Shown piece by piece: positions 1 to 64,000 of a DNA stretch of 64,000 bases. The stretch covers positions 2,402,036 to 2,466,035 of the forward strand of contig NC_019683.1 of NCBI RefSeq assembly GCF_000316605.1, written 5' to 3'. Position numbers and translations under genes: made by a program. Each line of letters opens with the position of its first letter. The first letter of the stretch is position 1. This DNA comes from [Leptolyngbya] sp. PCC 7376 (GTDB lineage Bacteria > Cyanobacteriota > Cyanobacteriia > Cyanobacteriales > MRBY01). The notes under the pieces are model-generated. The model saw only the letters and a program-made list of their open reading frames with translations, was not told the DNA's origin and searched no databases.

Positions 1-1670
1 TCTAAATAAGCTTGATACTGTCGAGCAAAATTGGGTTGAGTTTGTAGCCATCGCTTAATTTCTCGTAGATTTCCTTGAGCTAAAAGTTTCACATCTTCTT
101 CATTTAGTTCGGATGCCATCTTTCTCATTAAGATAAGAGGCTCAGCACTAATGACATCGCCTTCAGCCGAGATTAAAGCATTATGGAGAGAGTCTGTTTG
201 ATCACCACACCATTTTTCGGTTAAACGATGCAACAATCCATAAAAAATCATGGCAAAAAAGTCATTAATTAATGGTGCATCCCAATGAGCTAGCAAATTA
301 GTTTCAACAGATCGATAATAAGCAACTAATTCATCTACTCGCCAAAGGTTCATATTAGATGGAGTAGTTTCAGTTTCTCTAAGTACTAAAGCCTCATTAA
401 CACGCTGATAATACTTTTTAATTCGTCGCTCCAGAGTTAAAAAATTAAGAATCAAACTAAAAATAACTTTTCGAGCTTGCCAATCTTCTCGCCAATTTTT
501 CGGCTGTGTTGAGGCTTGAATTTCAGCAATAATATCTTCAGGTAATTCTTCTTTAACTCCCATCATTTGCTCCATAAAATGAGCATTTATTTTCGCAGCT
601 GGGAGCATTGCTAATATTCGATACCAATTCAGCAAATTATAATAAATTCTGCCTTGAATAAAGCCAATCATATTGCGAAAGATCGCTTGATTTTGCAATA
701 CTTGCGGTTTTGACACACCCATAAATCGACAAAACTGTTGATAAACTTTGGTATAGGCTTTACGCGCAAAAGAAAACGTCAGTGGCGTCGTTACTCCGCT
801 ATAACTTTCAACAATGTTGCTGTTATCCCAAAGTTGAAAAACACCATCTGGGTCTGGCAAATCTTTTAATGTTGTAATCGGACGAGCCTGTAATAAATAA
901 AGCTTGTTATCGGCGATCGCCCACTCTATATCCTGCGGTTGCCCAAAATATCTCTCAACTTGTCGAACAAGCTCTGTAATTCGTAAAAGTTGCTCATCGC
1001 TTAGTATTGCGTCTTCTGCAGATCGTGAGGTGACTTGCCCAAATCGATTTACGGTATAGCTTTGTCCAGTCACTTCCCCAGACATGAGGCGATCGCCTAA
1101 GCCTTCCACTACATTAATGACAACATTACGCTGCCCGGAAATTGGATCTACACTAAACGCAACACCAGCTAATTCTGCTACGATCATCGGCTGAATTAAA
1201 ATAGCCATTGATTGAGACGATGACTGAATTTTTTGGGCTTTCTGATAGCTGGATACGGATTTATTTTGTGCTGATTTCCAAACTTCAATAACAGCATCTT
1301 CAATATTTTGAGAGCTGACATTTAAAAAGCTTTTAAATTGTCCGGCAAAAGAAAGTAGTTGTCCATCCTCGGAAGTTGCTGATGAACGAATAGCCACAAA
1401 TTTATTATTTGACTCAAGTTTATGAAAAGCTTTTTCTAGAAATAACTTGTCTTCTGCTCGCAGCTTGCATATCACACCATCCTTTTCTTTTTGAATGGTA
1501 GAGTTTATAGTGACTAGCTGTTTTAGTTCAATATCAAAACTAAGATCTGTTACGACAAATCCATTTGGCACAGAAAATCCAGCTTGTAATAATTGGGCGA
1601 TCGCCTTCGCTTTGCCACCAACTTCATTTTGATGCTCTTCAATATCCTGTAGCCAAATAATTTTTGTCAT
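1..1670 (-). CDS. PEP-synthase / pyruvate-phosphate-dikinase-like enzyme (partial, runs off left edge)
   Basis: This is the N-terminal part (about 556 codons) of a PEP-utilising enzyme, read from an ATG at 1670 with no stop before the window edge. The start VGGKAKAIAQLLQAGFSVPNGF, then VAIRSSATSEDG, QPMIVAELAGVAFSVDP and QDIEWAIADNKLYLLQARP are the hallmark blocks of the PPDK/PEP-synthase ATP-grasp domain, which transfers phosphate from ATP. The region after about residue 270 (AFRNMIGF-type, mostly helical) matches the less conserved middle of the 'PEP synthase-like' proteins found in secondary metabolism rather than true PpsA. The phospho-histidine and PEP-binding domains would lie outside the window. 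It is the last visible gene of the operon starting at 5427, 55 bp after the UbiA gene. Family assignment is firm; the substrate is unknown. Confidence 0.85.
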   Translation of the reverse strand, partial: MTKIIWLQDIEEHQNEVGGKAKAIAQLLQAGFSVPNGFVVTDLSFDIELKQLVTINSTIQKEKDGVICKLRAEDKLFLEKAFHKLESNNKFVAIRSSATSEDGQLLSFAGQFKSFLNVSSQNIEDAVIEVWKSAQNKSVSSYQKAQKIQSSSQSMAILIQPMIVAELAGVAFSVDPISGQRNVVINVVEGLGDRLMSGEVTGQSYTVNRFGQVTSRSAEDAILSDEQLLRITELVRQVERYFGQPQDIEWAIADNKLYLLQARPITTLKDLPDPDGVFQLWDNSNIVESYSGVTTPLTFSFARKAYTKVYQQFCRFMGVSKPQVLQNQAIFRNMIGFIQGRIYYNLLNWYRILAMLPAAKINAHFMEQMMGVKEELPEDIIAEIQASTQPKNWREDWQARKVIFSLILNFLTLERRIKKYYQRVNEALVLRETETTPSNMNLWRVDELVAYYRSVETNLLAHWDAPLINDFFAMIFYGLLHRLTEKWCGDQTDSLHNALISAEGDVISAEPLILMRKMASELNEEDVKLLAQGNLREIKRWLQTQPNFARQYQAYL

Positions 1671-1725
1671 TTTCAGAGCTGCTCTTGTATATAGTATTAA
1701 AGCTTTTTATGGATTTAGTTTCAGG

Positions 1726-2664
1726 TCATGACGATAGCCATAAAGGTAATAATCCCAAACTAAAATAAAGAACGATTGTCCAAATACCAGACATACGATC
1801 GATCCATTTTGCAGATTTGCGATCAAGTTTTTTTATAAACCACCAACTAATTGAAATTGTAGGACTTAAGCAAACACATAAAGCAATTGATAATTGCCAA
1901 CCAAATCCAATCTGAGTAGCAGTCCAAATTGCAGTAACTGTGGTCAAAAATATTGATATTAACCAAACAAGAGCAGCGTTTTTTGGTTGCCAAATAGAAC
2001 TATAGGTTTCTACTCCTACACGCTCGTCTTGGGGAGCACGAATTTTTCGACCGATCTCAATCACGATGCCATTGAAAAAACACGTAAGACAGAAGAGCAA
2101 GTAAATCGTTTTAAAAGAGCCACTACAAACTAAACAAAATAATGCCATTAGCGGCAAAATCATCATGTGAGAAATCATATAGAGGCTCAGATTAGCTTTT
2201 AGCCAATTGCGTACACCAAATTCGGCACACATTAGAGCAAAATATCCCCAGACCAATCCTAGAAATAGTAGTAGTGGAGGATTAAATAAGTAAGTAGTAA
2301 TAAATTGAATAATCCCAGTAAATAAGCCCACATAGCCAAGTTCTTGACGGGAAACTAATCCTCTTGGGATTGCTCTTTCAGGGCGATATCGGCAATCATC
2401 TTCATAGTCTTTAAATTCGTCAGCGATACGCATCTGAAAAAACAGACAAAATATGACAATAAAGGCGACAGCCCAAGCAATCCCAAAGCTACTTGTTTCT
2501 ACTCCTAATAGTTTTGGATAGCTCACAGCCGAGCCACTAAAAATAGCAATCAAAAAGCCATACTTAAAAATAGGAAATCTTTCTTTTTGATAAATCCACC
2601 AACGATTTTCTAGTAGCGAGCTCTTACCATGGGCGATCGCCTCAAACATAGATTGATGTCCCAC
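1726..2664 (-). CDS. UbiA-family prenyltransferase
   Basis: An integral membrane protein of about nine predicted helices. It carries the first Asp-rich prenyl-diphosphate/Mg2+ motif as RIADEFKDYEDD (D82, D86, D89, D90), followed by RPERAIPRGLVSRQEL, which is typical of the UbiA superfamily. The second acidic site appears as GRKIRAPQDERVGVETYS (around D213). UbiA enzymes attach isoprenoid chains to acceptors such as quinone rings, chlorophyllide or, in CrtEb-type lycopene elongases, carotenoids. The acceptor cannot be read from sequence. The reading frame opens with GTG at 2664; an in-frame ATG at 2649 is the alternative start. It sits between a small membrane protein (11 bp upstream) and the PEP-synthase-like gene. 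Family confident, reaction unknown. Confidence 0.8.
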   Translation of the reverse strand: MGHQSMFEAIAHGKSSLLENRWWIYQKERFPIFKYGFLIAIFSGSAVSYPKLLGVETSSFGIAWAVAFIVIFCLFFQMRIADEFKDYEDDCRYRPERAIPRGLVSRQELGYVGLFTGIIQFITTYLFNPPLLLFLGLVWGYFALMCAEFGVRNWLKANLSLYMISHMMILPLMALFCLVCSGSFKTIYLLFCLTCFFNGIVIEIGRKIRAPQDERVGVETYSSIWQPKNAALVWLISIFLTTVTAIWTATQIGFGWQLSIALCVCLSPTISISWWFIKKLDRKSAKWIDRMSGIWTIVLYFSLGLLPLWLSS

Positions 2665-2675
2665 TTACTAAAAAA

Positions 2676-3125
2676 CTATGGACTAGGTGCACCATTGACA
2701 TAAGCAAAAGCCAGTTCAATTTCTTTTTCGGTCCAGCCTGTTTGTTTGAGACGAGTCGTAATCTGTGTATCACTCGCGTTCCGTTTACGACTTTTTAAAA
2801 TATATTGGGCGATCGCCAAAACATCATTACTTACAACGGGAATTGGAGTAGTCTCATTAACAGGAGTATCAAAACTTCCAATGACTGGCTCTGGCAAAAA
2901 AGATTTACGTCGAATTGAATTAATCAAATACAGAATGCAAAAACCTACGAGCCAACTACAAGGAAACCAAATCAATCCTCCCAAACCCAAAGTACACACA
3001 AAAGAAGCAACAATTAATAGACCAGCACTAACAAAATCGCCAACAGCAATAGCAATACCGATATAAAGCACTACTGTTCCAACAAGCAGGCGATAGGTTT
3101 GGATTTCTGACTTTTTTTTACTCAT
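2676..3125 (-). CDS. Small membrane protein of unknown function with UBA-like C-terminal helices
   Basis: A 149-residue protein. Residues about 10-70 form two to three hydrophobic segments (a glycine- and valine-rich first half, then a WFPCSWLVGFCILYLI segment). A polar linker follows, then a C-terminal helical block, IAQYILKSRKRNASDTQI followed by L..TGWTEKEIELAF. This last pattern, a YI helix, a 'sdtqI' turn and GW..keIe.Af, resembles a small UBA/helix-turn-helix-like fold seen at the ends of other membrane proteins. I do not recognise a named family. It lies inside the radical SAM/UbiA operon with 54 bp to the upstream gene and 11 bp to the UbiA gene, so it is probably an accessory subunit of that pathway (inference). 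Confidence 0.7.
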   Translation of the reverse strand: MSKKKSEIQTYRLLVGTVVLYIGIAIAVGDFVSAGLLIVASFVCTLGLGGLIWFPCSWLVGFCILYLINSIRRKSFLPEPVIGSFDTPVNETTPIPVVSNDVLAIAQYILKSRKRNASDTQITTRLKQTGWTEKEIELAFAYVNGAPSP

Positions 3126-3179
3126 TTCAACTTCAGGTCTCCATCAAATGTCAACTTCCTGAATCCAATCAAAGCCTTT

Positions 3180-4220
3180 TTATAAACGATTATCAATCAC
3201 TGTTTCCCAATAACGAATAAAAGCAATAATCAATGCCATGTAGAGAGGAATAGCAACAGCCAACTCAATCGGTACATTTAAAGCTGCTAATTTAAAACCA
3301 ATATATTCATGGACGACATTATCAGCATAAATACGAAAATCATGATGAATTAGCCAAGCTTCTAAAGGAACAGCTAAACCACTCGTCAACCCAATTGCTA
3401 AGGCAAATCGTAAAGGAATCGGTTGATAGGCAAAATAACGACCAATCACAGCTGCGGCAATCCCAACAATTAGGATCCAGACTGTAATCATCAAAAAGCT
3501 CACATCATGAAAAATATATGACCAACTCGGAAATTTTTCATTAATCACCATCGGCTCAATCATCACTTCAAACAAGAAAATTGCGAGAAATGCTAAAAGA
3601 AAACTCCGCAGCCATTTTCGATGCTTTAATGGCACTAATGGCTCATCATCAATTAAGACAAAACTCCAATATTTATAAAAACTAACCACTAACCCCATAA
3701 ACACCGGAATATAGTAAATAGCTTCAATTGGCACACTAAAAAGCTTTATACCAGACAAAACAGATAAGGTTTCATCAGCGTAACCACGCACACCCATTTG
3801 TACGACTAAAATTTCTAAAGGAAATGCAATAAAGGTGAGAATGCCGAGGTAAATCGGGAAACGATAAATATCACGGAGATTTGGGAAAAAATTATCTGTT
3901 AAAATCACAACCGAGACAACCAAACTTGTCCAGCCGATGGTTAAAATCCAACTCACATCGCGGTAAACATAGGCCCATTTTCCCATGTGATAGTTGTACC
4001 ACATTGGCCCTGTAAATAGCTCAAAGATTAAAATTCCTACGCTCGCTAAAATAAATCGTAGCCAAATTTTTTCTTGAATTTTACTGAGAACAAAGAAACT
4101 GGTGATCGCCGCGAGCCCAATAAAAATTTCAAACCCAATAATGCTAGCCGTTGGTGTTTTATCAAAATCACAATGGGCGAGATAAAAAAGAGGTTGGAAG
4201 AATAAATTTGTTGATAACAT
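3180..4220 (-). CDS. Duplicated polytopic membrane protein, each half lycopene-cyclase-domain-like
   Basis: A 346-residue protein, mostly transmembrane, built of two similar halves of roughly 150 residues. The first half has W-rich HMGKWAYVYRDVSWILTIGW, later FPLEILVVQMGVRGYADE and KLFSVPIEAIYYIPVFMG. The second has FPSWSYIFHDVSFLMITVW, VPLEAWLIHHDFRIYADN and KLAALNVPIELAVAIPLYMA. The conserved 'YAD ... G.KL ... VPIE ... IP..M' block recalls the PIE(E) helix of heterodimer-type lycopene cyclase domains (CrtYc/CrtYd and the fused CrtYcd). That homology is my inference from motif and topology, not certain. It is translated 19 bp after the radical SAM gene and precedes the UbiA gene by one small cistron, a context that fits isoprenoid or carotenoid modification. 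Confidence 0.6.
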   Translation of the reverse strand: MLSTNLFFQPLFYLAHCDFDKTPTASIIGFEIFIGLAAITSFFVLSKIQEKIWLRFILASVGILIFELFTGPMWYNYHMGKWAYVYRDVSWILTIGWTSLVVSVVILTDNFFPNLRDIYRFPIYLGILTFIAFPLEILVVQMGVRGYADETLSVLSGIKLFSVPIEAIYYIPVFMGLVVSFYKYWSFVLIDDEPLVPLKHRKWLRSFLLAFLAIFLFEVMIEPMVINEKFPSWSYIFHDVSFLMITVWILIVGIAAAVIGRYFAYQPIPLRFALAIGLTSGLAVPLEAWLIHHDFRIYADNVVHEYIGFKLAALNVPIELAVAIPLYMALIIAFIRYWETVIDNRL

Positions 4221-4239
4221 TGACTATTTTTCTCCCAAC

Positions 4240-5427
4240 TCAAGATCTTGTTAAAGGGCGAGACTCTTTATGACTACCACACACACTTTCAGTATTACGA
4301 TAGTCTTTATCTTTGATTTTGCAACCACCCCATTTAGCCTGACAAAAATCTGGTAACGTACTCAATCTTTGCCAAACTTTCCAAAGTGGTTCTTCGAGAA
4401 TATTGCCAAATTTGGCATGGTTAAAATCGCAGGACATCATGTCTCCATAAGGGGACATATAAAAGTAACTTGTTCCGCAAGCACAGCCTACACTCCGGTG
4501 ACTTGTTCCATACGAATAAAAGGTCACACCCGGATATTCATCGCGTTGATTATAATATTTTGCGGATTGGATCATCGCCTCAACCCAATCACCAGAGTCC
4601 ACTAAATCATCTCGTTGGTCATAGCGTCCTGTTGGCAAAGCATCGAAGATCAATATTTCATGAATACCTAATTTCTTACCTAATTCAATTAGCAATCGCC
4701 ACTCATCATTTGCATAAGCTTCTGGAGTAATTGTGCAGGATATTCCAACTGAGAAACCAAGCTCTTTCGCTTTTTTTAGACCCCGAATAGCTTGCTCAAA
4801 CAATCCTTCTTTGCCACGAAATCGGTCATGCTTTTCAAAGTTTGCTGCATCAAGACTGACATAAATACTATCAAGACCAGCCTTTTTCAGTTCCTTTACT
4901 CTTGCTTCTAAATACCAACCGTTTGTAAAGACAACAGTCGTAGATAAATCCTTATCCACAGACTGAATAATCTCTGGCAAATCGCTCCGCATTAATGGCT
5001 CACCACCAACAAAATTAATTACAGAAACTCCTAATTCCTGAGCATCTTGAATAAACTTTTGAGACTCTTGAAGAGATAAAATTGGGCGACCGGCTTCTTC
5101 CACTCCTTGGAAAAAACTACAGTGTTCGCAAGTAGCATTACAGACATCATTCACCGCAAAACTCATCATATTGGGGAGATTACGATTCTGGATTGTCTTA
5201 TATAGAGCACGAGAAATAAAATGTGCAGCGGGCTTACTAAATAAAGCAGGTGTTGATAATGAATAGACAGGATATCCGTCGCGGAAATGGATGATTTTAT
5301 CGTGATTTAAATAGATTTTGTAGAGAATTGAAACAAAGTCAACACTGCAATCAACAGCATGGGTCGCAAGAAACCATTTCAGGCGCAACGTTTTCCAAAA
5401 CGAAGTTTTTTTGGCAAGTAAAGTCAT
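4240..5427 (-). CDS. Radical SAM protein with SPASM-type C-terminal cysteine cluster
   Basis: A 395-residue enzyme. The radical SAM iron-sulfur motif is CNATCEHC (C96, C100, C103), GGEP follows at 141-144 for SAM binding, and the barrel continues with TNGWYLEARV and VSLDAANFEKHD. The C-terminal third has a second cysteine set (C315, C317, C333, C362, C369, C383) in the spacing of a SPASM/twitch domain holding auxiliary Fe-S clusters. Such enzymes modify peptides or, in HpnH-like members, isoprenoid lipids. Here there is no precursor peptide nearby, and the neighbours are membrane and prenyl-transfer enzymes. It is the first gene of the minus-strand operon; residues 1-90 are an N-terminal extension of unknown role. 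Family confident; substrate unknown. Confidence 0.85.
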   Translation of the reverse strand: MTLLAKKTSFWKTLRLKWFLATHAVDCSVDFVSILYKIYLNHDKIIHFRDGYPVYSLSTPALFSKPAAHFISRALYKTIQNRNLPNMMSFAVNDVCNATCEHCSFFQGVEEAGRPILSLQESQKFIQDAQELGVSVINFVGGEPLMRSDLPEIIQSVDKDLSTTVVFTNGWYLEARVKELKKAGLDSIYVSLDAANFEKHDRFRGKEGLFEQAIRGLKKAKELGFSVGISCTITPEAYANDEWRLLIELGKKLGIHEILIFDALPTGRYDQRDDLVDSGDWVEAMIQSAKYYNQRDEYPGVTFYSYGTSHRSVGCACGTSYFYMSPYGDMMSCDFNHAKFGNILEEPLWKVWQRLSTLPDFCQAKWGGCKIKDKDYRNTESVCGSHKESRPLTRS

Positions 5428-5816
5428 ATTTCTCTAGCCATGTCTCTGCATAGTTTCCATTTGGAGTTACGACAAATTAACTCGCAAAAATAAAAACTAA
5501 TGCTATTGAATAGCTGAATTCTAAATAATGATTTAGGAACATTGCCTTTCTTTTATTAGTTTGTTGACTTTGTTGATATTCTGCGGTTTATATTCACAGA
5601 AATCGATGAAATTTTGTGCGTTTTATTGAAAAAATATTTCGGACAACTCTTAAATAACAAAGTGTTTTTTTGTTCTAGGGGGCGATCGCCATAATATCCC
5701 CAGAAAGTCATCTTCCACATGGATTTGTTGCAAAGTCCAAAAGAAAATCCCCAAGCCCAATAAAATAAGACCAGTTTTGAGCCATTCTGTTACGGAACGG
5801 GGAGTAGAGGAAATTT
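5428..5816. other. Intergenic spacer between divergent operons
   Basis: This 389-bp stretch separates the minus-strand radical SAM operon from the plus-strand symporter gene and must hold both promoters. It is AT-rich on its left side and contains one HIP1 site near 5682. I see no convincing ORF, RNA gene or repeat in it. Confidence 0.6.
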
Positions 5817-7358
5817 ATGGGCACGCTCGATTGGCTAATCGTCGCGATTTATGGAGGTATTGTTATTGCCATTGGTCTCGCTGCAAGCCGCAAGCAAAGC
5901 AATACTGACGAATATTTTCGTGGGTCGCGGCAACTACCGTGGTGGGCGGTAGGCCTTTCGATTATTGCGACATCTTTCTCAGCAGCATCTCTCCTCGGCG
6001 GCCCAGGGCAAGGTTATAACCACGGTTTTCTTTGGCTCCAACTGCAATTGGGGGATCTGTTGGGTTATGGCTTAGTCATTGCGCTATTTTTGCCATTTTT
6101 TGTTGGGCTAAATTTGACGACGGCCTACGAATATCTCGAAAAACGTTTTGACGCGAAAACTCGATCCCTCGGCTCTTTTTGTTTTCTATTATTCGTAATT
6201 TCTCGACTCGGCGCACTACTCTATGGAGCCTCTCTTGTTGTTGCCACTGTCACCGGAATACCTCTGGCGATCGCCATCCTGATTGTAGGAATTGTGTCCA
6301 TCGCTTATACCGTCACCGGTGGAATTACCGCCGTTGTTTGGACGGATGTGTTGCAGTTCGGCATGATTTTTATCGGCATTGGCGCAGGGATCTGGGCAGC
6401 AATTCATGGTGTTGACGGTGGCTTTGGCGCGTTATGGCAGGCCGCAGGTGAAGGCGACAAACTTTCTGTAATTAATCTCTCTTGGGAACCCAAAAATATT
6501 TATTCTTTGCCCACAGCCCTCTTCGGCTACGGTATTTTTGCATTCGCAGTCGCAGGAACGAACCAACAATCTGTTCAGCGGTACGTTTCTTGTGCTGATG
6601 TCCCCTCCGCTCGCAACGCCATTTTAGTGGGATGGTTTTCTGGATTTATCGGCGTTGCCGCGACATTACTATTGGGGGTTTTGCTGTTCGGTTTCTACTC
6701 GTTAAATACAGGTTTACCCGAAGCCGTGACGGGGGACAAAATCTTACCTTTCTTCATCGTTAATCAAGTCCCGGCTGGCGCATCAGGCCTTTTAGTAGCA
6801 GCAATTTTTGCAGCGGCAATGTCATCTATCGACTCAGCCTTACATTCCGTCTCCACTTGTATGACGGTCGATTTTTATGATCGATATTTTGCAAAAAACA
6901 GTAAACTCGATTCCCTCACCGTCGCCAAACTTTTAATTGTTGTTTGGGGCATCCTCGGTATTCTCTCGGCGTTTTATGTCGCCTCCACCGAAGAAGATTT
7001 GCTGCCCTTCTTGGTAACCTACTCAGCCATTTTCTTGGGACCATTACTGGGAATCTTTTTGATGGGAGTTTTGTTACCTCGCATCAATGCAAATGGTGCA
7101 TTTTACGGCACGGTGGTCGCAGTCATCCTAATTGTGATCGGTACAGAAACAGAGGTGTTGAATAATCTCGGGATTTGGCGCTCGGCTTTAACGGTGCCCA
7201 CGGCGATTTTACTCGGTTACGGTATTTCTTTATTTGGTGGCATTCCGCCTCGGCGATCGCTTAAAGGTTTAACACTTTGGACAAAAGAGCCTGAGTTTAA
7301 ACCGATTGGTCGTCCGGGCCTCGGGGATGATGACGATGACGAGGAGTATGATTATTAG
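5817..7358 (+). CDS. Sodium:solute symporter (SSS family)
   Basis: A 513-residue transporter with about 13 hydrophobic helices. The opening (DWLIVAIYGGIVIAIGLAAS, then NTDEYFRGSRQLPWWAVG and SIIATSFSAASLLGGPGQGY) is the typical start of sodium/solute symporters of the PutP/SGLT superfamily, and GTNQQSVQRYVSC is the usual helix 6-7 signature. These proteins use the sodium gradient to import sugars, amino acids, vitamins or organic acids; the substrate cannot be predicted. The C terminus ends in an unusually acidic tail, GLGDDDDDEEYDY. The ATG at 5817 is preceded by AGAGGAAATTT, a reasonable ribosome binding site. It stands alone between the radical SAM operon and ndhN. Confidence 0.88.
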   Translation: MGTLDWLIVAIYGGIVIAIGLAASRKQSNTDEYFRGSRQLPWWAVGLSIIATSFSAASLLGGPGQGYNHGFLWLQLQLGDLLGYGLVIALFLPFFVGLNLTTAYEYLEKRFDAKTRSLGSFCFLLFVISRLGALLYGASLVVATVTGIPLAIAILIVGIVSIAYTVTGGITAVVWTDVLQFGMIFIGIGAGIWAAIHGVDGGFGALWQAAGEGDKLSVINLSWEPKNIYSLPTALFGYGIFAFAVAGTNQQSVQRYVSCADVPSARNAILVGWFSGFIGVAATLLLGVLLFGFYSLNTGLPEAVTGDKILPFFIVNQVPAGASGLLVAAIFAAAMSSIDSALHSVSTCMTVDFYDRYFAKNSKLDSLTVAKLLIVVWGILGILSAFYVASTEEDLLPFLVTYSAIFLGPLLGIFLMGVLLPRINANGAFYGTVVAVILIVIGTETEVLNNLGIWRSALTVPTAILLGYGISLFGGIPPRRSLKGLTLWTKEPEFKPIGRPGLGDDDDDEEYDY

Positions 7359-7501
7359 AACAATAAATGGCGAGTAATAGCCTGGGGCGATCGCCTACTC
7401 TCACGTGCTGAAAAATATCGTCTACAAATCATTAGTTTATCACTCGATGTAATCCGATATAATCTGCAAAGAAGCTTAACACCCGATTTTTGATAAACGA
7501 T

Positions 7502-7975
7502 ATGGCACTTTTGACCACTGGAAAAGGATTTGTTCGTGCGGTAGAGAAGTCCGGAGCAGTAGCAATCTATGCCCCTCTCGAAGGTGGTTATGAAGGTCGC
7601 TATGTGCGTCGTTTACGGTGCTCTGGCTACAAAGTCGTTAATCTCACAGCACGTGGTTTAGGCGATGTTGCCGCTTATCTCACCGACTATCATGGCGTTC
7701 GTCCTGCTCACTTAGGAAAAAAAGACATTGCTGGCAGCGGTGCAATGGTTGGTTTACGGGCTTATGTTCCCGGTATTGCCACCTACCAACTCGAAAATAT
7801 CCCCGCTAAAAGCAAAGGCATTATCCTCTGGATTATTGAAGGATATGTACTTTCCCGCCAAGAACAAGAATATTTAGTGACGCTCACACGCGAAAATCCC
7901 CAAATTAAAGTGGTAATCGAAATGGGCGGCGATCGCATCTTTAGCTTTAAGCCTCTTGCTGAGACCCTAGCTTAG
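7502..7975 (+). CDS. ndhN: NAD(P)H-quinone oxidoreductase subunit N (NdhN)
   Basis: NdhN is one of the oxygenic-photosynthesis-specific subunits of the thylakoid NDH-1 complex, which carries electrons from ferredoxin to plastoquinone in cyclic flow, respiration and CO2 uptake. The protein begins MALLTTGKGFVRAVEKSG and continues with PLEGGYEGRYVRRLR and GARGLGD-like segments, diagnostic of the family; the length of 157 residues is normal. I place the start at the ATG at 7502, since homologues begin at MAL; an in-frame TTG at 7490 is less likely. The TAG stop at 7973-7975 uses as its last base the first base of an IS5-type terminal repeat, so the extreme C terminus may have been altered by that insertion. 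Confidence 0.93.
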   Translation: MALLTTGKGFVRAVEKSGAVAIYAPLEGGYEGRYVRRLRCSGYKVVNLTARGLGDVAAYLTDYHGVRPAHLGKKDIAGSGAMVGLRAYVPGIATYQLENIPAKSKGIILWIIEGYVLSRQEQEYLVTLTRENPQIKVVIEMGGDRIFSFKPLAETLA

Positions 7976-8134
7976 AGGATGTCTGAAAAGAGTAGGTGTG
8001 TGTGAACAAGTTGGAGATGTAGTCTGAAAGAGTACTAAAATCCCTAACTCAAAAAAATGATTCTATCCTATCCAACAGACCTCACTGAGGAACAATGGTC
8101 TCTTCTAGAGCTTTTACTGCCCCCGCTAAACCCC
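7975..8134 (+). mobile_element. Left-end fragment of an IS5-family element
   Basis: The segment starts with the terminal repeat GAGGATGTCTGAAAAG, flanked on the left by TTA, the TNA-type target expected for IS1031-group IS5 elements. It contains the first codons of a transposase (ATG at 8057, SYPTDLTEEQWSLLELLLPP), which resembles the start of the complete element at 11546-12442. At 8135 the sequence switches abruptly to an ISAs1 end. The rest of the element is not found on the far side of the ISAs1 pair, so it appears to have been deleted. It is a dead remnant. Confidence 0.75.
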
Positions 8135-9316
8135 CAGGGTTGTTTCATTCTTAGAAAAAATAGAGAGAATAAGAGGAGATAGGCGTTCAACGATGAAAAA
8201 TGAGCGAAAGCTTACTCGATGCACTGAGTCGTATTGAAGACCCGAGACAGGCTTCCGGACGAAGACACTCATTATCTTTGATATTACTGATAATCATCAT
8301 GGCAGGTATGAGTGGTGAATGGGGATATCGAGGTATTGGGCGATTTATTGAGCGACATCGCCGGGAGCTGATTAGCACCTTACAGATTCCTGAAGCTCGT
8401 GTCCCCTCCTACTCAACGGTACGGCGAGTGATGATGGAATTAGATTTCCAGCAAGTGACACAAGTCTTTAACCAATGGGCAAGACAATATGTGAGAAAGG
8501 GAGACATTGTGGCTGGGGACGGTAAATCCCTCAAAAACACCGTGCAAAACTATGACAACAAGAGTCAAGATTTTGTCACAGCAGTGTCTTTATTCTGTCA
8601 GCAGCGACAAGTTGTTTTGGGCATGAAAATGAGTCGGAATAAGAAAGAGAGTGAAATCTCAGTAATCCGGCAATTACTGACAGAGTTAGATTTACCATCA
8701 GCCACTGTGACTTTAGATGCCTTACACACTCAAAAAAACAATCCAGTTACTCAGACAACGCGGACATGACTACCTAGTGACAGTCAAAGGCAACCAGAAA
8801 AAGCTGTATCAAGCTTTAACAAACTACTGTCAGGAACAAAAGCCAATCGCTCAACATGAATCCCAAAATGTTGGTCATGGTCGTTCTGAAAAAAGACGAG
8901 TAGAAGTCTGGTCTGTGCCGACTTCACTAACGCCAGAATGGAAAGATATACAATCCGTTGTCCGCATGACTCGGTGGGGACAGAGGCAGAGCCAAGACTA
9001 TGAAAATCAGATGTTCTACATCACTTCATTACCACCACAAGGACTAAAGCTGAGTCGAGTAATTCGACAGCATTGGCAAATCGAGAACAACCTACATTGG
9101 GTAAAGGATGCACTTCTTGGGGAAGACAAAGCACAACAAAAAGATGGCCATGCTCCAGAGAACTTTGCCATCTTCCGTAGTTGGGTAATCTCGCTATTGA
9201 GATTGAACGGCTATTCATCCATAACGGAAGCCATAGCTCTGATTTCTCACCGATTACCGTTTTTACTATCGTTGTGTACTGCTTAGCTTCTTTCTCTCAA
9301 GAATGAAACAGCCCTG
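8135..9316 (+). mobile_element. ISAs1-family insertion sequence, copy 1
   Basis: A 1182-bp element bounded by inverted ends CAGGGTTGTTTCATTCTT on the left and the complement of CAGGGCTGTTTCATTCTT on the right. It carries a transposase in two overlapping frames (8200-9286). No direct target duplication is visible, which fits rearrangement after insertion: the left flank is a truncated IS5-type element and the right flank is a 12-bp gap to a second ISAs1 copy of exactly the same length. Confidence 0.85.
8200..9286 (+). CDS. ISAs1-family transposase split in two frames
   Basis: The first frame runs from ATG 8200 to 8769 (SLLDALSRIEDPRQ, the H-repeat/ISAs1 N-terminal domain, then VAGDGKSLKNT with the first catalytic Asp). 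The second covers about 8717-9286 (HDYLVTVKGNQKKLYQ, then RQHWQIENNLHWVKD with the later acidic residue). A continuous protein needs a +1 shift (or loss of one A) exactly at LDALHTQK, where the DNA has a run of seven A's after CACTC; with six A's the frame would read on as QKTIQLLRQRG. Apart from this single shift the two halves are intact. Whether it is decay or programmed slippage is discussed in the findings. Confidence 0.8.
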
Positions 9317-9334
9317 CCTTTTGTAAGGCAGGGC
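9311..9334. repeat. Perfect palindrome formed by abutting ISAs1 ends
   Basis: GCCCTGCCTT at 9311-9320 and its exact complement AAGGCAGGGC at 9325-9334 flank a TTGT loop. The arms are the facing terminal repeats of the two ISAs1 copies plus a few bases of spacer on each side. In RNA it would form a 10-bp GC-rich hairpin. Confidence 0.85.
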
Positions 9335-10510
9335 TGTTTCAGCCTAAAGAAGAAGTAAGAGAATGAGAGTAAAGAAGAAGTTGGTGACAAAAAATGGGCG
9401 AAAGTTTGCTGGAGGCATTGAATCGTATTGAAGACCCAAGAGAAGCATCAGGACGAAGATACTCACTGCCTCTAATCTTGTTAATTATCATCATGGCAGG
9501 TATGAGAGACGAGTGGGGATATCGAGGTATTGGACGCTTTATCGAACGACATCGTCGTGAACTGATTAAGACGCTGCAGATTCCTCAAGCCCGTGTGCCC
9601 TCATATTCAACTGTTCGGCGAGTAATGATGGAGTTAGATTTTGAGCAGGTAGCCAAAGTATTTAATCAGTGGGCAAGGCAGTATGTAAGAAAAGGGGATG
9701 TAGTGGCAGGGGATGGTAAATCTCTTAAGAATACAGTGGAGAACTATGACAACAACAGTCAAGATTTTGTCACAGCAATATCCTTATTCTGTCAACAACG
9801 AAAAATAGCCTTGGGCATCAAGATGAGCCGAAATAAGCAAGAAAGTGAAATATCGGTGATTCAGCAGTTACTGGAAGAGTTGGATTTGCCTCCAGTGACT
9901 GTGACCTTAGATGCCTTACACACTCAAAAAAACAGTTCAGCTACTCCGACATCATCAGCATGATTATGTGATTACAGTCAAAGGTAATCAGAAAAAGTTG
10001 TATCAAGTTCTTATTGACTATTGTCTGGAGCATGAACCACTCGCCAAAACTGAATCAAAGGATATTGATCATGGTCGTCAGGAGAAACGGTGGGTGGAAG
10101 TTTGGTCTCTACCGACATTTTTCACAACGCAATGGTGTGATGTCCAGTCTGTTGTGCGAGTAACTCGTTGGGGTTGCAGACAAAACAAAGACTATGACAA
10201 TCAAATGTTCTACATCACATCACTATCACCCCAGGGGCAGAAGTTAAGCCGGGTGATTCGTCAACATTGGCAAATTGAGAACAACTTGCATTGGGTCAAG
10301 GATGTCATCTTCCAAGAAGACCAAGCACAACAGACACGAGGTAATGCTCCGCAGAATTTTGCTATCTTCCGTAGCTGGGTGATTTCGCTATTGCGATTAC
10401 ATGGTTATCACTCCATGACGGAAGCCATGGCGATGATTTCTCATAAACTACCTCTCTTACTGTCTTTTTGTACTTCTTAGCCTTTTTCTCGACAGAATGA
10501 AGCAGCCCTG
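9329..10510 (+). mobile_element. ISAs1-family insertion sequence, copy 2
   Basis: A 1182-bp element, the same length and orientation as copy 1, with ends CAGGGCTGTTTCAGCCTAAA and the complement of CAGGGCTGCTTCATTCTG. The two copies differ at many third positions, so they are diverged relatives that inserted separately or an old duplication, not a fresh tandem copy. Left and right flanks (CCTTTTGTAAGG and CCATTGGAAAAG) do not form a clear target duplication. Confidence 0.85.
9394..10480 (+). CDS. ISAs1-family transposase (copy 2) split in two frames
   Basis: This has the same organisation as copy 1: an N-terminal frame from ATG 9394 to 9963 (SLLEALNRIEDPREASGR through VAGDGKSLKNTVEN) and a C-terminal frame about 9911-10480 (HDYVITVKGNQKKLYQ to RQHWQIENNLHWVKD). 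The break is again at LDALHTQK, with CACTC followed by seven A's, and the second frame is offset by the same +1. Everything else is open, so the frame break is the only lesion and is shared by both copies. Confidence 0.8.
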
Positions 10511-10596
10511 CCATTGGAAAAGGGCCTTAAGCTACTTTGCCATTGATAATCCAGAGTATTTTCTTCACTAATTTTCTTGGCTTACACAAAATTCTT

Positions 10597-10893
10597 GACA
10601 CTCCCTTAGTCTCTGGAAATGTTTCTTCTACGTCACAGATGGCTGGAATGTTTATCCCATGTTTATACCGAATGGTGACTAGGTTGTCAGTAAGACCTAC
10701 ATGACTCATGTAGAAGGGGAGAATACTCGATTGCGGCACTATCTCGCTCGACCCCATCGAAAGACCTTCTATTATTCCAAGTCTGTGGAGATGTTAAAGC
10801 ATTCGATTCGCTTGCTGATTCGCTATCTCAAGTTCTGGGATGTGCCTATCCCCCAACCTTCATAGATTCATACCTCTATTCTGCAACGCCCAC
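10597..10893 (+). pseudogene. IS1-family transposase (InsB) C-terminal remnant, copy a
   Basis: The plus strand reads CFFYVTDGWNVYPMFIPNGD, a TAG stop, then VVSKTYMTHVEGENTRLRHY and LARPHRKTFYYSKSVEMLKH, ending in a TAG at 10863-10865. This is the catalytic C-terminal half of a cyanobacterial IS1 transposase; THVEGENTRLRHYLAR is its best-known block. The internal stop and missing N-terminal half show it is dead. The stretch ends with CTCTATTCTGCAACGCC, repeated at the end of copy b and probably the element's terminus. Confidence 0.8.
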
Positions 10894-11033
10894 GTTTAAA
10901 GGCATTGGAGTAGCTGAGCTTACTGTAGTGGTCGATAAACTGACAGCCACAATCTATACAGATGTGATTTTGTTTGCCTCTTTTGTTTCCGTTCTTAACG
11001 GATATGAGTAGATTGGCATCCTGGACATTTCAT
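10894..11033 (-). pseudogene. IS1-family InsA N-terminal zinc-ribbon remnant
   Basis: From an ATG at 11033 on the minus strand the sequence reads MKCPGCQSTHIR, stops, and resumes in the next frame as KNGNKRGKQNHICIDCG with QFIDHY following. The paired CPGC and CIDC cysteines are the zinc ribbon of IS1 InsA. One frameshift and the absence of any continuation mark it as a fragment, lying in opposite orientation to the flanking InsB remnants. Confidence 0.72.
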
Positions 11034-11061
11034 TGGGTCAGCATCCTCCATTCATCCCTCT

Positions 11062-11312
11062 ATGATGTATCCCATGTTTATACCGGATAGTGACTCGGTT
11101 GTCAGTAAAACCTACATGACTCATGTGGAAGGGGAGAATACTCGATTGCGGCACTATCTCGCTCGACTTCATCGAAAGACTTGATGTTATTCAAAGTCTC
11201 TGGAAATGTTAGAGTATTCGATTTGATTGCTGATTCATGACCTCAAATTCGAGAATGTTCCTGTCCCCCAATGCTCATAGATTCATTCCTCTATTCTGCA
11301 ACGCCTTTAAAA
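11062..11312 (+). pseudogene. IS1-family transposase (InsB) C-terminal remnant, copy b
   Basis: This second copy of the same C-terminal region reads TYMTHVEGENTRLRHYLARL and then HRKT followed by a TGA. It contains at least two in-frame TGA codons before the final TAG at 11278-11280 and is therefore more decayed than copy a. It ends in the same CTCTATTCTGCAACGCC segment. The following 230 bp up to 11545 contain nothing I can identify. Confidence 0.75.
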
Positions 11313-11545
11313 CAAAGTGAAATGTAAAAGTTTGAATATGCAATGCCCTTCTTCCGATTGATGCTCAAAAGATTAGCAAAGTTACGCAATTAGATCTCAA
11401 ATGGATTCTATATATAGCAGTCGCCAGATAAATGTAAGACACTCCATAATGGCTTTGCAGAAAAGCCCAGGATTGAGGTTCACATGACGTATCAAACGAA
11501 ATGACCACGGCTATAAAAAACAAGTTTATTCAAATTTCATAATTA

Positions 11546-12442
11546 GAGGATGTTTGAAAAGTAAAAGTTTTAAGCAAGTCTTCTCAGTAATAACCGAATA
11601 GAAGCAAGATAGAGAAAGGCCTCCGCACTTGCAGTCGTGTATTCATAATCGCGGCTGAGACGACGACACCAATAAAACCATCCAAAGGTACGCTCAATCA
11701 CCCAACGACGAGGGAGTAAGCAGAAGTCTTTGCGTTCAGATGGGCGCAGCACCATCTGCAAAATAACGCCAAAAGTATCCATTACCCAATGGCAGAGCGC
11801 CTGACCTCGATAGCCTCCATCGACATAGAGCAAATACCATCGTTGAAAATTGAATGAACTCTGTCGTAATCTCTCTAATAGCAGTCGTAATCCTTGTGTA
11901 TCACTAACATTAGCGGCAGTGACAACAGCAACCATCAAAAGACCAAGGCTATCTCCTATGATGTGTCGTTTCCTCCCCTTTACCCGTTTATTGCCGTCAA
12001 TCCCAACGTGCTCATGAATCATCGAGGCACTATCCACCGACTGAGAATCCACCACCACATAGCTAGGAGAGGAGGGCGGTCATGATTAGCTGTACGCTCA
12101 TACTCGTAGAGGGTCTGATTGATACATTCGAGGGTGCCATCATCGCGCCATTGGGCAAAGTACCAATAGACTGTTTGCCATTTGGGAAAGTCATAGGGCA
12201 AGGAACGCCAGGCAATCCCTCCCATCAGGATATACAGCAGGGCATTCACCACCTGTCTCAAGTCAACGGAGCGAGGTCTTCCTCCAGACTTTACTGATGA
12301 CAATAATGGTTTTAGGAGATGCCACTGGTCATCACTGAGATTTGTTGGATATGATTCAGACATGATTTTATTCAGAGATTTCAGTACTTCTATAGACTAA
12401 ATCTCTTTTTTTCTGCTTGCGATACCTTTTTCAAACATCCTC
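11546..12442 (-). mobile_element. Complete IS5-family (IS1031-type) insertion sequence
   Basis: An 897-bp element with inverted ends GAGGATGTTTGAAAA and its complement, flanked by a 3-bp duplication TTA (11543-11545 and 12443-12445), matching the TNA target rule of the IS1031 group. It encodes a two-frame transposase on the minus strand. Its ends differ by one base from those of the MITEs at 57955 and 61345 and of the fragment at 7975. Intact ends, a target duplication and open frames suggest it may still be active. Confidence 0.88.
11570..12363 (-). CDS. IS5-family transposase, two overlapping ORFs (-1 frameshift)
   Basis: ORF A (12363-12019) has the N-terminal domain SYPTNLSDDQWHLLKPLL, GGRPRSVDLRQVVNALLYIL and WRSLPYDFPKWQTVYWYF. 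ORF B (12058-11570) supplies the DDE catalytic core: VVVDSQSVDSAS, VDGGYRGQALCHW and ERTFGWFYWCRRLSRDYE. The second frame is -1 relative to the first and the two overlap by 40 bp, the usual arrangement of IS427/IS1031-type elements that make the full transposase by programmed -1 frameshifting. The join lies near 12090, in a CCTCCTCTCC stretch. Confidence 0.85.
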
Positions 12443-12490
12443 TTAGAGCAGAGAAAAAACTTTGGTCATATACTTTTTTTGCCGCTTTCG

Positions 12491-13600
12491 TTATAGTATC
12501 CGACTGATGTTGAGGATGATCGCCACAATTTCTTGCATAGAGGCATTAGTTTTAATCGCTTGCGTTTGAATGTGGGTGCGACTCGATTGAAAATCTTTCG
12601 TTTGTAAAGCTGTGAGTAACTGATCGAGAGGCGGCAAATCCAACTTACCACGATAGCCAATTTCCTTGAGCGGAAAAAAGTAAGGTGGAAACTCACTTTC
12701 GGATTGCATCGTTGTGAGTAATTTCACGACATCCGGCCATTGCCAATCCTTTGCTAGTTCTGCCATCTCACTCAAAAAATCAGCATTATGTAATTTCCCT
12801 AACCACAATGCTCCGCTCAAAGTTAAGGGAAAATCATCATGAGGACAAACAGCTTGAGATAACTTTTTCCAAGTCGGCTGATGATAATTACCGCAGTGGT
12901 GACAGTAGCCAAGAAAACCATAATTTAGTTCGGTCAAAGTCGGCTTGTGCGTTAATCGCGCCATCACCCGGCAAGTATCACCCCAGAAAAACGAAAAAAT
13001 AGGTTCGATGCCAAGATTTCGTTGAGCCGCTTGTTGCACTAAATTGCCGAGGAGTAATCGTAATCCTTGCTCCTGAACTGAAGGATGCGATCGCATGAAA
13101 GACCCATATTGCCGTAACGCCCGCTGTGGCTCCCGACCACTGTAAGTTCTGCCATCAGTGCTGGTGAGATACATTAGCCCACCAATCTTTGTGACATCAA
13201 GCGCATCAGCCACAAACTGCGACCCCGAACCAAACGCATCAATATCGACAAAATCGTAGCGATCGCCCGCCAAAGTTCTGGCCATACAAAGATGGTGAAC
13301 ATTAAGCGAGCTCACCTCAGCTTTATCTGGTAATAGAGTCGCTAAATTTTGTTTGAGGGTGTTGCAGAGATCAGGATTTCCCTCATTTGCCCACACCCAA
13401 TCAGCCTTTGCCTCATGGCAATATCGCAGCGATCGCACACCAGTTGCAGATAGCCCATCCAGCACACGTAGCGATCCATTTTGAGCTTGATAAACAGCAG
13501 CGGCTAAAACCCCAAGATCACGAACAATCCGACTTTTGGGACGATAAAATCCAGCACCGACTTCAAAAGTGACTGACCGCTCTCGCTGTAACGGCTTCAC
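12491..13600 (-). CDS. trm1: tRNA (guanine26-N2)-dimethyltransferase, Trm1 family
   Basis: A 369-residue SAM-dependent methyltransferase that modifies G26 or nearby guanines in tRNA. Visible family marks are VLDGLSATGVRS (residues 47-57, SAM-binding loop), the catalytic DIDAFGS (119-125, the Trm1 version of DPFGS), and a zinc-binding region beginning with CHHC (C232, C235) plus a later Cys/His pair. Trm1 is mainly archaeal and eukaryotic, but a few bacteria, including cyanobacteria, carry it. The GTG start at 13600 shares its G with the TAG stop of the upstream M16 gene, so the two are translationally coupled. The IS5 element inserted 48 bp beyond its 3' end. Confidence 0.85.
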   Translation of the reverse strand: MKPLQRERSVTFEVGAGFYRPKSRIVRDLGVLAAAVYQAQNGSLRVLDGLSATGVRSLRYCHEAKADWVWANEGNPDLCNTLKQNLATLLPDKAEVSSLNVHHLCMARTLAGDRYDFVDIDAFGSGSQFVADALDVTKIGGLMYLTSTDGRTYSGREPQRALRQYGSFMRSHPSVQEQGLRLLLGNLVQQAAQRNLGIEPIFSFFWGDTCRVMARLTHKPTLTELNYGFLGYCHHCGNYHQPTWKKLSQAVCPHDDFPLTLSGALWLGKLHNADFLSEMAELAKDWQWPDVVKLLTTMQSESEFPPYFFPLKEIGYRGKLDLPPLDQLLTALQTKDFQSSRTHIQTQAIKTNASMQEIVAIILNISRIL

Positions 13601-15102
13601 TAGTTGGCTGATGGCTCAGGAATCGTGATATCTAGCTCTGTCATATCCCCAAATAAATCATTGAGAGGTGGATTAATTTCATTAGAATTACCCACCACTA
13701 AAACAGTCAATTCTTCAGGCTTCAGATAAGTTTCAGCAACCCGTTGCACATCTTCAATCGTGGTCGCTTTCACACCGCGTTGGTATTGGAAAATAAAATC
13801 TTCAGGATAGTCGTAATATTCATAGCGCATTAAGCGGGACAACGTTTGACTAGGATCCTGAAAATTAAAGACAAAGGAGTTCAGAATCGATTCCTTAGCA
13901 TTAAATAATTCTTCCTCGGTAATAGGTGCTTCGCGGATTGTTTGAATCTCAGTTTTTAAAGCCTGTAAGAAGGAAACAGTTGCATCAGATCGCGTTGAAC
14001 CGCCTGCAATAAATAAACCATCATAATCATAGCGGGGACTCCACACACCATAGACAGAATAGGCAAGACCTTGGCGAGAGCGGATTTCATTGAAAAGTCT
14101 GCCACCGAACCCATTAATCACACCGTTCATCACTGCGATTTGAGGATAATCAGGGTTACTGAGTTGACCACCCTGATGCCCTACTAAGATATTGCTCTGA
14201 GTCAGTTGAGGTTGATCTACGAAAAAGGCTTGACCGAGTGTTTCAGGGAGAGCAACAGCGGGAGGGGTTAGCTCAGGAGCAGCGGTTGGATTTCCCCAAC
14301 TGCCAAAATTCTCCTCAATCATGGCTTTAGTTGCCGCAACATCAATATCTCCCACAATGCCGAGAATCATCTGGTCTGGTCTGATATAAGTGTCGTAAAA
14401 CTGAACTAAGTCATCCCGTTCAATATTGGCGAGGGTATCGTATTCAACAGTGCGAGCGTAGGGACTATTTTCCCCATAGATGAGCTTGCTAAATTCGCGA
14501 GAGGCAATTTCATCAGGCTGATCGTTGCGACGAGCAATTCCTCCAGTAGTTTGGCTCTTAGCGAGGTCGAGCTTATCTTGTGGAAAAGCAGGTTGCCGCA
14601 AAACTTCTGCAAACAGATCAAAAACCAGCTCAAAATCTTCTTTTAACGCCCCAAAACTTGCACTGCCAGAACTGCCTCCAATACCTGTTTCAATGCTTGC
14701 AGCTCGCTGTTCAAGAATTTCATTCAGCTCATCAGCAGGGTGATCTACAGTGCCACCACTCCGCATCACGGTTCCAGTAATTCCGGCTAAACCCACATGA
14801 TCCGCAGGTTCATAACGCGATCCAGTGCGAATAATCGCCGAGCCACCAACAAGGGGAAGTTTGTGATCTTCGATCAAATAAATCACCATGCCATTATCGA
14901 GTTCGTAGCGTTCGTAATCGGGCAGGGTAATTTCGGGGAGAGGTGGAAATTCTAGTTCGTCATAATCTTTTGGTGTCAGAGCGATCGCCGGAGCATAGCC
15001 CCCAACCGTAGCGACAGTGAGCCCGACACAAAACATCATCAAACTCCGTCGCCAAAATACTTTAAATAGACGACGGGGCTGAACAAACCAAGAACTTTTC
15101 AT
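13600..15102 (-). CDS. M16-family peptidase homologue without the zinc motif
   Basis: A periplasmic protein of about 500 residues. I use the ATG at 15102 because it gives a signal peptide (RRLFKVFWRRSLMMFCVGLT, ending before APAIA); the frame is open upstream to 15207. It has the M16 layout of two homologous halves: YELDNGMVIYLIEDHKLPLV near the start, RPDQMILGIVGDID, and SRQGLAYSVYGVWSPRYDYD in the second half. At the place of the HxxEH zinc site (about residue 103-115) it reads HVGLAGITGTVMRSGG, so catalytic residues are missing. It may be the non-catalytic partner of a heterodimer. Compare the second M16 homologue at 36769. Confidence 0.82.
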   Translation of the reverse strand: MKSSWFVQPRRLFKVFWRRSLMMFCVGLTVATVGGYAPAIALTPKDYDELEFPPLPEITLPDYERYELDNGMVIYLIEDHKLPLVGGSAIIRTGSRYEPADHVGLAGITGTVMRSGGTVDHPADELNEILEQRAASIETGIGGSSGSASFGALKEDFELVFDLFAEVLRQPAFPQDKLDLAKSQTTGGIARRNDQPDEIASREFSKLIYGENSPYARTVEYDTLANIERDDLVQFYDTYIRPDQMILGIVGDIDVAATKAMIEENFGSWGNPTAAPELTPPAVALPETLGQAFFVDQPQLTQSNILVGHQGGQLSNPDYPQIAVMNGVINGFGGRLFNEIRSRQGLAYSVYGVWSPRYDYDGLFIAGGSTRSDATVSFLQALKTEIQTIREAPITEEELFNAKESILNSFVFNFQDPSQTLSRLMRYEYYDYPEDFIFQYQRGVKATTIEDVQRVAETYLKPEELTVLVVGNSNEINPPLNDLFGDMTELDITIPEPSAN

Positions 15103-15419
15103 AGGGAAATTATTTATCGAAGGGAGGGGCAACACTAAATTCTCTCTAGAAATTCTAACAGGAGAATCTTTATCTTTGCCGGAATCCTCCGATACCGACC
15201 AACCCAAAAATCATCCCTACGAATTTTCTTCACCATCATCTTTCATATGTGCAAAATCATCACTAGTGGCGATCGCCCAGACTACGCACCAAGCCCGATA
15301 ACAAAACAAAAGATCATTGCTAAGATTAACGAGCTAACTTGCACCGAATTGCAAAAAAATCTAGAGGCTAACAAGGCCGTTCAAGATTACCTTTCGGTCA
15401 AAACCTTTAGGAGAATTTC
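15103..15419. other. Divergent intergenic region
   Basis: This 317-bp spacer lies between the M16 gene and the lipoprotein gene. It contains one HIP1 site near 15271 and presumably promoters for both sides. No additional gene is apparent; a short extension of the M16 reading frame covers 15103-15207 but lacks coding character. Confidence 0.5.
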
Positions 15420-15968
15420 ATGTTAAAGCTTCGTGGACGTCACGCCATCTTATCGATGGGGGCAGTACTCACCCTTGGTCTTTCCAGCTGTGGCGTATCG
15501 ACCGTGCAGCAATGCAACGACTTAGCAGAAGTCATGAACCAAAGCGAAGAGTTTGAGTCAGAATTTGAAGCAGAAATGGAAGCATTCGGCAGCCAATTCG
15601 CAAACTCAGCCGATATCGAAAGCATCAAAACAATGGCAGGCAGCTATATGGATGTTGTTGGCCGCGTCGTCGTCAAAATTGAAGAGATGACCACAAATCT
15701 CCAAGCCGTCAACCTACCTGACGAAACCCTTGCTGGTTATCGTGATCAATATGCAGAAGTCACCACAAAATTTGGTCAAGAATTAGCCAAAACGAGTGAA
15801 GCAATGGCCTCCCTCAAAGATGTGGAAACAGAAGCGGATCTAATCCCCGCTGCAACAGCATTCCAAGAGAAAGCAGTCGATGCTTTCACTAACCTTGACT
15901 CTCTCTCCACCGAAGGCGATCAGCTAACCTCACAGATCAAGGAATTCTGTGAAGCAGAAGCAGGCTAA
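15420..15968 (+). CDS. Putative lipoprotein of unknown function
   Basis: A 182-residue protein with a lipoprotein signal: basic start MLKLRGRHA, hydrophobic core, and lipobox LSSC (Cys24). The mature part is acidic and almost entirely helical (EEFESEFEAEMEAF, then repeated amphipathic stretches), resembling small cyanobacterial helical-bundle lipoproteins of unknown role. The ATG at 15420 follows AGGAGAATTTC, a good ribosome binding site. It is a single-gene unit ending in a bidirectional terminator shared with serS. Confidence 0.75.
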   Translation: MLKLRGRHAILSMGAVLTLGLSSCGVSTVQQCNDLAEVMNQSEEFESEFEAEMEAFGSQFANSADIESIKTMAGSYMDVVGRVVVKIEEMTTNLQAVNLPDETLAGYRDQYAEVTTKFGQELAKTSEAMASLKDVETEADLIPAATAFQEKAVDAFTNLDSLSTEGDQLTSQIKEFCEAEAG

Positions 15969-16005
15969 ATAATCGATAGAGCTTCAGTCTCATTTTCCCA
16001 AAAAT

Positions 16006-16059
16006 AAAACTGCTGACCTCTGACACATTGAAATGTGTTTTGAAGATCAGCAGTTTTTT
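16006..16059. terminator. Bidirectional rho-independent terminator
   Basis: AAAACTGCTGA (16006-16016) pairs with TCAGCAGTTTT (16047-16057). A second stem ACACATT/AATGTGT sits in the loop, and a run of T's on the right and A's on the left allow termination in both directions. It separates the convergent lipoprotein and serS genes. Confidence 0.8.
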
Positions 16060-16115
16060 CTTTAGCAAGATATCAAAAGCTTGATCGCTTAATCTGCCTG
16101 AAAATTGCCTAGATC

Positions 16116-17399
16116 TTATAGAAAATCGCGACGCATATAAGGGCGCAATACTTCAGGCACTTCAACTGTGCCGTTAGGTTGCTGGTAATTTTCGAGAATA
16201 GCAGCCATCGTCCGACCGATCGCCAAACCAGAACCATTTAGCGTATGGACAAATTGCGTTCCTTTTTTACCTGCTTCCTTAAAGCGAATGCTTGCCCGTC
16301 GCGCTTGGAAATCATAGAAATTAGAGCAGCTCGAAATCTCACGATAGGTTTCCGCAGAAGGAAGCCAGACTTCGAGGTCATAGCATTTACCCGCACTAAA
16401 CCCAATATCTCCAGAACAGAGTTCCAGCACACGGTAGGGGAGCTTTAAAGCTTGCAGAATTGCCTCTGCATTACCAACGAGCTTTTCATGCTCTTCGGCC
16501 GATTTTTTGGGGTGAACAAATTTGACGAGTTCTACTTTATTAAATTGGTGGAGACGAATTAAACCGCGAGTGTCTTTACCGTAGCTGCCTGCTTCCCGAC
16601 GGAAACAAGGCGTGTAGGCACAGTGATGAATAGGCAGATTATCCGCTTCAATGATTTCGTCGCGATAGAGATTGGTGACAGGGACTTCCGCTGTGGGGGT
16701 TAGCCAGAGATCATCATCTGCACATTTAAAGCTTTCTTCTGCAAATTTGGGGAGTTGTCCTGTACCTGTCAAGGATTCTGAGTTGACGAGAACGGGTGGC
16801 ATCAACTCGGTATAACCTGCTTCAATCTGGGTATCGAGCATGAAATTAATGAGGGCTCGTTCTAATGCTGCACCTGCACCAACAAGGGTGACAAAACGAC
16901 TTTGGGCAACTTTTACAGCGCGACTAAATTCGAGAATGCCAAGTTTTTCACCGATTTCCCAGTGGGGCAAAATCCCTTCATTACTACGAATATGCTCATC
17001 ACCCCAACGACGGACTTCAACATTTTCGGTTTCGTTTGCTCCGACGGGTGTACTCTCATCAGGCAGATTTGGAAGTGCTAAAACCAGTGTTTGGATTTGA
17101 GCTTTAAGTTCTTTTTCTTTGGGTTCAAGAGCAGCAAGTTGTTTTTTGAGATCATTACCTTCAGCTTTGAGGGCTGTGATTTCTTCACTCTTTGGATCAG
17201 CACCACCTTTCATTTTTTTGCCAATCGCCTTACCAATTTCGTTACTCCGTGCTTGTAACTTACTGCGATCGCCCTCAAGGGAACGTTGCTGAGAATCCAG
17301 ATCAAGAATCGGTTGAATATCGTATTCGCCAGCTTTGCGAGTATTGAGGCGTTCCTGAACAAGTTCGGGATTGGAGCGAATCAGTTTAATGTCTAACAC
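16116..17399 (-). CDS. serS: Seryl-tRNA synthetase
   Basis: The 427-residue class II enzyme charging tRNA-Ser. It starts [18 protein letters not shown], followed by the long N-terminal coiled-coil arm (residues about 30-110) that grips the tRNA. The catalytic core shows [13 protein letters not shown] (motif 2 region begins with [20 protein letters not shown]) and [19 protein letters not shown] (motif 3). Length and order are standard. The start is a GTG at 17399. It ends against the terminator at 16006-16059. Confidence 0.96.
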
Positions 17400-17468
17400 G
17401 GATTTGTTTTACTAGGGGGTGAACCATTCAACATTATTCATGATGCTTTGGCATTAATCAATCGACGT

Positions 17469-17999
17469 TTACTCAGGGCAGTAGGCGTTGTAATCCCTTA
17501 GCCATAACTGAATTGCTTTGCCGACGCTACCGTTGGTGGCATTCCTCGGCGGAATGGCGATCGCCCCGGGTTCAGTTTGATGCAACGCACTCAAGAGATG
17601 CACCACAGCCCACCCTTGGGAAGATGGCGTAACAAAGAGCCAATGGTGGTTTTCAAGGGTAATCGTTTGGTTCTTAATGTATTGCCGGTTGAGCGTGGAG
17701 AAAAAAACTTGTTCGGTGGTGTCAGCAGCACTCGGCGTAAACTGCTGTTGCTTCAGAGCCAAAGGTCGAAAATCTGGCAATCCAGCTTCGATGACATAAC
17801 TGAAGGTATCTTCTTGGCGCTCTAATTTACGGGCTCTCTGAATGACACGATTGCTATAGCTCGGTAAATCTGCTAAGAGTTGCGGCATCATTTCCGGGAA
17901 ACTATTCACACAGATCGGCGCGGCGATCGCCTCCATTCCCCAAAAGCTAAAACAAGCTGAGCACATCGCTATTGCAGCTATTTTTTTTCGACTCAGCAT
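17469..17999 (-). CDS. Exported protein of unknown function
   Basis: About 176 residues. I choose the ATG at 17999 over an upstream GTG (18008); it gives a clean signal peptide (SRKKIAAIAMCSACFSFWGM, cleavage near AIAA). The mature protein has two widely spaced Cys (PICVNSF near the start, AYCPE at the end) that could form a disulfide, and no recognisable catalytic motif. Similar short proteins are common in cyanobacteria as hypotheticals. It follows the PycTM-like gene by 76 bp on the same strand. Confidence 0.65.
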   Translation of the reverse strand: MLSRKKIAAIAMCSACFSFWGMEAIAAPICVNSFPEMMPQLLADLPSYSNRVIQRARKLERQEDTFSYVIEAGLPDFRPLALKQQQFTPSAADTTEQVFFSTLNRQYIKNQTITLENHHWLFVTPSSQGWAVVHLLSALHQTEPGAIAIPPRNATNGSVGKAIQLWLRDYNAYCPE

Positions 18000-18075
18000 G
18001 GACAACACCGTGGATTTCCCGACGTGAAGAACGGCCTTATTATAACTTTGGTAGTCAAGAAATTTGGTGAGAAAT

Positions 18076-18651
18076 CTAGCTCAAGAGATCAATAACGAGC
18101 AGGAGTGCGGACAAAATTAAACCCACCGCAAAAATCGTATAGCTGTAGGTGAGATATTGATATTTTCGTTCCAGAATGATGCCGAGACGATGGAGATCAA
18201 TGAGGATGGCTTCGCAGGTATCGCTTTCTTCTCGCAAAATATTTTTAAACATATAGTCCACATAATCTTGTTCAGACAAATGGACATAGGCACTGAAAAA
18301 TAGTGGGTTAAAACTTTGGGGTTCCTGGCGACGCGCTTTTCGAAATAGAGATTGCAGCCAATTTCTAGTGCGGGGACTCACAGACAGGATACTCACAAAT
18401 GCAGCGAGAGCAGCCGTGATCAACAAAGCAACGATATGGAGCTTCACGCCATTTTCGTTTACCTGGGGTAGCAGTAACGAAAAAATCACCGCCGAAGTTC
18501 CAATAATAATGTTGGCTTTATTGTCAGCCATCTCGCTGAGTTGGATATGGTTCCGAAGCACAAGACGCAACATATTAATGCGATAGGCTTTTTCCGGGCT
18601 CGGCAGATAACGCTGCTCGGGATTGAGATTTGGGTTATCTTGATCCGGCAT
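18076..18651 (-). CDS. PycTM-like (DUF5706) membrane protein
   Basis: A 191-residue protein with a first helix pair introduced by HIQLSEMADNKANIIIGTSA, the ADxKA signature of the Pycsar effector (PycTM, DUF5706) domain, followed by two hydrophobic segments. Then comes a cytosolic helical region (LREESDTCEAILIDLHRLG) and a C-terminal membrane helix. In Pycsar anti-phage systems PycTM is activated by a cyclic nucleotide made by an adjacent cyclase and damages the membrane. Here no cyclase is adjacent: the gene begins only 8 bp after mdh and looks like part of a housekeeping operon. It may therefore be a domesticated member. Family call fairly confident, role uncertain. Confidence 0.68.
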   Translation of the reverse strand: MPDQDNPNLNPEQRYLPSPEKAYRINMLRLVLRNHIQLSEMADNKANIIIGTSAVIFSLLLPQVNENGVKLHIVALLITAALAAFVSILSVSPRTRNWLQSLFRKARRQEPQSFNPLFFSAYVHLSEQDYVDYMFKNILREESDTCEAILIDLHRLGIILERKYQYLTYSYTIFAVGLILSALLLVIDLLS

Positions 18652-18659
18652 ATTGATTT

Positions 18660-19631
18660 TTAAAGGTCTACTTTGGCGATCGCCTTTTCGATGCCCTCTT
18701 TTACTGCCGCCGCCGAAGAATGTAATTGGGCTAGTTCTTCATCGGTTAACTCAATTTCCACCACTTGCTCTACGCCACGACATCCGAGACGACAGGGCAC
18801 ACCAAGGAATAAATCGTTTAGTCCATATTGCCCATCGAGATAGACTGCAGCGGGTAACAAGCGCGATTGATTGAGAATTAATGACTCGACCATATAGCAA
18901 ACGGATGAGGCTGGTGCATAGAAGGCACTGCCCGTTTTTAAGAGTTTGACGATCTCTGCGCCACCATTTTTTGTGCGCTCGATCAGACGGGCGATCACCT
19001 CTGGCTCTAAAAATTCTGATATTGGGACACCACTCACTGTGCAATACCTTGGAATTGGCACCATCAAATCACCATGTCCACCCAAAACCAAAGTCGAAAT
19101 ATCACCCGTCGTTGCACCAGTTTCGAGGGCAATAAAACTCCGGAGCCGCGAAGAATCAAGCACACCACCCATCCCCATCACATGGTCGCGAGACAAACCA
19201 GTCGCCTTCCAAGCGAGATAGGTCATCACATCGAGGGGATTTGTCACCACAATCACAATGGCATTCGGGCTACGGGCGATCGCCTCCTTTGCGGCATGAA
19301 TAACTATTTTGGCATTTGTGTAGAGCAAGTCATCCCGGCTCATGCCAGGTTTGCGAGGTAACCCCGCGGTAATCACGACAATGTCTGAACCGACTGTATC
19401 GTCGTAATCATTCGTCCCTGTAATTTTTTTATCATGGCGTTCTAACCCTTGAGCTTCGTAGAGATCCAGCGCAACACCTTGGGGCATTCCTTCAACAATA
19501 TCCAGCAACACCACATCTGCCAGATTTTTCTCTGTAATGCGTTGAGCCACCGTACTCCCCACTTTCCCGGCACCAATCACCGCCACTTGGGGCGCTTTAC
19601 AAGCAATAGAAGGGGCGGTGATCGCAGACAT
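18660..19631 (-). CDS. mdh: Malate dehydrogenase
   Basis: A 323-residue NAD-dependent enzyme of the LDH/MDH superfamily. The Rossmann loop is VAVIGAGKVGSTVAQRI and the substrate loop is AGLPRKPGMSRDDLLYTN, in which the Arg following the PR-K stretch fits malate rather than lactate. The catalytic His is in LGGHGDLMVP, and VTNPLDVMTYLAWK precedes it. It interconverts malate and oxaloacetate in the incomplete cyanobacterial TCA cycle. It is 24 bp downstream of ndhO and 8 bp upstream of the PycTM-like gene on the same strand, consistent with one transcript. Confidence 0.94.
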   Translation of the reverse strand: MSAITAPSIACKAPQVAVIGAGKVGSTVAQRITEKNLADVVLLDIVEGMPQGVALDLYEAQGLERHDKKITGTNDYDDTVGSDIVVITAGLPRKPGMSRDDLLYTNAKIVIHAAKEAIARSPNAIVIVVTNPLDVMTYLAWKATGLSRDHVMGMGGVLDSSRLRSFIALETGATTGDISTLVLGGHGDLMVPIPRYCTVSGVPISEFLEPEVIARLIERTKNGGAEIVKLLKTGSAFYAPASSVCYMVESLILNQSRLLPAAVYLDGQYGLNDLFLGVPCRLGCRGVEQVVEIELTDEELAQLHSSAAAVKEGIEKAIAKVDL

Positions 19632-19655
19632 AGGTTTTCTCCTGAATGACGTTAG

Positions 19656-19874
19656 TTAGAGCACTTCAAGCTGATCAATGCGCAGCCAAACGCTAGGTGT
19701 CGGTGTATAGAAACGAACGAGAGCATACTCATCATCCTTCAGCGCCAGAATTTCCCCTTTACTTTCCAAAAAATAGGATGGTAAACGAGAGTCGCTCGCC
19801 TTTGCTTCGAGGCTATCCGTGAATTTCTCTTTAAGCACCCGCACTAGGGTTCCTTTTTTCAGTTTAGCCGCCAT
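19656..19874 (-). CDS. ndhO: NAD(P)H-quinone oxidoreductase subunit O (NdhO)
   Basis: A 72-residue peripheral subunit of cyanobacterial/chloroplast NDH-1. The sequence [18 protein letters not shown] followed by [20 protein letters not shown] and ending [10 protein letters not shown] is the family in full. I use the ATG at 19874, giving the usual MA.K(L/I)KKG start, rather than the in-frame ATG at 19892. It leads the ndhO-mdh transcription unit. Confidence 0.92.
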
Positions 19875-20112
19875 AATTGCAACATTCTCCAAAGTGTGAT
19901 GCCTTTCATTTTAAATCTTAACGGGAGAGGATTTCCCATACATCACCTTGGCTTTAATTGAGGTATAGACATCCATTTTCGTTGCGTTAAATCAAGTCCT
20001 TCAGTACCGTGAAGCAAGCCTAAACAATCTGCTATTCCTGCATTAGGCAACTTTCATAAGCGAGTCAGAACAGGCGATCGCCAATGCAGCTTCTGCAATA
20101 ATTAGTGTAGAT

Positions 20113-23100
20113 ATGGATAAATCAGTGGTGGCATCAGTGAACATCCAGTTAATGGGGCCAGTATTATGTTGTCTTTCTCTGCAAACGCTTACAGCACAAG
20201 CACAAATTATTCCTGATGCGGCCCTTCCGCCCGGTGTTCGCCCCACTCTTCAGTTTCAGGACAATATCTCTGGCCAAATAACGACCTTAATTAATGGCGG
20301 AATATTTCAAGATAATAAACTTCTGCATCAATTTAGCGATTTCAATATCAATCCTGACGATTTAGTTTATTTCGACTATAGTGATCAACTTGGCACAGTA
20401 GAAACAATTTTTACTCGTGTCAACGGCAATAACACCTCGACAATTTCAGGCACTTTAGGTGTTCTTGGAAATGCAAATTTATTCCTCTCAAATCCTAATG
20501 GCATTATTTTCAATAATGGTGCAAAGCTTGATTTAAATGGCACTTTTCTCGCGACGACAGCTCAAGATTTAAACATTGAAAATAATACAGTGAATCTATT
20601 AGAAGCTTCACCACAAGAATTGCTTTCTATTAACAGTAATGCTCTTTTTAGTAATGCCCTCAGTAATTACCAAGGCGATATCACTCAGAACGGCATATTA
20701 AATCTCAATCCATCTCAGGAGCTTTCATTAATCGGTAAAACAGTAATCATTAATGGTGAAATTCAATCAGCTCAAGGTGATTTGAATATTTTGGGCGATC
20801 GCCTGATTTTTACTGACACAGCGCTCCTTGATGTCTCTGCACCAAACGGTGGTGGCAACCTCATCATTGGCGGGCATCCTAAAAATTCATCACTCCCGAC
20901 AGCCAACCAGGTGGCGATCACCCCGGATGCGACCTTTCTAGCAAACGCAATAGAACAAGGAAATGGCGGGGACATTATTATTTGGTCTGATGGCCAGACA
21001 CTTTTTACTGGAAACATTTCAGCCAAAGGCGGACGTGATGATGGCAATGGTGGTTTTATTGAGGTTTCAGGTCAGAATTTAGTCTTTCGCGGTCAAGTTA
21101 ATACCACAGCTCCAAATGGAAATATTGGCACTCTATTACTCGATCCAGTCGATATTGAAATTCGAGATGGTAGTAATGATGGCAATGACAATGGTACTTT
21201 AAGCAATGCTTTTGGTAATGATCCGCTAGGCAGTAACGGAACAGTTTTAGGCAATGATCCGACACCAACAATTATCTATGAATCCGAATTAGAAAGCTTA
21301 ACTGAAACGACCAGTATTACGCTCGAAGCGACAAATAATATCACTCTCAAACCTCTGGCCAGTGATGGCATTCTGGAGTTCAGTAATCTCTTGCCATTCT
21401 TTCCAGGTCAAGCAATTATTTTTCGGGCAAATTCTGATGGCATTGATGGCGGAAATTTTATTTTTGAAGACCCAACAAATACGATTAAAACTAATGGCCA
21501 TAGCTTGACTATTTCAGGCAATGAATTAATCCTTGGCAACCTCGATACAGATGCTTTTTTTGGAGGTCGTCTGACATTAAATAGTCTAGATGGTGACATT
21601 AATGTTCTCGGAAAAATCTCCACGGAGAATACCGTCACAATGCAGAGCATTGGTGGCAGTATTAATCTCCAAGACTTTGATGCTTCTGGTCTTTTTTTCT
21701 TTGGCAACTTAGACTTTTCTGTCGATCTAAAAGCTGATAATAATATTCAGCTCAATGGTGATATTGCACCGATGGGAACGTTTCGGGCGATCGCCGACTT
21801 TGATCAAAACGGTATGGGTGATTTTATCGTCACAGATCCCACTCAAATTATTGCAACCTACGCTGGAACAGAAATTACAGCACAGAATATTCAGCTGGGA
21901 AACCTTTCAGATATCGCAAATATCACATTAAATGCCGCCCATAATATTCAGCTCGAAAATATTCTGCCAGTGCCCACAAACATTGCCAACACATTCCCTG
22001 TGCTGACAACGATAGGTCCGACTGTTGAAATCACTGCAGGCAGAGCATTACAAGGCCAACAAATCAGTACTGCACCTAGCGACTTCGTGATTCCATTTGG
22101 TGGTGTATTTAATGGTGGGGATCTCAATATTCGAGTTGACAATGACCTAAATCTCAATAACATCGAAACCCTCGGTGGCACTGTTGATATTGAGACTTTA
22201 GGAGAGATTCAGATCAATCAGATTAAAACCAATGAGACCGACACCATTCCTGCTGTGGAATCCCCTGGCAATATTCAAGTCAAAACACCAGAAAAAGTTT
22301 TTATAGACACATTACAAACAAGCTCTAATGAGTTCTCATCTATCGGCGGCAATATAAATATCATTGGTGATGCTGGCATTGAAATTCACACAATTGACAG
22401 CAAGGGTGGTGCTCTTGGAGGAAATATCTCTTTGGCAGCGAGCAAAGGTGATATTTCCACTAATAATATTCAAACGGTAAGCATTGGTTCATTTGGGACT
22501 TCTGGAGATGTTAACATCTCGTCTGGAGGAAATATTTCTGTAGAGAACATTCGAACAGAAACCTTTGGATTCCTTGGAGATTCTGGGGATGTAAATATTT
22601 CTGCCAACAACAATATTATTGTCAATCAAATTGATGCGAATGGCAATTTTCTTGTAAGCACTATTTCTCCAAATAGTGTCTATATAAATGCTCAAGGTAG
22701 TATTGATATCTTAAACCATATCCATGCCTCTGCCGGAAGATCGAGTGATATTCAGCTTGTCGCCGGAACAGATATTAGCACAGGCAACTTGCTTAGTAAC
22801 TACACATCAGATGAAGGAACTATTTCCTTAGAAGCTGGCAATAATATCACCACACAAAATATTAGTCTCAAATTACTCAATGACTCTAATACATTGCCGA
22901 ATCGTGTTCCACTAGCTATTAATCATGTAGATATTCAGGCTGGGAATAATGTCATCACAGAAAAGATCAACACGAGCAATAGTAATCAAGGGAGAAATGT
23001 TGGGATCTCAGCAGGTGGCTCAGTCCAAACAGATGATATTACGACGACAAGTACAGCGCTAAATCTCGATTCGGCAGCACTCTTTAGCAATGACTATTCG

Positions 23101-26100
23101 ATTCGTTCTGGTGGGGCAGGAAATGTTTTTGTTCAGGCGATCGCCGATGTGTCCTTAGGGAATATTGATACAACGGCAGAGCGCGGCATCGGCGGTAATG
23201 TGACGCTTACTAGTGCAGGAAATATTCAAACTAAAACGATTAAAGCAATCGGTGGATTTGAGCGGGGCGGCGATATTTTCATCCAAGCTAGTGGAAATAT
23301 TTTAGCTGATGATGTTATTGCTTCTGGTAATGCAGGTGGCAATATTCTGCTGGATGCGGCACAAACTTTACAAGCAACCAATCTTGAAAGCCAAGCCCGC
23401 CGTTTATTTTTAAGTAATACAGAAGTCGGCGATTTTATCGGCATCGATCTAACAGCTTTTAATGAGTCTATGTTTGCTGATTTAGTTAATACTATTCCCC
23501 AAGATCAAATTGTTGATGTCTTGGGCATTATTAACCTAGGGGATGGTGGCAATATTCAACTTAAATCTGGCAATCAATTAATCTTTCAACGGACTACTAC
23601 TGATGCCATTAATGGTGATGCTGGCAATATCAAAATTCAGTCTGAAGTACCACTCATTTTAAATAATGCAGAGATTACCGCAAATGCTTTGGGACAGGGA
23701 AAAGGGGGAGATATTCAGCTCCAAGCACCGATTATTCAGTTTGATAATACGAGGCTTTCTAGTGCGATCGCCGAATTCGGGACAACTGGAGAAATCAGCT
23801 TAACGGCAAGTGATCGGATTACCTTGACAAATAATAGTCAAATTTCTAATGAAATTAGTATTGGAGCGGTAGGTGATAGTAAAGGTATTCAACTTACAGC
23901 TCCCACAATTCAGTTAACAAATAATGCCTATGTGGATAGTTCGACATTTGGCTTTGGGCAAGCAGGCAATATTGAATTTCAAGTCGATAATTTGAGCTTA
24001 GAAAATAGTGGCATTCTCGCGCTAACAGCAGGACAAGGAGACGCCGGTTCTCTGGATATTCGTGGCTTTAGTCAGGGTGCAGCACAGGAAATTCACCTCG
24101 ATCAGAGCCAATTGAGTACAGCCGTTAGTGATCGAACGGTGGGGAATGGTGGCGATATTCAAATTTTTGGCGATCGCCTTTTGCTCGAAAATGGCTCCCA
24201 AATTCAAGCGTTAACAAAAGGGACGGGTACTTCTGGGGCGATTAATCTGATTTTGAATGACGAACTTACGATTGCAGGTTTTGATCAGAATGGGTTTCTC
24301 AGTGGGGTATTTACCTCTTCTGAAGCAGCGGATAGTGGCCAAGGTGGCAAACTGACTGTTCAAACGGACAAACTTAATCTCAGTAATGCTGGCATTCTCA
24401 GTTCCCAAACCTTTAGCTCAGAAGCAGGTGGTGACATCCAAATTCAGGCCAAACAAGCAACGCTCAACAGTGGTGGGCAAATTGTTGCTAGTACCCAAGG
24501 TTTAGGTCAAGCAGGACAAATTGAACTCAACATTTCCGAAACTCTTACTATTAGCGGCACAGATCCAAGCTTTGGCGATCGCCCAATTCCTGCCATACCA
24601 CCAGTGATCCCCCTCAGAGGGACATTGCCAACCTTCACATCTGAAAGCACCAACAACAATTCATTAGCAGCAGCCCAAACAATTAACGCCGATTTTATTC
24701 TTGATCCCCTCGACGATCCACAACCGAATTTGCTCGGCTCTACTTTTAGTCCATATGTGGTGATCGCCGGACAGGGAGAAGATGCCATTGATATTTATCG
24801 TTTTGATGCGGGCGCGGGCACGAGAGGCATTTTCGATATTGACTTTAGTACTGCTGATACGAAACTCACACTATTGGATGAACAAGGTAATACGCTGGCA
24901 ACGAATGATAATGCCTCACCTTTGCTAGGAGGTCGTGGCACAGATCCCAATATTCAGCCAGTCACTCAGCTTGTCTCAATTGTTAATGGCGCGGCTTTTG
25001 TATTTTTTATTCCGGTGGGCGGTGATGTGAGTCCAGAAAACCGAGATCCCTACATTAGCTATGCGTTCAACGAGACTGGAAGTTATTTTTTGCAAGTCGA
25101 ATCTTTGTCTGGCAATACTGGCGAATACACTTTATTTTCTTCCTTGCGATCGCCCAATGTTTCAGGGTCTACAGTTAATGCAGGCAATCGTTCTGGCATC
25201 TTTGCAAATACGTCTGGTCTCGGTAACGCGGGAGATATTATCGCCAACATCGGACAGAATTTAATCATTGATCAAGGTGGAGCGATCGCCGCAAATACCC
25301 TCCAAAACTCATTTGGTGACAGCGGCAATATTTTCATTAATGCGCCACAAATTCAAGTACTCAACCAAGCAGGTATTGAAGTAAATTCCTTAGGGCAAGG
25401 AGTCGGCGGCAATATTCAGATTAGAGGAGAGCTCTTAGAACTCGCGCAATTAGGACACATTACAGCAGAAACGCTTAGTAGTGATGGTGGCAATATTCTG
25501 ATCGATCTCAATCGTGCGTTATTAATGTCCGATGCAAGTGTGATTAGTGCGACAGCTGGTCTTAATGGTCTCGGCGGCAATGGTGGCAATATCGAAATTA
25601 ATGTGCCATTTTGGATTAATTTTCCCGGTGCAACCAATCAGGCGATCGCCAACGCATTCGCCGGAAATGGCGGCAATATCAACATCAGCACCAATAGTAT
25701 TTTCGGACGCCAATATCTGAATATTTCAGCATCCTCTCGTCTCGGCTTAGACGGCAGTATCATTATCGACACCCCCAATATTGACCCGACCTCAGGATTA
25801 GTGGAACTACCCGAAAATTTCACTGACCCTAGCAATCAAATAGACGAGGCTTGTCAAACCAATCGCCAAAATAGTTTTGTCTTGTCTGGTCGTGGTGGCA
25901 TTCCAGAAAGCTTTGAACAATCACTTTGGGAAACGCCCACTTGGATAGACTTACGTTCACCGCAGCATCAAAACACCACCGCGCCCGACATCTCTACTAT
26001 TCTTCCTTTAGACTTACAACCAAACTATCAAGCCACAACCCTCAAAAAAATCCCCGCAAGTAACAAATTCAAATTGGTAGGCCATACTCTCCCATCAACA

Positions 26101-26127
26101 CAAACTTTAACGACTTCATGCCATTAA
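20113..26127 (+). CDS. Two-partner-secretion exoprotein (filamentous haemagglutinin-like) with PPC domain
   Basis: A 2004-residue secreted beta-helix protein. The signal peptide (MDKSVVASVNIQLMGPVLCC to TAQA) is followed by the TPS/FHA N-terminal domain (residues about 35-165, with FSDFNINPDDLVYFD and LGNANLFLSNPNGIIFNNGA), the part recognised by an outer-membrane TpsB pore. A long run of GNI.I.A..-type beta-helix repeats follows. At about 1510-1680 it carries an inserted pre-peptidase C-terminal (PPC)-like beta-sandwich (DAIDIYRFDAGAG through TGSYFLQVESLSGNTGEYTL). The C terminus (ACQTNRQNSFVLSGRGG and PESFEQSLW) is the usual end of cyanobacterial family members. No TpsB gene is in the window. 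Confidence 0.9.
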   Translation: MDKSVVASVNIQLMGPVLCCLSLQTLTAQAQIIPDAALPPGVRPTLQFQDNISGQITTLINGGIFQDNKLLHQFSDFNINPDDLVYFDYSDQLGTVETIFTRVNGNNTSTISGTLGVLGNANLFLSNPNGIIFNNGAKLDLNGTFLATTAQDLNIENNTVNLLEASPQELLSINSNALFSNALSNYQGDITQNGILNLNPSQELSLIGKTVIINGEIQSAQGDLNILGDRLIFTDTALLDVSAPNGGGNLIIGGHPKNSSLPTANQVAITPDATFLANAIEQGNGGDIIIWSDGQTLFTGNISAKGGRDDGNGGFIEVSGQNLVFRGQVNTTAPNGNIGTLLLDPVDIEIRDGSNDGNDNGTLSNAFGNDPLGSNGTVLGNDPTPTIIYESELESLTETTSITLEATNNITLKPLASDGILEFSNLLPFFPGQAIIFRANSDGIDGGNFIFEDPTNTIKTNGHSLTISGNELILGNLDTDAFFGGRLTLNSLDGDINVLGKISTENTVTMQSIGGSINLQDFDASGLFFFGNLDFSVDLKADNNIQLNGDIAPMGTFRAIADFDQNGMGDFIVTDPTQIIATYAGTEITAQNIQLGNLSDIANITLNAAHNIQLENILPVPTNIANTFPVLTTIGPTVEITAGRALQGQQISTAPSDFVIPFGGVFNGGDLNIRVDNDLNLNNIETLGGTVDIETLGEIQINQIKTNETDTIPAVESPGNIQVKTPEKVFIDTLQTSSNEFSSIGGNINIIGDAGIEIHTIDSKGGALGGNISLAASKGDISTNNIQTVSIGSFGTSGDVNISSGGNISVENIRTETFGFLGDSGDVNISANNNIIVNQIDANGNFLVSTISPNSVYINAQGSIDILNHIHASAGRSSDIQLVAGTDISTGNLLSNYTSDEGTISLEAGNNITTQNISLKLLNDSNTLPNRVPLAINHVDIQAGNNVITEKINTSNSNQGRNVGISAGGSVQTDDITTTSTALNLDSAALFSNDYSIRSGGAGNVFVQAIADVSLGNIDTTAERGIGGNVTLTSAGNIQTKTIKAIGGFERGGDIFIQASGNILADDVIASGNAGGNILLDAAQTLQATNLESQARRLFLSNTEVGDFIGIDLTAFNESMFADLVNTIPQDQIVDVLGIINLGDGGNIQLKSGNQLIFQRTTTDAINGDAGNIKIQSEVPLILNNAEITANALGQGKGGDIQLQAPIIQFDNTRLSSAIAEFGTTGEISLTASDRITLTNNSQISNEISIGAVGDSKGIQLTAPTIQLTNNAYVDSSTFGFGQAGNIEFQVDNLSLENSGILALTAGQGDAGSLDIRGFSQGAAQEIHLDQSQLSTAVSDRTVGNGGDIQIFGDRLLLENGSQIQALTKGTGTSGAINLILNDELTIAGFDQNGFLSGVFTSSEAADSGQGGKLTVQTDKLNLSNAGILSSQTFSSEAGGDIQIQAKQATLNSGGQIVASTQGLGQAGQIELNISETLTISGTDPSFGDRPIPAIPPVIPLRGTLPTFTSESTNNNSLAAAQTINADFILDPLDDPQPNLLGSTFSPYVVIAGQGEDAIDIYRFDAGAGTRGIFDIDFSTADTKLTLLDEQGNTLATNDNASPLLGGRGTDPNIQPVTQLVSIVNGAAFVFFIPVGGDVSPENRDPYISYAFNETGSYFLQVESLSGNTGEYTLFSSLRSPNVSGSTVNAGNRSGIFANTSGLGNAGDIIANIGQNLIIDQGGAIAANTLQNSFGDSGNIFINAPQIQVLNQAGIEVNSLGQGVGGNIQIRGELLELAQLGHITAETLSSDGGNILIDLNRALLMSDASVISATAGLNGLGGNGGNIEINVPFWINFPGATNQAIANAFAGNGGNINISTNSIFGRQYLNISASSRLGLDGSIIIDTPNIDPTSGLVELPENFTDPSNQIDEACQTNRQNSFVLSGRGGIPESFEQSLWETPTWIDLRSPQHQNTTAPDISTILPLDLQPNYQATTLKKIPASNKFKLVGHTLPSTQTLTTSCH

Positions 26128-26239
26128 CATTCCAATCTTATTCACATCCAAAGAAAAATCATTAAAGCTAATCGTAAAATCTCACGGTTAACCTTAATGG
26201 CGATCACACTTAATTTTTTTATTACTCAAAAACCTAATA

Positions 26240-26578
26240 TCAATCCAGATCTGAAGGCAAGGAACTAGAATCCAACAAACTCGACTCCAAATTCATTCGC
26301 TGCTCCATCTGGCCAATAAAATAACCAGTCATCATCGCCGAGGCAAGTAAATTAGCGAGATTTTCGCGATCTGTGGTGATACTTACTTGAAAATCATCTG
26401 GTGGCAAAACCCCGATCAGACCTCTGACATTATGAGCAATAATCTCCTTCACTTCCGGGCTAGCGGACTGAGCAACTCGACTTAAGACATCTTGATTCTG
26501 CTGTTGCAGGTATTCCATCAAGGTATTTACTGTCTGCTCGTCAACGTCTGAGGAAAAGAAGTCAGAGTTAAAAATCAT
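26240..26578 (-). CDS. DUF760 family protein
   Basis: About 112 residues from the ATG at 26578 (MIFNSDFF); the frame stays open to 26614, but cyanobacterial homologues start near this Met. The block TLMEYLQQQNQDVLSRVAQ, the VKEIIAHNVRGLIGVLP stretch and ITTDRENLANLLASAMMTGY are typical of DUF760, a soluble family shared by cyanobacteria and plastids with no established biochemical function in bacteria. It is downstream of scpB on the same strand. Confidence 0.8.
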   Translation of the reverse strand: MIFNSDFFSSDVDEQTVNTLMEYLQQQNQDVLSRVAQSASPEVKEIIAHNVRGLIGVLPPDDFQVSITTDRENLANLLASAMMTGYFIGQMEQRMNLESSLLDSSSLPSDLD

Positions 26579-26661
26579 TCGCCATTCCGAAAATATGTGA
26601 TTCTTACGTCCCACTTTAACGTTAATTTTTCGTACTGTACACCGTTTACCCCTCTGAAATC

Positions 26662-27141
26662 TTAATTAAATCCTTCAGAAAGTTGATCTATTTCAAAATA
26701 CTGATAGAATTTGTCGCTCACTTCAAGCCAAAAAGATCGTCCATCTTGTTGCCGTCTTTTTTTCACAAACCCCTGGGCCACGAGGTCACCAACATGTTGA
26801 TAGGCTGTGCTGCCCCGCAACTCGATCAGCTCTGTCTGCAAAATAGGAGACTTCAAGGCGATCGCCGCCAATGTTCTGAGGGCACCTGTATTTAACTCAG
26901 CAGGAATCAAATCTGTGACCATCGCCTGACAACTTTCCCGCAGCTGTAAGCAATAACCATTAGGCGTTTCAAGAACCTCAAGAGCGCTATCACGATGGGC
27001 ATAATCTGCCATCAATTGCAGTAAAGCATCTTCGACCAAATCCAAATCCAAATCCACGCCAGCAGACTCTGCCAATTCTTCTAGGGAGACAGGTTGCGCT
27101 TTGATGTAGAGAATCGCTTCAAGTTTTGTGGAGAGCTTCAA
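26662..27141 (-). CDS. scpB: Segregation and condensation protein B
   Basis: A 159-residue ScpB, which with ScpA and SMC forms the bacterial condensin that compacts and segregates chromosomes. Two winged-helix domains are visible: KLEAILYIKAQPVSLEELAE at the start and ALRTLAAIALKSPILQTELI followed by STAYQHVGDLVAQGFVKK. The length is at the short end of the family but complete. No scpA is nearby. Confidence 0.9.
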   Translation of the reverse strand: MKLSTKLEAILYIKAQPVSLEELAESAGVDLDLDLVEDALLQLMADYAHRDSALEVLETPNGYCLQLRESCQAMVTDLIPAELNTGALRTLAAIALKSPILQTELIELRGSTAYQHVGDLVAQGFVKKRRQQDGRSFWLEVSDKFYQYFEIDQLSEGFN

Positions 27142-27326
27142 TGGCGTAAAGAGATATTAAGAACAGCATAGGCCTTGGTGCAACTCAATTTAAGCGAGAC
27201 ATTTGGCACAGTCAAGATGGGCGATGTATTTCGAAAGGCTTTTTATAATGCACTAGCATCTTTTGCTGATGGTATGAGAGGCGATCGCCACACTATATTT
27301 TTCACCGGAAACCGATGACCTAAATT

Positions 27327-29954
27327 TTATGGCAACACAGCAATATCGGCATTGGTATTTAAGTTGCGAGGCAATGTGACGATAAACCGAGATCCTTTGC
27401 CAAGAGTGCTCTCTACATGAATCGTACCCTTCATACGTTGCACTAATTTATAAGTAATCGCAAGACCTAGTCCTGTGCCCGATTTTGCAAGGTTCATATT
27501 CTGTTGGACTTGCCAAAATTCATTGAAAATATCATCAAGATTTTCAGGAGAAATGCCAATACCGGTGTCTTGAACGGTAATGGTGACTGTGTCGTCATCA
27601 GGTTGCTCAGCAAGGAACAGAGAAACAGAACCTTGTCGAGTAAATGACAGAGCATTAGCCACAAGATTTACAACAACTTGGCGAATCCGTTTTTGGTCAT
27701 GAGTCACAGAACAATCTTCAAGCTGGCTACTAAAATCGAGCAGTAATTGTTTTTCGTCAGCGAGGGATTGCAATTCAGCCACAATATCCCTGGCAAGGGA
27801 CTCAAGGTTAAAGGCACTGGGCAGGAGCTTAAGCTCAGTCAACTTCATTTGGGAGAAGTCCAAAATATCATTAATGAGCGCCATCAAACTGCGACCATTG
27901 CTAAGGATACGTTTTAAGATTTGTTGTTCGCTACCACCGAGAAAAGAACGGCGTTGGTTGAGTAGCACTTGGGAAAATCCGAGAATTGCATTCATCGGCG
28001 TCCGTAGCTCATGGGAAACCGTCGCCAAAAATAAGTCTTTGACGCGGGACGTTTCGATCAGTTCTTGGTTCTGTTGTTCGAGGGTTTTAATGAGGCGAGC
28101 ATTATCAATGGCGATCGCCGCCTCTTCTCCCACCGCACTCAGAAATTCGCAATCTTCAATATTAAATGCGCGGGCAATTTGCCAATTTCCGATCACCAAG
28201 ACACCTAGTCGGCCAGATGATACAGACTCAATCGCTACGGCGGCCAAAGAAGCAGGCAACAGATCATCCACCTGAAAATTACGCAAATAAGGCTCCCCTG
28301 TTTGATAAACATTTAGGAGCCATTCTTTATCCTGATGGAGGAGCTCTGCAAAGGCGATCGCCTTCGGTTGTTGCCCATCAGTTACCACAAAAAAATCATC
28401 CTCTTGGTTTGCATCATAGAGGGCAATAGAACAGATTTGAGCGGCGGGAACATCTTTACAAATTTGATGAACAATACCCTTTAAAAGTTCAGGGATGCTC
28501 GTCAACCGCTGATTAATGAGAGTCGTTAAATGTTGGAGCGTTTTAAGGCGTTTTTGCTGAGTGGTCAGTTGGGCGATCGCCCCTTGAAGATCTTGATAAA
28601 CAGCCTGCCGTTCATCATAGAGTCGCGCATTTTCGATAGACCAAGTGGCCCGATAAGCGAGTTCCTGCAATAACGCCAAATCTTCGCTACAGCAGGCACG
28701 ATGGGAATCTCCCCACGCAAAGAAAATTGACCCAAGAGAGCGTTTACCTACTTGCAGCGGAATCCAAATATAGGACTGTAAATTTAATTGCTCGATCAGC
28801 TCTGGCGACCAACCATAATCCGTTGCTAACAACTGCTGCTGTTCCGTTGACAACTGAAAAGAATATTGCGGGATATGAGGCGTTGGAGAAACAAGGATGA
28901 GTTCATCAAAAAAACGTTTAACGAGTGACTCTTGGGATGGATTACGATGGCTCGCCACCATCGGATGTTCGCCTGTTTTCTCGACATAGAGCTCTAAGAT
29001 GCACCAGTCCGCAATACGAGGAACCGCTAACCACGCCAAATTTTCAAGGGTCGCCTGACAATCAAGCGAAGCATTCAGCAAACTACTCGCCTGGGATAGA
29101 AAACGACTGCGGCGATCGCGACGTTTTCGGGCAGTAATGTCGGTCATCAAACCGCACATTCGGGGTTCACTGTGGAGACTTGACCGTTGGAGTTGACCAC
29201 GAATCCAAAAGTCACGATATTCTCCCTGTTCATGGCGAAGTCGCACTTCCACTGAAAAATCTTTGTTCTCATAGAGGTGTTGTTTAAAAGCAACTTTGGT
29301 TGGTAAATAATCTTCTGGATGAATGCGTCTTTTAAAGTCCTCAAAATTTAGGGGAGTATCCTCAGCACCCAACCCCAACATTTCCCACAATCGGCCATTA
29401 CTCTCAATATCTTGGTGGGCGATCGTCCAGTCCCAAATGCCATCCTTAGAAGCATCCAAGGTTAAGCGATATCGCTCATCAATCTTTTGTAAAGTGCGAC
29501 TCAGATCTTTATTTTGCGCTTGCACCTGCTGTAGTCTTGCCACGTGAAAAAAACTGCGGCGTAACTGGCTTGCAGACAAAATATTCCAATCAAGGTAATC
29601 AGCAATTCCGAGCGCTAAACAATCCTGTAAGCAAGGATCATCTTCACCATCTATCAAGGCAACTGTCGGCAATATTTGTGTCACAGCATGAGTCTTTGCC
29701 TGCCAATCACTAACCGAGGCAGCAGTTACTAAAGCACAATCCACTGTTTCTGTGTTGAGATAGGCGATCGCCTCAGTTAGTGATTGAAAAAAATGCCCTT
29801 CTACTTCTACCATCGGCATGATCACAGCCTTAAGTTGCGCCAAAACCATTTCAGTTGTGGCCAAGCACAACACTTTTTGTACAGCTTGAGATGACCCATC
29901 GAACTTCTCGATGTGCTGTAGTTGTTCCGTTGTCGTGGAAGAAGACTCGGTCAT
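27327..29954 (-). CDS. Sensor histidine kinase with pseudo-receiver, PAS and two GAF domains
   Basis: An 875-residue soluble kinase. Order: an N-terminal receiver-like fold lacking a clear phospho-acceptor Asp (about 25-140), a PAS domain with PAC (LTLDASKDGIWDWTIAHQ, about 165-280), GAF1 (about 300-440), GAF2 (about 470-625), the HisKA dimerisation domain with SHELRTPMNAILGF (phospho-acceptor His648), and an HATPase domain with NLVANALSF (N box), VQDTGIGISP and GTGLGLAITYKL. No transmembrane segment is evident, so it probably senses a cytosolic ligand or light through PAS/GAF. The GAF domains lack an obvious bilin-binding Cys. No response-regulator partner is adjacent. Confidence 0.9.
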   Translation of the reverse strand: MTESSSTTTEQLQHIEKFDGSSQAVQKVLCLATTEMVLAQLKAVIMPMVEVEGHFFQSLTEAIAYLNTETVDCALVTAASVSDWQAKTHAVTQILPTVALIDGEDDPCLQDCLALGIADYLDWNILSASQLRRSFFHVARLQQVQAQNKDLSRTLQKIDERYRLTLDASKDGIWDWTIAHQDIESNGRLWEMLGLGAEDTPLNFEDFKRRIHPEDYLPTKVAFKQHLYENKDFSVEVRLRHEQGEYRDFWIRGQLQRSSLHSEPRMCGLMTDITARKRRDRRSRFLSQASSLLNASLDCQATLENLAWLAVPRIADWCILELYVEKTGEHPMVASHRNPSQESLVKRFFDELILVSPTPHIPQYSFQLSTEQQQLLATDYGWSPELIEQLNLQSYIWIPLQVGKRSLGSIFFAWGDSHRACCSEDLALLQELAYRATWSIENARLYDERQAVYQDLQGAIAQLTTQQKRLKTLQHLTTLINQRLTSIPELLKGIVHQICKDVPAAQICSIALYDANQEDDFFVVTDGQQPKAIAFAELLHQDKEWLLNVYQTGEPYLRNFQVDDLLPASLAAVAIESVSSGRLGVLVIGNWQIARAFNIEDCEFLSAVGEEAAIAIDNARLIKTLEQQNQELIETSRVKDLFLATVSHELRTPMNAILGFSQVLLNQRRSFLGGSEQQILKRILSNGRSLMALINDILDFSQMKLTELKLLPSAFNLESLARDIVAELQSLADEKQLLLDFSSQLEDCSVTHDQKRIRQVVVNLVANALSFTRQGSVSLFLAEQPDDDTVTITVQDTGIGISPENLDDIFNEFWQVQQNMNLAKSGTGLGLAITYKLVQRMKGTIHVESTLGKGSRFIVTLPRNLNTNADIAVLP

Positions 29955-30077
29955 AATTGGCTGTGGAACGAATGTCGATAGCAGTAGTTATCTAACGCCA
30001 GCAGATATCGCAACAAGTTAAGGAACTAGAGATTTTGGGCTGTCAATGTACGAAAAACGGGGATAAGGCGATCGCCT

Positions 30078-30533
30078 CTAAACGCCTCCCATCTCCAAAA
30101 GTTGTGTTGCAATGTCGTCAGCAACGGGCATTACAGAAAGACGATTACCGCGACGCACTACGGCAAAATCATCGGGGCTAAAAGCTTCTTTTAATTGAGT
30201 CAGAGTAATCATCTCCGCCAAGGTTTTGTCATAGGCAATTTCGACCGTTTGCCAACGAGGTTTTTCGGGTGTTGATTTCGGATCGAAATACTTGTGTTCG
30301 GCATCAAATTGCGTCGGGTCAACCACATTCGCTTTCGTCACCGTCGCCAATCCCACAATGCCCGGAGGTTTGGTATTGGAATGGTAGTAAAACAGGCGAT
30401 CGCCCACCTCCATCTCCCGCAAAAAGTTACGAGCTTGATAATTCCGAACCCCATCCCAAATCGCAACCTTGTCGGCCTGTAGGTCTGCCAAACTATAGTC
30501 ACTTGGCTCAGATTTAATTAACCAATTACGCAT
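30078..30533 (-). CDS. EVE-domain protein
   Basis: A 151-residue protein consisting of a single EVE domain, a PUA-like fold that binds modified nucleobases in DNA or RNA. The start MRNWLIKSEPSDYSLADL, followed by WDGVRNYQARNFLREMEVGD and RLFYYHSN, is diagnostic (thymocyte nuclear protein 1 family). Length is typical. It stands alone with about 270 bp of empty sequence upstream. Confidence 0.9.
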   Translation of the reverse strand: MRNWLIKSEPSDYSLADLQADKVAIWDGVRNYQARNFLREMEVGDRLFYYHSNTKPPGIVGLATVTKANVVDPTQFDAEHKYFDPKSTPEKPRWQTVEIAYDKTLAEMITLTQLKEAFSPDDFAVVRRGNRLSVMPVADDIATQLLEMGGV

Positions 30534-30805
30534 AACTCTCGCAGCAAAATCTTACCCAAGACATTTAATCTCTACTCAAAATCTACTCTGTTTTATCGCA
30601 GTTCACCTCTACCTATACAGAGATTTTCTGACCTGTCTCAAGAGCGATAGCAACTGATAGCACAAACACAAAAAAAGATCTCGTATTATTGCGAAAACCT
30701 TGTTTTTTGTTTGAGATTTTTAAACATTTGGGTGTAATCTGTAAAAACTTGTCATCGATGCATAACAACTCCCGCCAATAAAGGATTGCTCACCCGACGA
30801 TTTTT

Positions 30806-32512
30806 ATGAAAAGCCAAGCCCAACTTTCTACGTTATTGTTCGAACTCGATAGTCGAGGCTACAAGGCATACAAGCAGATTAAAGGGGAATACGAATTTGA
30901 AGATGACTTCACCCTCATTATTGATTATGTCCAGGGGGATCCTTTCGCTGCGCCGACTCAATGCAGTGTGATCATTCCCCAGGCGATCGCCAAATTTTCA
31001 GAAGACCTTTACAGCACCCTCAGCCGTGAAATCGCTCTCCGGGATTACCTTTCACGGCAGTTTGCCCAAGTTGCCAAAGAATTTAGTGGATTTAGAGGCA
31101 CAGGCAAAAGCGGCCTAATCCAAGGCATTGAGCCGGCTCAAGAAGTATTTGAGCGGACTTCAGTTTTTATCGATGACCAAGATATTGAAGTGCGATTTTG
31201 GGTAGGACTCCCTGCAAAAGGACGCTCTATCCTCGGACGGCAAGCCGAAGAAATGTTGTGTTATGACCTGCCGCAGATTGTCAAAAAATCCCTCCTCTAC
31301 GAAAATCTCGATGGTGCAGCGATTAAAGAGCATATCGAAACTGTTGAAGATGCGGAATGGATCCGGAGTGAATTGGACAAACGCGGATTAGTTTCATTTA
31401 TTGCCAATGGTTCAATTTTGCCGCGTCGCAGCGGTGTTGATCCTCGTCCACTCACGGATAATGTTGTTCCTTTTGAAGCACCGACAGATCTTGAAGTAAG
31501 TTTCGATTGTCCGAACCACGGTCTGATAAAAGGGATGGCTATTTCTAAGGGCATCACCCTAATTGTAGGAGGTGGCTACCATGGGAAATCGACTCTTCTT
31601 AAAGCGGTTGAGCTTGGAGTTTACAACCATGTGCCGGGAGATGGCCGTGAATGGGTCATTACCAATGCCAGTGCGGTAAAAGTGCGTTCAGAGGATGGTC
31701 GTAGTATCGCCAGTGTAGATATTTCGCCGTTTATTAACCATTTGCCCCAAGGTCAATCCACACAACGATTTTGTAGTAACAATGCCAGTGGCAGCACTTC
31801 CCAAGCGACCAATATTATCGAAGCGTTAGAGGTGGGAGCGACAGCGCTATTACTGGATGAAGATACGTCTGCCACAAACTTTATGATCCGCGATCGCCGG
31901 ATGCAACAGCTGATCCAAAAAGATAAAGAACCGATTACGCCTTTCGTGGATAAAGTGCGACAACTCTATAAAGATCATGGGGTTTCGACGGTGTTAGTGA
32001 TGGGAGGTAGCGGCGATTATTTTGATGTGGCAAGTACAGTGATTGCCATGGAAAATTTCCAGCCTCACGATGTCACGACAGAGGCCCAAAGCATTGCCGC
32101 AGCTCATAAAAATGAACGGCTATTAGAAGGTGGAGATACATTTGGGGAAATCACGCCACGCATTCCTGTCTCGGAGAGTATCGATGCCAGTCGTGGCAAA
32201 CGCTCGGTCACCATTAAAGTACGGGATACCCATGCTCTCGGTTTCGGGACAGAGGATATTGGGTTAGGTGGGGTTGAGCAACTTGTCGAAACGTCTCAAC
32301 TGCGGGCGATCGCCTTAGGGATCATCTACGGCAAAGATAAATATGGTGAGGCAAATCTAGCCCTAAAAGACCTCGTCGCAAAAATCATGGCTGATATCGA
32401 AGAAGAAGGTCTAGATATTCTGAGTGAATATCCCCAGGCGGATCTGGCCTATTTCCGACAGTTTGAACTGGTGGCTGCTCTCAATCGTCTCAGAACCCTA
32501 CAAATTCAATAA
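30806..32512 (+). CDS. ABC-class predicted ATPase (ABC_ATPase family)
   Basis: A 568-residue soluble ATPase of the 'predicted ATPase of the ABC class' family. Walker A is GGGYHGKST (around residue 255-263), an ABC-type segment NASGSTSQATNIIEAL follows, and Walker B is ALLLDEDTSATNF (around 347). The N-terminal 200 residues (FRGTGKSGLIQGIEPAQEVF, then VRFWVGLPAKGRSILG) are the family-specific domain. No transmembrane partner is near, and the biological role is not established, although plant plastids carry homologues. The ATG at 30806 is clear. Confidence 0.85.
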   Translation: MKSQAQLSTLLFELDSRGYKAYKQIKGEYEFEDDFTLIIDYVQGDPFAAPTQCSVIIPQAIAKFSEDLYSTLSREIALRDYLSRQFAQVAKEFSGFRGTGKSGLIQGIEPAQEVFERTSVFIDDQDIEVRFWVGLPAKGRSILGRQAEEMLCYDLPQIVKKSLLYENLDGAAIKEHIETVEDAEWIRSELDKRGLVSFIANGSILPRRSGVDPRPLTDNVVPFEAPTDLEVSFDCPNHGLIKGMAISKGITLIVGGGYHGKSTLLKAVELGVYNHVPGDGREWVITNASAVKVRSEDGRSIASVDISPFINHLPQGQSTQRFCSNNASGSTSQATNIIEALEVGATALLLDEDTSATNFMIRDRRMQQLIQKDKEPITPFVDKVRQLYKDHGVSTVLVMGGSGDYFDVASTVIAMENFQPHDVTTEAQSIAAAHKNERLLEGGDTFGEITPRIPVSESIDASRGKRSVTIKVRDTHALGFGTEDIGLGGVEQLVETSQLRAIALGIIYGKDKYGEANLALKDLVAKIMADIEEEGLDILSEYPQADLAYFRQFELVAALNRLRTLQIQ

Positions 32513-32691
32513 TTTTTCTGTCCAATCAACCTTATATCAATTCAAACAGTGCCACACTTGAAGTGGGAGAGGTGAACGGGATTTTGCCTTTCGACACACC
32601 ATAGTTTCAGACTTAATACGTCAATCTAACAAAACTATGGCGATCGCCCTAAACCTTTGCCTTCATTGATTTCCTTGAGCTGTGCGCCATT

Positions 32692-33165
32692 ATGATTAGC
32701 AAAATTCTTGTCGCCCTAGATTACCTTGCCGATACCCCACAAATTTTTGAGCAAGCTTTGACGATTGCGGAGAAGTTTCAAGCCAATCTATACATTTTCC
32801 ATGGCGTCGAACCGCAACTAAACACTGTCCCCGAAATGAGTGCAATGGCAGCCTATGGCGGTCTTCTCGATGCACAATCCCTCTCCCTCCGCGAGAAGGA
32901 ATTTGAAAATAACATCACGGAAATGTCGGCATGGTTACAAGCCCTCGCCAAACAAGCCAGCGATCGCCACATCCCAGTGGAAGTAAATTACAAAATCGGG
33001 GAACCAAAAGTCGAGATTTGCAATGCTGCTAAAGAGAGTGAGGCGGATCTGATTATCGTCGGGCGGCGCGGCTTACGGGGAATCAGCGAAGTGCTCATCG
33101 GTAGTGTGAGCAGCTATGTAGTACACCATGCGCCTTGTTCTGTGATGGTCGTGCAACACCAGTAA
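32692..33165 (+). CDS. Universal stress protein (UspA family)
   Basis: 157 residues with the Usp fold: KILVALDYLADTPQIFEQAL at the start and the ATP-binding signature GRRGLRGISEVLIGSVSSYV near the C terminus, followed by CSVMVV. It probably binds ATP. It lies between the ABC-class ATPase and coaE and has its own spacer upstream with one HIP1 site. Confidence 0.9.
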   Translation: MISKILVALDYLADTPQIFEQALTIAEKFQANLYIFHGVEPQLNTVPEMSAMAAYGGLLDAQSLSLREKEFENNITEMSAWLQALAKQASDRHIPVEVNYKIGEPKVEICNAAKESEADLIIVGRRGLRGISEVLIGSVSSYVVHHAPCSVMVVQHQ

Positions 33166-33268
33166 TATCGAGCACACTTAAAACTTAATCTGTCTGAATA
33201 CCTCTGTACAGCAGCTAGAATGTCTTGAGATATTCTGTCACCACTTACCGAAAAGACCATTTCAATTC

Positions 33269-33874
33269 ATGTCAGGTACACTCACTCCACAACGAAACAT
33301 TGGTCTCACCGGTGGTATTGCGACAGGAAAAAGTACTGTTTCAGACTACCTCGCTGACAAATATCATTATCCTATTCTCGATGCAGATATCTATGCGAGG
33401 GAAGCTGTTGCTGTTGGATCACCAATTCTTGAGGCCATTTTGCAGCGATATGGTGAGGGGATTACGGGGAAAGATGGGACTTTAAAACGGCAACGTTTAG
33501 GCCAAATTGTCTTTCAAGATGCCCACGAAAAGCAGTGGCTCGAAGCTCAAATTCATCCCTTTGTACGCCAACGCTTTAATCAAGTCTTGGCGGAGCATCC
33601 TGACACGACGGTTATTTGCGTCATTCCACTCCTGATCGAAGCAAATTTATTTGATGTTGTGACCGAAACTTGGGTGGTGACTTGCTCTAATCAGCAACAA
33701 CTCCAGCGTCTCCAGAACCGCAATCATTTAACAGAAACTGAGGCGATCGCCCGCATTGAGAGCCAGATGCCGTTGAGTGAAAAAGTAAAATTTGCAGATG
33801 TCGTCCTTGACAATTCTTCGGATCTTGCAACACTCCATCATCAAGTTGATCGGGCCATCGAAATATCTTGTTAA
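33269..33874 (+). CDS. coaE: Dephospho-CoA kinase
   Basis: 201 residues, last step of coenzyme A synthesis (phosphorylation of the 3'-hydroxyl of dephospho-CoA). The P-loop is GGIATGKST (15-23), followed by DADIYAREAV, which contains the catalytic Asp, and the lid region with QLQRLQNRNHLTETEAIARI. Normal length and order. A small conserved gene follows after 37 bp on the same strand. Confidence 0.94.
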   Translation: MSGTLTPQRNIGLTGGIATGKSTVSDYLADKYHYPILDADIYAREAVAVGSPILEAILQRYGEGITGKDGTLKRQRLGQIVFQDAHEKQWLEAQIHPFVRQRFNQVLAEHPDTTVICVIPLLIEANLFDVVTETWVVTCSNQQQLQRLQNRNHLTETEAIARIESQMPLSEKVKFADVVLDNSSDLATLHHQVDRAIEISC

Positions 33875-33911
33875 AATACCTGTGCGTTTGATTTGGAAGG
33901 TGTAAACCACG

Positions 33912-34121
33912 ATGAAAATTTGGGTAAACGAACAAATTGACCCGACAGGCATTCTCCAAGCTTGTATAGCCTGTTGTAATGAGCAAGCTGCGCAAGATTG
34001 TCACGAACAGTGGAAAGTAAAACTGGCCACTGATAAAACAACAGCTGGTTGGCAAGCCCACATCCGAACGGTGGAGTCTTGGGATGATGTACCGGTCAAT
34101 GCATTAAAACTCAGCTTTTAG
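33912..34121 (+). CDS. Conserved small cyanobacterial protein
   Basis: 69 residues: MKIWVNEQIDPTGILQACIA and, at the end, TVESWDDVPVNALKLSF. A good ribosome binding site (GGAAGGTG) precedes the ATG and the protein keeps a well-formed amphipathic pattern. I recall similar small proteins in other cyanobacteria, which supports a real gene, but I know of no function. It probably shares a transcript with coaE. Confidence 0.7.
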   Translation: MKIWVNEQIDPTGILQACIACCNEQAAQDCHEQWKVKLATDKTTAGWQAHIRTVESWDDVPVNALKLSF

Positions 34122-34266
34122 CTTTTAAGTTTTTTCTAATTCTAAAAGTCTGTCAAAACGCTTTTTGGTATTTTTGCGACCCCTCCAACCGCGACAATTT
34201 CTCTAAATATCTCCGACCTTCGGGTGTGCTCATTCTACTTGTCCAATTTATTTATTAGGCATTCCT

Positions 34267-35154
34267 ATGACTCCTGAGCAAGTCCCACAACGGATGAGAT
34301 TTCAATGGTGGCGCGATATCCCGCGTAATGTGTCGCGTCGAGAATATGAGCAATATCAATTAATGTGTTTCGGGGCGATCGCCACAGGTATGTTTTCGAT
34401 TGGCTCGCTCATGATGGCGGTGACAGGATTAACCTTACAAACCTCAAAGGAGTTGGCAGAAATTCCTGCCATGACCGTTGCTGAGGCAGTTGCAGCACCG
34501 GACCAAGACCTCGTTAAAATCAGCGGCTATCTCGTCGGCAAAGCGGCACCAACAATGCCTGATGAGCCAGCATTGAAAGTTTTACGCGGTAATTTAAAGC
34601 TCACAGTTCGAGATGAGTCGCTCGCTGAAGATGTGACGGTTGAAACGACGTTGCTGGAATGGTCTGATGCCGTTGAGCAAATTTCTTTAACAGATAATCA
34701 AGACAGTGAAATTCCATTTGATCTTGATCTCGAAAAATTCCCAATCTCTGAGGTTGAGCCAGAGTTTAGCGATCGCCCAAATGTAAAACGATCTGAGGCA
34801 GAGGATGGTGAACGCCGACCGAGTCATGTGGAATATGGTGACGAACTTTTTGAGCTAGACCCAGTAAAGTGGCGTCATGCTGACAGCGCATTTACTGAGT
34901 TGGAGCGTGAACTTTTACCCTATGGGCAAGCAGTGGTGGTTGTCGCAGGTATTAAAGATCAGCAACTCATCGATCCCCTCGGCGATCGCCTCCGCATTGA
35001 GTTCGGCACCGAGGAGGAAATTAAGAATACAGCTCAGAAGGGACGTTTCTTTTTAAGTATCTTTTGGTTGCCTCTCGGTGGCGCTTCGTACTTTTTCGCA
35101 AGACAGGCGATCGCCCGTAACCGTGAATTTGTTTACCGCTCCAACGAAAACTGA
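34267..35154 (+). CDS. Membrane protein of unknown function
   Basis: 295 residues with one hydrophobic segment near the N terminus (CFGAIATGMFSIGSLMMAV) and one near the C terminus (FFLSIFWLPLGGASYFFAR). The large region between is acidic and probably on the lumenal/periplasmic side, with a segment (KISGYLVGKAAPTMPDEPAL, later YGQAVVVVAGIKDQQLIDP) that could be an OB-like beta domain. I recognise no family. It converges on the PAP/fibrillin gene with 3 bp between stops. Confidence 0.7.
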   Translation: MTPEQVPQRMRFQWWRDIPRNVSRREYEQYQLMCFGAIATGMFSIGSLMMAVTGLTLQTSKELAEIPAMTVAEAVAAPDQDLVKISGYLVGKAAPTMPDEPALKVLRGNLKLTVRDESLAEDVTVETTLLEWSDAVEQISLTDNQDSEIPFDLDLEKFPISEVEPEFSDRPNVKRSEAEDGERRPSHVEYGDELFELDPVKWRHADSAFTELERELLPYGQAVVVVAGIKDQQLIDPLGDRLRIEFGTEEEIKNTAQKGRFFLSIFWLPLGGASYFFARQAIARNREFVYRSNEN

Positions 35155-35157
35155 TCA

Positions 35158-35805
35158 TTAGGGTTTAATCTCAGTGACTTTTTTCAGAATAAAGAGACTG
35201 CCATCTCCACCTCGCCCAATCCGAAAATCTTCATCGAGGTAGGTGAGGGTAAGGCTGGGAATACGACCAACTGGATTACGTGCAGAAACAGTACTTATTG
35301 CTTTTTTTGAAAAGAATGGCAAGCCTAAAATCTTAGTGATAAAAATTGATCGCTGATTAAAATCAACATTGATTTTTCGGTCTGGAATACCATCCGCGGG
35401 AGTAGGAGCCACTGAAAATGTTGCATTCACTGTGACATAGCCTTCGACAAAATTGGTGGCATGTTTACAAAAGGCTTGGTTGTAAAATCCTTTGGTCGCC
35501 ACATCAATCACTTGGTAAACGCGACCCAACTGAAATCCCAGTGGCAGTGAGTTTAAAACCTGAATTTCTCGCGCGGTGGAATAAATCAGTAGCCAAGCAC
35601 CATCGAGAAATTCGGGACAAGTTTTCAGAGGATTTGGATTTGGATTTTCGGCTTCGACTGCCAGAGTTTTTATTTCCAGTTGATCGGCGATCGTCTGATC
35701 AAGTTTGAGATCTGTAAGGGGTGTACCCGCGGCTAAATTTTCGTCGGCAGCAATGGTGGCGATCGCCGTCATCAATGCTTGTTTTGTTTCAGTGACAATG
35801 CTCAT
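35158..35805 (-). CDS. PAP/fibrillin (plastid-lipid-associated) family protein
   Basis: 215 residues. Family marks are LDGAWLLIYSTAREI near residue 70, RVYQVIDVATKGFYNQA, and SLTLTYLDEDFRIGRGGDGS near the end. Fibrillins are lipocalin-like proteins associated with plastoglobules and thylakoid lipids in plants and cyanobacteria. Length and order are normal; the precise lipid ligand is unknown. Confidence 0.88.
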   Translation of the reverse strand: MSIVTETKQALMTAIATIAADENLAAGTPLTDLKLDQTIADQLEIKTLAVEAENPNPNPLKTCPEFLDGAWLLIYSTAREIQVLNSLPLGFQLGRVYQVIDVATKGFYNQAFCKHATNFVEGYVTVNATFSVAPTPADGIPDRKINVDFNQRSIFITKILGLPFFSKKAISTVSARNPVGRIPSLTLTYLDEDFRIGRGGDGSLFILKKVTEIKP

Positions 35806-35866
35806 AGTGATGAAAGAAATTGCAAAAAATGAGGTTGATTAAAGGAAGTTTCAGATTGGCTCTATC

Positions 35867-36643
35867 CTAGCCGTCATAACCGAGAGAAACGCCACCAGGT
35901 GGAATTTTGATTGTGCTGCGCGACCCTTCCGCCTCCATCAACACAAGCAATTCTCCTTTGCCATTAACGCCAACAATTTTGCCGAGATGGCCTTCATAAA
36001 CAATCAATTCGTTCAAGTTTTTCAATAGCTTTAAATAATTGGGAAGAATACTATCCATCCCTTCATTTTTCAGAAGGGCGATCGCCTCACTAATTCCCGC
36101 AATCACTAGTGCAGCTAAATACTCTATCGAAAATTGGCGTTGGTTTGCCCAAAACGTTTCGAGATTAATTCCCACGTCCGGTACCGGATTGCAATAATTA
36201 ATCCCCACCCCAATCACTGCCGCAGTCACTTTACCCTGCTGTACCTTCGTTTCAGTTTTGATACCTCCTAGCTTTTTGCCTTGCAACAATAGATCATTCG
36301 CCCATTTAACCTCTACCGGAATCACCGCTTCTTGCAATCGACTCGCAATCCCCCAAACACTCGCAATTGTTAAACCATAAGCATCTTGGGGATCTAGCGT
36401 AATCGGCACCAAGATCGACAAAAATAAGCCACCTTCCGAGGATGTCCAGGTTTTGCCCCACTGCCCTCGTCCCGCTGTCTGACGCTGGGCGATCGCCACC
36501 CTCGGCATTTTTTCTTGAGCCTGAAACCTTTCCCACAACACCTCATTCGTCGAACCAATTTCCTCAAACATTTCAATCTCGGGCAACTCTTCGCGGCTCC
36601 CTGAAAACTGCTCTAAGATTGAGGCGATCGCCTTGACATCCAT
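35867..36643 (-). CDS. birA: Biotin--[acetyl-CoA-carboxylase] ligase
   Basis: 258 residues, the catalytic and C-terminal domains of biotin protein ligase without the N-terminal DNA-binding domain of the E. coli repressor form. FEEIGSTNEVLW, QRQTAGRGQWGKTWTSSEGG (biotin/ATP loop), VKWANDLLLQGKKLGGI and AVIGVGINYCNP are all present. It biotinylates the carboxyl carrier subunit of acetyl-CoA carboxylase. Confidence 0.93.
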   Translation of the reverse strand: MDVKAIASILEQFSGSREELPEIEMFEEIGSTNEVLWERFQAQEKMPRVAIAQRQTAGRGQWGKTWTSSEGGLFLSILVPITLDPQDAYGLTIASVWGIASRLQEAVIPVEVKWANDLLLQGKKLGGIKTETKVQQGKVTAAVIGVGINYCNPVPDVGINLETFWANQRQFSIEYLAALVIAGISEAIALLKNEGMDSILPNYLKLLKNLNELIVYEGHLGKIVGVNGKGELLVLMEAEGSRSTIKIPPGGVSLGYDG

Positions 36644-36768
36644 ATCCTGTGATCGAAAGACTACGTTCTACCAAAGTACGGTACACCGAGTCACATCAGT
36701 AAGACGCAATTTGTTAAAGTCTTATATCAACGAAAAAATTCCGCTGTCGAGCACCGCGCCCTTTGCTA

Positions 36769-38055
36769 ATGGTTTCCACCGCCTCTTCTCAAATGACCCA
36801 CATCAACACATTGGCAAACGGTATTACGCTCATTGTGACCGAAAACCCCGTTGCAGATTTGGTGGCAGGGCGGATCTTTTTACCAAAGGCTGGCGGACGC
36901 TGGGAAAGTCTTGCTCAGGCCGGATTATTCCATCTCATGGCGGCAGTGCTCACGAAAGGCACTGAAAATTATGCCGCTGTCGAAATCGCCGAACAAGTTG
37001 AATCCATTGGTGCCAGTCTAGGGGCAAGCACTTCCAACGACTACATGGCGATTAGCCTAAAATCTGTCACCAGAGATTTTCAAACTATTTTGGGATTAGC
37101 CGCAGAAATCCTCCGACAGCCCACCTTTCCCGAACGTGAAGTCGAACTCGAACGAAAAATCACGTTGCAAAATATTCGCTCCCAACTGGAACAGCCTTTC
37201 AATGTTGCCTACAAGCAATTTCGGGAAAATATGTACCCAGATCATCCCTATGGCATGTCGATTTTAGGGACTGACGAAACAGTCAAAAGCTTTACGCGGG
37301 AAGATTTGCAGGCTATTCATAAAAAACATTTTCGACCAGATAATTTAATTATCAGCTTGTCAGGGCGAATCACCCTTGAGCAAGCAGAAGCGATGGTAGA
37401 ACAAGCTTTTGGTGATTGGCAAAATCCTGAGGACGCATTAGAAGCTCTCAAAATTGCAAATCTGAAACCCACTGGAGGCAATTGGCATACGACTCAGGAT
37501 AGTCAACAGGCCATTGTAATTTTGGGCTATCTGACGGGGACAGTTGAGGATGATGATTTCTTTGCGCTGAAATTGCTGAGTACTTACCTCGGTAATGGCT
37601 TATCTAGTCGTCTGTTTGTAGAGCTGCGGGAAAAGCAAGGGCTAGCCTATGATGTATCAGCCTTTTTTCCCACGCGTCTCAATCAATCACAATTTGTCAC
37701 CTATATCGGCACTGCCCCAAAAAACACGGCGATCGCCCTCCAGGGACTTCACAAAGAAACCCAGCGACTGGTTGATGCACCTCTAAGCGAAGAAGAATTA
37801 CAGATCGCAAAAAATAAACTGTTGGGACAATATGCCCTCGGCAAACAAACGAATGCAGAGCTGGCACAGATTTTTGGGTGGTATGAAAGTATTGGCCTCG
37901 GCGTGAAATTTGACCAAGATTTTAAAACCCATATCGAACGCATCACCACAACGGAAACCCATGCCGCTGCGCAACGTCACTTTACAAAGCCCTATGTTTC
38001 GGTAGCTGGGTCTGTGGAAGCGCTTTCCCTGCTCGAAGACATTGAGCTATCGTAA
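36769..38055 (+). CDS. M16-family peptidase homologue without the zinc motif (second)
   Basis: About 428 residues from the ATG at 36769 (a TTG 6 bp upstream is less likely). No signal peptide is evident. It has both M16 halves: THINTLANGITLIVTENPVA at the start, FRPDNLIISLSGRITLEQAE, and LREKQGLAYDVSAFFPTRLN in the second half. The zinc site should lie near residue 50-62 but reads GLFHLMAAVLTKG, so the HxxEH pair is absent. It retains the RQGLAY-like substrate loop. It may act as the partner of a catalytic subunit encoded elsewhere. Confidence 0.85.
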   Translation: MVSTASSQMTHINTLANGITLIVTENPVADLVAGRIFLPKAGGRWESLAQAGLFHLMAAVLTKGTENYAAVEIAEQVESIGASLGASTSNDYMAISLKSVTRDFQTILGLAAEILRQPTFPEREVELERKITLQNIRSQLEQPFNVAYKQFRENMYPDHPYGMSILGTDETVKSFTREDLQAIHKKHFRPDNLIISLSGRITLEQAEAMVEQAFGDWQNPEDALEALKIANLKPTGGNWHTTQDSQQAIVILGYLTGTVEDDDFFALKLLSTYLGNGLSSRLFVELREKQGLAYDVSAFFPTRLNQSQFVTYIGTAPKNTAIALQGLHKETQRLVDAPLSEEELQIAKNKLLGQYALGKQTNAELAQIFGWYESIGLGVKFDQDFKTHIERITTTETHAAAQRHFTKPYVSVAGSVEALSLLEDIELS

Positions 38056-38101
38056 AAGGCGATCGCCTTGCACTACCATCGAGTTTTAATTGATCACTGC
38101 T

Positions 38102-38734
38102 ATGTTTCTACGTTCTGCTCTTTTTTCCGCTGGCTTATCAGTCGCTCTCCTCACAGGCGGCTTCACTCTACACATCAATCCGGCGATCGCCCAGATTATT
38201 CGACCCGAATTGCGTAGTGGCAGCACAGGCACAGCAGTACGCGAGCTCCAAACAACCTTACAACTCCTCAACTATTACACTGGCGAAGTGACAGGCACCT
38301 ATGACGAAGCCACAGTAATCGCCGTCTATCGCTTCCAAAAAGCTGCAAAATTACCAGAAACAGGCATCACAAATCAAGCCACTTGGGCAACCCTTTTCCC
38401 CACAGAAGCTGTAGCCACCTCTACCGATACAACGGCACCCTCAGCAACAACCGACACCGCCCCAGCCCAAAATACAAACACTTCACCTTCAACCGCTTCT
38501 CAAGCAGCAAATCAACGCACAGTTGACAACCTTCCATTACTCAGAGAAGGGATGGATGGTGAATCAGTGACTTTCCTTCAACAACGCTTAAAAACAAAAG
38601 GATTTTTCCCTGGGACAGTCGATGGTGTTTTTGGACCTCAAACCTTGGAAGCAGTAATCGCAGCTCAAACCGCGTTTAAGCTAGATGGTGACGGCATTGT
38701 CGGCTACCAAACATGGAAAAAGCTTTTAGAATAG
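38102..38734 (+). CDS. Exported protein with two peptidoglycan-binding domains
   Basis: About 210 residues from the ATG at 38102. A signal peptide (MFLRSALFSAGLSVALLTGG, cleavage after AIA) is followed by a PG_binding_1 domain (GSTGTAVRELQTTLQLLNYY to LPETGITNQATW), a Thr/Ala-rich linker (about 110-140) and a second PG_binding_1 domain (GMDGESVTFLQQRLKTKGFF to GIVGYQTWKKLL). It has no attached hydrolase domain, so it probably anchors to or senses the cell wall. Confidence 0.88.
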   Translation: MFLRSALFSAGLSVALLTGGFTLHINPAIAQIIRPELRSGSTGTAVRELQTTLQLLNYYTGEVTGTYDEATVIAVYRFQKAAKLPETGITNQATWATLFPTEAVATSTDTTAPSATTDTAPAQNTNTSPSTASQAANQRTVDNLPLLREGMDGESVTFLQQRLKTKGFFPGTVDGVFGPQTLEAVIAAQTAFKLDGDGIVGYQTWKKLLE

Positions 38735-38756
38735 AAGAGAATCGCATCATTATGTA

Positions 38757-39509
38757 ATGGCCTCCCAAGAAAAGTACCCTACCAGGAAAAACCAACATAG
38801 ATATCGATCTACTTTTAATCCTATAACTTTATATTTGGATGATATCGAAGAAATACTCAACTTACTTAACTCACTGAAAGAAAGGCCGGAAATAAGCTGT
38901 TTTCATAAAGATAGGGAGTTAGACATTTTTGACATAGGCACATTATCAAATTTTCATGTTCAAAGTATAGATAATTTAAAAATAAGAGGGTCTGGCATAA
39001 CAATTTCAATCCAAAGGGATTCAGTTGATATTACGGAATTCACTTTTATGCGAGACCAAAAAGAAATAATACAAATACGAGGAATATATGAAAGCATAAG
39101 AAGAATTCTGCTTCATCAAGAACAGCCGAATGAAATCGCCATTGAAGAGACAAAGCCATTCCTTTCCTCTCTCTTCACCACCTCGAGCTTATATTATTTA
39201 TTAATCCTCATCTTTTATTGGACAAAGAACCTAACATTATTAGCTTTCATAATTTTCTGGTTACTGGGACAACCAATATCTACTTTGATCGATCAAAAAG
39301 TAGAAGCTATCCGGAGAGAAAAAAAGAATAAACCTAAAACATCTATAATATATTTGAGCAGAATTAACGAAAGGTCAATATACAAAGACCCAGATCAGAT
39401 ACCTGAAAAACACAACAAAGTTAAAGTAATCCTCAAATTTTGTATAGATATAATTATCGCGTTACTCATCGGGATAATTGCAAATATTATTTTCACTAAG
39501 ATATTTTAG
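38757..39509 (+). CDS. AT-rich ORF, membrane protein of unknown function
   Basis: 250 residues of unusual composition (rich in Ile, Lys, Glu) encoded by clearly AT-richer DNA than its neighbours, with no HIP1 site. The N-terminal half is soluble and contains RGSGITISIQRDSVDITEF. Two hydrophobic hairpins follow, YYLLILIFYWTKNLTLLAFI and, at the very end, FCIDIIIALLIGIIANIIF. I do not recognise it. Composition and isolation suggest recent horizontal acquisition. An anti-phage or conflict role is possible but unsupported. Confidence 0.6.
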   Translation: MASQEKYPTRKNQHRYRSTFNPITLYLDDIEEILNLLNSLKERPEISCFHKDRELDIFDIGTLSNFHVQSIDNLKIRGSGITISIQRDSVDITEFTFMRDQKEIIQIRGIYESIRRILLHQEQPNEIAIEETKPFLSSLFTTSSLYYLLILIFYWTKNLTLLAFIIFWLLGQPISTLIDQKVEAIRREKKNKPKTSIIYLSRINERSIYKDPDQIPEKHNKVKVILKFCIDIIIALLIGIIANIIFTKIF

Positions 39510-39520
39510 TAGATGAAATC

Positions 39521-39712
39521 ATGATAGAAATTCAAGTCCCATCCATTGTCTGTGAAGGTTGTGGTTCAGCCATTGCCAAAGCTATCGAATCTAAGCAGAG
39601 TGATGCCAAAGTTTCTGTCGATTTAGACAATAAAACGGTCACAGTCGAGACAACAGCTTCAGAGGCTGAACTCAAATCAATTATTGTTGCAGTAGGTCAT
39701 ACACCCGCTTAA
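39521..39712 (+). CDS. Heavy-metal-associated domain protein, Atx1-like copper chaperone
   Basis: A 63-residue ferredoxin-like HMA domain. The metal-binding motif is VCEGCGSAI (Cys11, Cys14) and the C-terminal loop contains a His in VGHTPA, at the place where the cyanobacterial copper chaperone Atx1 uses a loop-5 His for copper binding. Such proteins deliver Cu(I) to the P-type ATPases that feed plastocyanin and cytochrome oxidase. No ATPase gene lies beside it here. Confidence 0.85.
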   Translation: MIEIQVPSIVCEGCGSAIAKAIESKQSDAKVSVDLDNKTVTVETTASEAELKSIIVAVGHTPA

Positions 39713-39732
39713 AACCTAAGCCAAAGTAGCAA

Positions 39733-40527
39733 ATGACGAGTCAAACGTCTTGGCGATTAACGATTGGGCAATATCTTGATGACTTCGAAAGTGTTATTGG
39801 TCGAAGTATCAATATTGTCCTTTGTTTTTTCATCTTTTTGTCTTCGGGTATTTTTGTTGCACAAACCTATACATTGCCACCAAATATTTCAGATATTCTG
39901 TCCTATGTGGATTATGCAATTCTTGGGTTATTCACTATTGAATATTGTCTGCGACTAATTTGTGCGGAAGCTCCTCTCAAGTTTTTATTCAGTATTGCCG
40001 CAATTATTGATTTACTGGCGATCGCCCCATTATTTTTTGGGTTCTTCGATGCGCGCTTTTTGCGATTATTCCGCTGGTTCCGATTATTACGACTAATTCG
40101 ATTTTTTAGACTAGAAATCTCGATTTTAAATGTCAAAGCAGAAGATACGATTATTTTAAGTCGGATTGTTTTGACTCTGTTTACGATTATTTTTATCTAT
40201 TCAGGCTTAATTTATCAAGTCGAACATAACGTCAATCCTTATATTTTCAAGAACTTTTTAGATGCACTTTATTTCGCCATAGTCACGATGACAACAGTGG
40301 GATTTGGAGATCAGATTCCGATTTCCTACGCTGGAAAATTTGTCACTTTAATGATGATTTTGACAGGTATTGCGGTAATCCCATGGCAGCTTGGGGATCT
40401 CGTCCGCCAATTTATTAAAAGTACGAGCCAACGAGAAATAGACTGTGGCAAATGTGGCTTAGCTTTCCATGACCAAGATGCACAGTTTTGTAAACGTTGC
40501 GGCACAATTCTTGAACAAGATTCTTGA
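39733..40527 (+). CDS. Voltage-gated K+ channel (SynK-like) with C-terminal zinc ribbon
   Basis: 264 residues with six transmembrane helices. S4 is the Arg-rich voltage sensor (FLRLFRWFRLLRLIRFF), the pore carries TTVGFGD (selectivity filter, residues 188-193), and S6 is KFVTLMMILTGIAVIPWQLG. The organisation matches cyanobacterial SynK, a thylakoid K+ channel affecting photosynthesis. After S6 comes a short tail with CGKC at 238-241 and CKRC at 253-256, a zinc ribbon not part of a simple Kv pore. It starts 20 bp after the copper chaperone. Confidence 0.88.
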   Translation: MTSQTSWRLTIGQYLDDFESVIGRSINIVLCFFIFLSSGIFVAQTYTLPPNISDILSYVDYAILGLFTIEYCLRLICAEAPLKFLFSIAAIIDLLAIAPLFFGFFDARFLRLFRWFRLLRLIRFFRLEISILNVKAEDTIILSRIVLTLFTIIFIYSGLIYQVEHNVNPYIFKNFLDALYFAIVTMTTVGFGDQIPISYAGKFVTLMMILTGIAVIPWQLGDLVRQFIKSTSQREIDCGKCGLAFHDQDAQFCKRCGTILEQDS

Positions 40528-40626
40528 TGTTATTAATTATCGACATTCCTAAATAAAAGATCACCAAAAAATTGTCAGAAGTAAAAGTCATTCCTAAGAT
40601 AAATCTGCAGTGTTTCTGGTAAATCT

Positions 40627-40971
40627 ATGTCTGTGCCATTTACGATCAATCTTTTGCAGGGCTCCGTTTCTTTTCGCTTTACGCCAGAGGCCGCCCAAGC
40701 TCTCAAGGCTGATATTGATAGTCTCATGGTCAGTATGCGGGCGATCGCCGGAACGGCAGCTAGCTCAGGCAGACCTGCACCAAAGCAATCGATGGAATAT
40801 CAACATACAGGCGAAATTTTCCTAGAAATTTTCTGCAACCCGAATATTTACCCCAGCCCCTTCGCAGCAAAAGTATTAATTACCCTCCGCGATGATCGCC
40901 TCCGCATTACGAGTGAAGCCGAACTCCCTCGCTTGTTGGAAGACCTTGACAATTATCTCGCCCAAGCATAA
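40627..40971 (+). CDS. Conserved cyanobacterial hypothetical protein
   Basis: 114 residues, no signal peptide or membrane helix. The sequence PFTINLLQGSVSFRFTPEAA at the start and ITLRDDRLRITSEAELPRLL near the end are well structured (mixed alpha/beta), with an Ala/Ser-rich middle. It reads like a conserved soluble cyanobacterial protein, but I do not know its function. One HIP1 site lies inside it. Confidence 0.65.
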   Translation: MSVPFTINLLQGSVSFRFTPEAAQALKADIDSLMVSMRAIAGTAASSGRPAPKQSMEYQHTGEIFLEIFCNPNIYPSPFAAKVLITLRDDRLRITSEAELPRLLEDLDNYLAQA

Positions 40972-41075
40972 CTAAGCCCTAGGATAAAGGCGGTTTGTAA
41001 ACCGTTGCGCTAGGCTAAAAAAAAGATGCTAACTTCTTCCATCACTCTTTTTTGTAGTAGCAGGAATAACCGCCC

Positions 41076-41453
41076 ATGAACACATCCCCCAACATTTTTG
41101 ACCTCGTCCAGAAAGGATTTCGTGTCACCGTTGGTGCTGCCGCGACCCTTGTCGAAACCATCAAAGACCCCCAAAAAAGGGACGTAACCATCACTGAATT
41201 TCGCACTGAGCTTGAGAATCGCACCGCTGAATGGTCAGAAAAAGGCGAAATGACCGAAGCGGAAGCTCGTAAATTTCTCGAAAATGTTTTCCAGAAAGAT
41301 AGCAGCAAAGCAGCAGGCGATCGCGAAGTTTCCACCTCTGCTGTCGAAGTCAAAGATGCTGAGTTAGAAAAAGAAATTCAGGTCTTAACTGAGCAAATCA
41401 CAATGCTAAAGACAGAGCTAGAAACACTACGTAAAGAATCGAGCGCCGAATAA
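41076..41453 (+). CDS. Phasin-like coiled-coil protein
   Basis: 125 residues. It begins with a hydrophobic amphipathic segment (NIFDLVQKGFRVTVGAAATL) and ends in a coiled coil (ELEKEIQVLTEQITMLKTEL). The layout resembles small phasin-like or PHA-granule-associated-type helical proteins of cyanobacteria. The ribosome binding site AGGA precedes ATG 41076. Function not established. Confidence 0.6.
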   Translation: MNTSPNIFDLVQKGFRVTVGAAATLVETIKDPQKRDVTITEFRTELENRTAEWSEKGEMTEAEARKFLENVFQKDSSKAAGDREVSTSAVEVKDAELEKEIQVLTEQITMLKTELETLRKESSAE

Positions 41454-41603
41454 TACTTTGTATTTTCTCTGCCTAAAATTTGAAAATTCTCTGCTTTTTC
41501 AGAATAAAAGCATAGCAAATTTCAAATGATGAGAATACAGGACAAACTATCTATCAATTTAATACTTTAACTTTGGGAAGACGACCATCCAAAAACTTTG
41601 GAG

Positions 41604-41846
41604 TTAATCGTTTTCCCATTTTTCTGCGCTTAATAAATCACCGATACAATCCCGTAATAAATAATCACATCTCTCTAGCTCAGACTCCACACTGTTCCAT
41701 TCACGGGGTGGAATAAATTCACAGAGACAATAGAGGGATTGATTGCGGCGTACAAGGTTTCGTTCAACTAAGGCCTGCACCTCTCCGCGTATTTGACTAA
41801 GGGACGTGAAGAAAGGCGTCGAGAAAGCGAGAGTAGACTCGATCAT
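41604..41846 (-). CDS. DUF4327 family protein
   Basis: 80 residues of a cyanobacteria-specific family. The pattern 'sl..Ir.E...LVer..v.r.Q.ly.Lc.fip.reW...e.ELe..dylLRD.IgDLl' is fully present (SLYCLCEFIPPREWNSVESE, then CDYLLRDCIGDLL, ending WEND). No function has been assigned to DUF4327. It is monocistronic. Confidence 0.82.
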   Translation of the reverse strand: MIESTLAFSTPFFTSLSQIRGEVQALVERNLVRRNQSLYCLCEFIPPREWNSVESELERCDYLLRDCIGDLLSAEKWEND

Positions 41847-42266
41847 GATTTCATCCAGAAAGAAAGCTATACAGCTTGAAGAATTTAAAGGCAGAAAGCA
41901 ATCTCGATTGGCTATTTAAAAATATCACCAACACCAATCTAAGAAATGCTTATTGCATCACTCAACCTGCCATACTTCATTTAACAGTTAACTCTTTCAT
42001 TTTTTTCCTATCTTAAGAAAGATTTTATTCATATAACTTAATAGCATTATCCATCAATAAATAATGAAGTGAGTGTCACATACGAGGTCGATGAAAAGCT
42101 AAAACAAATCACCTCAGTATTAAAACTTAGATCAACAAAGTTATTTCTTTAGGCTATCCATGGAGTGTTCGCAATAAAAAATCCCCCTTATCAAGGAGGA
42201 TTTAGAGAGATTCGTAATATCTGGTTGCAAATCTAAGTTTGCTTCAAAATCAAAGCAAACAAGAAC
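41847..42266. other. Intergenic region, AT-rich
   Basis: This 420-bp gap between the DUF4327 gene and pgk contains the pgk terminator (42176-42203) and otherwise AT-rich sequence with no HIP1 site and no convincing ORF. Promoter elements for the DUF4327 gene presumably lie at its left end. Confidence 0.5.
42176..42203 (-). terminator. Rho-independent terminator of pgk
   Basis: AAATCCCCCTT pairs with AAGGAGGATTT around an ATC loop (one C-A mismatch). On the minus strand the hairpin is followed by a run of six T's, placing it about 60 bp beyond the pgk stop codon. Confidence 0.78.
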
Positions 42267-43463
42267 TTAAGCTTCATCAAGAGCAACGATACCAGGAAGT
42301 TCTTTGCCTTCGAGAAGTTCGAGACTAGCACCACCACCAGTGGAGATATGGCTCATCTTCTCAGCAACACCAACTTTCTCAACTGCTGCAACAGAATCAC
42401 CACCACCGATGATTGTTACTGTGCCAGTGGCAGTAAGACCAGCAAGGGAGTTGGCGATCGCCTCAGTACCGACAGCAAACTTATCAAACTCGAATACACC
42501 CATAGGGCCATTCCAGATTGCAGTGCCACAGCTATTGAGTGCATCTTGGAAAACCTTAACGGAATCAGCACCAATGTCTAGACCCATCCAGCCATCAGGA
42601 ATTTCCTGAACACTAACAGTCTTAGCATTCGCATCAGGCGCGAAGTTATCAGCAATAACAACGTCAGTGGGAAGAAGAATTTTGCCATCTGCCTTTTCTA
42701 ACAAAGACTTTGCGAGGTCAACCTTGTCCTCTTCCACGAGAGAAGAACCAACAGAAAGACCTTGAGCCTTATAGAAAGTGAAGATCATGCCACCGCCGAT
42801 GAGGAGCTTGTCACACTTTTCAAGAAGCGTCTCAATTACGCCGATTTTGCTGGAAACCTTAGAGCCGCCAACAATTGCAACCAAAGGACGCTTAGGTGCT
42901 TCAATCGCACCCTTGAGGAACTTCAGTTCTTTCTCAATGAGCAGACCAGCAACGGAAGTACCAACATGGTGCGTTACGCCTTCGGTAGAACCATGAGCAC
43001 GGTGAGCTGTACCGAATGCATCGTTTACATAAATGTCTGCATTAGCAGCAAGTGCTTTTGCAAACTCAGGATCATTCTTCTCTTCACCGGGGTTAAAACG
43101 GAGGTTTTCGAGGAGAGCAACTTGGCCATTACCTAAACCAGAAACAGCAGCAGACACTGCATCACCGATGCAATCATCACACTTCACAACATCTGTACCG
43201 AGAAGCTCGGATAGACGCGCTGCAACGGGTGTTAAGCGCATGGATTCATTCACTTCACCCTTTGGACGACCCATGTGGCTGCCGAGGACAACCTTCGCAC
43301 CTTTCTCTGTGAGGTATTTAATAGTAGGCAATGCTGCACGGATCCGAGTGTCATCGGTAATCACGCCGCTATCAGTTAGGGGAACGTTGAAGTCTACCCG
43401 TACAAAAACCTTCTTTCCTTCCAAATCACTTTGAGTGAGATTTGCAACAGTTTTCTTAGCCAC
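42267..43463 (-). CDS. pgk: Phosphoglycerate kinase
   Basis: About 398 residues; the enzyme of the Calvin cycle and glycolysis that exchanges phosphate between 1,3-bisphosphoglycerate and ADP. Marks include [58 protein letters not shown] and the C-terminal [14 protein letters not shown] with [15 protein letters not shown] choose the GTG at 43463 (protein starting (M)AKKTVANL) because GGAGG lies 8 bp upstream; the frame is open to 43508 but lacks a good site there. Confidence 0.95.
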
Positions 43464-43623
43464 TACTAAGAGCCTCCAATTTAATTGCTTTTTATAAAGT
43501 TCTGTCATCTTCTCTTCAGAAGAAGAGCCCTCTTCCTACAGAATTAAACTAGAGTTCAGTTTCCGAAACAAGTATCTCCAAGCAGATCTGACCGGAACCT
43601 ATGACTAGGAGGTAGATTTACTT

Positions 43624-44031
43624 ATGTTTAAAACGATTCTTTTTCCGATTGATCAGAGCCGCGAAGCCCGTGATGCCGCAGAAACGGTGGTAAATCTCGT
43701 GAAAACGTGTCAAAGTCGCCTAGTGTTATTGTCGGTTGTCGAGCCATCAGCACCAGAAGGTGATGCAAAAAATGTCATGAACTCTGAGGAAGCCGTCGCA
43801 AAGTTACTGAAAGGTGCTCACGATTTATTTGAAAAGTCTGGTATCGAAGCAGATACGATTGAGCGTGAAGGGATGCCGTCGTTTACGATTTGCGATGTCG
43901 CAGATGAGATTGAAGCAGATCTGATTGTGATGGGATGCCGAGGTATGGGATTAACGAATGATGGTGCAGCAGAGAGTGTTACCAGTAAGGTAACTAATCT
44001 TTCGCCGTGTCCCGTTTTAGTCGTGCCCTAA
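43624..44031 (+). CDS. Universal stress protein (UspA family), short form
   Basis: 135 residues: FKTILFPIDQSREARDAAET at the start and DLIVMGCRGMGLTNDGAAES with VTNLSPCPVLVVP at the end. The G..G..(9-10)..S ATP-binding signature is altered (GCRGMGLTNDGAAESVTSKV), so ATP binding is uncertain. AGGAGGTAG 8 bp upstream of the ATG is a strong ribosome binding site. It is divergent from pgk. Confidence 0.88.
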   Translation: MFKTILFPIDQSREARDAAETVVNLVKTCQSRLVLLSVVEPSAPEGDAKNVMNSEEAVAKLLKGAHDLFEKSGIEADTIEREGMPSFTICDVADEIEADLIVMGCRGMGLTNDGAAESVTSKVTNLSPCPVLVVP

Positions 44032-44077
44032 GTAAGTCATCATAAGCGCTACGACCACAAGTTAATTGGACATATAG

Positions 44078-44117
44078 AAAAAACCGTCTCCTGGAAATTT
44101 AAGGAAACGGCTTTTTT
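44078..44117. terminator. Bidirectional terminator
   Basis: AAAAAACCGT and AACGGCTTTTTT pair, continued inward by TCC/GGA, with a T run on each strand. It lies between the convergent universal stress gene and the large adhesin gene. Confidence 0.8.
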
Positions 44118-44194
44118 ATTGTGATTATTTTTTGAGGGTTTAGAGGTGATCTCGGCGATCATCCCCTAAATCTTCAACTTAAAGAAGTATCAAT

Positions 44195-47100
44195 CTAAAC
44201 AATGATTAGATCATTTTGAACACCAGCTTCAGCAGCAGAGATTGTGTCAGAAGCAACAACCTTCACGTAGTCGAAGCGACCAAATTCACCGCCATCCTTA
44301 TCAGCAGCAAGCTTAATCACATCACCAGTGCCGAGATGTACATCGTTGAGAACATACTGCGCTTGGTTATGGTCAGAAACGTAGCTCGAACCAAGATTTT
44401 GATTCCAAACCCAAGACGCCTCAACATGACCATCAATGGAAACAGAAGCACTAGTCTGACCATCATTTTCATCGAAGTAGCCGACGATAATGTCGTAAGT
44501 GCCAGTTAAACCATCAAAGGTTTGAGTCGCATAACCATGGGAAGAAGTGAGCTGAATGATGTCATAGCCATTGATGTGCTTCTCTTTGTAGTTGCAGAGA
44601 TGCATATCGCCAACTTCATAGTGAATGGGATCGATAGTAGGCTCAGGATTTGTGTACCCACTCTGATCGCTATCGCTAACGTCACCAGCAGTAACAGTTG
44701 CAGTATTAATGTAGTCACCAATCACTGTTTCACCAGCAACATCAACATTCAATTTCTTAAGCTTAAATCGATCGTTGCTACCACCAACTTTCGCTGAGAT
44801 GATGACAGTGTCACCTGATTCCTGAGCGCTGTTAAAGTCAGCCCAGCGGTCAGAAGAACCGCCCCAGTTATCTTCACGGCCGAAGCTATTGAGAGTAGAG
44901 GCAAGGTTAGAGTAAGTGATGTCACCATTGCGATCGCCAATCCAGATAGAGATGTCACTATCACCATAGACATAAGCGAGATACGCTTCATCAACCACAA
45001 CACTCTGGTCAAATTCAAAGACCACATAGTCAATATTGTTGTTATTGCTGACACGATGGCCCGAACCAGACTCATCGAGATTAGTGACACCTAAACCGCC
45101 ACCATAAGCACCGAGGTAAGCATCTTCCCAACCATAGTGATTGCTATAGCTGAATGCACTCACATCAACGTCAACGCCTTCAGAGCTGTAAGAGCGGGTA
45201 TTACCCACATGACCAGTCGTGTAGCTATTGCCCGTGAGATGGAAAGTGACATCGTTAGATGCAGTGACAACACTCAAGTCTTGAGCGGCTTCGGTCTCAG
45301 AAGTGTAGAGCCAAGTCTCACCTGCATCGAGGAGGTTGTTGCTGTTCACATCACCACTCACATAATCCGCAGTGAAGTCATCGCTAGTGTCACCAGCGGT
45401 ACCATTGTCATCGGTCACAACTACATCGTTCTTCGCGAATGACACATTACCAGTGTTAGTTACTTGGTAAGTGAATGTCACATCAGAACCAGCCGCAATT
45501 TCAGGAAGGTTATTGAAATCAACATCCATGCCATTGGTGAATTTCTCAATCTCGATACCAGGCTCAGGATTGAATTCAGGGTTGGTATAACCACTATCAT
45601 CACTATCACTAACATCACCAGCAGTAACAGTTGCTGTGTTGATGTAGTCACCAATGGTTGTTTCACCAGCAACATCGACATTCAGCTTCTTCAGCTTAAA
45701 CAGGTCATCAAGGTCATGAGGGTCTTTAGTGCTTGGAGTAAGGATTAACGTATCGCCAGAGATACCGTCGCCATTGAAGTTCGCCCAGCGATCACTGCTA
45801 CCACCGTTGTTATTTTCCTTAGTGAAGCTATCCAGGAGACTATCGCTTAGTTCAGAGATATCTGCTCCATCGCGATCGCCGATCCAGATAGTGATATCAC
45901 TATCGTGACCAACGTAATCGAGGAAAGCCTTGTCGACAACAACATCTTGATTGAATTCAAAGAGGATGACATCTAACCAACCTTGATTTTCAACCGCATG
46001 GGAGCCATCGCCATCACTGTTAGTAACACCTAAACCATGGCTATATTTGCCGAGGAAACCATCTCTCCAAACACCATTGGTGTCACGGCTAAAGGCACTC
46101 ACATCAACAACTACGCCATCCTTATTGAATGTACGAATATTGCCGTAAGAAGAGCCTGTCGAAGTGGAAGAACCAGTGAAATCGAAAGTGACATCTTTAG
46201 ATGTAGTCACCACGCTCAAATCCTGGGCAACTTGCACTTCAGAAGTGTAGAGCCAAGTTTCATCGGTATCCAAGAAACCATTGTTGTTATCATCACCACT
46301 CACATAAGTCGCAGTGAAATCATCACTTGTGTCACCGGCAGTACCGTTGTCATCAGTAACTACAACATCGGCTGCCGCAAAAGCCACATCACCGGTGTTG
46401 TCTACTAGGTAAGTAAAGGTAACCGCAGTACCTGCTGCAATCTCAGGCAAGTCGCTTAGGTCAGTGACGTCAATACCGTTAGTAAACTTCTCAATCGAAA
46501 TACCTGGATCTTGAGGCTCAGGATTAACGTAGTTAGCAGGGTCATCATCCTCTAAGCCATTAACAGTAACCTTACCGATGTTGGTGTAGAGACCAGGACC
46601 ATCTTCAAAGCTATCGAAGTCAAGGCCAGAAATCGCACCGCTGCCAACAAGATCAACAACAATCTTCGAAACACCACTGTTGTCAATATTTAGCGTTTGA
46701 AGACTGCCATCACCAGGAGCAGGAATGTTAGTTGTATCAATTAGATTGCCGTTGCTGTCATAAGCGAAGACCTTACCGCCGGACTCTTCGATGTCAACAA
46801 AGCTAATGCTATTAATATCAACTGCAGAATCAAACTTGAAAATAAGCTCGCCACCATGCGCTTCGTCATCAGGGTCAGAAGAATCACCGTCTTCAGAGAT
46901 GATGAGGATATTACCTTCAGTTGCAGTAGCAAGATCACCATCACCACCAGTGGGGTTAGCACTATCGAAGATCATCGCTTGGTCAGAACCACCAGTCGCC
47001 GAGATAGTAACACCTAAATCTGAGTACTCAGTATCAATGACTGTTCCAGCAGCAAGTGCATGACCTGTACCATCATTGTCAAAGTCAATAACATTGTTAA

Positions 47101-50100
47101 CTGTTGCACCAGTACTCAAGTCTTGAGCAGCAATAGTCTTGGTATATTTCCAAGTCTCACCAGCATCAAGGAAGTTGTTCTGGTTAACATCACCAACATT
47201 AAATCCACCAGAGAGAATCTGATCAGGGTTGAAGTCATCGCTAGTGTCACCAGCAGTACCGTTGTCATCAGTCACAACAACATCAGCGCCGGCGAAAGCG
47301 ACATTACCAGTGTTGGTTACGTCATAAGTGAAGACTGCATCCGCACCAGCTGCAATCTCAACCGCCTCCGCTGCAGTGTCAGCATCTTCGCCATTAACAA
47401 ACTTCTCAATGTCAATGCCAGGGTCTTTTTCAATGAGGCCAGCGTCAAGAGTGGGATTAAACTCACCGGGAGCCAAGGTCACAACCTGAGTCATTCCAGT
47501 TGTGGGGTCAGCATCAGAATCTAATGCATCATCACCACCTTGGTTTGCTGCAGTGAAACCTAGGAAGTCATCAGCGTTAACCGCTGTAGAAGCATCAAAG
47601 GTTACCTTATATTCTTCACCAGGGTTGAGACCATCGAAGAGATACTCACCATTTGCATCTGTTGTTGTTGTGTCAGTTGTGTCATCCGCTGTGCCGATTA
47701 CACCGTCTGCACCACCACCAGTCAGAGTTACTGTTACGCCTTCAACTCCTTCTTCTCCAGCATCTTGGATGCCATCGCGGTCTCTATCAACAAATACTTT
47801 GTCGCCTAGACTCGCTGTCTTCTCTACTAAACCTGCATCCAATGTGTCGTTAAACTCACCAGGAGCAAGGGTGACAATCTGAGTCATTCCAGTTGTGGGG
47901 TCGGCATCACTATCTAATGCATCATTTCCACCCTGGTCGGCATCGGTGAATCCATCGAAGTCACTTGCATTTGTTGCAGTGGATGCATCAAAGGTCACCT
48001 TGTACTCTTCGCCAGGGTTGAGACCATCGAAGAGATACTCACCATTTGCATCTGTTGTTGTTGTGTCAGTTGTGTCATCCGCTGTGCCGATTACACCGTC
48101 TGCACCACCACCAGTCAGAGTTACTGTTACGCCTTCAACTCCTTCTTCTCCAGCATCTTGGATGCCATCGCGGTCTCTATCAACAAATACTTTGTCGCCT
48201 AGACTCGCTGTCTTCTCTACTAAACCTGCATCCAATGTGTCGTTAAACTCACCAGGAGCAAGGGTGACAATCTGAGTCATTCCAGTTGTGGGGTCGGCAT
48301 CACTATCTAATGCATCATTTCCACCCTGGTCGGCATCGGTGAATCCATCGAAGTCACTTGCATTTGTTGCAGTGGATGCATCAAAGGTCACCTTGTACTC
48401 TTCGCCAGGGTTGAGACCATCGAAGAGATACTCACCATTTGCATCTGTTGTTGTTGTGTCAGTTGTGTCATCCGCTGTGCCGATTACACCGTCTGCACCA
48501 CCACCAGTCAGCGTTACTGTTACGCCTTCAACGCCTTCTTCTCCAGCATCTTGGATGCCATCGCGGTCTCTATCAACAAATACTTTGTCGCCTAGACTCG
48601 CTGTCTTCTCTACTAAACCTGCATCCAATGTGTCGTTAAACTCACCAGGAGCAAGGGTGACAATCTGAGTCATTCCAGTTGTGGGGTCGGCATCACTATC
48701 TAATGCATCATTTCCACCCTGGTCGGCATCGGTGAATCCATCGAAGTCACTTGCATTTGTTGCAGTGGATGCATCAAAGGTCACCTTGTACTCTTCGCCA
48801 GGGTTGAGACCATCGAAGAGATACTCACCATTTGCATCTGTTGTTGTTGTGTCAGTTGTGTCATCCGCTGTGCCGATTACACCGTCTGCACCACCACCAG
48901 TCAGCGTTACTGTTACGCCCTCAACGCCTTCTTCTCCAGCATCTTGGATGCCATCGCGGTCTCTATCAACAAATACTTTGTCGCCTAGACTCGCTGTCTT
49001 CTCTACTAAACCTGCATCCAATGTGTCGTTAAACTCACCAGGAGCAAGGGTGACAATCTGAGTCATTCCAGTTGTGGGGTCGGCATCACTATCTAATGCA
49101 TCATTTCCACCCTGGTCGGCATCGGTGAATCCATCGAAGTCACTTGCATTTGTTGCAGTGGATGCATCAAAGGTCACCTTGTACTCTTCGCCAGGATTGA
49201 GACCATCGAAGAGATACTCACCATTTGCATCTGTTGTTGTTGTGTCAGTTGTGTCATCCGCTGTGCCGATTACACCGTCTGCACCACCACCAGTCAGCGT
49301 TACTGTTACGCCCTCAACGCCTTCTTCTCCAGCATCTTGGATGCCATCGCGGTCTCTATCAACAAATACTTTGTCGCCTAGACTCGCTGTCTTGAAGAAT
49401 CCAGCATCAATTGTGGGGTTGTTTTCACCAGGAGCAAGGGAAACAGTATCTGTAACACCACTCACGCCTGCATCAGAATCAGAAGCATCATCACCACCTT
49501 GGTCGACAGGGCTCGACATATCAAAGCCATCGGGAGTTTCAAATTGGACTTTGTAGTCACCCGCAATTACATCAAAGTGATAATTACCGTTCTCGTCTGT
49601 GGTTGTGGAGTCGATAATTTCGTTATCTTCAATAACGCCATCACCATCTAAGTCTGTAAGAAGATTTACTGTTGCACCTTCAATGCCTTGCTCACCTACG
49701 TCTTGAACGCCATCTGCATCTAAATCTTCCCAAACACGATCACCTAACCGAGAAATCTCAACAGCAGCAATGATAGTTTGAGCATTCGCAACAACAGGAG
49801 CTTCGCCATCGACATCAGGAACAATTACAACAGCAACCTTTTGACCAAACTCAGTGGGGACAAAACCTTCTCCATTAGTTAGAGCAAGATTGACCATCTG
49901 ATCAACCTCAGTCTGATAGAGGTCATAAAAAGCTTGCCTGTTAGCTGGTATGCGACCATCAACTAGCTGCCAAATGGCTAATTGAACGAAATTGAAAATA
50001 TCAAAGCTTGGACTACCAAAATCAGCTGGGTCAAAATCTTGATTAATTAGCCAGTTTACGGAATCAAGATTGTCTGGATTGTCAATGTAATCAATTTCGC

Positions 50101-50407
50101 CATCAGTGCCGGAAGCATCCTCAGCATCCATGGCAGCAATGTCATAGCTAGAATAAACTTTCGCGGTGTAGACAGTACTATCGATAGTACCGTCACTAAG
50201 ATCTGTATCTTGGTCAATCTCTAAATCGCCATCAATACAATATCCATCCAAAATCAAACCGCGCAAAAAGCCAGCTTGTTCTTCGTCAGCGATCTGAACG
50301 TCAAACCAACTATCTGCATCAGAAGTGGCAAAACCTGCGCCTAGATTGAAGTTCACACTTGTTGGCAGAGCTGAAGCAAGTGAGTTGATATCGAATGTTC
50401 CGGACAT
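44195..50407 (-). CDS. Giant surface adhesin: thioester-type head, SdrD/Cna-B-like stalk, carbohydrate-binding-like tail
   Basis: 2070 residues, acidic, almost free of Cys. No N-terminal signal peptide, so type I secretion via the C-terminal end is likely (inference). Domains: residues about 20-200 contain DGYCIDGDLEI (C57) and FVQLAIWQLVDG (Q142), the Cys and Gln motifs of thioester (TED/TQXA) adhesin domains. A diverged SdrD_B domain follows (about 213-335), then five almost identical 131-residue SdrD_B repeats (about 337-991, ASLGDKVFVDRDRDGIQDAG). Next come three DUF11-like domains (PGI.IEKF.NG, VVVTDDNGTAGDTSDDF) with intervening beta domains, and a CBM-like end (about 1925-2058). A good ribosome site (CCAGGAGAT) precedes the ATG. 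Confidence 0.85.
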   Translation of the reverse strand: MSGTFDINSLASALPTSVNFNLGAGFATSDADSWFDVQIADEEQAGFLRGLILDGYCIDGDLEIDQDTDLSDGTIDSTVYTAKVYSSYDIAAMDAEDASGTDGEIDYIDNPDNLDSVNWLINQDFDPADFGSPSFDIFNFVQLAIWQLVDGRIPANRQAFYDLYQTEVDQMVNLALTNGEGFVPTEFGQKVAVVIVPDVDGEAPVVANAQTIIAAVEISRLGDRVWEDLDADGVQDVGEQGIEGATVNLLTDLDGDGVIEDNEIIDSTTTDENGNYHFDVIAGDYKVQFETPDGFDMSSPVDQGGDDASDSDAGVSGVTDTVSLAPGENNPTIDAGFFKTASLGDKVFVDRDRDGIQDAGEEGVEGVTVTLTGGGADGVIGTADDTTDTTTTDANGEYLFDGLNPGEEYKVTFDASTATNASDFDGFTDADQGGNDALDSDADPTTGMTQIVTLAPGEFNDTLDAGLVEKTASLGDKVFVDRDRDGIQDAGEEGVEGVTVTLTGGGADGVIGTADDTTDTTTTDANGEYLFDGLNPGEEYKVTFDASTATNASDFDGFTDADQGGNDALDSDADPTTGMTQIVTLAPGEFNDTLDAGLVEKTASLGDKVFVDRDRDGIQDAGEEGVEGVTVTLTGGGADGVIGTADDTTDTTTTDANGEYLFDGLNPGEEYKVTFDASTATNASDFDGFTDADQGGNDALDSDADPTTGMTQIVTLAPGEFNDTLDAGLVEKTASLGDKVFVDRDRDGIQDAGEEGVEGVTVTLTGGGADGVIGTADDTTDTTTTDANGEYLFDGLNPGEEYKVTFDASTATNASDFDGFTDADQGGNDALDSDADPTTGMTQIVTLAPGEFNDTLDAGLVEKTASLGDKVFVDRDRDGIQDAGEEGVEGVTVTLTGGGADGVIGTADDTTDTTTTDANGEYLFDGLNPGEEYKVTFDASTAVNADDFLGFTAANQGGDDALDSDADPTTGMTQVVTLAPGEFNPTLDAGLIEKDPGIDIEKFVNGEDADTAAEAVEIAAGADAVFTYDVTNTGNVAFAGADVVVTDDNGTAGDTSDDFNPDQILSGGFNVGDVNQNNFLDAGETWKYTKTIAAQDLSTGATVNNVIDFDNDGTGHALAAGTVIDTEYSDLGVTISATGGSDQAMIFDSANPTGGDGDLATATEGNILIISEDGDSSDPDDEAHGGELIFKFDSAVDINSISFVDIEESGGKVFAYDSNGNLIDTTNIPAPGDGSLQTLNIDNSGVSKIVVDLVGSGAISGLDFDSFEDGPGLYTNIGKVTVNGLEDDDPANYVNPEPQDPGISIEKFTNGIDVTDLSDLPEIAAGTAVTFTYLVDNTGDVAFAAADVVVTDDNGTAGDTSDDFTATYVSGDDNNNGFLDTDETWLYTSEVQVAQDLSVVTTSKDVTFDFTGSSTSTGSSYGNIRTFNKDGVVVDVSAFSRDTNGVWRDGFLGKYSHGLGVTNSDGDGSHAVENQGWLDVILFEFNQDVVVDKAFLDYVGHDSDITIWIGDRDGADISELSDSLLDSFTKENNNGGSSDRWANFNGDGISGDTLILTPSTKDPHDLDDLFKLKKLNVDVAGETTIGDYINTATVTAGDVSDSDDSGYTNPEFNPEPGIEIEKFTNGMDVDFNNLPEIAAGSDVTFTYQVTNTGNVSFAKNDVVVTDDNGTAGDTSDDFTADYVSGDVNSNNLLDAGETWLYTSETEAAQDLSVVTASNDVTFHLTGNSYTTGHVGNTRSYSSEGVDVDVSAFSYSNHYGWEDAYLGAYGGGLGVTNLDESGSGHRVSNNNNIDYVVFEFDQSVVVDEAYLAYVYGDSDISIWIGDRNGDITYSNLASTLNSFGREDNWGGSSDRWADFNSAQESGDTVIISAKVGGSNDRFKLKKLNVDVAGETVIGDYINTATVTAGDVSDSDQSGYTNPEPTIDPIHYEVGDMHLCNYKEKHINGYDIIQLTSSHGYATQTFDGLTGTYDIIVGYFDENDGQTSASVSIDGHVEASWVWNQNLGSSYVSDHNQAQYVLNDVHLGTGDVIKLAADKDGGEFGRFDYVKVVASDTISAAEAGVQNDLIIV
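47433..49397 (-). repeat. Five tandem 393-bp coding repeats
   Basis: Five copies of a 131-codon unit inside the adhesin gene. The middle copies are nearly identical at DNA level, including third positions, while the last (lowest-coordinate) copy diverges in its second half (VNADDFLGFTAANQGGDDAL instead of TNASDFDGFTDADQGGNDAL). The arrangement implies recent unequal crossing-over or gene conversion and a copy number that may vary between isolates. Confidence 0.92.
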
Positions 50408-50660
50408 TTTTCCGAGATCTCCTGGAGACGAAAATGAGTAAATTAGGTGATTGAGAAATTTAAGACTCGTGCTTCTCTCTCAGCTTCTTGAAATGAATTA
50501 AATCGTGAGAGAAAGACTATTATAAAAAGTTGGTATATAGAGACAGAAGAGCACACAGCACGGTGATGATTTAGTATTCGCGCCATGCACTCCAACTTCA
50601 AAAAAAGAAAAAACGAATAGAGATAGCGAGCAAAACAAATCTAGACAGATTTATTTAGAT

Positions 50661-50876
50661 TTACTCAGCAACATCACCATTCTCTTCAGATTTCTTGCGA
50701 CGCAAACTAGCAACTCCCATACCGAGGGCCGCTAAAACAGCGGGAGGAGTGGGAATATCTTGAGGAATACAAGTTGGATCGTTAGGAGAACAAGCTGTAT
50801 TTGCAGATGCAGGAGGTGCCATTACGGTAGCTGTACCGAGAGCTACGATTGCCGCCAAGGAGATGTTCTTAAGCAT
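50661..50876 (-). CDS. Small exported protein with PTPA-CTERM-like sorting tail
   Basis: 71 residues. A signal peptide (MLKNISLAAIVALGTATVMA, cleavage near ASA) is followed by a very short mature part with two Cys (ACSPNDPTC), then IPTPPAVLAALGMGVASLRR and KKSEENGD. That final stretch, a P-T-P motif, a hydrophobic helix and an Arg/Lys cluster, is the layout of PTPA-CTERM/PEP-CTERM sorting signals processed by exosortases. AGGAACC precedes the ATG. It lies directly upstream of the adhesin gene on the same strand; a shared surface role is an inference. Confidence 0.75.
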   Translation of the reverse strand: MLKNISLAAIVALGTATVMAPPASANTACSPNDPTCIPQDIPTPPAVLAALGMGVASLRRKKSEENGDVAE

Positions 50877-51239
50877 GAATTAGGTTCCTCGTAAAAAAAG
50901 TGAGTGGTTATATCTACGTAAGTACACTTCTAACATGAGTTTTCGAGAGCCTACGTGAATTCCTAGTGAAGAACAGACGGTTTATATGAAGCTCTGACGA
51001 AGCTAATGTAAAGTAACCCTCAAGCACAATCTTTTTTTGTGAAAATTTGTATTTTGCACTAGCGACTTTTAACGATTTTATGGGAGCTCAGAGTTTTTCA
51101 TCCGCAAAATAGCTGAACTTTCTGAGTGCATCACAAATTCATCAGCTCATTGTGAACCACGGGAAACCAAAAGGAAAAGGTCGCTAATTTTACAGTTTTT
51201 GATGAAATGGTGGTTTTCTAGCGAAAGGATTATTCGCTA
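50877..51239. other. Intergenic spacer upstream of the small exported gene
   Basis: This 363-bp gap has minus-strand genes on both sides and therefore holds the promoter of the 71-residue gene and the 3' end of the OmpA-like unit. I see no ORF, HIP1 site or convincing hairpin. Confidence 0.5.
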
Positions 51240-53342
51240 TTAGGGGTTGCCAGCATTAGAAGTATCTCGGGCAATGTCGAAAATTACGGTTCGGCTTAAC
51301 CAAATGGGATCATCTGAGGTGATATCTGGTGGAGGCTGCTTAACGCCAAAAGCAATGATTCGACGACGATCAATGCCTTTATCTTCAAGGAGCAATTGCA
51401 CTGCTTGCACACGTTTTAGAGCAACATCGGCAGTGTATTCGGTGGGGTGTTGATAGCCAATGATGCGGAGATTGATGTTGGGATATCGGGCAAGGTATTG
51501 TTTGACTAATAATAATTTCTGGTCAATATCACGAGGTTTGACGACAGCGGAGTTTTGGTCGAAATAGACACGGGTACTAATAGGCTGGGTCTCGACTTGG
51601 ATATTATTCGTAATTTGTTCGATGCCGTTGATTTGCTCGACGGCCTCAATAATCGTTGTAATATCGTCAGCTTGTAAAACAGTGCCGGCAAGGGTAACGC
51701 GATCGCCGTCGAGTTGGGCATCTACTTGAATGCCATTAACGCTATTGAGGGGAGTCAATATTTTCTCGATTTCAGCTTGGCGTTGGGCTTTATCTAAAGG
51801 TTCTTCAATCACCAAAATATTGTTGCTCAGCTCAAAATCTGGCAAAGTCTGACGGGCGATCGCCGCCGCTTGGTCACTGAGTTCTTGTCTTGGTAAGCGG
51901 CCAGTGAGATAAAGCGTCTTATCGCGAATATCTGGGCTGATATCTGGTGTGAGGCGATATAGAGCAAGTTCTGGCGTTGTTTGTAAGGCGATCGCCACCT
52001 CTTGCTCAAATAAATAGATTCGTCTTAACCAATAGCCATACAATCCAATCGGAATCAACGAAAGTACAAATAATCCAACCAAAAGACCTCGCCAAGGAAA
52101 ACGTCTCGGCTTCGATATTGGCCGTGGAGATTCTGAAGAATTTGAGGACTGGACAATGACAGGTTCAACAGATTCCGGTACAGATTTAGCCTCTTGAATT
52201 TTCAGCTGCACCAGGTCAGTCATTAGCGGCAACAACTCATCGAGGGGTTGTTGGGATGAAGCGATATATTGATCAATTTGCAGCAATTGGCGATCAAGCT
52301 GAGCATTTGTCTGACGTAAACGCAGCACTTCTTCATTCCACATCAAATCCCGAAATTGTTGTATCTGAGCAGCTCTATCATCGGGGACAACATGTTGATG
52401 TTGCTGACGTTCAGACGATTGGGTTTGAGGTGCAGAGTAAGCTGATGGCTGTGGTGTTGTAACGGGAGTTGTCTGTGGTGGTGGACTAGGTAGCTCAATA
52501 ACATCTGGAATTGGCGAAGCCATCACCTCAATTGGCTGTTCCTGGTTTGTCGGGGTCTCGACGGACACTTGATTAGTGAGGATGCTATTAATCTGTGCAG
52601 CGAAAGCATTTATTGTCGCATTAGTATTCGTCGGCTCTGGAGTTGGCTGTTCCTGCTTTGTTTCAGGTTTAGGGGCAGCTTGATTGTTGAGGATGCCATT
52701 AATTTGTGTGGAGAAAAAATCTACGCTCGCACTGGTATCTGTCGGTTCTTTTGGCAATTCTGGCTCTGGAGAAGTTAGTTCTGGTGTGGTTACTTTTGGA
52801 GAAGTTGGTTCTGGTGTAACGACTTTTGGAGGAGTTAGATCTAATTTTGGAGGGGTAACGGATGGTGGTGTATTGGGAGGTTGAGGAGTAGGAGAAGCTT
52901 TTGGTTGAGGGATTGGGGCAGGTGAAGGGGGTGTTGGCTCAACAAATTTCGGAGCCACAGGTACTGGTTGCGGCTTGTTTTGGATTGGAGTCGGGGCAGG
53001 CGAAGGGGGTGTTTGTTCAACAAATTTCGGAGCCACAGGTACTGGTTGCGGCTTGTTTTGGGCTGGAGTTGGCGCTGGGATTTGGTTAGGAGGAGAGACG
53101 GGTGTTTCTTTCGCTTGGGGTGGGGCGACTTGAATCACCTGTAGGATCTCATCAATTTTCTTTTCGATCGCACTTTGAACTTCGTTACCCTGGGCACGCA
53201 TCTCTTCTCGTACGCCACTAATCTGTTCTTCTAAATCACTAATTTTCGTTTCATATTCAGAAATTTGTTCTCCCAAAATCGCATTGCGAAGAATATCGAA
53301 ATCGAGGCGATCGCCATTATCCTGCTGGTTTGATTCAGGCAT
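51240..53342 (-). CDS. Inner-membrane-anchored protein with BON and OmpA-like domains
   Basis: 700 residues. N-terminal coiled coil (about 20-65, EYETKISDLEEQISGVREEM), a long Pro-rich region (about 80-330) with duplicated units containing KPQPVPVAPKFVE, a single transmembrane helix (about 419-440, LLVGLFVLSLIPIGLYGYWL), two BON-like modules (KTLYLTGRLPRQELSDQA and DRVTLAGTVLQADDITT) and a C-terminal OmpA-type peptidoglycan-binding domain (VYFDQNSAVVKPRDI, NLRIIGYQHPTE). The protein would be anchored in the plasma membrane and reach the cell wall. Such hybrids are known in cyanobacteria; the partner is unknown. Confidence 0.82.
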   Translation of the reverse strand: MPESNQQDNGDRLDFDILRNAILGEQISEYETKISDLEEQISGVREEMRAQGNEVQSAIEKKIDEILQVIQVAPPQAKETPVSPPNQIPAPTPAQNKPQPVPVAPKFVEQTPPSPAPTPIQNKPQPVPVAPKFVEPTPPSPAPIPQPKASPTPQPPNTPPSVTPPKLDLTPPKVVTPEPTSPKVTTPELTSPEPELPKEPTDTSASVDFFSTQINGILNNQAAPKPETKQEQPTPEPTNTNATINAFAAQINSILTNQVSVETPTNQEQPIEVMASPIPDVIELPSPPPQTTPVTTPQPSAYSAPQTQSSERQQHQHVVPDDRAAQIQQFRDLMWNEEVLRLRQTNAQLDRQLLQIDQYIASSQQPLDELLPLMTDLVQLKIQEAKSVPESVEPVIVQSSNSSESPRPISKPRRFPWRGLLVGLFVLSLIPIGLYGYWLRRIYLFEQEVAIALQTTPELALYRLTPDISPDIRDKTLYLTGRLPRQELSDQAAAIARQTLPDFELSNNILVIEEPLDKAQRQAEIEKILTPLNSVNGIQVDAQLDGDRVTLAGTVLQADDITTIIEAVEQINGIEQITNNIQVETQPISTRVYFDQNSAVVKPRDIDQKLLLVKQYLARYPNINLRIIGYQHPTEYTADVALKRVQAVQLLLEDKGIDRRRIIAFGVKQPPPDITSDDPIWLSRTVIFDIARDTSNAGNP

Positions 53343-53469
53343 AACTCTTTAACCTCGTAATATTCGAATCTGAATGCCAAATAACTTGACTTTAATTTAG
53401 CCCATGTTCATTCAACAGTTACATATAAGGATGGATCAGGACAAAAGTTTAGTTGGCCAAAGGTCATCT

Positions 53470-53799
53470 CTACGCTAGGGTTTCGGTATTTGCGGAAATC
53501 CATTCTGCATAGGGTGCATAACTCTGGGCCAAGGCGATCGCATAAATCTCTGGTAGCTCGTAGGAATGTCTAGCCAAAATTACTTTCTCGATCGCCTCGT
53601 AATTTACAGAGACAGTTTTAAAGACCACTTTAAATTCTGGCGAATGGTGCACATCACCTTGCCAACGGTAAATACTTTCGATCGGCGTAATCTGAGCACA
53701 GGCTGCGAGTTTTTCGTCCACAATCTCCCGCGCAATTCGTTGGGCTTCTTCTAAATTTCCTGTGGTCGTGACTACGGCGATCGCCTCTTTATCCTTCAT
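53470..53799 (-). CDS. cutA: Divalent-cation tolerance protein CutA1
   Basis: 109 residues from the ATG at 53799 (the frame opens at a TTG 12 bp upstream). The CutA1 core AVVTTTGNLEEAQRIAREIV, LAACAQITPIESIYRWQGDV and HSYELPEIYAIALAQSYAPY is complete. CutA1 is a trimeric, very stable protein linked to copper and divalent-metal tolerance, with an imprecise function. It starts 15 bp after the stop of the kinase gene, so the two are likely co-transcribed. Confidence 0.93.
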   Translation of the reverse strand: MKDKEAIAVVTTTGNLEEAQRIAREIVDEKLAACAQITPIESIYRWQGDVHHSPEFKVVFKTVSVNYEAIEKVILARHSYELPEIYAIALAQSYAPYAEWISANTETLA

Positions 53800-53814
53800 G
53801 ATGCAGTCCAAATC

Positions 53815-55527
53815 CTAATGAAAATCTTTATCCCAAACGCCCAGATATAAACGTCCGCTGTCATTTCGCTGGATTTGACCACGATATTTTTTAGTGCGGA
53901 AAGATCGTAAATCACTATTACCAGAATGGACGTCGGCGATCGCCTCAAGAATTTCTTTAGGGACTTTCTCGGGGATTAATTCTTCTGCTGTATTTTGAAT
54001 CAAAGTCACATCTGTGCCGATAGGAAACGTCACTTCTGTTTGGCGCACGTTAAATTTTTTGTCATCGACGACATAACCGAGCGACACATTTTGCGGGCCG
54101 TAATCCTTGTAGAGAATAGCGATACTATCTGGCCAAAATCCTGTCCGCCGCTCTGTGGGAGTCCCCAGCGCTTCAGCAATATCTTCTTCGTTTTTACCGA
54201 CTGGTATTAAAGGGAAAGCTGGTTCCTGAGGCTCCGGTTCTGGTTGAGGCTCTGGCTCCGGCTCCGGCTCTGGCTCCGGTTCGGGTTCTGGCTCCACAGG
54301 TGTGGGTTCTTCTGGTTCCTCTGGCTCTGGTTCGGGTTCTTCCGGAGTTGGGTCAATAGGATTTTCGGTGGGAGGATCTAGTTCTGAGCTTGGGGGAAAA
54401 TCTTGTACCTGCGATCGCCCTAAAACAGCGAAGGCCAACCATAACCCAGCCCCAAGTCCCAACAAACTAAAAAATAACAATGCACAACCGATTTTCCAGC
54501 CACCCGATTTTTGTTTTTGAGGGGGAGGAGATGGATTTACCACGACAGGTGTGGCCGTCGCCGATGTCTGCAACGCAGGAGCAGGAGAACCAATCACCCT
54601 TGTTGCCGTAGTTTGAGTCGGGTTGCTTTGTTGAACTGATGGAGAACTGGGAATAACAGGTTGTATGGAGGGCGATGACGTTGGGAAAGGTTGGGTTGGA
54701 GTGGATTGATTGAGTAGCTCATGCGACATCGCATTAGCAGTGGGAAAGCGATCGCGGGGATGGAATTTTACAGTTTTGGCGATCGCCTGACCGAGAGGAC
54801 TATTTATATAAGGAAAATCTTGTTGCCAAATCAACTCACCTGTTTGGGTATCCGTCGCGAAATGTTGGGGTGACTTGCCAGTGAGAAGATAAATCGCGGT
54901 AAAACCCAGTCCATATAGATCACTCGAATAAACAGGGCGACCTGTACCCTGTTCTGGTGCCATATAGCCCGGCGTCCCAATCGCCACAGAAACGGGACTA
55001 CTCCCATCCGGATAAATCGATGTGGTGAGCGCTTCTTTTACTGCCCCAAAGTCAATCAAGACAGGTCGTTGATCACTTTCCCGCAGAATAATATTTTCGG
55101 GTTTAATATCGCGATGAATAATGTATTTGTCGTGAATCGATTGCAGCACTGGCAATAAATCCACCAGTAAATCCTTTACCTGCTCCAGAGACATACAGCC
55201 CCGCTGCTGCACAATATCCTGGAGCGTGAGTCCATCGATCCATTCTTGAACTAAATAAAATTTGCCCTGATCTTCGAAATAGGCAAACAGTCGCGGAATT
55301 TGCGGATTATTTTCTCCCAAGCCTTCTAGGATTGCCGCTTCCCGCTGAAATCTTCGCTGAATCTCTTGCACCATTTCAGGGCTAGTTGCCTGAACCTTCA
55401 GGGCTTTCAACACACATTGCCGCTGGGAAGGAAGCTGCATATCCTTCGCCAAAAACGTATCGCCGAAGCCCCCTTGTCCAAGGGTTTTAATAATTTGGTA
55501 GCGACCGTTAATCAGGGATGACTGCAT
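53815..55527 (-). CDS. Ser/Thr protein kinase with transmembrane helix and Glu-Pro stalk
   Basis: 570 residues. The N-terminal Hanks-type kinase domain (1-270) has LGQGGFGDTFLAKD, the invariant Lys in CVLKALKV, HRDIKPEN (Asp140), DFGAVKEA and GTPGYMAPEQGTGRPVY. A membrane helix lies at about 344-372, then a Glu-Pro-rich stalk (about 375-440) and a C-terminal extracytoplasmic domain (ALGTPTERRTGFWPD, SLGYVVDDKKFNV) probably sensing a ligand. The kinase is in the cytoplasm and the tail outside. cutA follows directly. Confidence 0.9.
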   Translation of the reverse strand: MQSSLINGRYQIIKTLGQGGFGDTFLAKDMQLPSQRQCVLKALKVQATSPEMVQEIQRRFQREAAILEGLGENNPQIPRLFAYFEDQGKFYLVQEWIDGLTLQDIVQQRGCMSLEQVKDLLVDLLPVLQSIHDKYIIHRDIKPENIILRESDQRPVLIDFGAVKEALTTSIYPDGSSPVSVAIGTPGYMAPEQGTGRPVYSSDLYGLGFTAIYLLTGKSPQHFATDTQTGELIWQQDFPYINSPLGQAIAKTVKFHPRDRFPTANAMSHELLNQSTPTQPFPTSSPSIQPVIPSSPSVQQSNPTQTTATRVIGSPAPALQTSATATPVVVNPSPPPQKQKSGGWKIGCALLFFSLLGLGAGLWLAFAVLGRSQVQDFPPSSELDPPTENPIDPTPEEPEPEPEEPEEPTPVEPEPEPEPEPEPEPEPQPEPEPQEPAFPLIPVGKNEEDIAEALGTPTERRTGFWPDSIAILYKDYGPQNVSLGYVVDDKKFNVRQTEVTFPIGTDVTLIQNTAEELIPEKVPKEILEAIADVHSGNSDLRSFRTKKYRGQIQRNDSGRLYLGVWDKDFH

Positions 55528-55692
55528 AGAAAATTAGGGCGAGAAAGCACATAGAGTATTCTACATCTCCGCTTTTATTCATTACGTAGAATCCCACAGG
55601 ATAAGAAAAAGGGCGATCGCCAACTGATTTTTTCTTAGTGTTCTTTGAGTGGTGATAACCTGAAAGAAAATCGGGTTAAAGACTTAAAAACT

Positions 55693-56064
55693 ATGGCCAC
55701 AATCCTTTCTGCTGAAGAACTATCCAAGTTTCGTAAATCTTTCGATGGGGTTCCAGAGAGTCTCTCGACCTTAGATGTCATTGAACTGTGTGATGGCAAT
55801 ATCGAGCAAGCAATCAGTGCCCTTGCTCCACAGTTTGGTATCAACATTACACGAGATAGTGAGAAACCTATAGACAAGTATATTCAAGGTTTTAGTCACA
55901 TTATTTGTGATGAGGATTTTATGGATGAGGTCATGAGTGGTTTACTGACTGCGGCAGTGGGTGCTCTAGCTGCTGCTGGTCAAATTTCGACTGCTATTGC
56001 GACACCGATTGTTCTTTATGTCGCGAAAAAAAGCGTTAAGAAGTGGTGTTCCACTCGCACTTAA
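55693..56064 (+). CDS. Small membrane-associated protein of unknown function beside the CHAT gene
   Basis: About 123 residues from the ATG at 55693 (the frame is open to 55645). It has a soluble N-terminal half (EELSKFRKSFDGVPESLSTL) with UBA-like short helices, then a glycine/alanine hydrophobic segment (LLTAAVGALAAAGQISTAIA) followed by VLYVAKKSVKKW. It ends convergently 4 bp inside the stop of the CHAT pseudogene. I recognise no family; closeness to a CHAT protease is suggestive of a partner or target, but only as inference. Confidence 0.6.
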   Translation: MATILSAEELSKFRKSFDGVPESLSTLDVIELCDGNIEQAISALAPQFGINITRDSEKPIDKYIQGFSHIICDEDFMDEVMSGLLTAAVGALAAAGQISTAIATPIVLYVAKKSVKKWCSTRT

Positions 56065-57954
56065 ATTCCCACAACGGTAAACGCTGCCCAGTAATAAGGA
56101 TGACAATACTCTGACTCTGGTTTAAGAAGCACAGCAGTGAGTGTATTGAGATAAAGTTCGGCTTTTTTTTCTGGTAATCTCCGCTTCACGATTGGACTAA
56201 TCTCGTCTAGAAATGCTTGTCCTTTCTCTGGAGTGAGGGTGCGCATCCAGTTTTGGGCAGCGTTTAAGGCTTGAGCGGGTGTCGGTAATTGTTCTGGTGA
56301 ATTTATGGTTTCAGTTGTCCTTGCAATTGGAGCTATTCCAGTTTGGAGTGAACCGTCTAATCCCTGAAAACTAAAGCCAAATGGTGATGGTGAAAACGCT
56401 GTGACTTTTTGATTAGGGAGACCATTTTTCAGATAGTGATAGGTCTGGATCATCAAAATCGATGTAGCAAGGTCGCTCACTGGCCAAAGACTACTAATCA
56501 CAGCAGAAGCTCCGGCATAAATAAACCCACTGGGTAAGCCGACGTATTCATCGCCGAGGGAATTCAGGTCAGTAATTCCAGTTTCGCAGGCGGAAAGGCT
56601 AACAAGGCTACAGTTTGGCAAGTTGAGTTCAAAGATCTCAGCGAGAGTGAGACGGTTATCGGCATTATCTTCATTGTCGTCGTTCAGAATTAAGGCGGAG
56701 TTGAGGGGAGACTGAAAATCAAATGTGCCGTGGCAGGAGAAATGGAGACAATTCAGTTTTTCGAGGTTGGGATGGTTGCGGAAATTCGTTTCAGAGGCAT
56801 TTTTTCGATCCAGAATGTCGGTTTCAGGGAAATAATCGCTAATAGCTTCAACTTCCAGCTCGGAGAAGAGTAAATCTTGGGTGGGATTTTTAATGGCGAA
56901 GAAATGATCATTTGCTGATTTTTCTTGGCGTTCGAGGACTTGCAGGAGTTGGCAACTGGGCGCGTAACTGACACCAGCGGAGAATTTATCGAGTAAACAA
57001 CGATCATCGCTTAGGGGAAGGGCATGGAAGGGGAGAAAATGTAGCTGGCGATGGGGAATGAGAATGAGTTTATTCAGATCGAATTGCTGGAGTTGTTCCA
57101 GAATTTGGTCAAGGTGAAGGGCTTGGCAGAGGGCTTTTGAGACTATTGCAAATTGCTCTTTCGCTTCTGTCTTAGTGAAGCGATGAGTTTGACCATAAAG
57201 CTCTAGATATTTTTGGACAGCTTCAGCAATAATCTCAGTTTCAACGGCATGGAGAATCGGTTGAGCTTGATCTTTCGTGATTAGGAAAGCAAAGGTTTTT
57301 TCTTCGGTTATATACCACTCCACAATGGCAGTTTGGTCATCTAATAAATCCTGAATCTCTGCAAAAGTGATGGGTTGAACGGTTTGGGTCAGCGTAAAAG
57401 TCGGATCGATAGGCTTAATCTTTTCAAGTACTTGATCTAACTCGGCTCTCGCTTGTTTCAATTCAGCAGAAATTTGTTCGCGAGCTTGCTGAGTCAGAGG
57501 ATTAGTATTATTACGATTAGATTCTTCGAGGACTTGCAATTGACGATCTAGAGTGGGAATTCGGCGACGAAATTCTTTGAGTTTCTCGATAATCTCTGGG
57601 TCAACATCACCTTTCGGATAAAGCTCACGGCTAAAAAGAAGTTCTGTTAAATTTCGGGATTTACTACGTTCAGCATAGGTTAAAGCGTGATCAGTCTGAT
57701 TGAGTTCAACATAACTTTGGGTAATGTTTGTAAAAACCCGAATAGACTTATCAATGATTTGTTGACGATGGCGATCACTAAGCACAATGTTACGAACACT
57801 TTCAATAGCACTAATTGCTAGTTTGTAAGTATTTATCGCCTCTGACCATTGTTTATTTACGAAATAAAGATTGCCTAGATTACTGGCAGATTGCAAACAA
57901 TCAAGGGGATAATCATCCAATGTTCGAATCTCAAGTGCTCGCTGGTAAGCTTTA

Positions 57955-58086
57955 GAGGTTGTCTGAAAAGGGTCTGACTGTAACTTTTGTCATTATGAGC
58001 CTGACGAAAAAATAGGAATTTCAGAGGATTTTCTTTGTGGAATCACCTACATGTCTATGCTCAAAATATACTTTTCAGACATCCTC
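57955..58086 (+). mobile_element. 132-bp MITE, copy 1 (IS5/IS1031-type ends)
   Basis: A short non-coding element with inverted ends GAGGTTGTCTGAAAAG and the complement of GAGGATGTCTGAAAAG, flanked on both sides by TTA (57952-57954 and 58087-58089). It has no transposase. It interrupts the TPR region of the CHAT gene. Except for one base in the terminal repeat it is identical, in inverse orientation, to the element at 61345. Confidence 0.9.
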
Positions 58087-59029
58087 TTAATAGTAGCATT
58101 AATATTTTCTACTGGATTTCCTTTTATCCGTTCACAATACACAAAACCCAAGTTGTTCTGAGCTGTTGCCCATTGATGAGAATTTTGTTCTTGAGTGTAA
58201 ATTTCAAGAGCTGCTTCACAAGCACTTTTTGCAGATTCAATATTGTCTTTTCGGCTTCCTTCAACACGGTTTAAGTATGCAAGGGATAAATTATTTTGAG
58301 TGATTGCCCATTCTATAGGAAGATCTTCACGGTTTCTTACTTTTAGAGATAACTTAAGTGCATTAATAGATATTTCTATATTTTTCGCAGCTTCACCATT
58401 GATACGTTTTCGGTAAGCAATAGCAAGATTACTTAAAGTTCTCGCCCAATTTACAGGAGATGCTTTATAAGTTCTAATTTCGAGAGCTCGCTCATACGCA
58501 TCAATTGCACATTCAATATTACTTGCAGTATTCCCCAATATTCTTTCACTGTAAGCATTTCCTAAATTGTTCTGAGTCATTGCCCAGTCTACTGGATATG
58601 TTTCGCGAGTTCTAACACAAAGTGCCTCTTTGTAGGTAATAATTGCAGACTCGATATTTTCTGCTCTGTCCCCTCTAAGGCGACATCGATAAGACATAGC
58701 TAAGTTATTTTGAACAGTTGCCCACTGTTTAGGAAAAGTACTACTCTTATAAACTTCCAGAGAGAGTCTATATACATCAATTGCAAATTCAATATTTTCT
58801 TCTCTTTTACCTCTAATTCTCTGCATATAGGCGTTTCCTAATGTAACTTGAGCCGCTGCCCAGTCTATTGGAAAAGAAGCGTGAATGTAAACTTCAAGAG
58901 CTTGCTGACAAAATCTAATGGCGTTTTCAATATTTTGTAATTTATTTCCCCAAATACGCTCCGTGTAGATATTTGCTAGGTTGTTTTGAGTCATTGCCCA
59001 GCTTTCTGGAAAGTCTTCGCGAGTATATA

Positions 59030-59975
59030 GCAGGCAAGGAGTGGGTTAAGACAGAATAGGATAGAAGCAATAAACATAGATGCCATGCCTGCTCCCCATA
59101 GTCTTGATTTACGCCTAAAAGCTGTTGCCGCCTTCGATAAAGGTGAACGAAAAAGTGATATCTGTCGCTTCTTTGGTATTAGCCGAAATACGCTAGACCT
59201 GTGGCTGAAACAACGAGAGAAAATCGGTTCAGTCGCTCCGAAGACAGATTACCGTCGAGGCCCTCAACCGAAGATTAATGATCTAGATGCTTTTCGTGCT
59301 TTTGCAGAGGAATATGGGCATCTAACCCAGAAGGAAATGGCGGAGAAATGGCCAGAGTCTATTAGTGATGCATCCAGACGTGAAGCTCTACGGAAAATTG
59401 AATTTACTCGAAAAAAAAAGACCTATCGATATCAAGAGAGAGATAAAGAATTAGAAAAAAGCATTTGTGGCACAACTGAAGCAGTATGTCCAAAGAACGA
59501 CTCGTATATATCGATGAAAGTGGATTTGATAATACCTTAGATTATGGGTATGGCTACTGCCATAAGTCAGAGAGGTTTATCGCAGAGAAGTTAGGTCATC
59601 GTACAGAACGAGTTAGCGTGATTGGAGGATGGCGAGAGGGAGAGCAGATAGCACCGATGGTATTTGAGGGCTATGCCAACAGCGCCTTAGTTTGCCAATG
59701 GGTAGAGGATTGCTTAGTGCCAGAGTTGATTCCGGGTCAAATTATTATTCTGGATAATGCCAGTGTTCATCCAAAGGAAAGAATACAAACATTGGTGGCG
59801 AAGGCAGGATGTGAAGTGATATTTTTGCCACCCTACTCACCACACCTGAACAAGATAGAGAAGTTTTGGGGGAGGTTAAAGAAGGAGGTAAGTAAGCTCA
59901 TCAAGAAGACTGAGGATTTGTTCGATGCCATCAGAATAGCCTTCTGTTCTATGTCCTAACCTTCTCCTTCGCTGC
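59030..59975 (+). mobile_element. IS630-family insertion sequence
   Basis: A 946-bp element with imperfect inverted ends GCAGGCAAGGAG and complement of GCAGCGAAGGAG, flanked by the TA target duplication (59028-59029 and 59976-59977) typical of IS630/Tc1. Removing the element and one TA restores the codons KIYTRED of the TPR-CHAT gene. It encodes a transposase in two frames on the plus strand. Confidence 0.92.
59085..59959 (+). pseudogene. IS630-family transposase, frame-broken
   Basis: The N-terminal part (59085-59540) begins PAPHSLDLRLKAVAAFDKGE with a helix-turn-helix (SRNTLDLWLKQREK). The C-terminal part (59486-59959) has the catalytic residues in VYIDESGFDNT, IIILDNASVHP and NKIEKFWGRLKKE. 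Comparing the expected continuous sequence, the frame changes twice, first at a run of six A's (after ERDKELEK the next frame reads AFVAQLKQYVQ) and again about 45 bp later. IS630 elements can frameshift once, but two shifts favour a degenerate copy. Confidence 0.72.
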
Positions 59976-60420
59976 TATAGATTTTGAGAGCAGATTTATA
60001 AGAAAGTATTGCCTGCTCAACATTATTGGCATAGTTGCCCTGAGTTTTATACGAAAGAGCAATACCTAAATTATTCTTGATTCTTGCCCATATTAATGGA
60101 TTCAGTTTTTTCTCGATAAGAAGCAAAGCTGTTTCATAACAAACAATTCCAATTTCGATATTTATACTTTTATCCCCCAACGGAAACTGATTAATAAGAT
60201 CTCCTAAGTCCCCTAAATCATTAGCAATTCATGCTTTCTGTTCGTCATCTTTTATATGATTAGGAATAGTTTTAAATCTCCCTTGAATAAGCTTTAAAAA
60301 AGTATTATCTAAATAATCAATATGTTCTTGCAAAAACGGATAAACAACAGACGAATCTCTCCTATGATTAGAGACTAATTGCAATAATTTAGATAAAACA
60401 ATCTGGTGCTTATTAGACAT

Positions 60421-60685
60421 GTCATTGACTTCCGTATAGAATCAATTTCTTTGTCAGCCAGATTATATTCTTAGTAATAAAATATTGGCTAACACTCAAA
60501 TCAAATAAAGATTTCGTGCGTATTGCCCTTGACGCTTTTCTTGACTCATTGCAAGCTAATTTCGACACGAAGATATTTCTTCCCTCATAGCGCCTCGGCT
60601 CAAAAATGCTTGTGATCCCTCAAGAAATGATAAATCCCCAACTTTCTCGAGAAGTTGGGGCTTTCAACAGACGATCATCTCAGCA
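60421..60685. other. Intergenic region with Uma2 3' hairpin
   Basis: This 265-bp stretch lies between the start of the CHAT pseudogene and the Uma2 stop. It contains the hairpin at 60636-60660 and otherwise AT-rich sequence without ORFs. Confidence 0.5.
60636..60660 (-). terminator. Hairpin downstream of the Uma2 gene
   Basis: CCCCAACTT and AAGTTGGGG pair perfectly around TCTCGAG. On the minus strand it follows the Uma2 stop by 26 bp and is trailed by a T-rich ATTTATCATTTC, so a terminator is plausible though the U tract is weak. Confidence 0.55.
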
Positions 60686-61267
60686 TTATTCAAAGACTAT
60701 GCCTTTGTAGAGTTCATTTAGAGCTAGATCAAAATCTATTGAAGCCAAGGCAATCGTTTCATTAACACCTTTGCAGTCAGTCAAAAGCCATTGATTTTCA
60801 GCCGTCTTCGCAAAATGTTTTACGTAGCATTGATATTGGTCAATCAGTAAGTATTCAGAGAAGTTTGGAATAGAACGATAGGCATCAAACTTTTCTCCTT
60901 GATCATAATTTTGTGTGGAGCTTGATAACACTTCCGCAATGACAATCGGATTCGTGATCGTCATCTTAGTTGTATCTGTATAGATCGGCTCATCCCGAAC
61001 AATCATTACATCAGGGTAAGTATATTTATTTGTTTTGGGAATCCAGAGCCTCACATCATTGGAGTAAATCTCATAGTTTTTATCGCGGAAGTAAGAGAGA
61101 AAACAAAACACAAAATTCAGCGTAATTGTATTGTGATTTGTTGTTCCGTCGATAATCTCAATAATCTCCCCATCTCGATATTCATGCCGTACCTCAAAAT
61201 CCGCTTCTAGGGCAATATACTCTTCGGGTGATAACGCTTTTGTTTTTGGGGAACTGCTGCAACCCAA
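60686..61267 (-). CDS. Uma2-family (DUF820) putative endonuclease
   Basis: 193 residues of the PD-(D/E)XK-like Uma2 family abundant in cyanobacteria. ALSPEEYIALEADFEVRHEY, then YRDGEIIEI, SNDVRLWIPKTNKYTYPDVM (catalytic Asp) and NPIVIAEVLSSST (catalytic Glu) are present in order. No ATG precedes the conserved start; I use the TTG at 61267 because AAGGTGA lies just upstream. The alternative is a GTG in the neighbouring frame followed by a frameshift. Function of this family remains unclear; many copies are thought to be selfish or defence-linked. Confidence 0.8.
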   Translation of the reverse strand: MGCSSSPKTKALSPEEYIALEADFEVRHEYRDGEIIEIIDGTTNHNTITLNFVFCFLSYFRDKNYEIYSNDVRLWIPKTNKYTYPDVMIVRDEPIYTDTTKMTITNPIVIAEVLSSSTQNYDQGEKFDAYRSIPNFSEYLLIDQYQCYVKHFAKTAENQWLLTDCKGVNETIALASIDFDLALNELYKGIVFE

Positions 61268-61344
61268 TCACTCACCTTGATGCGAGCTTCTTCGACTACA
61301 GCAATGGCAGATATATTTAACTTGGTTTTATCTTGAGTAGCTAA

Positions 61345-61476
61345 GAGGATGTCTGAAAAGTATATTTTGAGCATAGACATGTAGGTGATTCCACAAAGAA
61401 AATCCTCTGAAATTCCTATTTTTTCGTCAGGCTCATAATGACAAAAGTTACAGTCAGACCCTTTTCAGACATCCTC
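61345..61476 (-). mobile_element. 132-bp MITE, copy 2 (inverted relative to copy 1)
   Basis: The reverse complement matches copy 1 at 131 of 132 positions; both ends are GAGGATGTCTGAAAAG-type. It is flanked by TAA (61342-61344 and 61477-61479), again a TNA target. It lies between the Uma2 gene and an IS1 InsA fragment. Confidence 0.9.
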
Positions 61477-61479
61477 TAA

Positions 61480-61587
61480 ATAAAGCGGCGACCACAGACA
61501 GTCACGGCACTTATGGTTTTGTTTGCCGCTATGGATACGACCATTTTTGACGGCTCTTGTGGACTGACAACTGAGACAGTGAATCAT
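61480..61587 (-). pseudogene. IS1-family InsA N-terminal remnant
   Basis: From ATG 61587 the minus strand reads MIHCLSCQSTRAVKNGRIHS followed by GKQNHKCRDC, the zinc ribbon of IS1 InsA, and then runs into the MITE. The catalytic InsB part is absent. A weakly similar stretch on the other side of the MITE (61270-61344) could be decayed continuation, but I am not sure of that. Confidence 0.7.
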
Positions 61588-61723
61588 TTGGGGGAGTCTT
61601 TTGGTTTAATTTCTCTTTTATTATCCTTACACCTGTAGGACTATCAAAATATCTACTCCTTTTAAAGAAAAGAAAATTTTACTAATCACTGATTTTCTTG
61701 GTATTAAAAAAATTGAGCAAAAA

Positions 61724-62737
61724 TCAACTCTTTTTTTCAGTGAAGAATTCAGATCTTGCTAGTAAAGTATAGATGCCTTCAATCCAAAATCCCATTTTCC
61801 AGCCACTACAAAAGTGTTTGCAGACTAAATTATCTTTCCCTACTCGAGATGATGGATTCACGGAATAAACTTTAGACAAAGGTCTTGTTTTCTTGATTCC
61901 TAGCATAATTGCATAAATTATCTGGCTACCAAATCTCAGAGGAGCAAATGAACGTATTTTTTCTTTGTTTTCTATTAACGATGTGACAATAGATTCTATT
62001 ATCTCTAGAGATACTGATGATTTGGGATAGAATAATAAACCGGCATTCAATTCCTTAATAATATCAGGATACATCTCAGTAAGAATAAGATGTTTTCGAT
62101 AGACATCACTACCATATTCGTTATTGTAAACAATGGAATCCTTTTGCTTCATCGATTTTGCTAATTCATCCCCAAATCTAAAAAAGAGAATATCTGCATC
62201 GAATGACAGAATCCAACCAGCATTAGATAAAAGATGGTAATCAAATAATTGAATTCCCCATGGAACACGTTCTCGATATTCTTTGCATGAAGGATAATTT
62301 TCGAGTAGTTCTTCGACTATTTTGTCTGCAAATTTTCGCTCTATAATAGTTATATTTGGAATGCTTTCACCTATTAGTTTGATATCGTCTTTGCTGAGAG
62401 AACCATCATCATGCACTACCACAGGACAATCAATCTTCATATAAAGAAGAAGTGAACGAATTGCCCATAGATACATTCCAATATCTTTTTTGCAAAGTAA
62501 GGTATGAATTTCTATTTCTTTATCTTTTATTGTGAGAGGAAAAGGAGGCAGATTTTCGGAGTAATCCAATGCTTTTTTCTCTACAAATTCTACATATCGT
62601 TTTAACTGTTTGTCTATACTTTTTCTCTCTTTCAGAGAGAATTTATGAGAAATAACGAACAAGAGTTTTGCAATAAAGATTAATAGTCGAAGGAAAATAG
62701 CAGACATTTTTTTATTTGAATTTTTCATATTAATCAT
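61724..62737 (-). CDS. Putative glycosyltransferase (GT-A-like)
   Basis: About 337 residues from the ATG at 62737 (further Met codons at 62728 and 62707 are possible). An N-terminal hydrophobic stretch (FLRLLIFIAKLLFVI) is followed by a GT-A-like core: IDCPVVVHDDGSLSKDDIKL, then a DxD-type metal site in GWILSFDADILFF and LNAGLLFYPKSSVSLEIIES. The DNA is markedly AT-rich and HIP1-free, pointing to horizontal transfer. I cannot name the donor or acceptor sugar. It may contribute to a surface polysaccharide. Confidence 0.62.
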   Translation of the reverse strand: MINMKNSNKKMSAIFLRLLIFIAKLLFVISHKFSLKERKSIDKQLKRYVEFVEKKALDYSENLPPFPLTIKDKEIEIHTLLCKKDIGMYLWAIRSLLLYMKIDCPVVVHDDGSLSKDDIKLIGESIPNITIIERKFADKIVEELLENYPSCKEYRERVPWGIQLFDYHLLSNAGWILSFDADILFFRFGDELAKSMKQKDSIVYNNEYGSDVYRKHLILTEMYPDIIKELNAGLLFYPKSSVSLEIIESIVTSLIENKEKIRSFAPLRFGSQIIYAIMLGIKKTRPLSKVYSVNPSSRVGKDNLVCKHFCSGWKMGFWIEGIYTLLARSEFFTEKKS

Positions 62738-62785
62738 GTTTAATTGCGAAATAATTCCAAAATAGTAAATATATTGGTGGAGCAA

Positions 62786-63270
62786 GCAAAATCAAGCTGT
62801 TATTTTATGTAGTCTCTCCAATTATCTTTTTAGATAACAGCAAAACACGGCATATCAGTGTGAGTATTGACTAAATATGTAGAAAGGAGCTGTAGAAAAT
62901 TCAACATCTTATTTGATTTTTATTAGTTCTAATGATTTTTTAAATGATATTCTGGCAAGAAAATTATACCTTTTTATTCTTGTATTTTGACTCGATCAAC
63001 CAGGTTGACATGCTGATTTTCAGCAGTGCCATTGGATAACAAATTATGACTCTGCTGAAACATGGCCATAATTTTTTTTGTTCACTCACTTTAGAAAAGG
63101 CTATGTCATTGATCCTGAAAATGTAGCGTTATGATTTATTATAATTTCGCGCAAAGCTTTAGGTGATTTTGCTTGTATAACAATTGATCCCGCGTACACA
63201 TCGATTTAAAATACAGGAATAATCTAAAGCTACTGCTCTGCAACATAACCTCGAGATTAGGCGATCAACA
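62786..63270. other. AT-rich non-coding stretch
   Basis: 485 bp of very AT-rich DNA upstream of the glycosyltransferase-like gene, with no HIP1 site and no ORF I would defend. It presumably contains that gene's promoter. Confidence 0.5.
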
Positions 63271-63517
63271 GCGAAAAAACTCATTCGCGGGCTAGACAAA
63301 TATAAACAAAGCTATGTCGCTAGTCATGTTGACCTATTTGAACAGCTAAAGCATGGCCACAAGCCTCGCATCCTCTTCATTTGTTGTTCGGATTCCCGCG
63401 TTGATCCCGGCCTAATCACCCAGACAGAGTATTGGCGAACTTTTCGTCATCCGCAATGCAGGTAATATCATTCCTCCATTTGGCGCAGCGAACGGCGGCG
63501 AAGGCGGCACGCTCGAA
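63271..63517 (+). pseudogene. Beta-carbonic anhydrase, truncated and frameshifted
   Basis: The plus strand reads KKLIRGLDKYKQSYVASHVD, then HKPRILFICCSDSRVDPGLI (zinc ligands Cys and Asp) and, one base out of frame after ITQTE, GELFVIRNAGNIIPPFGAAN followed by GGEGGTLE. This is the first third of a cyanobacterial beta-carbonic anhydrase of the IcfA/CcaA type, which serves the carboxysome. The initiator ATG is replaced by GCG, there is a frameshift near 63434, and the remaining two thirds, with the other zinc ligands, are missing. It cannot make a functional enzyme. Confidence 0.85.
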
Positions 63518-63751
63518 AACCCTCGAAGTATGACACTGTCTCTTCCCTCGTAAACGTCATCAAGCTGTAGGCAAAGAGATAGATAAAACAGCTACATTGA
63601 GCGTTTTAACTGCACTGTGCATCAGAGGGTTTCACCTCTATTCCGAAAGACTCTATCCTTCTCCAAGAAGTTAGAGAATCACATCGGAGCTATCTGGCTT
63701 TTTGTCCACCACTACAATGCATCCTTACACATTTAGGACTATCAAGTACTG

Positions 63752-63985
63752 TTACTTGATAGCCTTTAATTTGATCTGAACTTCTTCAAACACATTATTA
63801 AACCTGTGGGCGGCCTCATTTAGCGCCTCAGATGTAATCTCCTTTTCAAGCCATTTTCTCGCCCATTCTCCAGAAGGAACATGGACACTAGATACTACTT
63901 CAAAATCAATGTCTAAATATAACCCCAGTGTTGTATTTGCAGCACCTGTATTCTTCCATTCCTGATTAAGTCTCTTAGAAAACAT
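63752..63985 (-). CDS. Small hypothetical protein
   Basis: 77 residues: TLGLYLDIDFEVVSSVHVPS followed by a helical C-terminal half (ITSEALNEAAHRFNNVFEEV). GGGAGG sits 8 bp before the ATG, a strong ribosome binding site, which supports real translation. I do not recognise the family. It starts close to the right edge, so operon partners may lie outside the window. Confidence 0.6.
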   Translation of the reverse strand: MFSKRLNQEWKNTGAANTTLGLYLDIDFEVVSSVHVPSGEWARKWLEKEITSEALNEAAHRFNNVFEEVQIKLKAIK

Positions 63986-64000
63986 ACTGAGGCCTCCCGG

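Follow-up and report, generated by a model that had tools for sequence, protein, structure and literature searches.

We found that residues 1–219 of a 2070-residue protein encoded in the genome of [Leptolyngbya] sp. PCC 7376 are, as judged from a predicted structure, a thioester domain (TED), a kind of domain that the accessible portions of the literature describe from Gram-positive bacteria only, where it serves covalent host binding or conjugation. C57 is the predicted thioester cysteine. Very probably, the domain is a genuine TED that forms a thioester between C57 and Q210 and tethers the protein covalently, and it belongs to a compact TED family that present sequence models detect weakly or not at all. 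The features found in the window, i.e., the whole 64,000-nucleotide stretch analysed here, are given in Table 1.

Table 1. Features of the TED protein and its surroundings, in window positions
Feature	Position	Strand	Remarks
ORF, 2070 aa	44195..50407	-	TED head, six SdrD_B, three CLIPPER_2 (DUF7507), C-terminal unnamed domain
Thioester domain (predicted), residues 1-219	49751..50407	-	AlphaFold2 model and PDB structural matches
Cys57 codon, YCID, predicted thioester Cys	50237..50239	-	
Gln142 codon, helix motif VQLAIW, not bond partner	49982..49984	-	helix 137-150
Gln210 codon, AQTII, predicted thioester partner	49778..49780	-	adjoins last beta-strand
SdrD_B (CnaB-like) stalk, six repeats, ~residues 221-997	47417..49747	-	Pfam PF17210, six stretches, E 2.8e-170
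Tandem array, 393-bp unit, 4.9 copies, 97% matches	47457..49393	.	131-aa SdrD_B unit
Three DUF7507/CLIPPER_2 domains and XDP1-like stretches	44627..47416	-	
C-terminal unnamed domain, residues 1928-2070	44198..44626	-	no Pfam family
71-aa small protein, signal-peptide-like N-terminus, PTPA/PEP-CTERM-like tail	50661..50876	-	directly upstream of TED ORF

Reading frame and domain layout

The ORF starts with the ATG at 50407, which is the first ATG, GTG or TTG codon downstream of an in-frame stop. The protein has only two cysteines, C57 (in the context GYCID) and C1938, as the sequence-only reading of this DNA had noted in saying that almost no other cysteine was present; Q142 lies in the context FVQLAIW. 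The SdrD/Cna-B-like stalk claimed in the same reading was also borne out, as six SdrD_B repeats, beginning at residues 221, 343, 474, 605, 736 and 867, follow the N-terminal domain. Further along, three stretches match DUF7507/CLIPPER_2 (PF24346; 38.3 bits against a cut-off of 27), a family for which isopeptide bonds are predicted (PMC12617251), and a regular-expression search found candidate Lys, Asp and Asn residues for such bonds in all three copies. XDP1 matched two stretches below its cut-off (107.1 bits against 125). The C-terminal unnamed domain has eight more matches in large open frames of the same genome, at 3.904–3.912 Mb. The NCBIfam matches of the 71-residue protein were sub-threshold, and a similar 75-aa ORF occupies the equivalent place in a relative of the same genus. 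No Rfam family was found at 49000–52000, nor any promoter- or terminator-like site at 50300–51300.

A thioester domain recognised by its predicted fold

The AlphaFold2 model of residues 1–219 (pLDDT 86, pTM 0.86) matches solved TEDs, which upholds the domain call of the sequence-only reading. In a Foldseek search against the PDB, rows 1–22 were all TEDs (best E 2.3e-5) and row 23 was an unrelated structure (E 0.45), while VIA-align gave Z scores of 8.6–11.4 for 12 TED entries and 2.7 for the best non-TED fold; the best structural matches span residues 18–219. The predicted structure has six strands and a helical middle, in keeping with the six-stranded beta-barrel and three-helix bundle of TEDs. 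The Cys motif of the family, [YFL]C followed by a hydrophobic and a hydrophilic residue on a strand, appears as YCID, with C57 at the end of strand 52–57, and the helix motif TQxxPhiW, which most TEDs have, appears as VQLAIW, with Gln and Trp present and Val in place of Thr. The interval originally assigned to the domain, 49880–50407, lies within the TED and covers residues 1–176, but the domain extends to about residue 219 (49751).

Sequence models detected the domain poorly. Of all Pfam families, TED (PF08341) scored best on the isolated domain (19.2 bits, E 0.0016), but stayed under the gathering cut-off of 22 bits, and the whole protein scored 14.3. The cut-off was reached by none of 386 cyanobacterial genomes and by none of the 10 relatives scored. 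Searches of PDB sequences with the single sequence, with a profile of 12 cyanobacterial rows (A1) and with a profile of 63 rows (A4) found no TED, the last giving three unrelated chance matches. When the A4 alignment was compared by hhalign with the class II TED of pLS20, a weak test because it used one sequence, and that of class II, the probability was 0.5%. Among 63 proteins no NCBIfam model recurred; eight families had one chance-level member each.

Conservation of the cysteine and the glutamines

The A1 profile, made of the 12 cyanobacterial rows only and leaving out L002 (the window itself), L014 (420 residues read, no TED motif among them) and L015 (a second copy in genome G080), was run on the 64 ORFs of our genome scan. 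The Cys was kept in all 62 ORFs aligned at that place (two of the 64 were unaligned there), the helix Gln corresponding to Q142 in 64/64, and the last-strand Gln corresponding to Q210 in 35/35, the other 29 alignments stopping short of it. Ten Gln residues of the TED other than Q210 were also counted, and among these Q123 (56/64) and Q142 alone were strongly kept. Far relatives keep C57 and the helix Gln, though the scan peptides held neither residue. Since TED is the best Pfam family and these residues are kept in far relatives, the TED observation is more than a chance likeness.

With the A4 profile on 127 loci, 81 of 90 distinct matches had the Cys, the helix Gln and the last-strand Gln; eight others were read as cut or split alignments, and one has truly lost the Cys. 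None of the 90 combined the Cys with another residue at the Q210 place. As the rows of A4 were chosen with regular expressions requiring the Cys, QxAIW and a late Gln, the invariance in A4, and in its profile over the 127 loci, is partly by construction. Among the 64 scan loci, A4 omits L084, whose contig ends before the last strand, and L074, in which a long insert places the Cys outside the regular expression and which has WCVD, DVQKAIW and EQITLAAV. A further alignment, A5, was made from 39 of A4's 63 rows.

It could be argued that the fold is TED-like and carries no thioester, the Cys and Gln having been retained for a structural role, or the bond being absent in this lineage. The sub-threshold Pfam score would agree with this reading, yet both bond residues belong to the small set of positions kept almost everywhere, and a free conserved Cys would seem odd in a protein with one other Cys. 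We regard a TED-like fold lacking the bond as quite improbable.

Q210 as the putative bond partner of C57

In solved TEDs the bonded Gln stands on the last beta-strand, whereas the Gln of the TQxxPhiW helix makes a hydrogen bond to the Cys backbone and is dispensable for the bond in Cpa, according to the accessible text of PMC4450167 and PMC6194298. In the AlphaFold2 topology, C57 ends strand 52–57, Q142 is in helix 137–150, and Q210 precedes the last strand (212–217) by two residues. Read from this topology and the alignment ends, AQTII around Q210 agrees with the bonded-Gln motif of the last strand (hydrophobic-Q-hydrophilic-hydrophobic-hydrophobic). The VIA-align alignments end at residues 219, 217 and 218 of the model and at residues 276, 268 and 255 of 5a0g, 5a0l and 5a0n, respectively; the bonded Gln267, Gln261 and Gln247 of these structures (PMC4450167) precede those ends by 9, 7 and 8 residues, and Q210 precedes the end in the model by the same number each time, the register being taken from the ends only. 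In a second model, that of a Methanocella relative (L037) with its last Gln at residue 184, the ends fit 5a0g and 5a0n and are one residue off for 5a0l. Thus, the partner of C57 is most likely Q210, outside 49880–50407.

The sequence-only reading had correctly picked C57, and had paired it with Q142. Both residues are indeed kept in relatives, but we rejected this pairing and consider it highly improbable, as Q142 sits on the central helix, the bond in Cpa does not require its counterpart, and one relative lost the Cys and the last-strand Gln together with the helix Gln retained. In this relative (L126, from a genome of the Hodarchaeum phylum), WTPD replaces WCxD and VPLVFIEV stands against VQLIFIEV in L124, while EIQAAIW is kept; such a joint loss was seen in this single case. 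The separation of C57 and Q142, on which that reading had let the idea of a thioester depend, concerns the wrong pair of residues.

Comparison with known thioester proteins and stalked adhesins

The class I TEDs (CpTIE 5a0g, SfbI 5a0l, PnTIE 5a0n, Cpa 2xi9/4c0z) resemble the window TED in fold (Z 8.6–11.4), and share with it the YC[hydrophobic][hydrophilic] motif, the helix QxxPhiW and the place of the bonded Gln by the last strand, at only 9–14% identity in the VIA-align rows. The window model would fit class I in that helix 90–97 stands at the alpha0 place and a short linker, of 11 residues, joins the final long helix to the penultimate strand, whereas the Methanocella model has no helix at the alpha0 place and neither class-defining element. 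The class II TEDs BaTIE (6fwv) and EfmTIE86 (6fwy) have the upper-lobe fold in common with the window TED (Z 9.7 for both), and the class II TIE of pLS20 has the same YCID motif (PMC8092201). However, class II TEDs carry a beta-sandwich insert of about 75 residues before the last hairpin (PMC6194298), which is absent from the window model, where 11 residues lie between helix 165–178 and strand 190–197.

With the MSCRAMM adhesins SdrD and SdrC (NCBIfam NF012181, NF000535) the window protein has the B-repeat stalk in common. The SdrD match covers the stalk only, with 254.5 of 2500 bits, far below the cut-off, and the head of SdrD is not known to be a TED. The isopeptide-bearing fibrillar adhesins with CLIPPER or CLIPPER_2 domains, reported from Gram-negative bacteria and archaea (PMC12617251), share with the window protein predicted covalent cross-links in a non-Gram-positive stalk; that survey treats isopeptide bonds, in contrast to the thioester predicted here.

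Export and proposed mechanism

The likeness to Gram-positive adhesins suggested by the sequence-only reading holds for the TED head and the CnaB-like stalk, but not for the means of export and anchoring. Unlike the class I proteins, and unlike TIE proteins as defined by a Sec signal peptide and an LPxTG-type sortase anchor, the window protein has no recognisable Sec signal peptide, with no in-frame ATG, GTG or TTG upstream of 50407, and no LPxT[GASN] in its 2070 residues. Its peak 11-residue hydropathy is 0.98, against 2.75 and 2.44 in two relatives that have signal peptides. As no Sec signal peptide is present, exit by a type I-like route is probable. HlyD-type matches in the genome were all below the cut-off, and this family also matched 13 of 14 control genomes.

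If the protein leaves the cell in this way, its folding, and hence its reactivity, would probably be confined to the outside. During folding, the C57 thiol would attack the side-chain amide of Q210, ammonia would be lost, and a buried internal thioester would be left, while Q142 and W146 of the central helix would form hydrogen bonds to the backbone of the Cys, in the manner of solved TEDs. A nucleophile on the target, probably a Lys amine, would then be acylated through the Q210 carbonyl, and the protein would be covalently tethered. The TED tips a stalk of SdrD_B repeats and three domains with predicted isopeptide bonds, and these parts would carry the load.

Alternatively, an intact thioester may have no part in adhesion, and may stabilise the domain or react only with small nucleophiles or the cell's own matrix. 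The lone short proteins of Bacteriovoracaceae and the Allomuricauda lipoproteins, which lack a long stalk, are unlike long adhesins, which fits this alternative. The TED of the window protein, by contrast, caps a long stalk, and even very distant relatives retain the Cys and Gln. In addition, the structure of the Cys-to-Ala variant of CpTIE is essentially identical to the original (PMC4450167), which means that the fold of CpTIE does not depend on the bond. A non-adhesive thioester therefore appears rather unlikely to us, and covalent tethering is the reading that we prefer.

Distribution of the relatives

One genome scan yielded 64 relatives, labelled as cyanobacteria, Bacteroidota, Bacteriovoracaceae, alphaproteobacteria, planctomycetes, archaea and others. 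Relatives were found in 12 of 386 cyanobacterial genomes, the window's own included. With the centre genome counted in each case, matches occurred in 8 of 247 Bacteroidota genomes (some weak, to E 8.7e-5; the Cys and Gln were read in two of the seven further genomes), in 4 of 148 genomes of the Hodarchaeum phylum, and in 1 of 114 genomes of the phylum of a Bacteriovoracaceae record (L043). Such a patchy spread counts against a general role of the TED. No relative was found in the phage records searched, and none of 56 pattern matches in the viral contigs searched was confirmed.

The relatives vary in build. Five complete Bacteriovoracaceae records hold lone short TED proteins in open frames of 214–240 aa, and the Allomuricauda relatives are lipoproteins lacking a long stalk. 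For the model of the Methanocella MAG protein, Foldseek gave no match at E ≤ 0.001, and the first 12 rows were all TEDs; this fold search was weaker than that with the window model. The archaeal origin of this protein and of L053 (Hodarchaeum, an Asgard archaeon) is that of the MAG labels. We take the label Woesearchaeota of L085 to be doubtful, because its protein carries a lipobox of bacterial type and, as we read it, resembles that of an Ignavibacterium record (L077). A gene read as an archaeal-type tRNA methyltransferase in the surroundings of L126 (L130) supports the archaeal origin of L126, but this is the degenerate copy. L125 is on a 4.5-kb contig.

Implications

TEDs as such are already known from Gram-positive bacteria, and their occurrence outside this group appears to be new, as we found no such report in the literature, so far as its accessible portions go. 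We lean towards a wider reading, in which thioester tethering did not arise as a speciality of Gram-positive bacteria, but is a widespread, patchy prokaryotic trait carried by the compact TED family on several surface systems. As modelled in one small member, the family would lack both the class I helix and the class II beta-sandwich. In cyanobacteria the TED would be displayed by stalked proteins that have no signal peptide, in alphaproteobacteria by mirror-image proteins that carry it at the C-terminus, in Bacteroidota by lipoproteins, and in Bacteriovoracaceae it would be secreted as a small lone domain. In a genome of the Hodarchaeum phylum it would belong to an archaeal protein that ends in a sortase-type anchor and is encoded beside an exosortase-like gene.

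According to the accessible text of the 2025 isopeptide survey, it is not currently known whether intramolecular covalent bonds of other kinds are spread as widely (PMC12617251), and the family described here makes this question testable for thioesters in diderm bacteria and archaea. The corrected partner residue, Q210 in place of Q142, points to the right mutant, and the family may offer TEDs of non-pathogenic, marine and archaeal origin for structural work and for protein-ligation chemistry.

Structural identity of the domain

The assignment of the N-terminal region to the thioester domains (TEDs), originally proposed from sequence alone, was borne out by structure prediction and comparison with the PDB. 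The Pfam TED model did match residues 1-219, but its score of 19.2 bits fell below the cut-off of 22, at which the model detected no TED in any of 386 cyanobacterial genomes. An AlphaFold2 model of the domain, built on a 63-row alignment, reached a mean pLDDT of 86 and a pTM of 0.86. When the model was compared with 350,542 PDB chains by Foldseek, ranks 1 to 22 were occupied by TEDs only (E-values 2.3e-5 to 0.013), and an unrelated structure followed at rank 23 (E-value 0.45). VIA-align yielded Z-scores of 8.6 to 11.4 for 12 TED entries of both classes, with 9-14% identity, and 2.7 for the next fold. The structure comparison settles the assignment. We class the domain as a TED by its fold and residues; it is neither a member of PF08341 as modelled nor a TIE protein (the sortase-anchored thioester-isopeptide-ester adhesins of Gram-positives). 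The TED of a Methanocella relative behaved alike in AlphaFold2 (pLDDT 90.3, pTM 0.86), Foldseek (ranks 1-12 all TEDs, best E-value 1.4e-3) and VIA-align (Z 8.2-11.0 for 12 TED entries, next 2.7).

Predicted thioester partner of C57

The sequence-only reading had correctly noted C57 within YCID, Q142 within VQLAIW and the scarcity of Cys (C1938 is the only other one), but its pairing of C57 with Q142 is not supported. In solved TEDs, as described in the portions of the literature consulted, the thioester links a strand Cys to a Gln in the last strand, and the Gln of the TQxxPhiW helix contacts the Cys backbone and is dispensable for the bond in Cpa (PMC4450167, PMC6194298). In our model, C57 ends strand 52-57, Q142 lies within the central helix (137-150), and Q210 directly precedes the last strand (212-217). 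In the VIA alignments, the last aligned residues are 219, 217 and 218 of the model and, respectively, 276, 268 and 255 of the class I TEDs 5a0g, 5a0l and 5a0n. The bonded Gln residues, reported as 267, 261 and 247 (PMC4450167, seen in part), stand 9, 7 and 8 residues before these ends, and equal steps on the model lead to 210 in all three cases. For the Methanocella model, with residue 184 as its last Gln, the same procedure agrees with 5a0g and 5a0n and is off by one residue for 5a0l. The partner of C57 is most likely Q210, as predicted from the model.

A profile of 12 cyanobacterial sequences, predating the genome scan described below, was applied to the 64 ORFs from that scan. The helix Gln and Trp146 were found in 64/64 and the Cys in all 62 ORFs aligned there, while the two others nonetheless carry it (WCVD in L074, AYCVS in L063); the last-strand Gln was kept in 35/35, the remaining 29 local alignments ending before it. 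With the 63-row profile, 127 loci gave 90 distinct matches, 81 of which had the Cys and both Gln; eight were, as we read them, cut or split alignments, and one was a true loss. The latter, L126 from a Hodarchaeum-phylum genome, has WTPD for WCxD and VPLVFIEV against VQLIFIEV in its relative L124, and retains the helix motif EIQAAIW. This single case is telling: the Cys and last-strand Gln were lost jointly and the helix Gln was retained.

Distribution of the family

The genome_contigs set (84,980 species, one genome each) was scanned with two peptides containing neither the Cys nor either Gln. One scan matched 230 stretches, from which 64 relatives were confirmed. Their record titles name cyanobacteria, Flavobacteriaceae and one more Bacteroidetes record, Bacteriovoracaceae, a gammaproteobacterium, alphaproteobacteria (Paracoccus, Albimonas, Rhodovulum and Poseidonocella), Dehalococcoidia, Caldisericia, Planctomycetes, Gemmataceae, Patescibacteria and Ignavibacterium, as well as the archaeal Methanocella, Hodarchaeum and Woesearchaeota, the last title, of one relative, being doubtful. 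Carriage is patchy: counting in each case the window's own genome or the one at the centre of the search, 12/386 cyanobacteria, 8/247 Bacteroidota, 4/148 genomes of the Hodarchaeum phylum and 1/114 of the phylum of a Bacteriovoracaceae record.

At E <= 1, Pfam TED matched 48 of the 63 alignment rows (best 3.5e-5; the runner-up family matched three), and no NCBIfam model recurred over these rows. Eight of 10 scored relatives matched TED, none reaching 22 bits. The Pfam cut-off probably admits some members, because we estimate the best row near 25 bits from E-values. Three Rhodobacterales plasmid genes are annotated solely as SdrD B-like.

Two TED matches lie no more than about 2 kb apart at L105 (G394, the Flagellimonas genome of L042) and likewise in G651 (the genome of Muricauda sp. 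M10, L034); they may be pairs that differ in specificity. Weak Pfam TED matches lacking the Cys end (profile 16-96, 19-96 or 37-93) occur at L016-L018 and L020, in genomes of 1.8-2.3 Mb from one family of the window's phylum. Three of them fall in open frames of 1100-1150 aa, whereas the frame around the other is 79 aa long and contains a stop.

In the parts of the literature consulted, a survey placed TEDs in Firmicutes and many Actinobacteria, and described many adhesive domains as shared between Bacteroidetes and Gram-positives, with TED not named among them (PMC8286594); Monzon and Bateman drew new TED clusters from Firmicutes and Actinobacteria (PMC9210967). Among the papers listed for TEDs with cyanobacteria, Bacteroidetes, Gram-negatives or archaea, no title or abstract beginning described TEDs outside Gram-positives.

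Stalk, anchors and neighbouring genes

Coordinates of the protein and associated features
Feature	Nucleotides	Strand	Residues
Single ORF, start at first ATG/GTG/TTG past a stop	44195-50407	minus	1-2070
Q210 codon, beyond the sequence-only interval (49880-50407)	49778-49780	minus	210
CLIPPER_2 Lys candidate motifs			start 998, 1303, 1618
CLIPPER_2 Asp candidate motifs			1044, 1349, 1663
CLIPPER_2 Asn candidate motifs			1274, 1588, 1899
Best XDP1-like stretch			1399-1525
OmpA/BON-like and PTPA/PEP-CTERM-like genes	50661-53342

Six SdrD_B stretches (Pfam) confirm the anticipated SdrD-like stalk, part of which is a tandem array (393 bp, 4.9 copies, 97%). The C-terminal half holds three DUF7507 stretches above cut-off (38.3 bits against 27), a family renamed CLIPPER_2 and, according to the part of the source consulted, predicted to form isopeptide bonds from Lys, Asp and Asn (PMC12617251). 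Candidate residues are present in all three copies, their pairing being our own reading. The best stretch resembling XDP1, an exosortase-dependent surface protein, lies between the Asp and Asn candidates of the middle CLIPPER_2, as if inserted into that domain; a second such stretch is also present. A Pfam scan of the last 148 residues assigned no family to the final 143, encoded at 44198-44626, a region with eight more matches in the same genome (3.904-3.912 Mb).

No signal peptide was seen by reading in cyanobacterial proteins with a readable start, computation covering the window protein only. Flavobacterial members appear, by reading, to begin with a lipobox, and those of Bacteriovoracaceae with a signal peptide. 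Rhodovulum L083 shows the opposite order, with the TED placed last, after SdrD_B and Big_9. L125, of the Hodarchaeum phylum, opens like a signal peptide, carries the TED and closes with a C-terminal tail (VPEYSLGP, a hydrophobic stretch and KRKR); 3' of it lies the start of a gene, truncated by the contig end, which matches exosortase models weakly (E 4e-5 to 0.0017) and far below their cut-offs. Export of the window protein by a type I route is our guess; HlyD-type proteins are present in its genome, but the family also gives matches in 13/14 control genomes.

A relative from the same genus (G211, L003 1-1486) retains the gene order OmpA/BON-like protein, small PTPA/PEP-CTERM-like protein and TED adhesin, which suggests that the three genes form a set. 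By eye, a second, unnamed domain often stands beside the TED in bacteria and archaea (L053, L056, L069, L071-L073, L077, L085, L124, L126), ending in IAAHAVV or alike before the TED, with ETAWG..FPG.NWATYF close by; in Allomuricauda, related sequence lies after the TED. A Pfam scan of L036 returned no family.

Proposed mode of action

For Gram-positive TEDs, the portions consulted (PMC4450167, PMC8092201) report a mass loss of 17 Da, covalent attachment to the host and a function that depends on the Cys, and the steps after folding are proposed here by analogy with these domains. Most likely, C57 and Q210 would form the thioester autocatalytically, and this bond would then acylate a nucleophile on the target surface, while the stalk would bear the load. 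If the protein exits unfolded, the reactive bond would arise only outside the cell.
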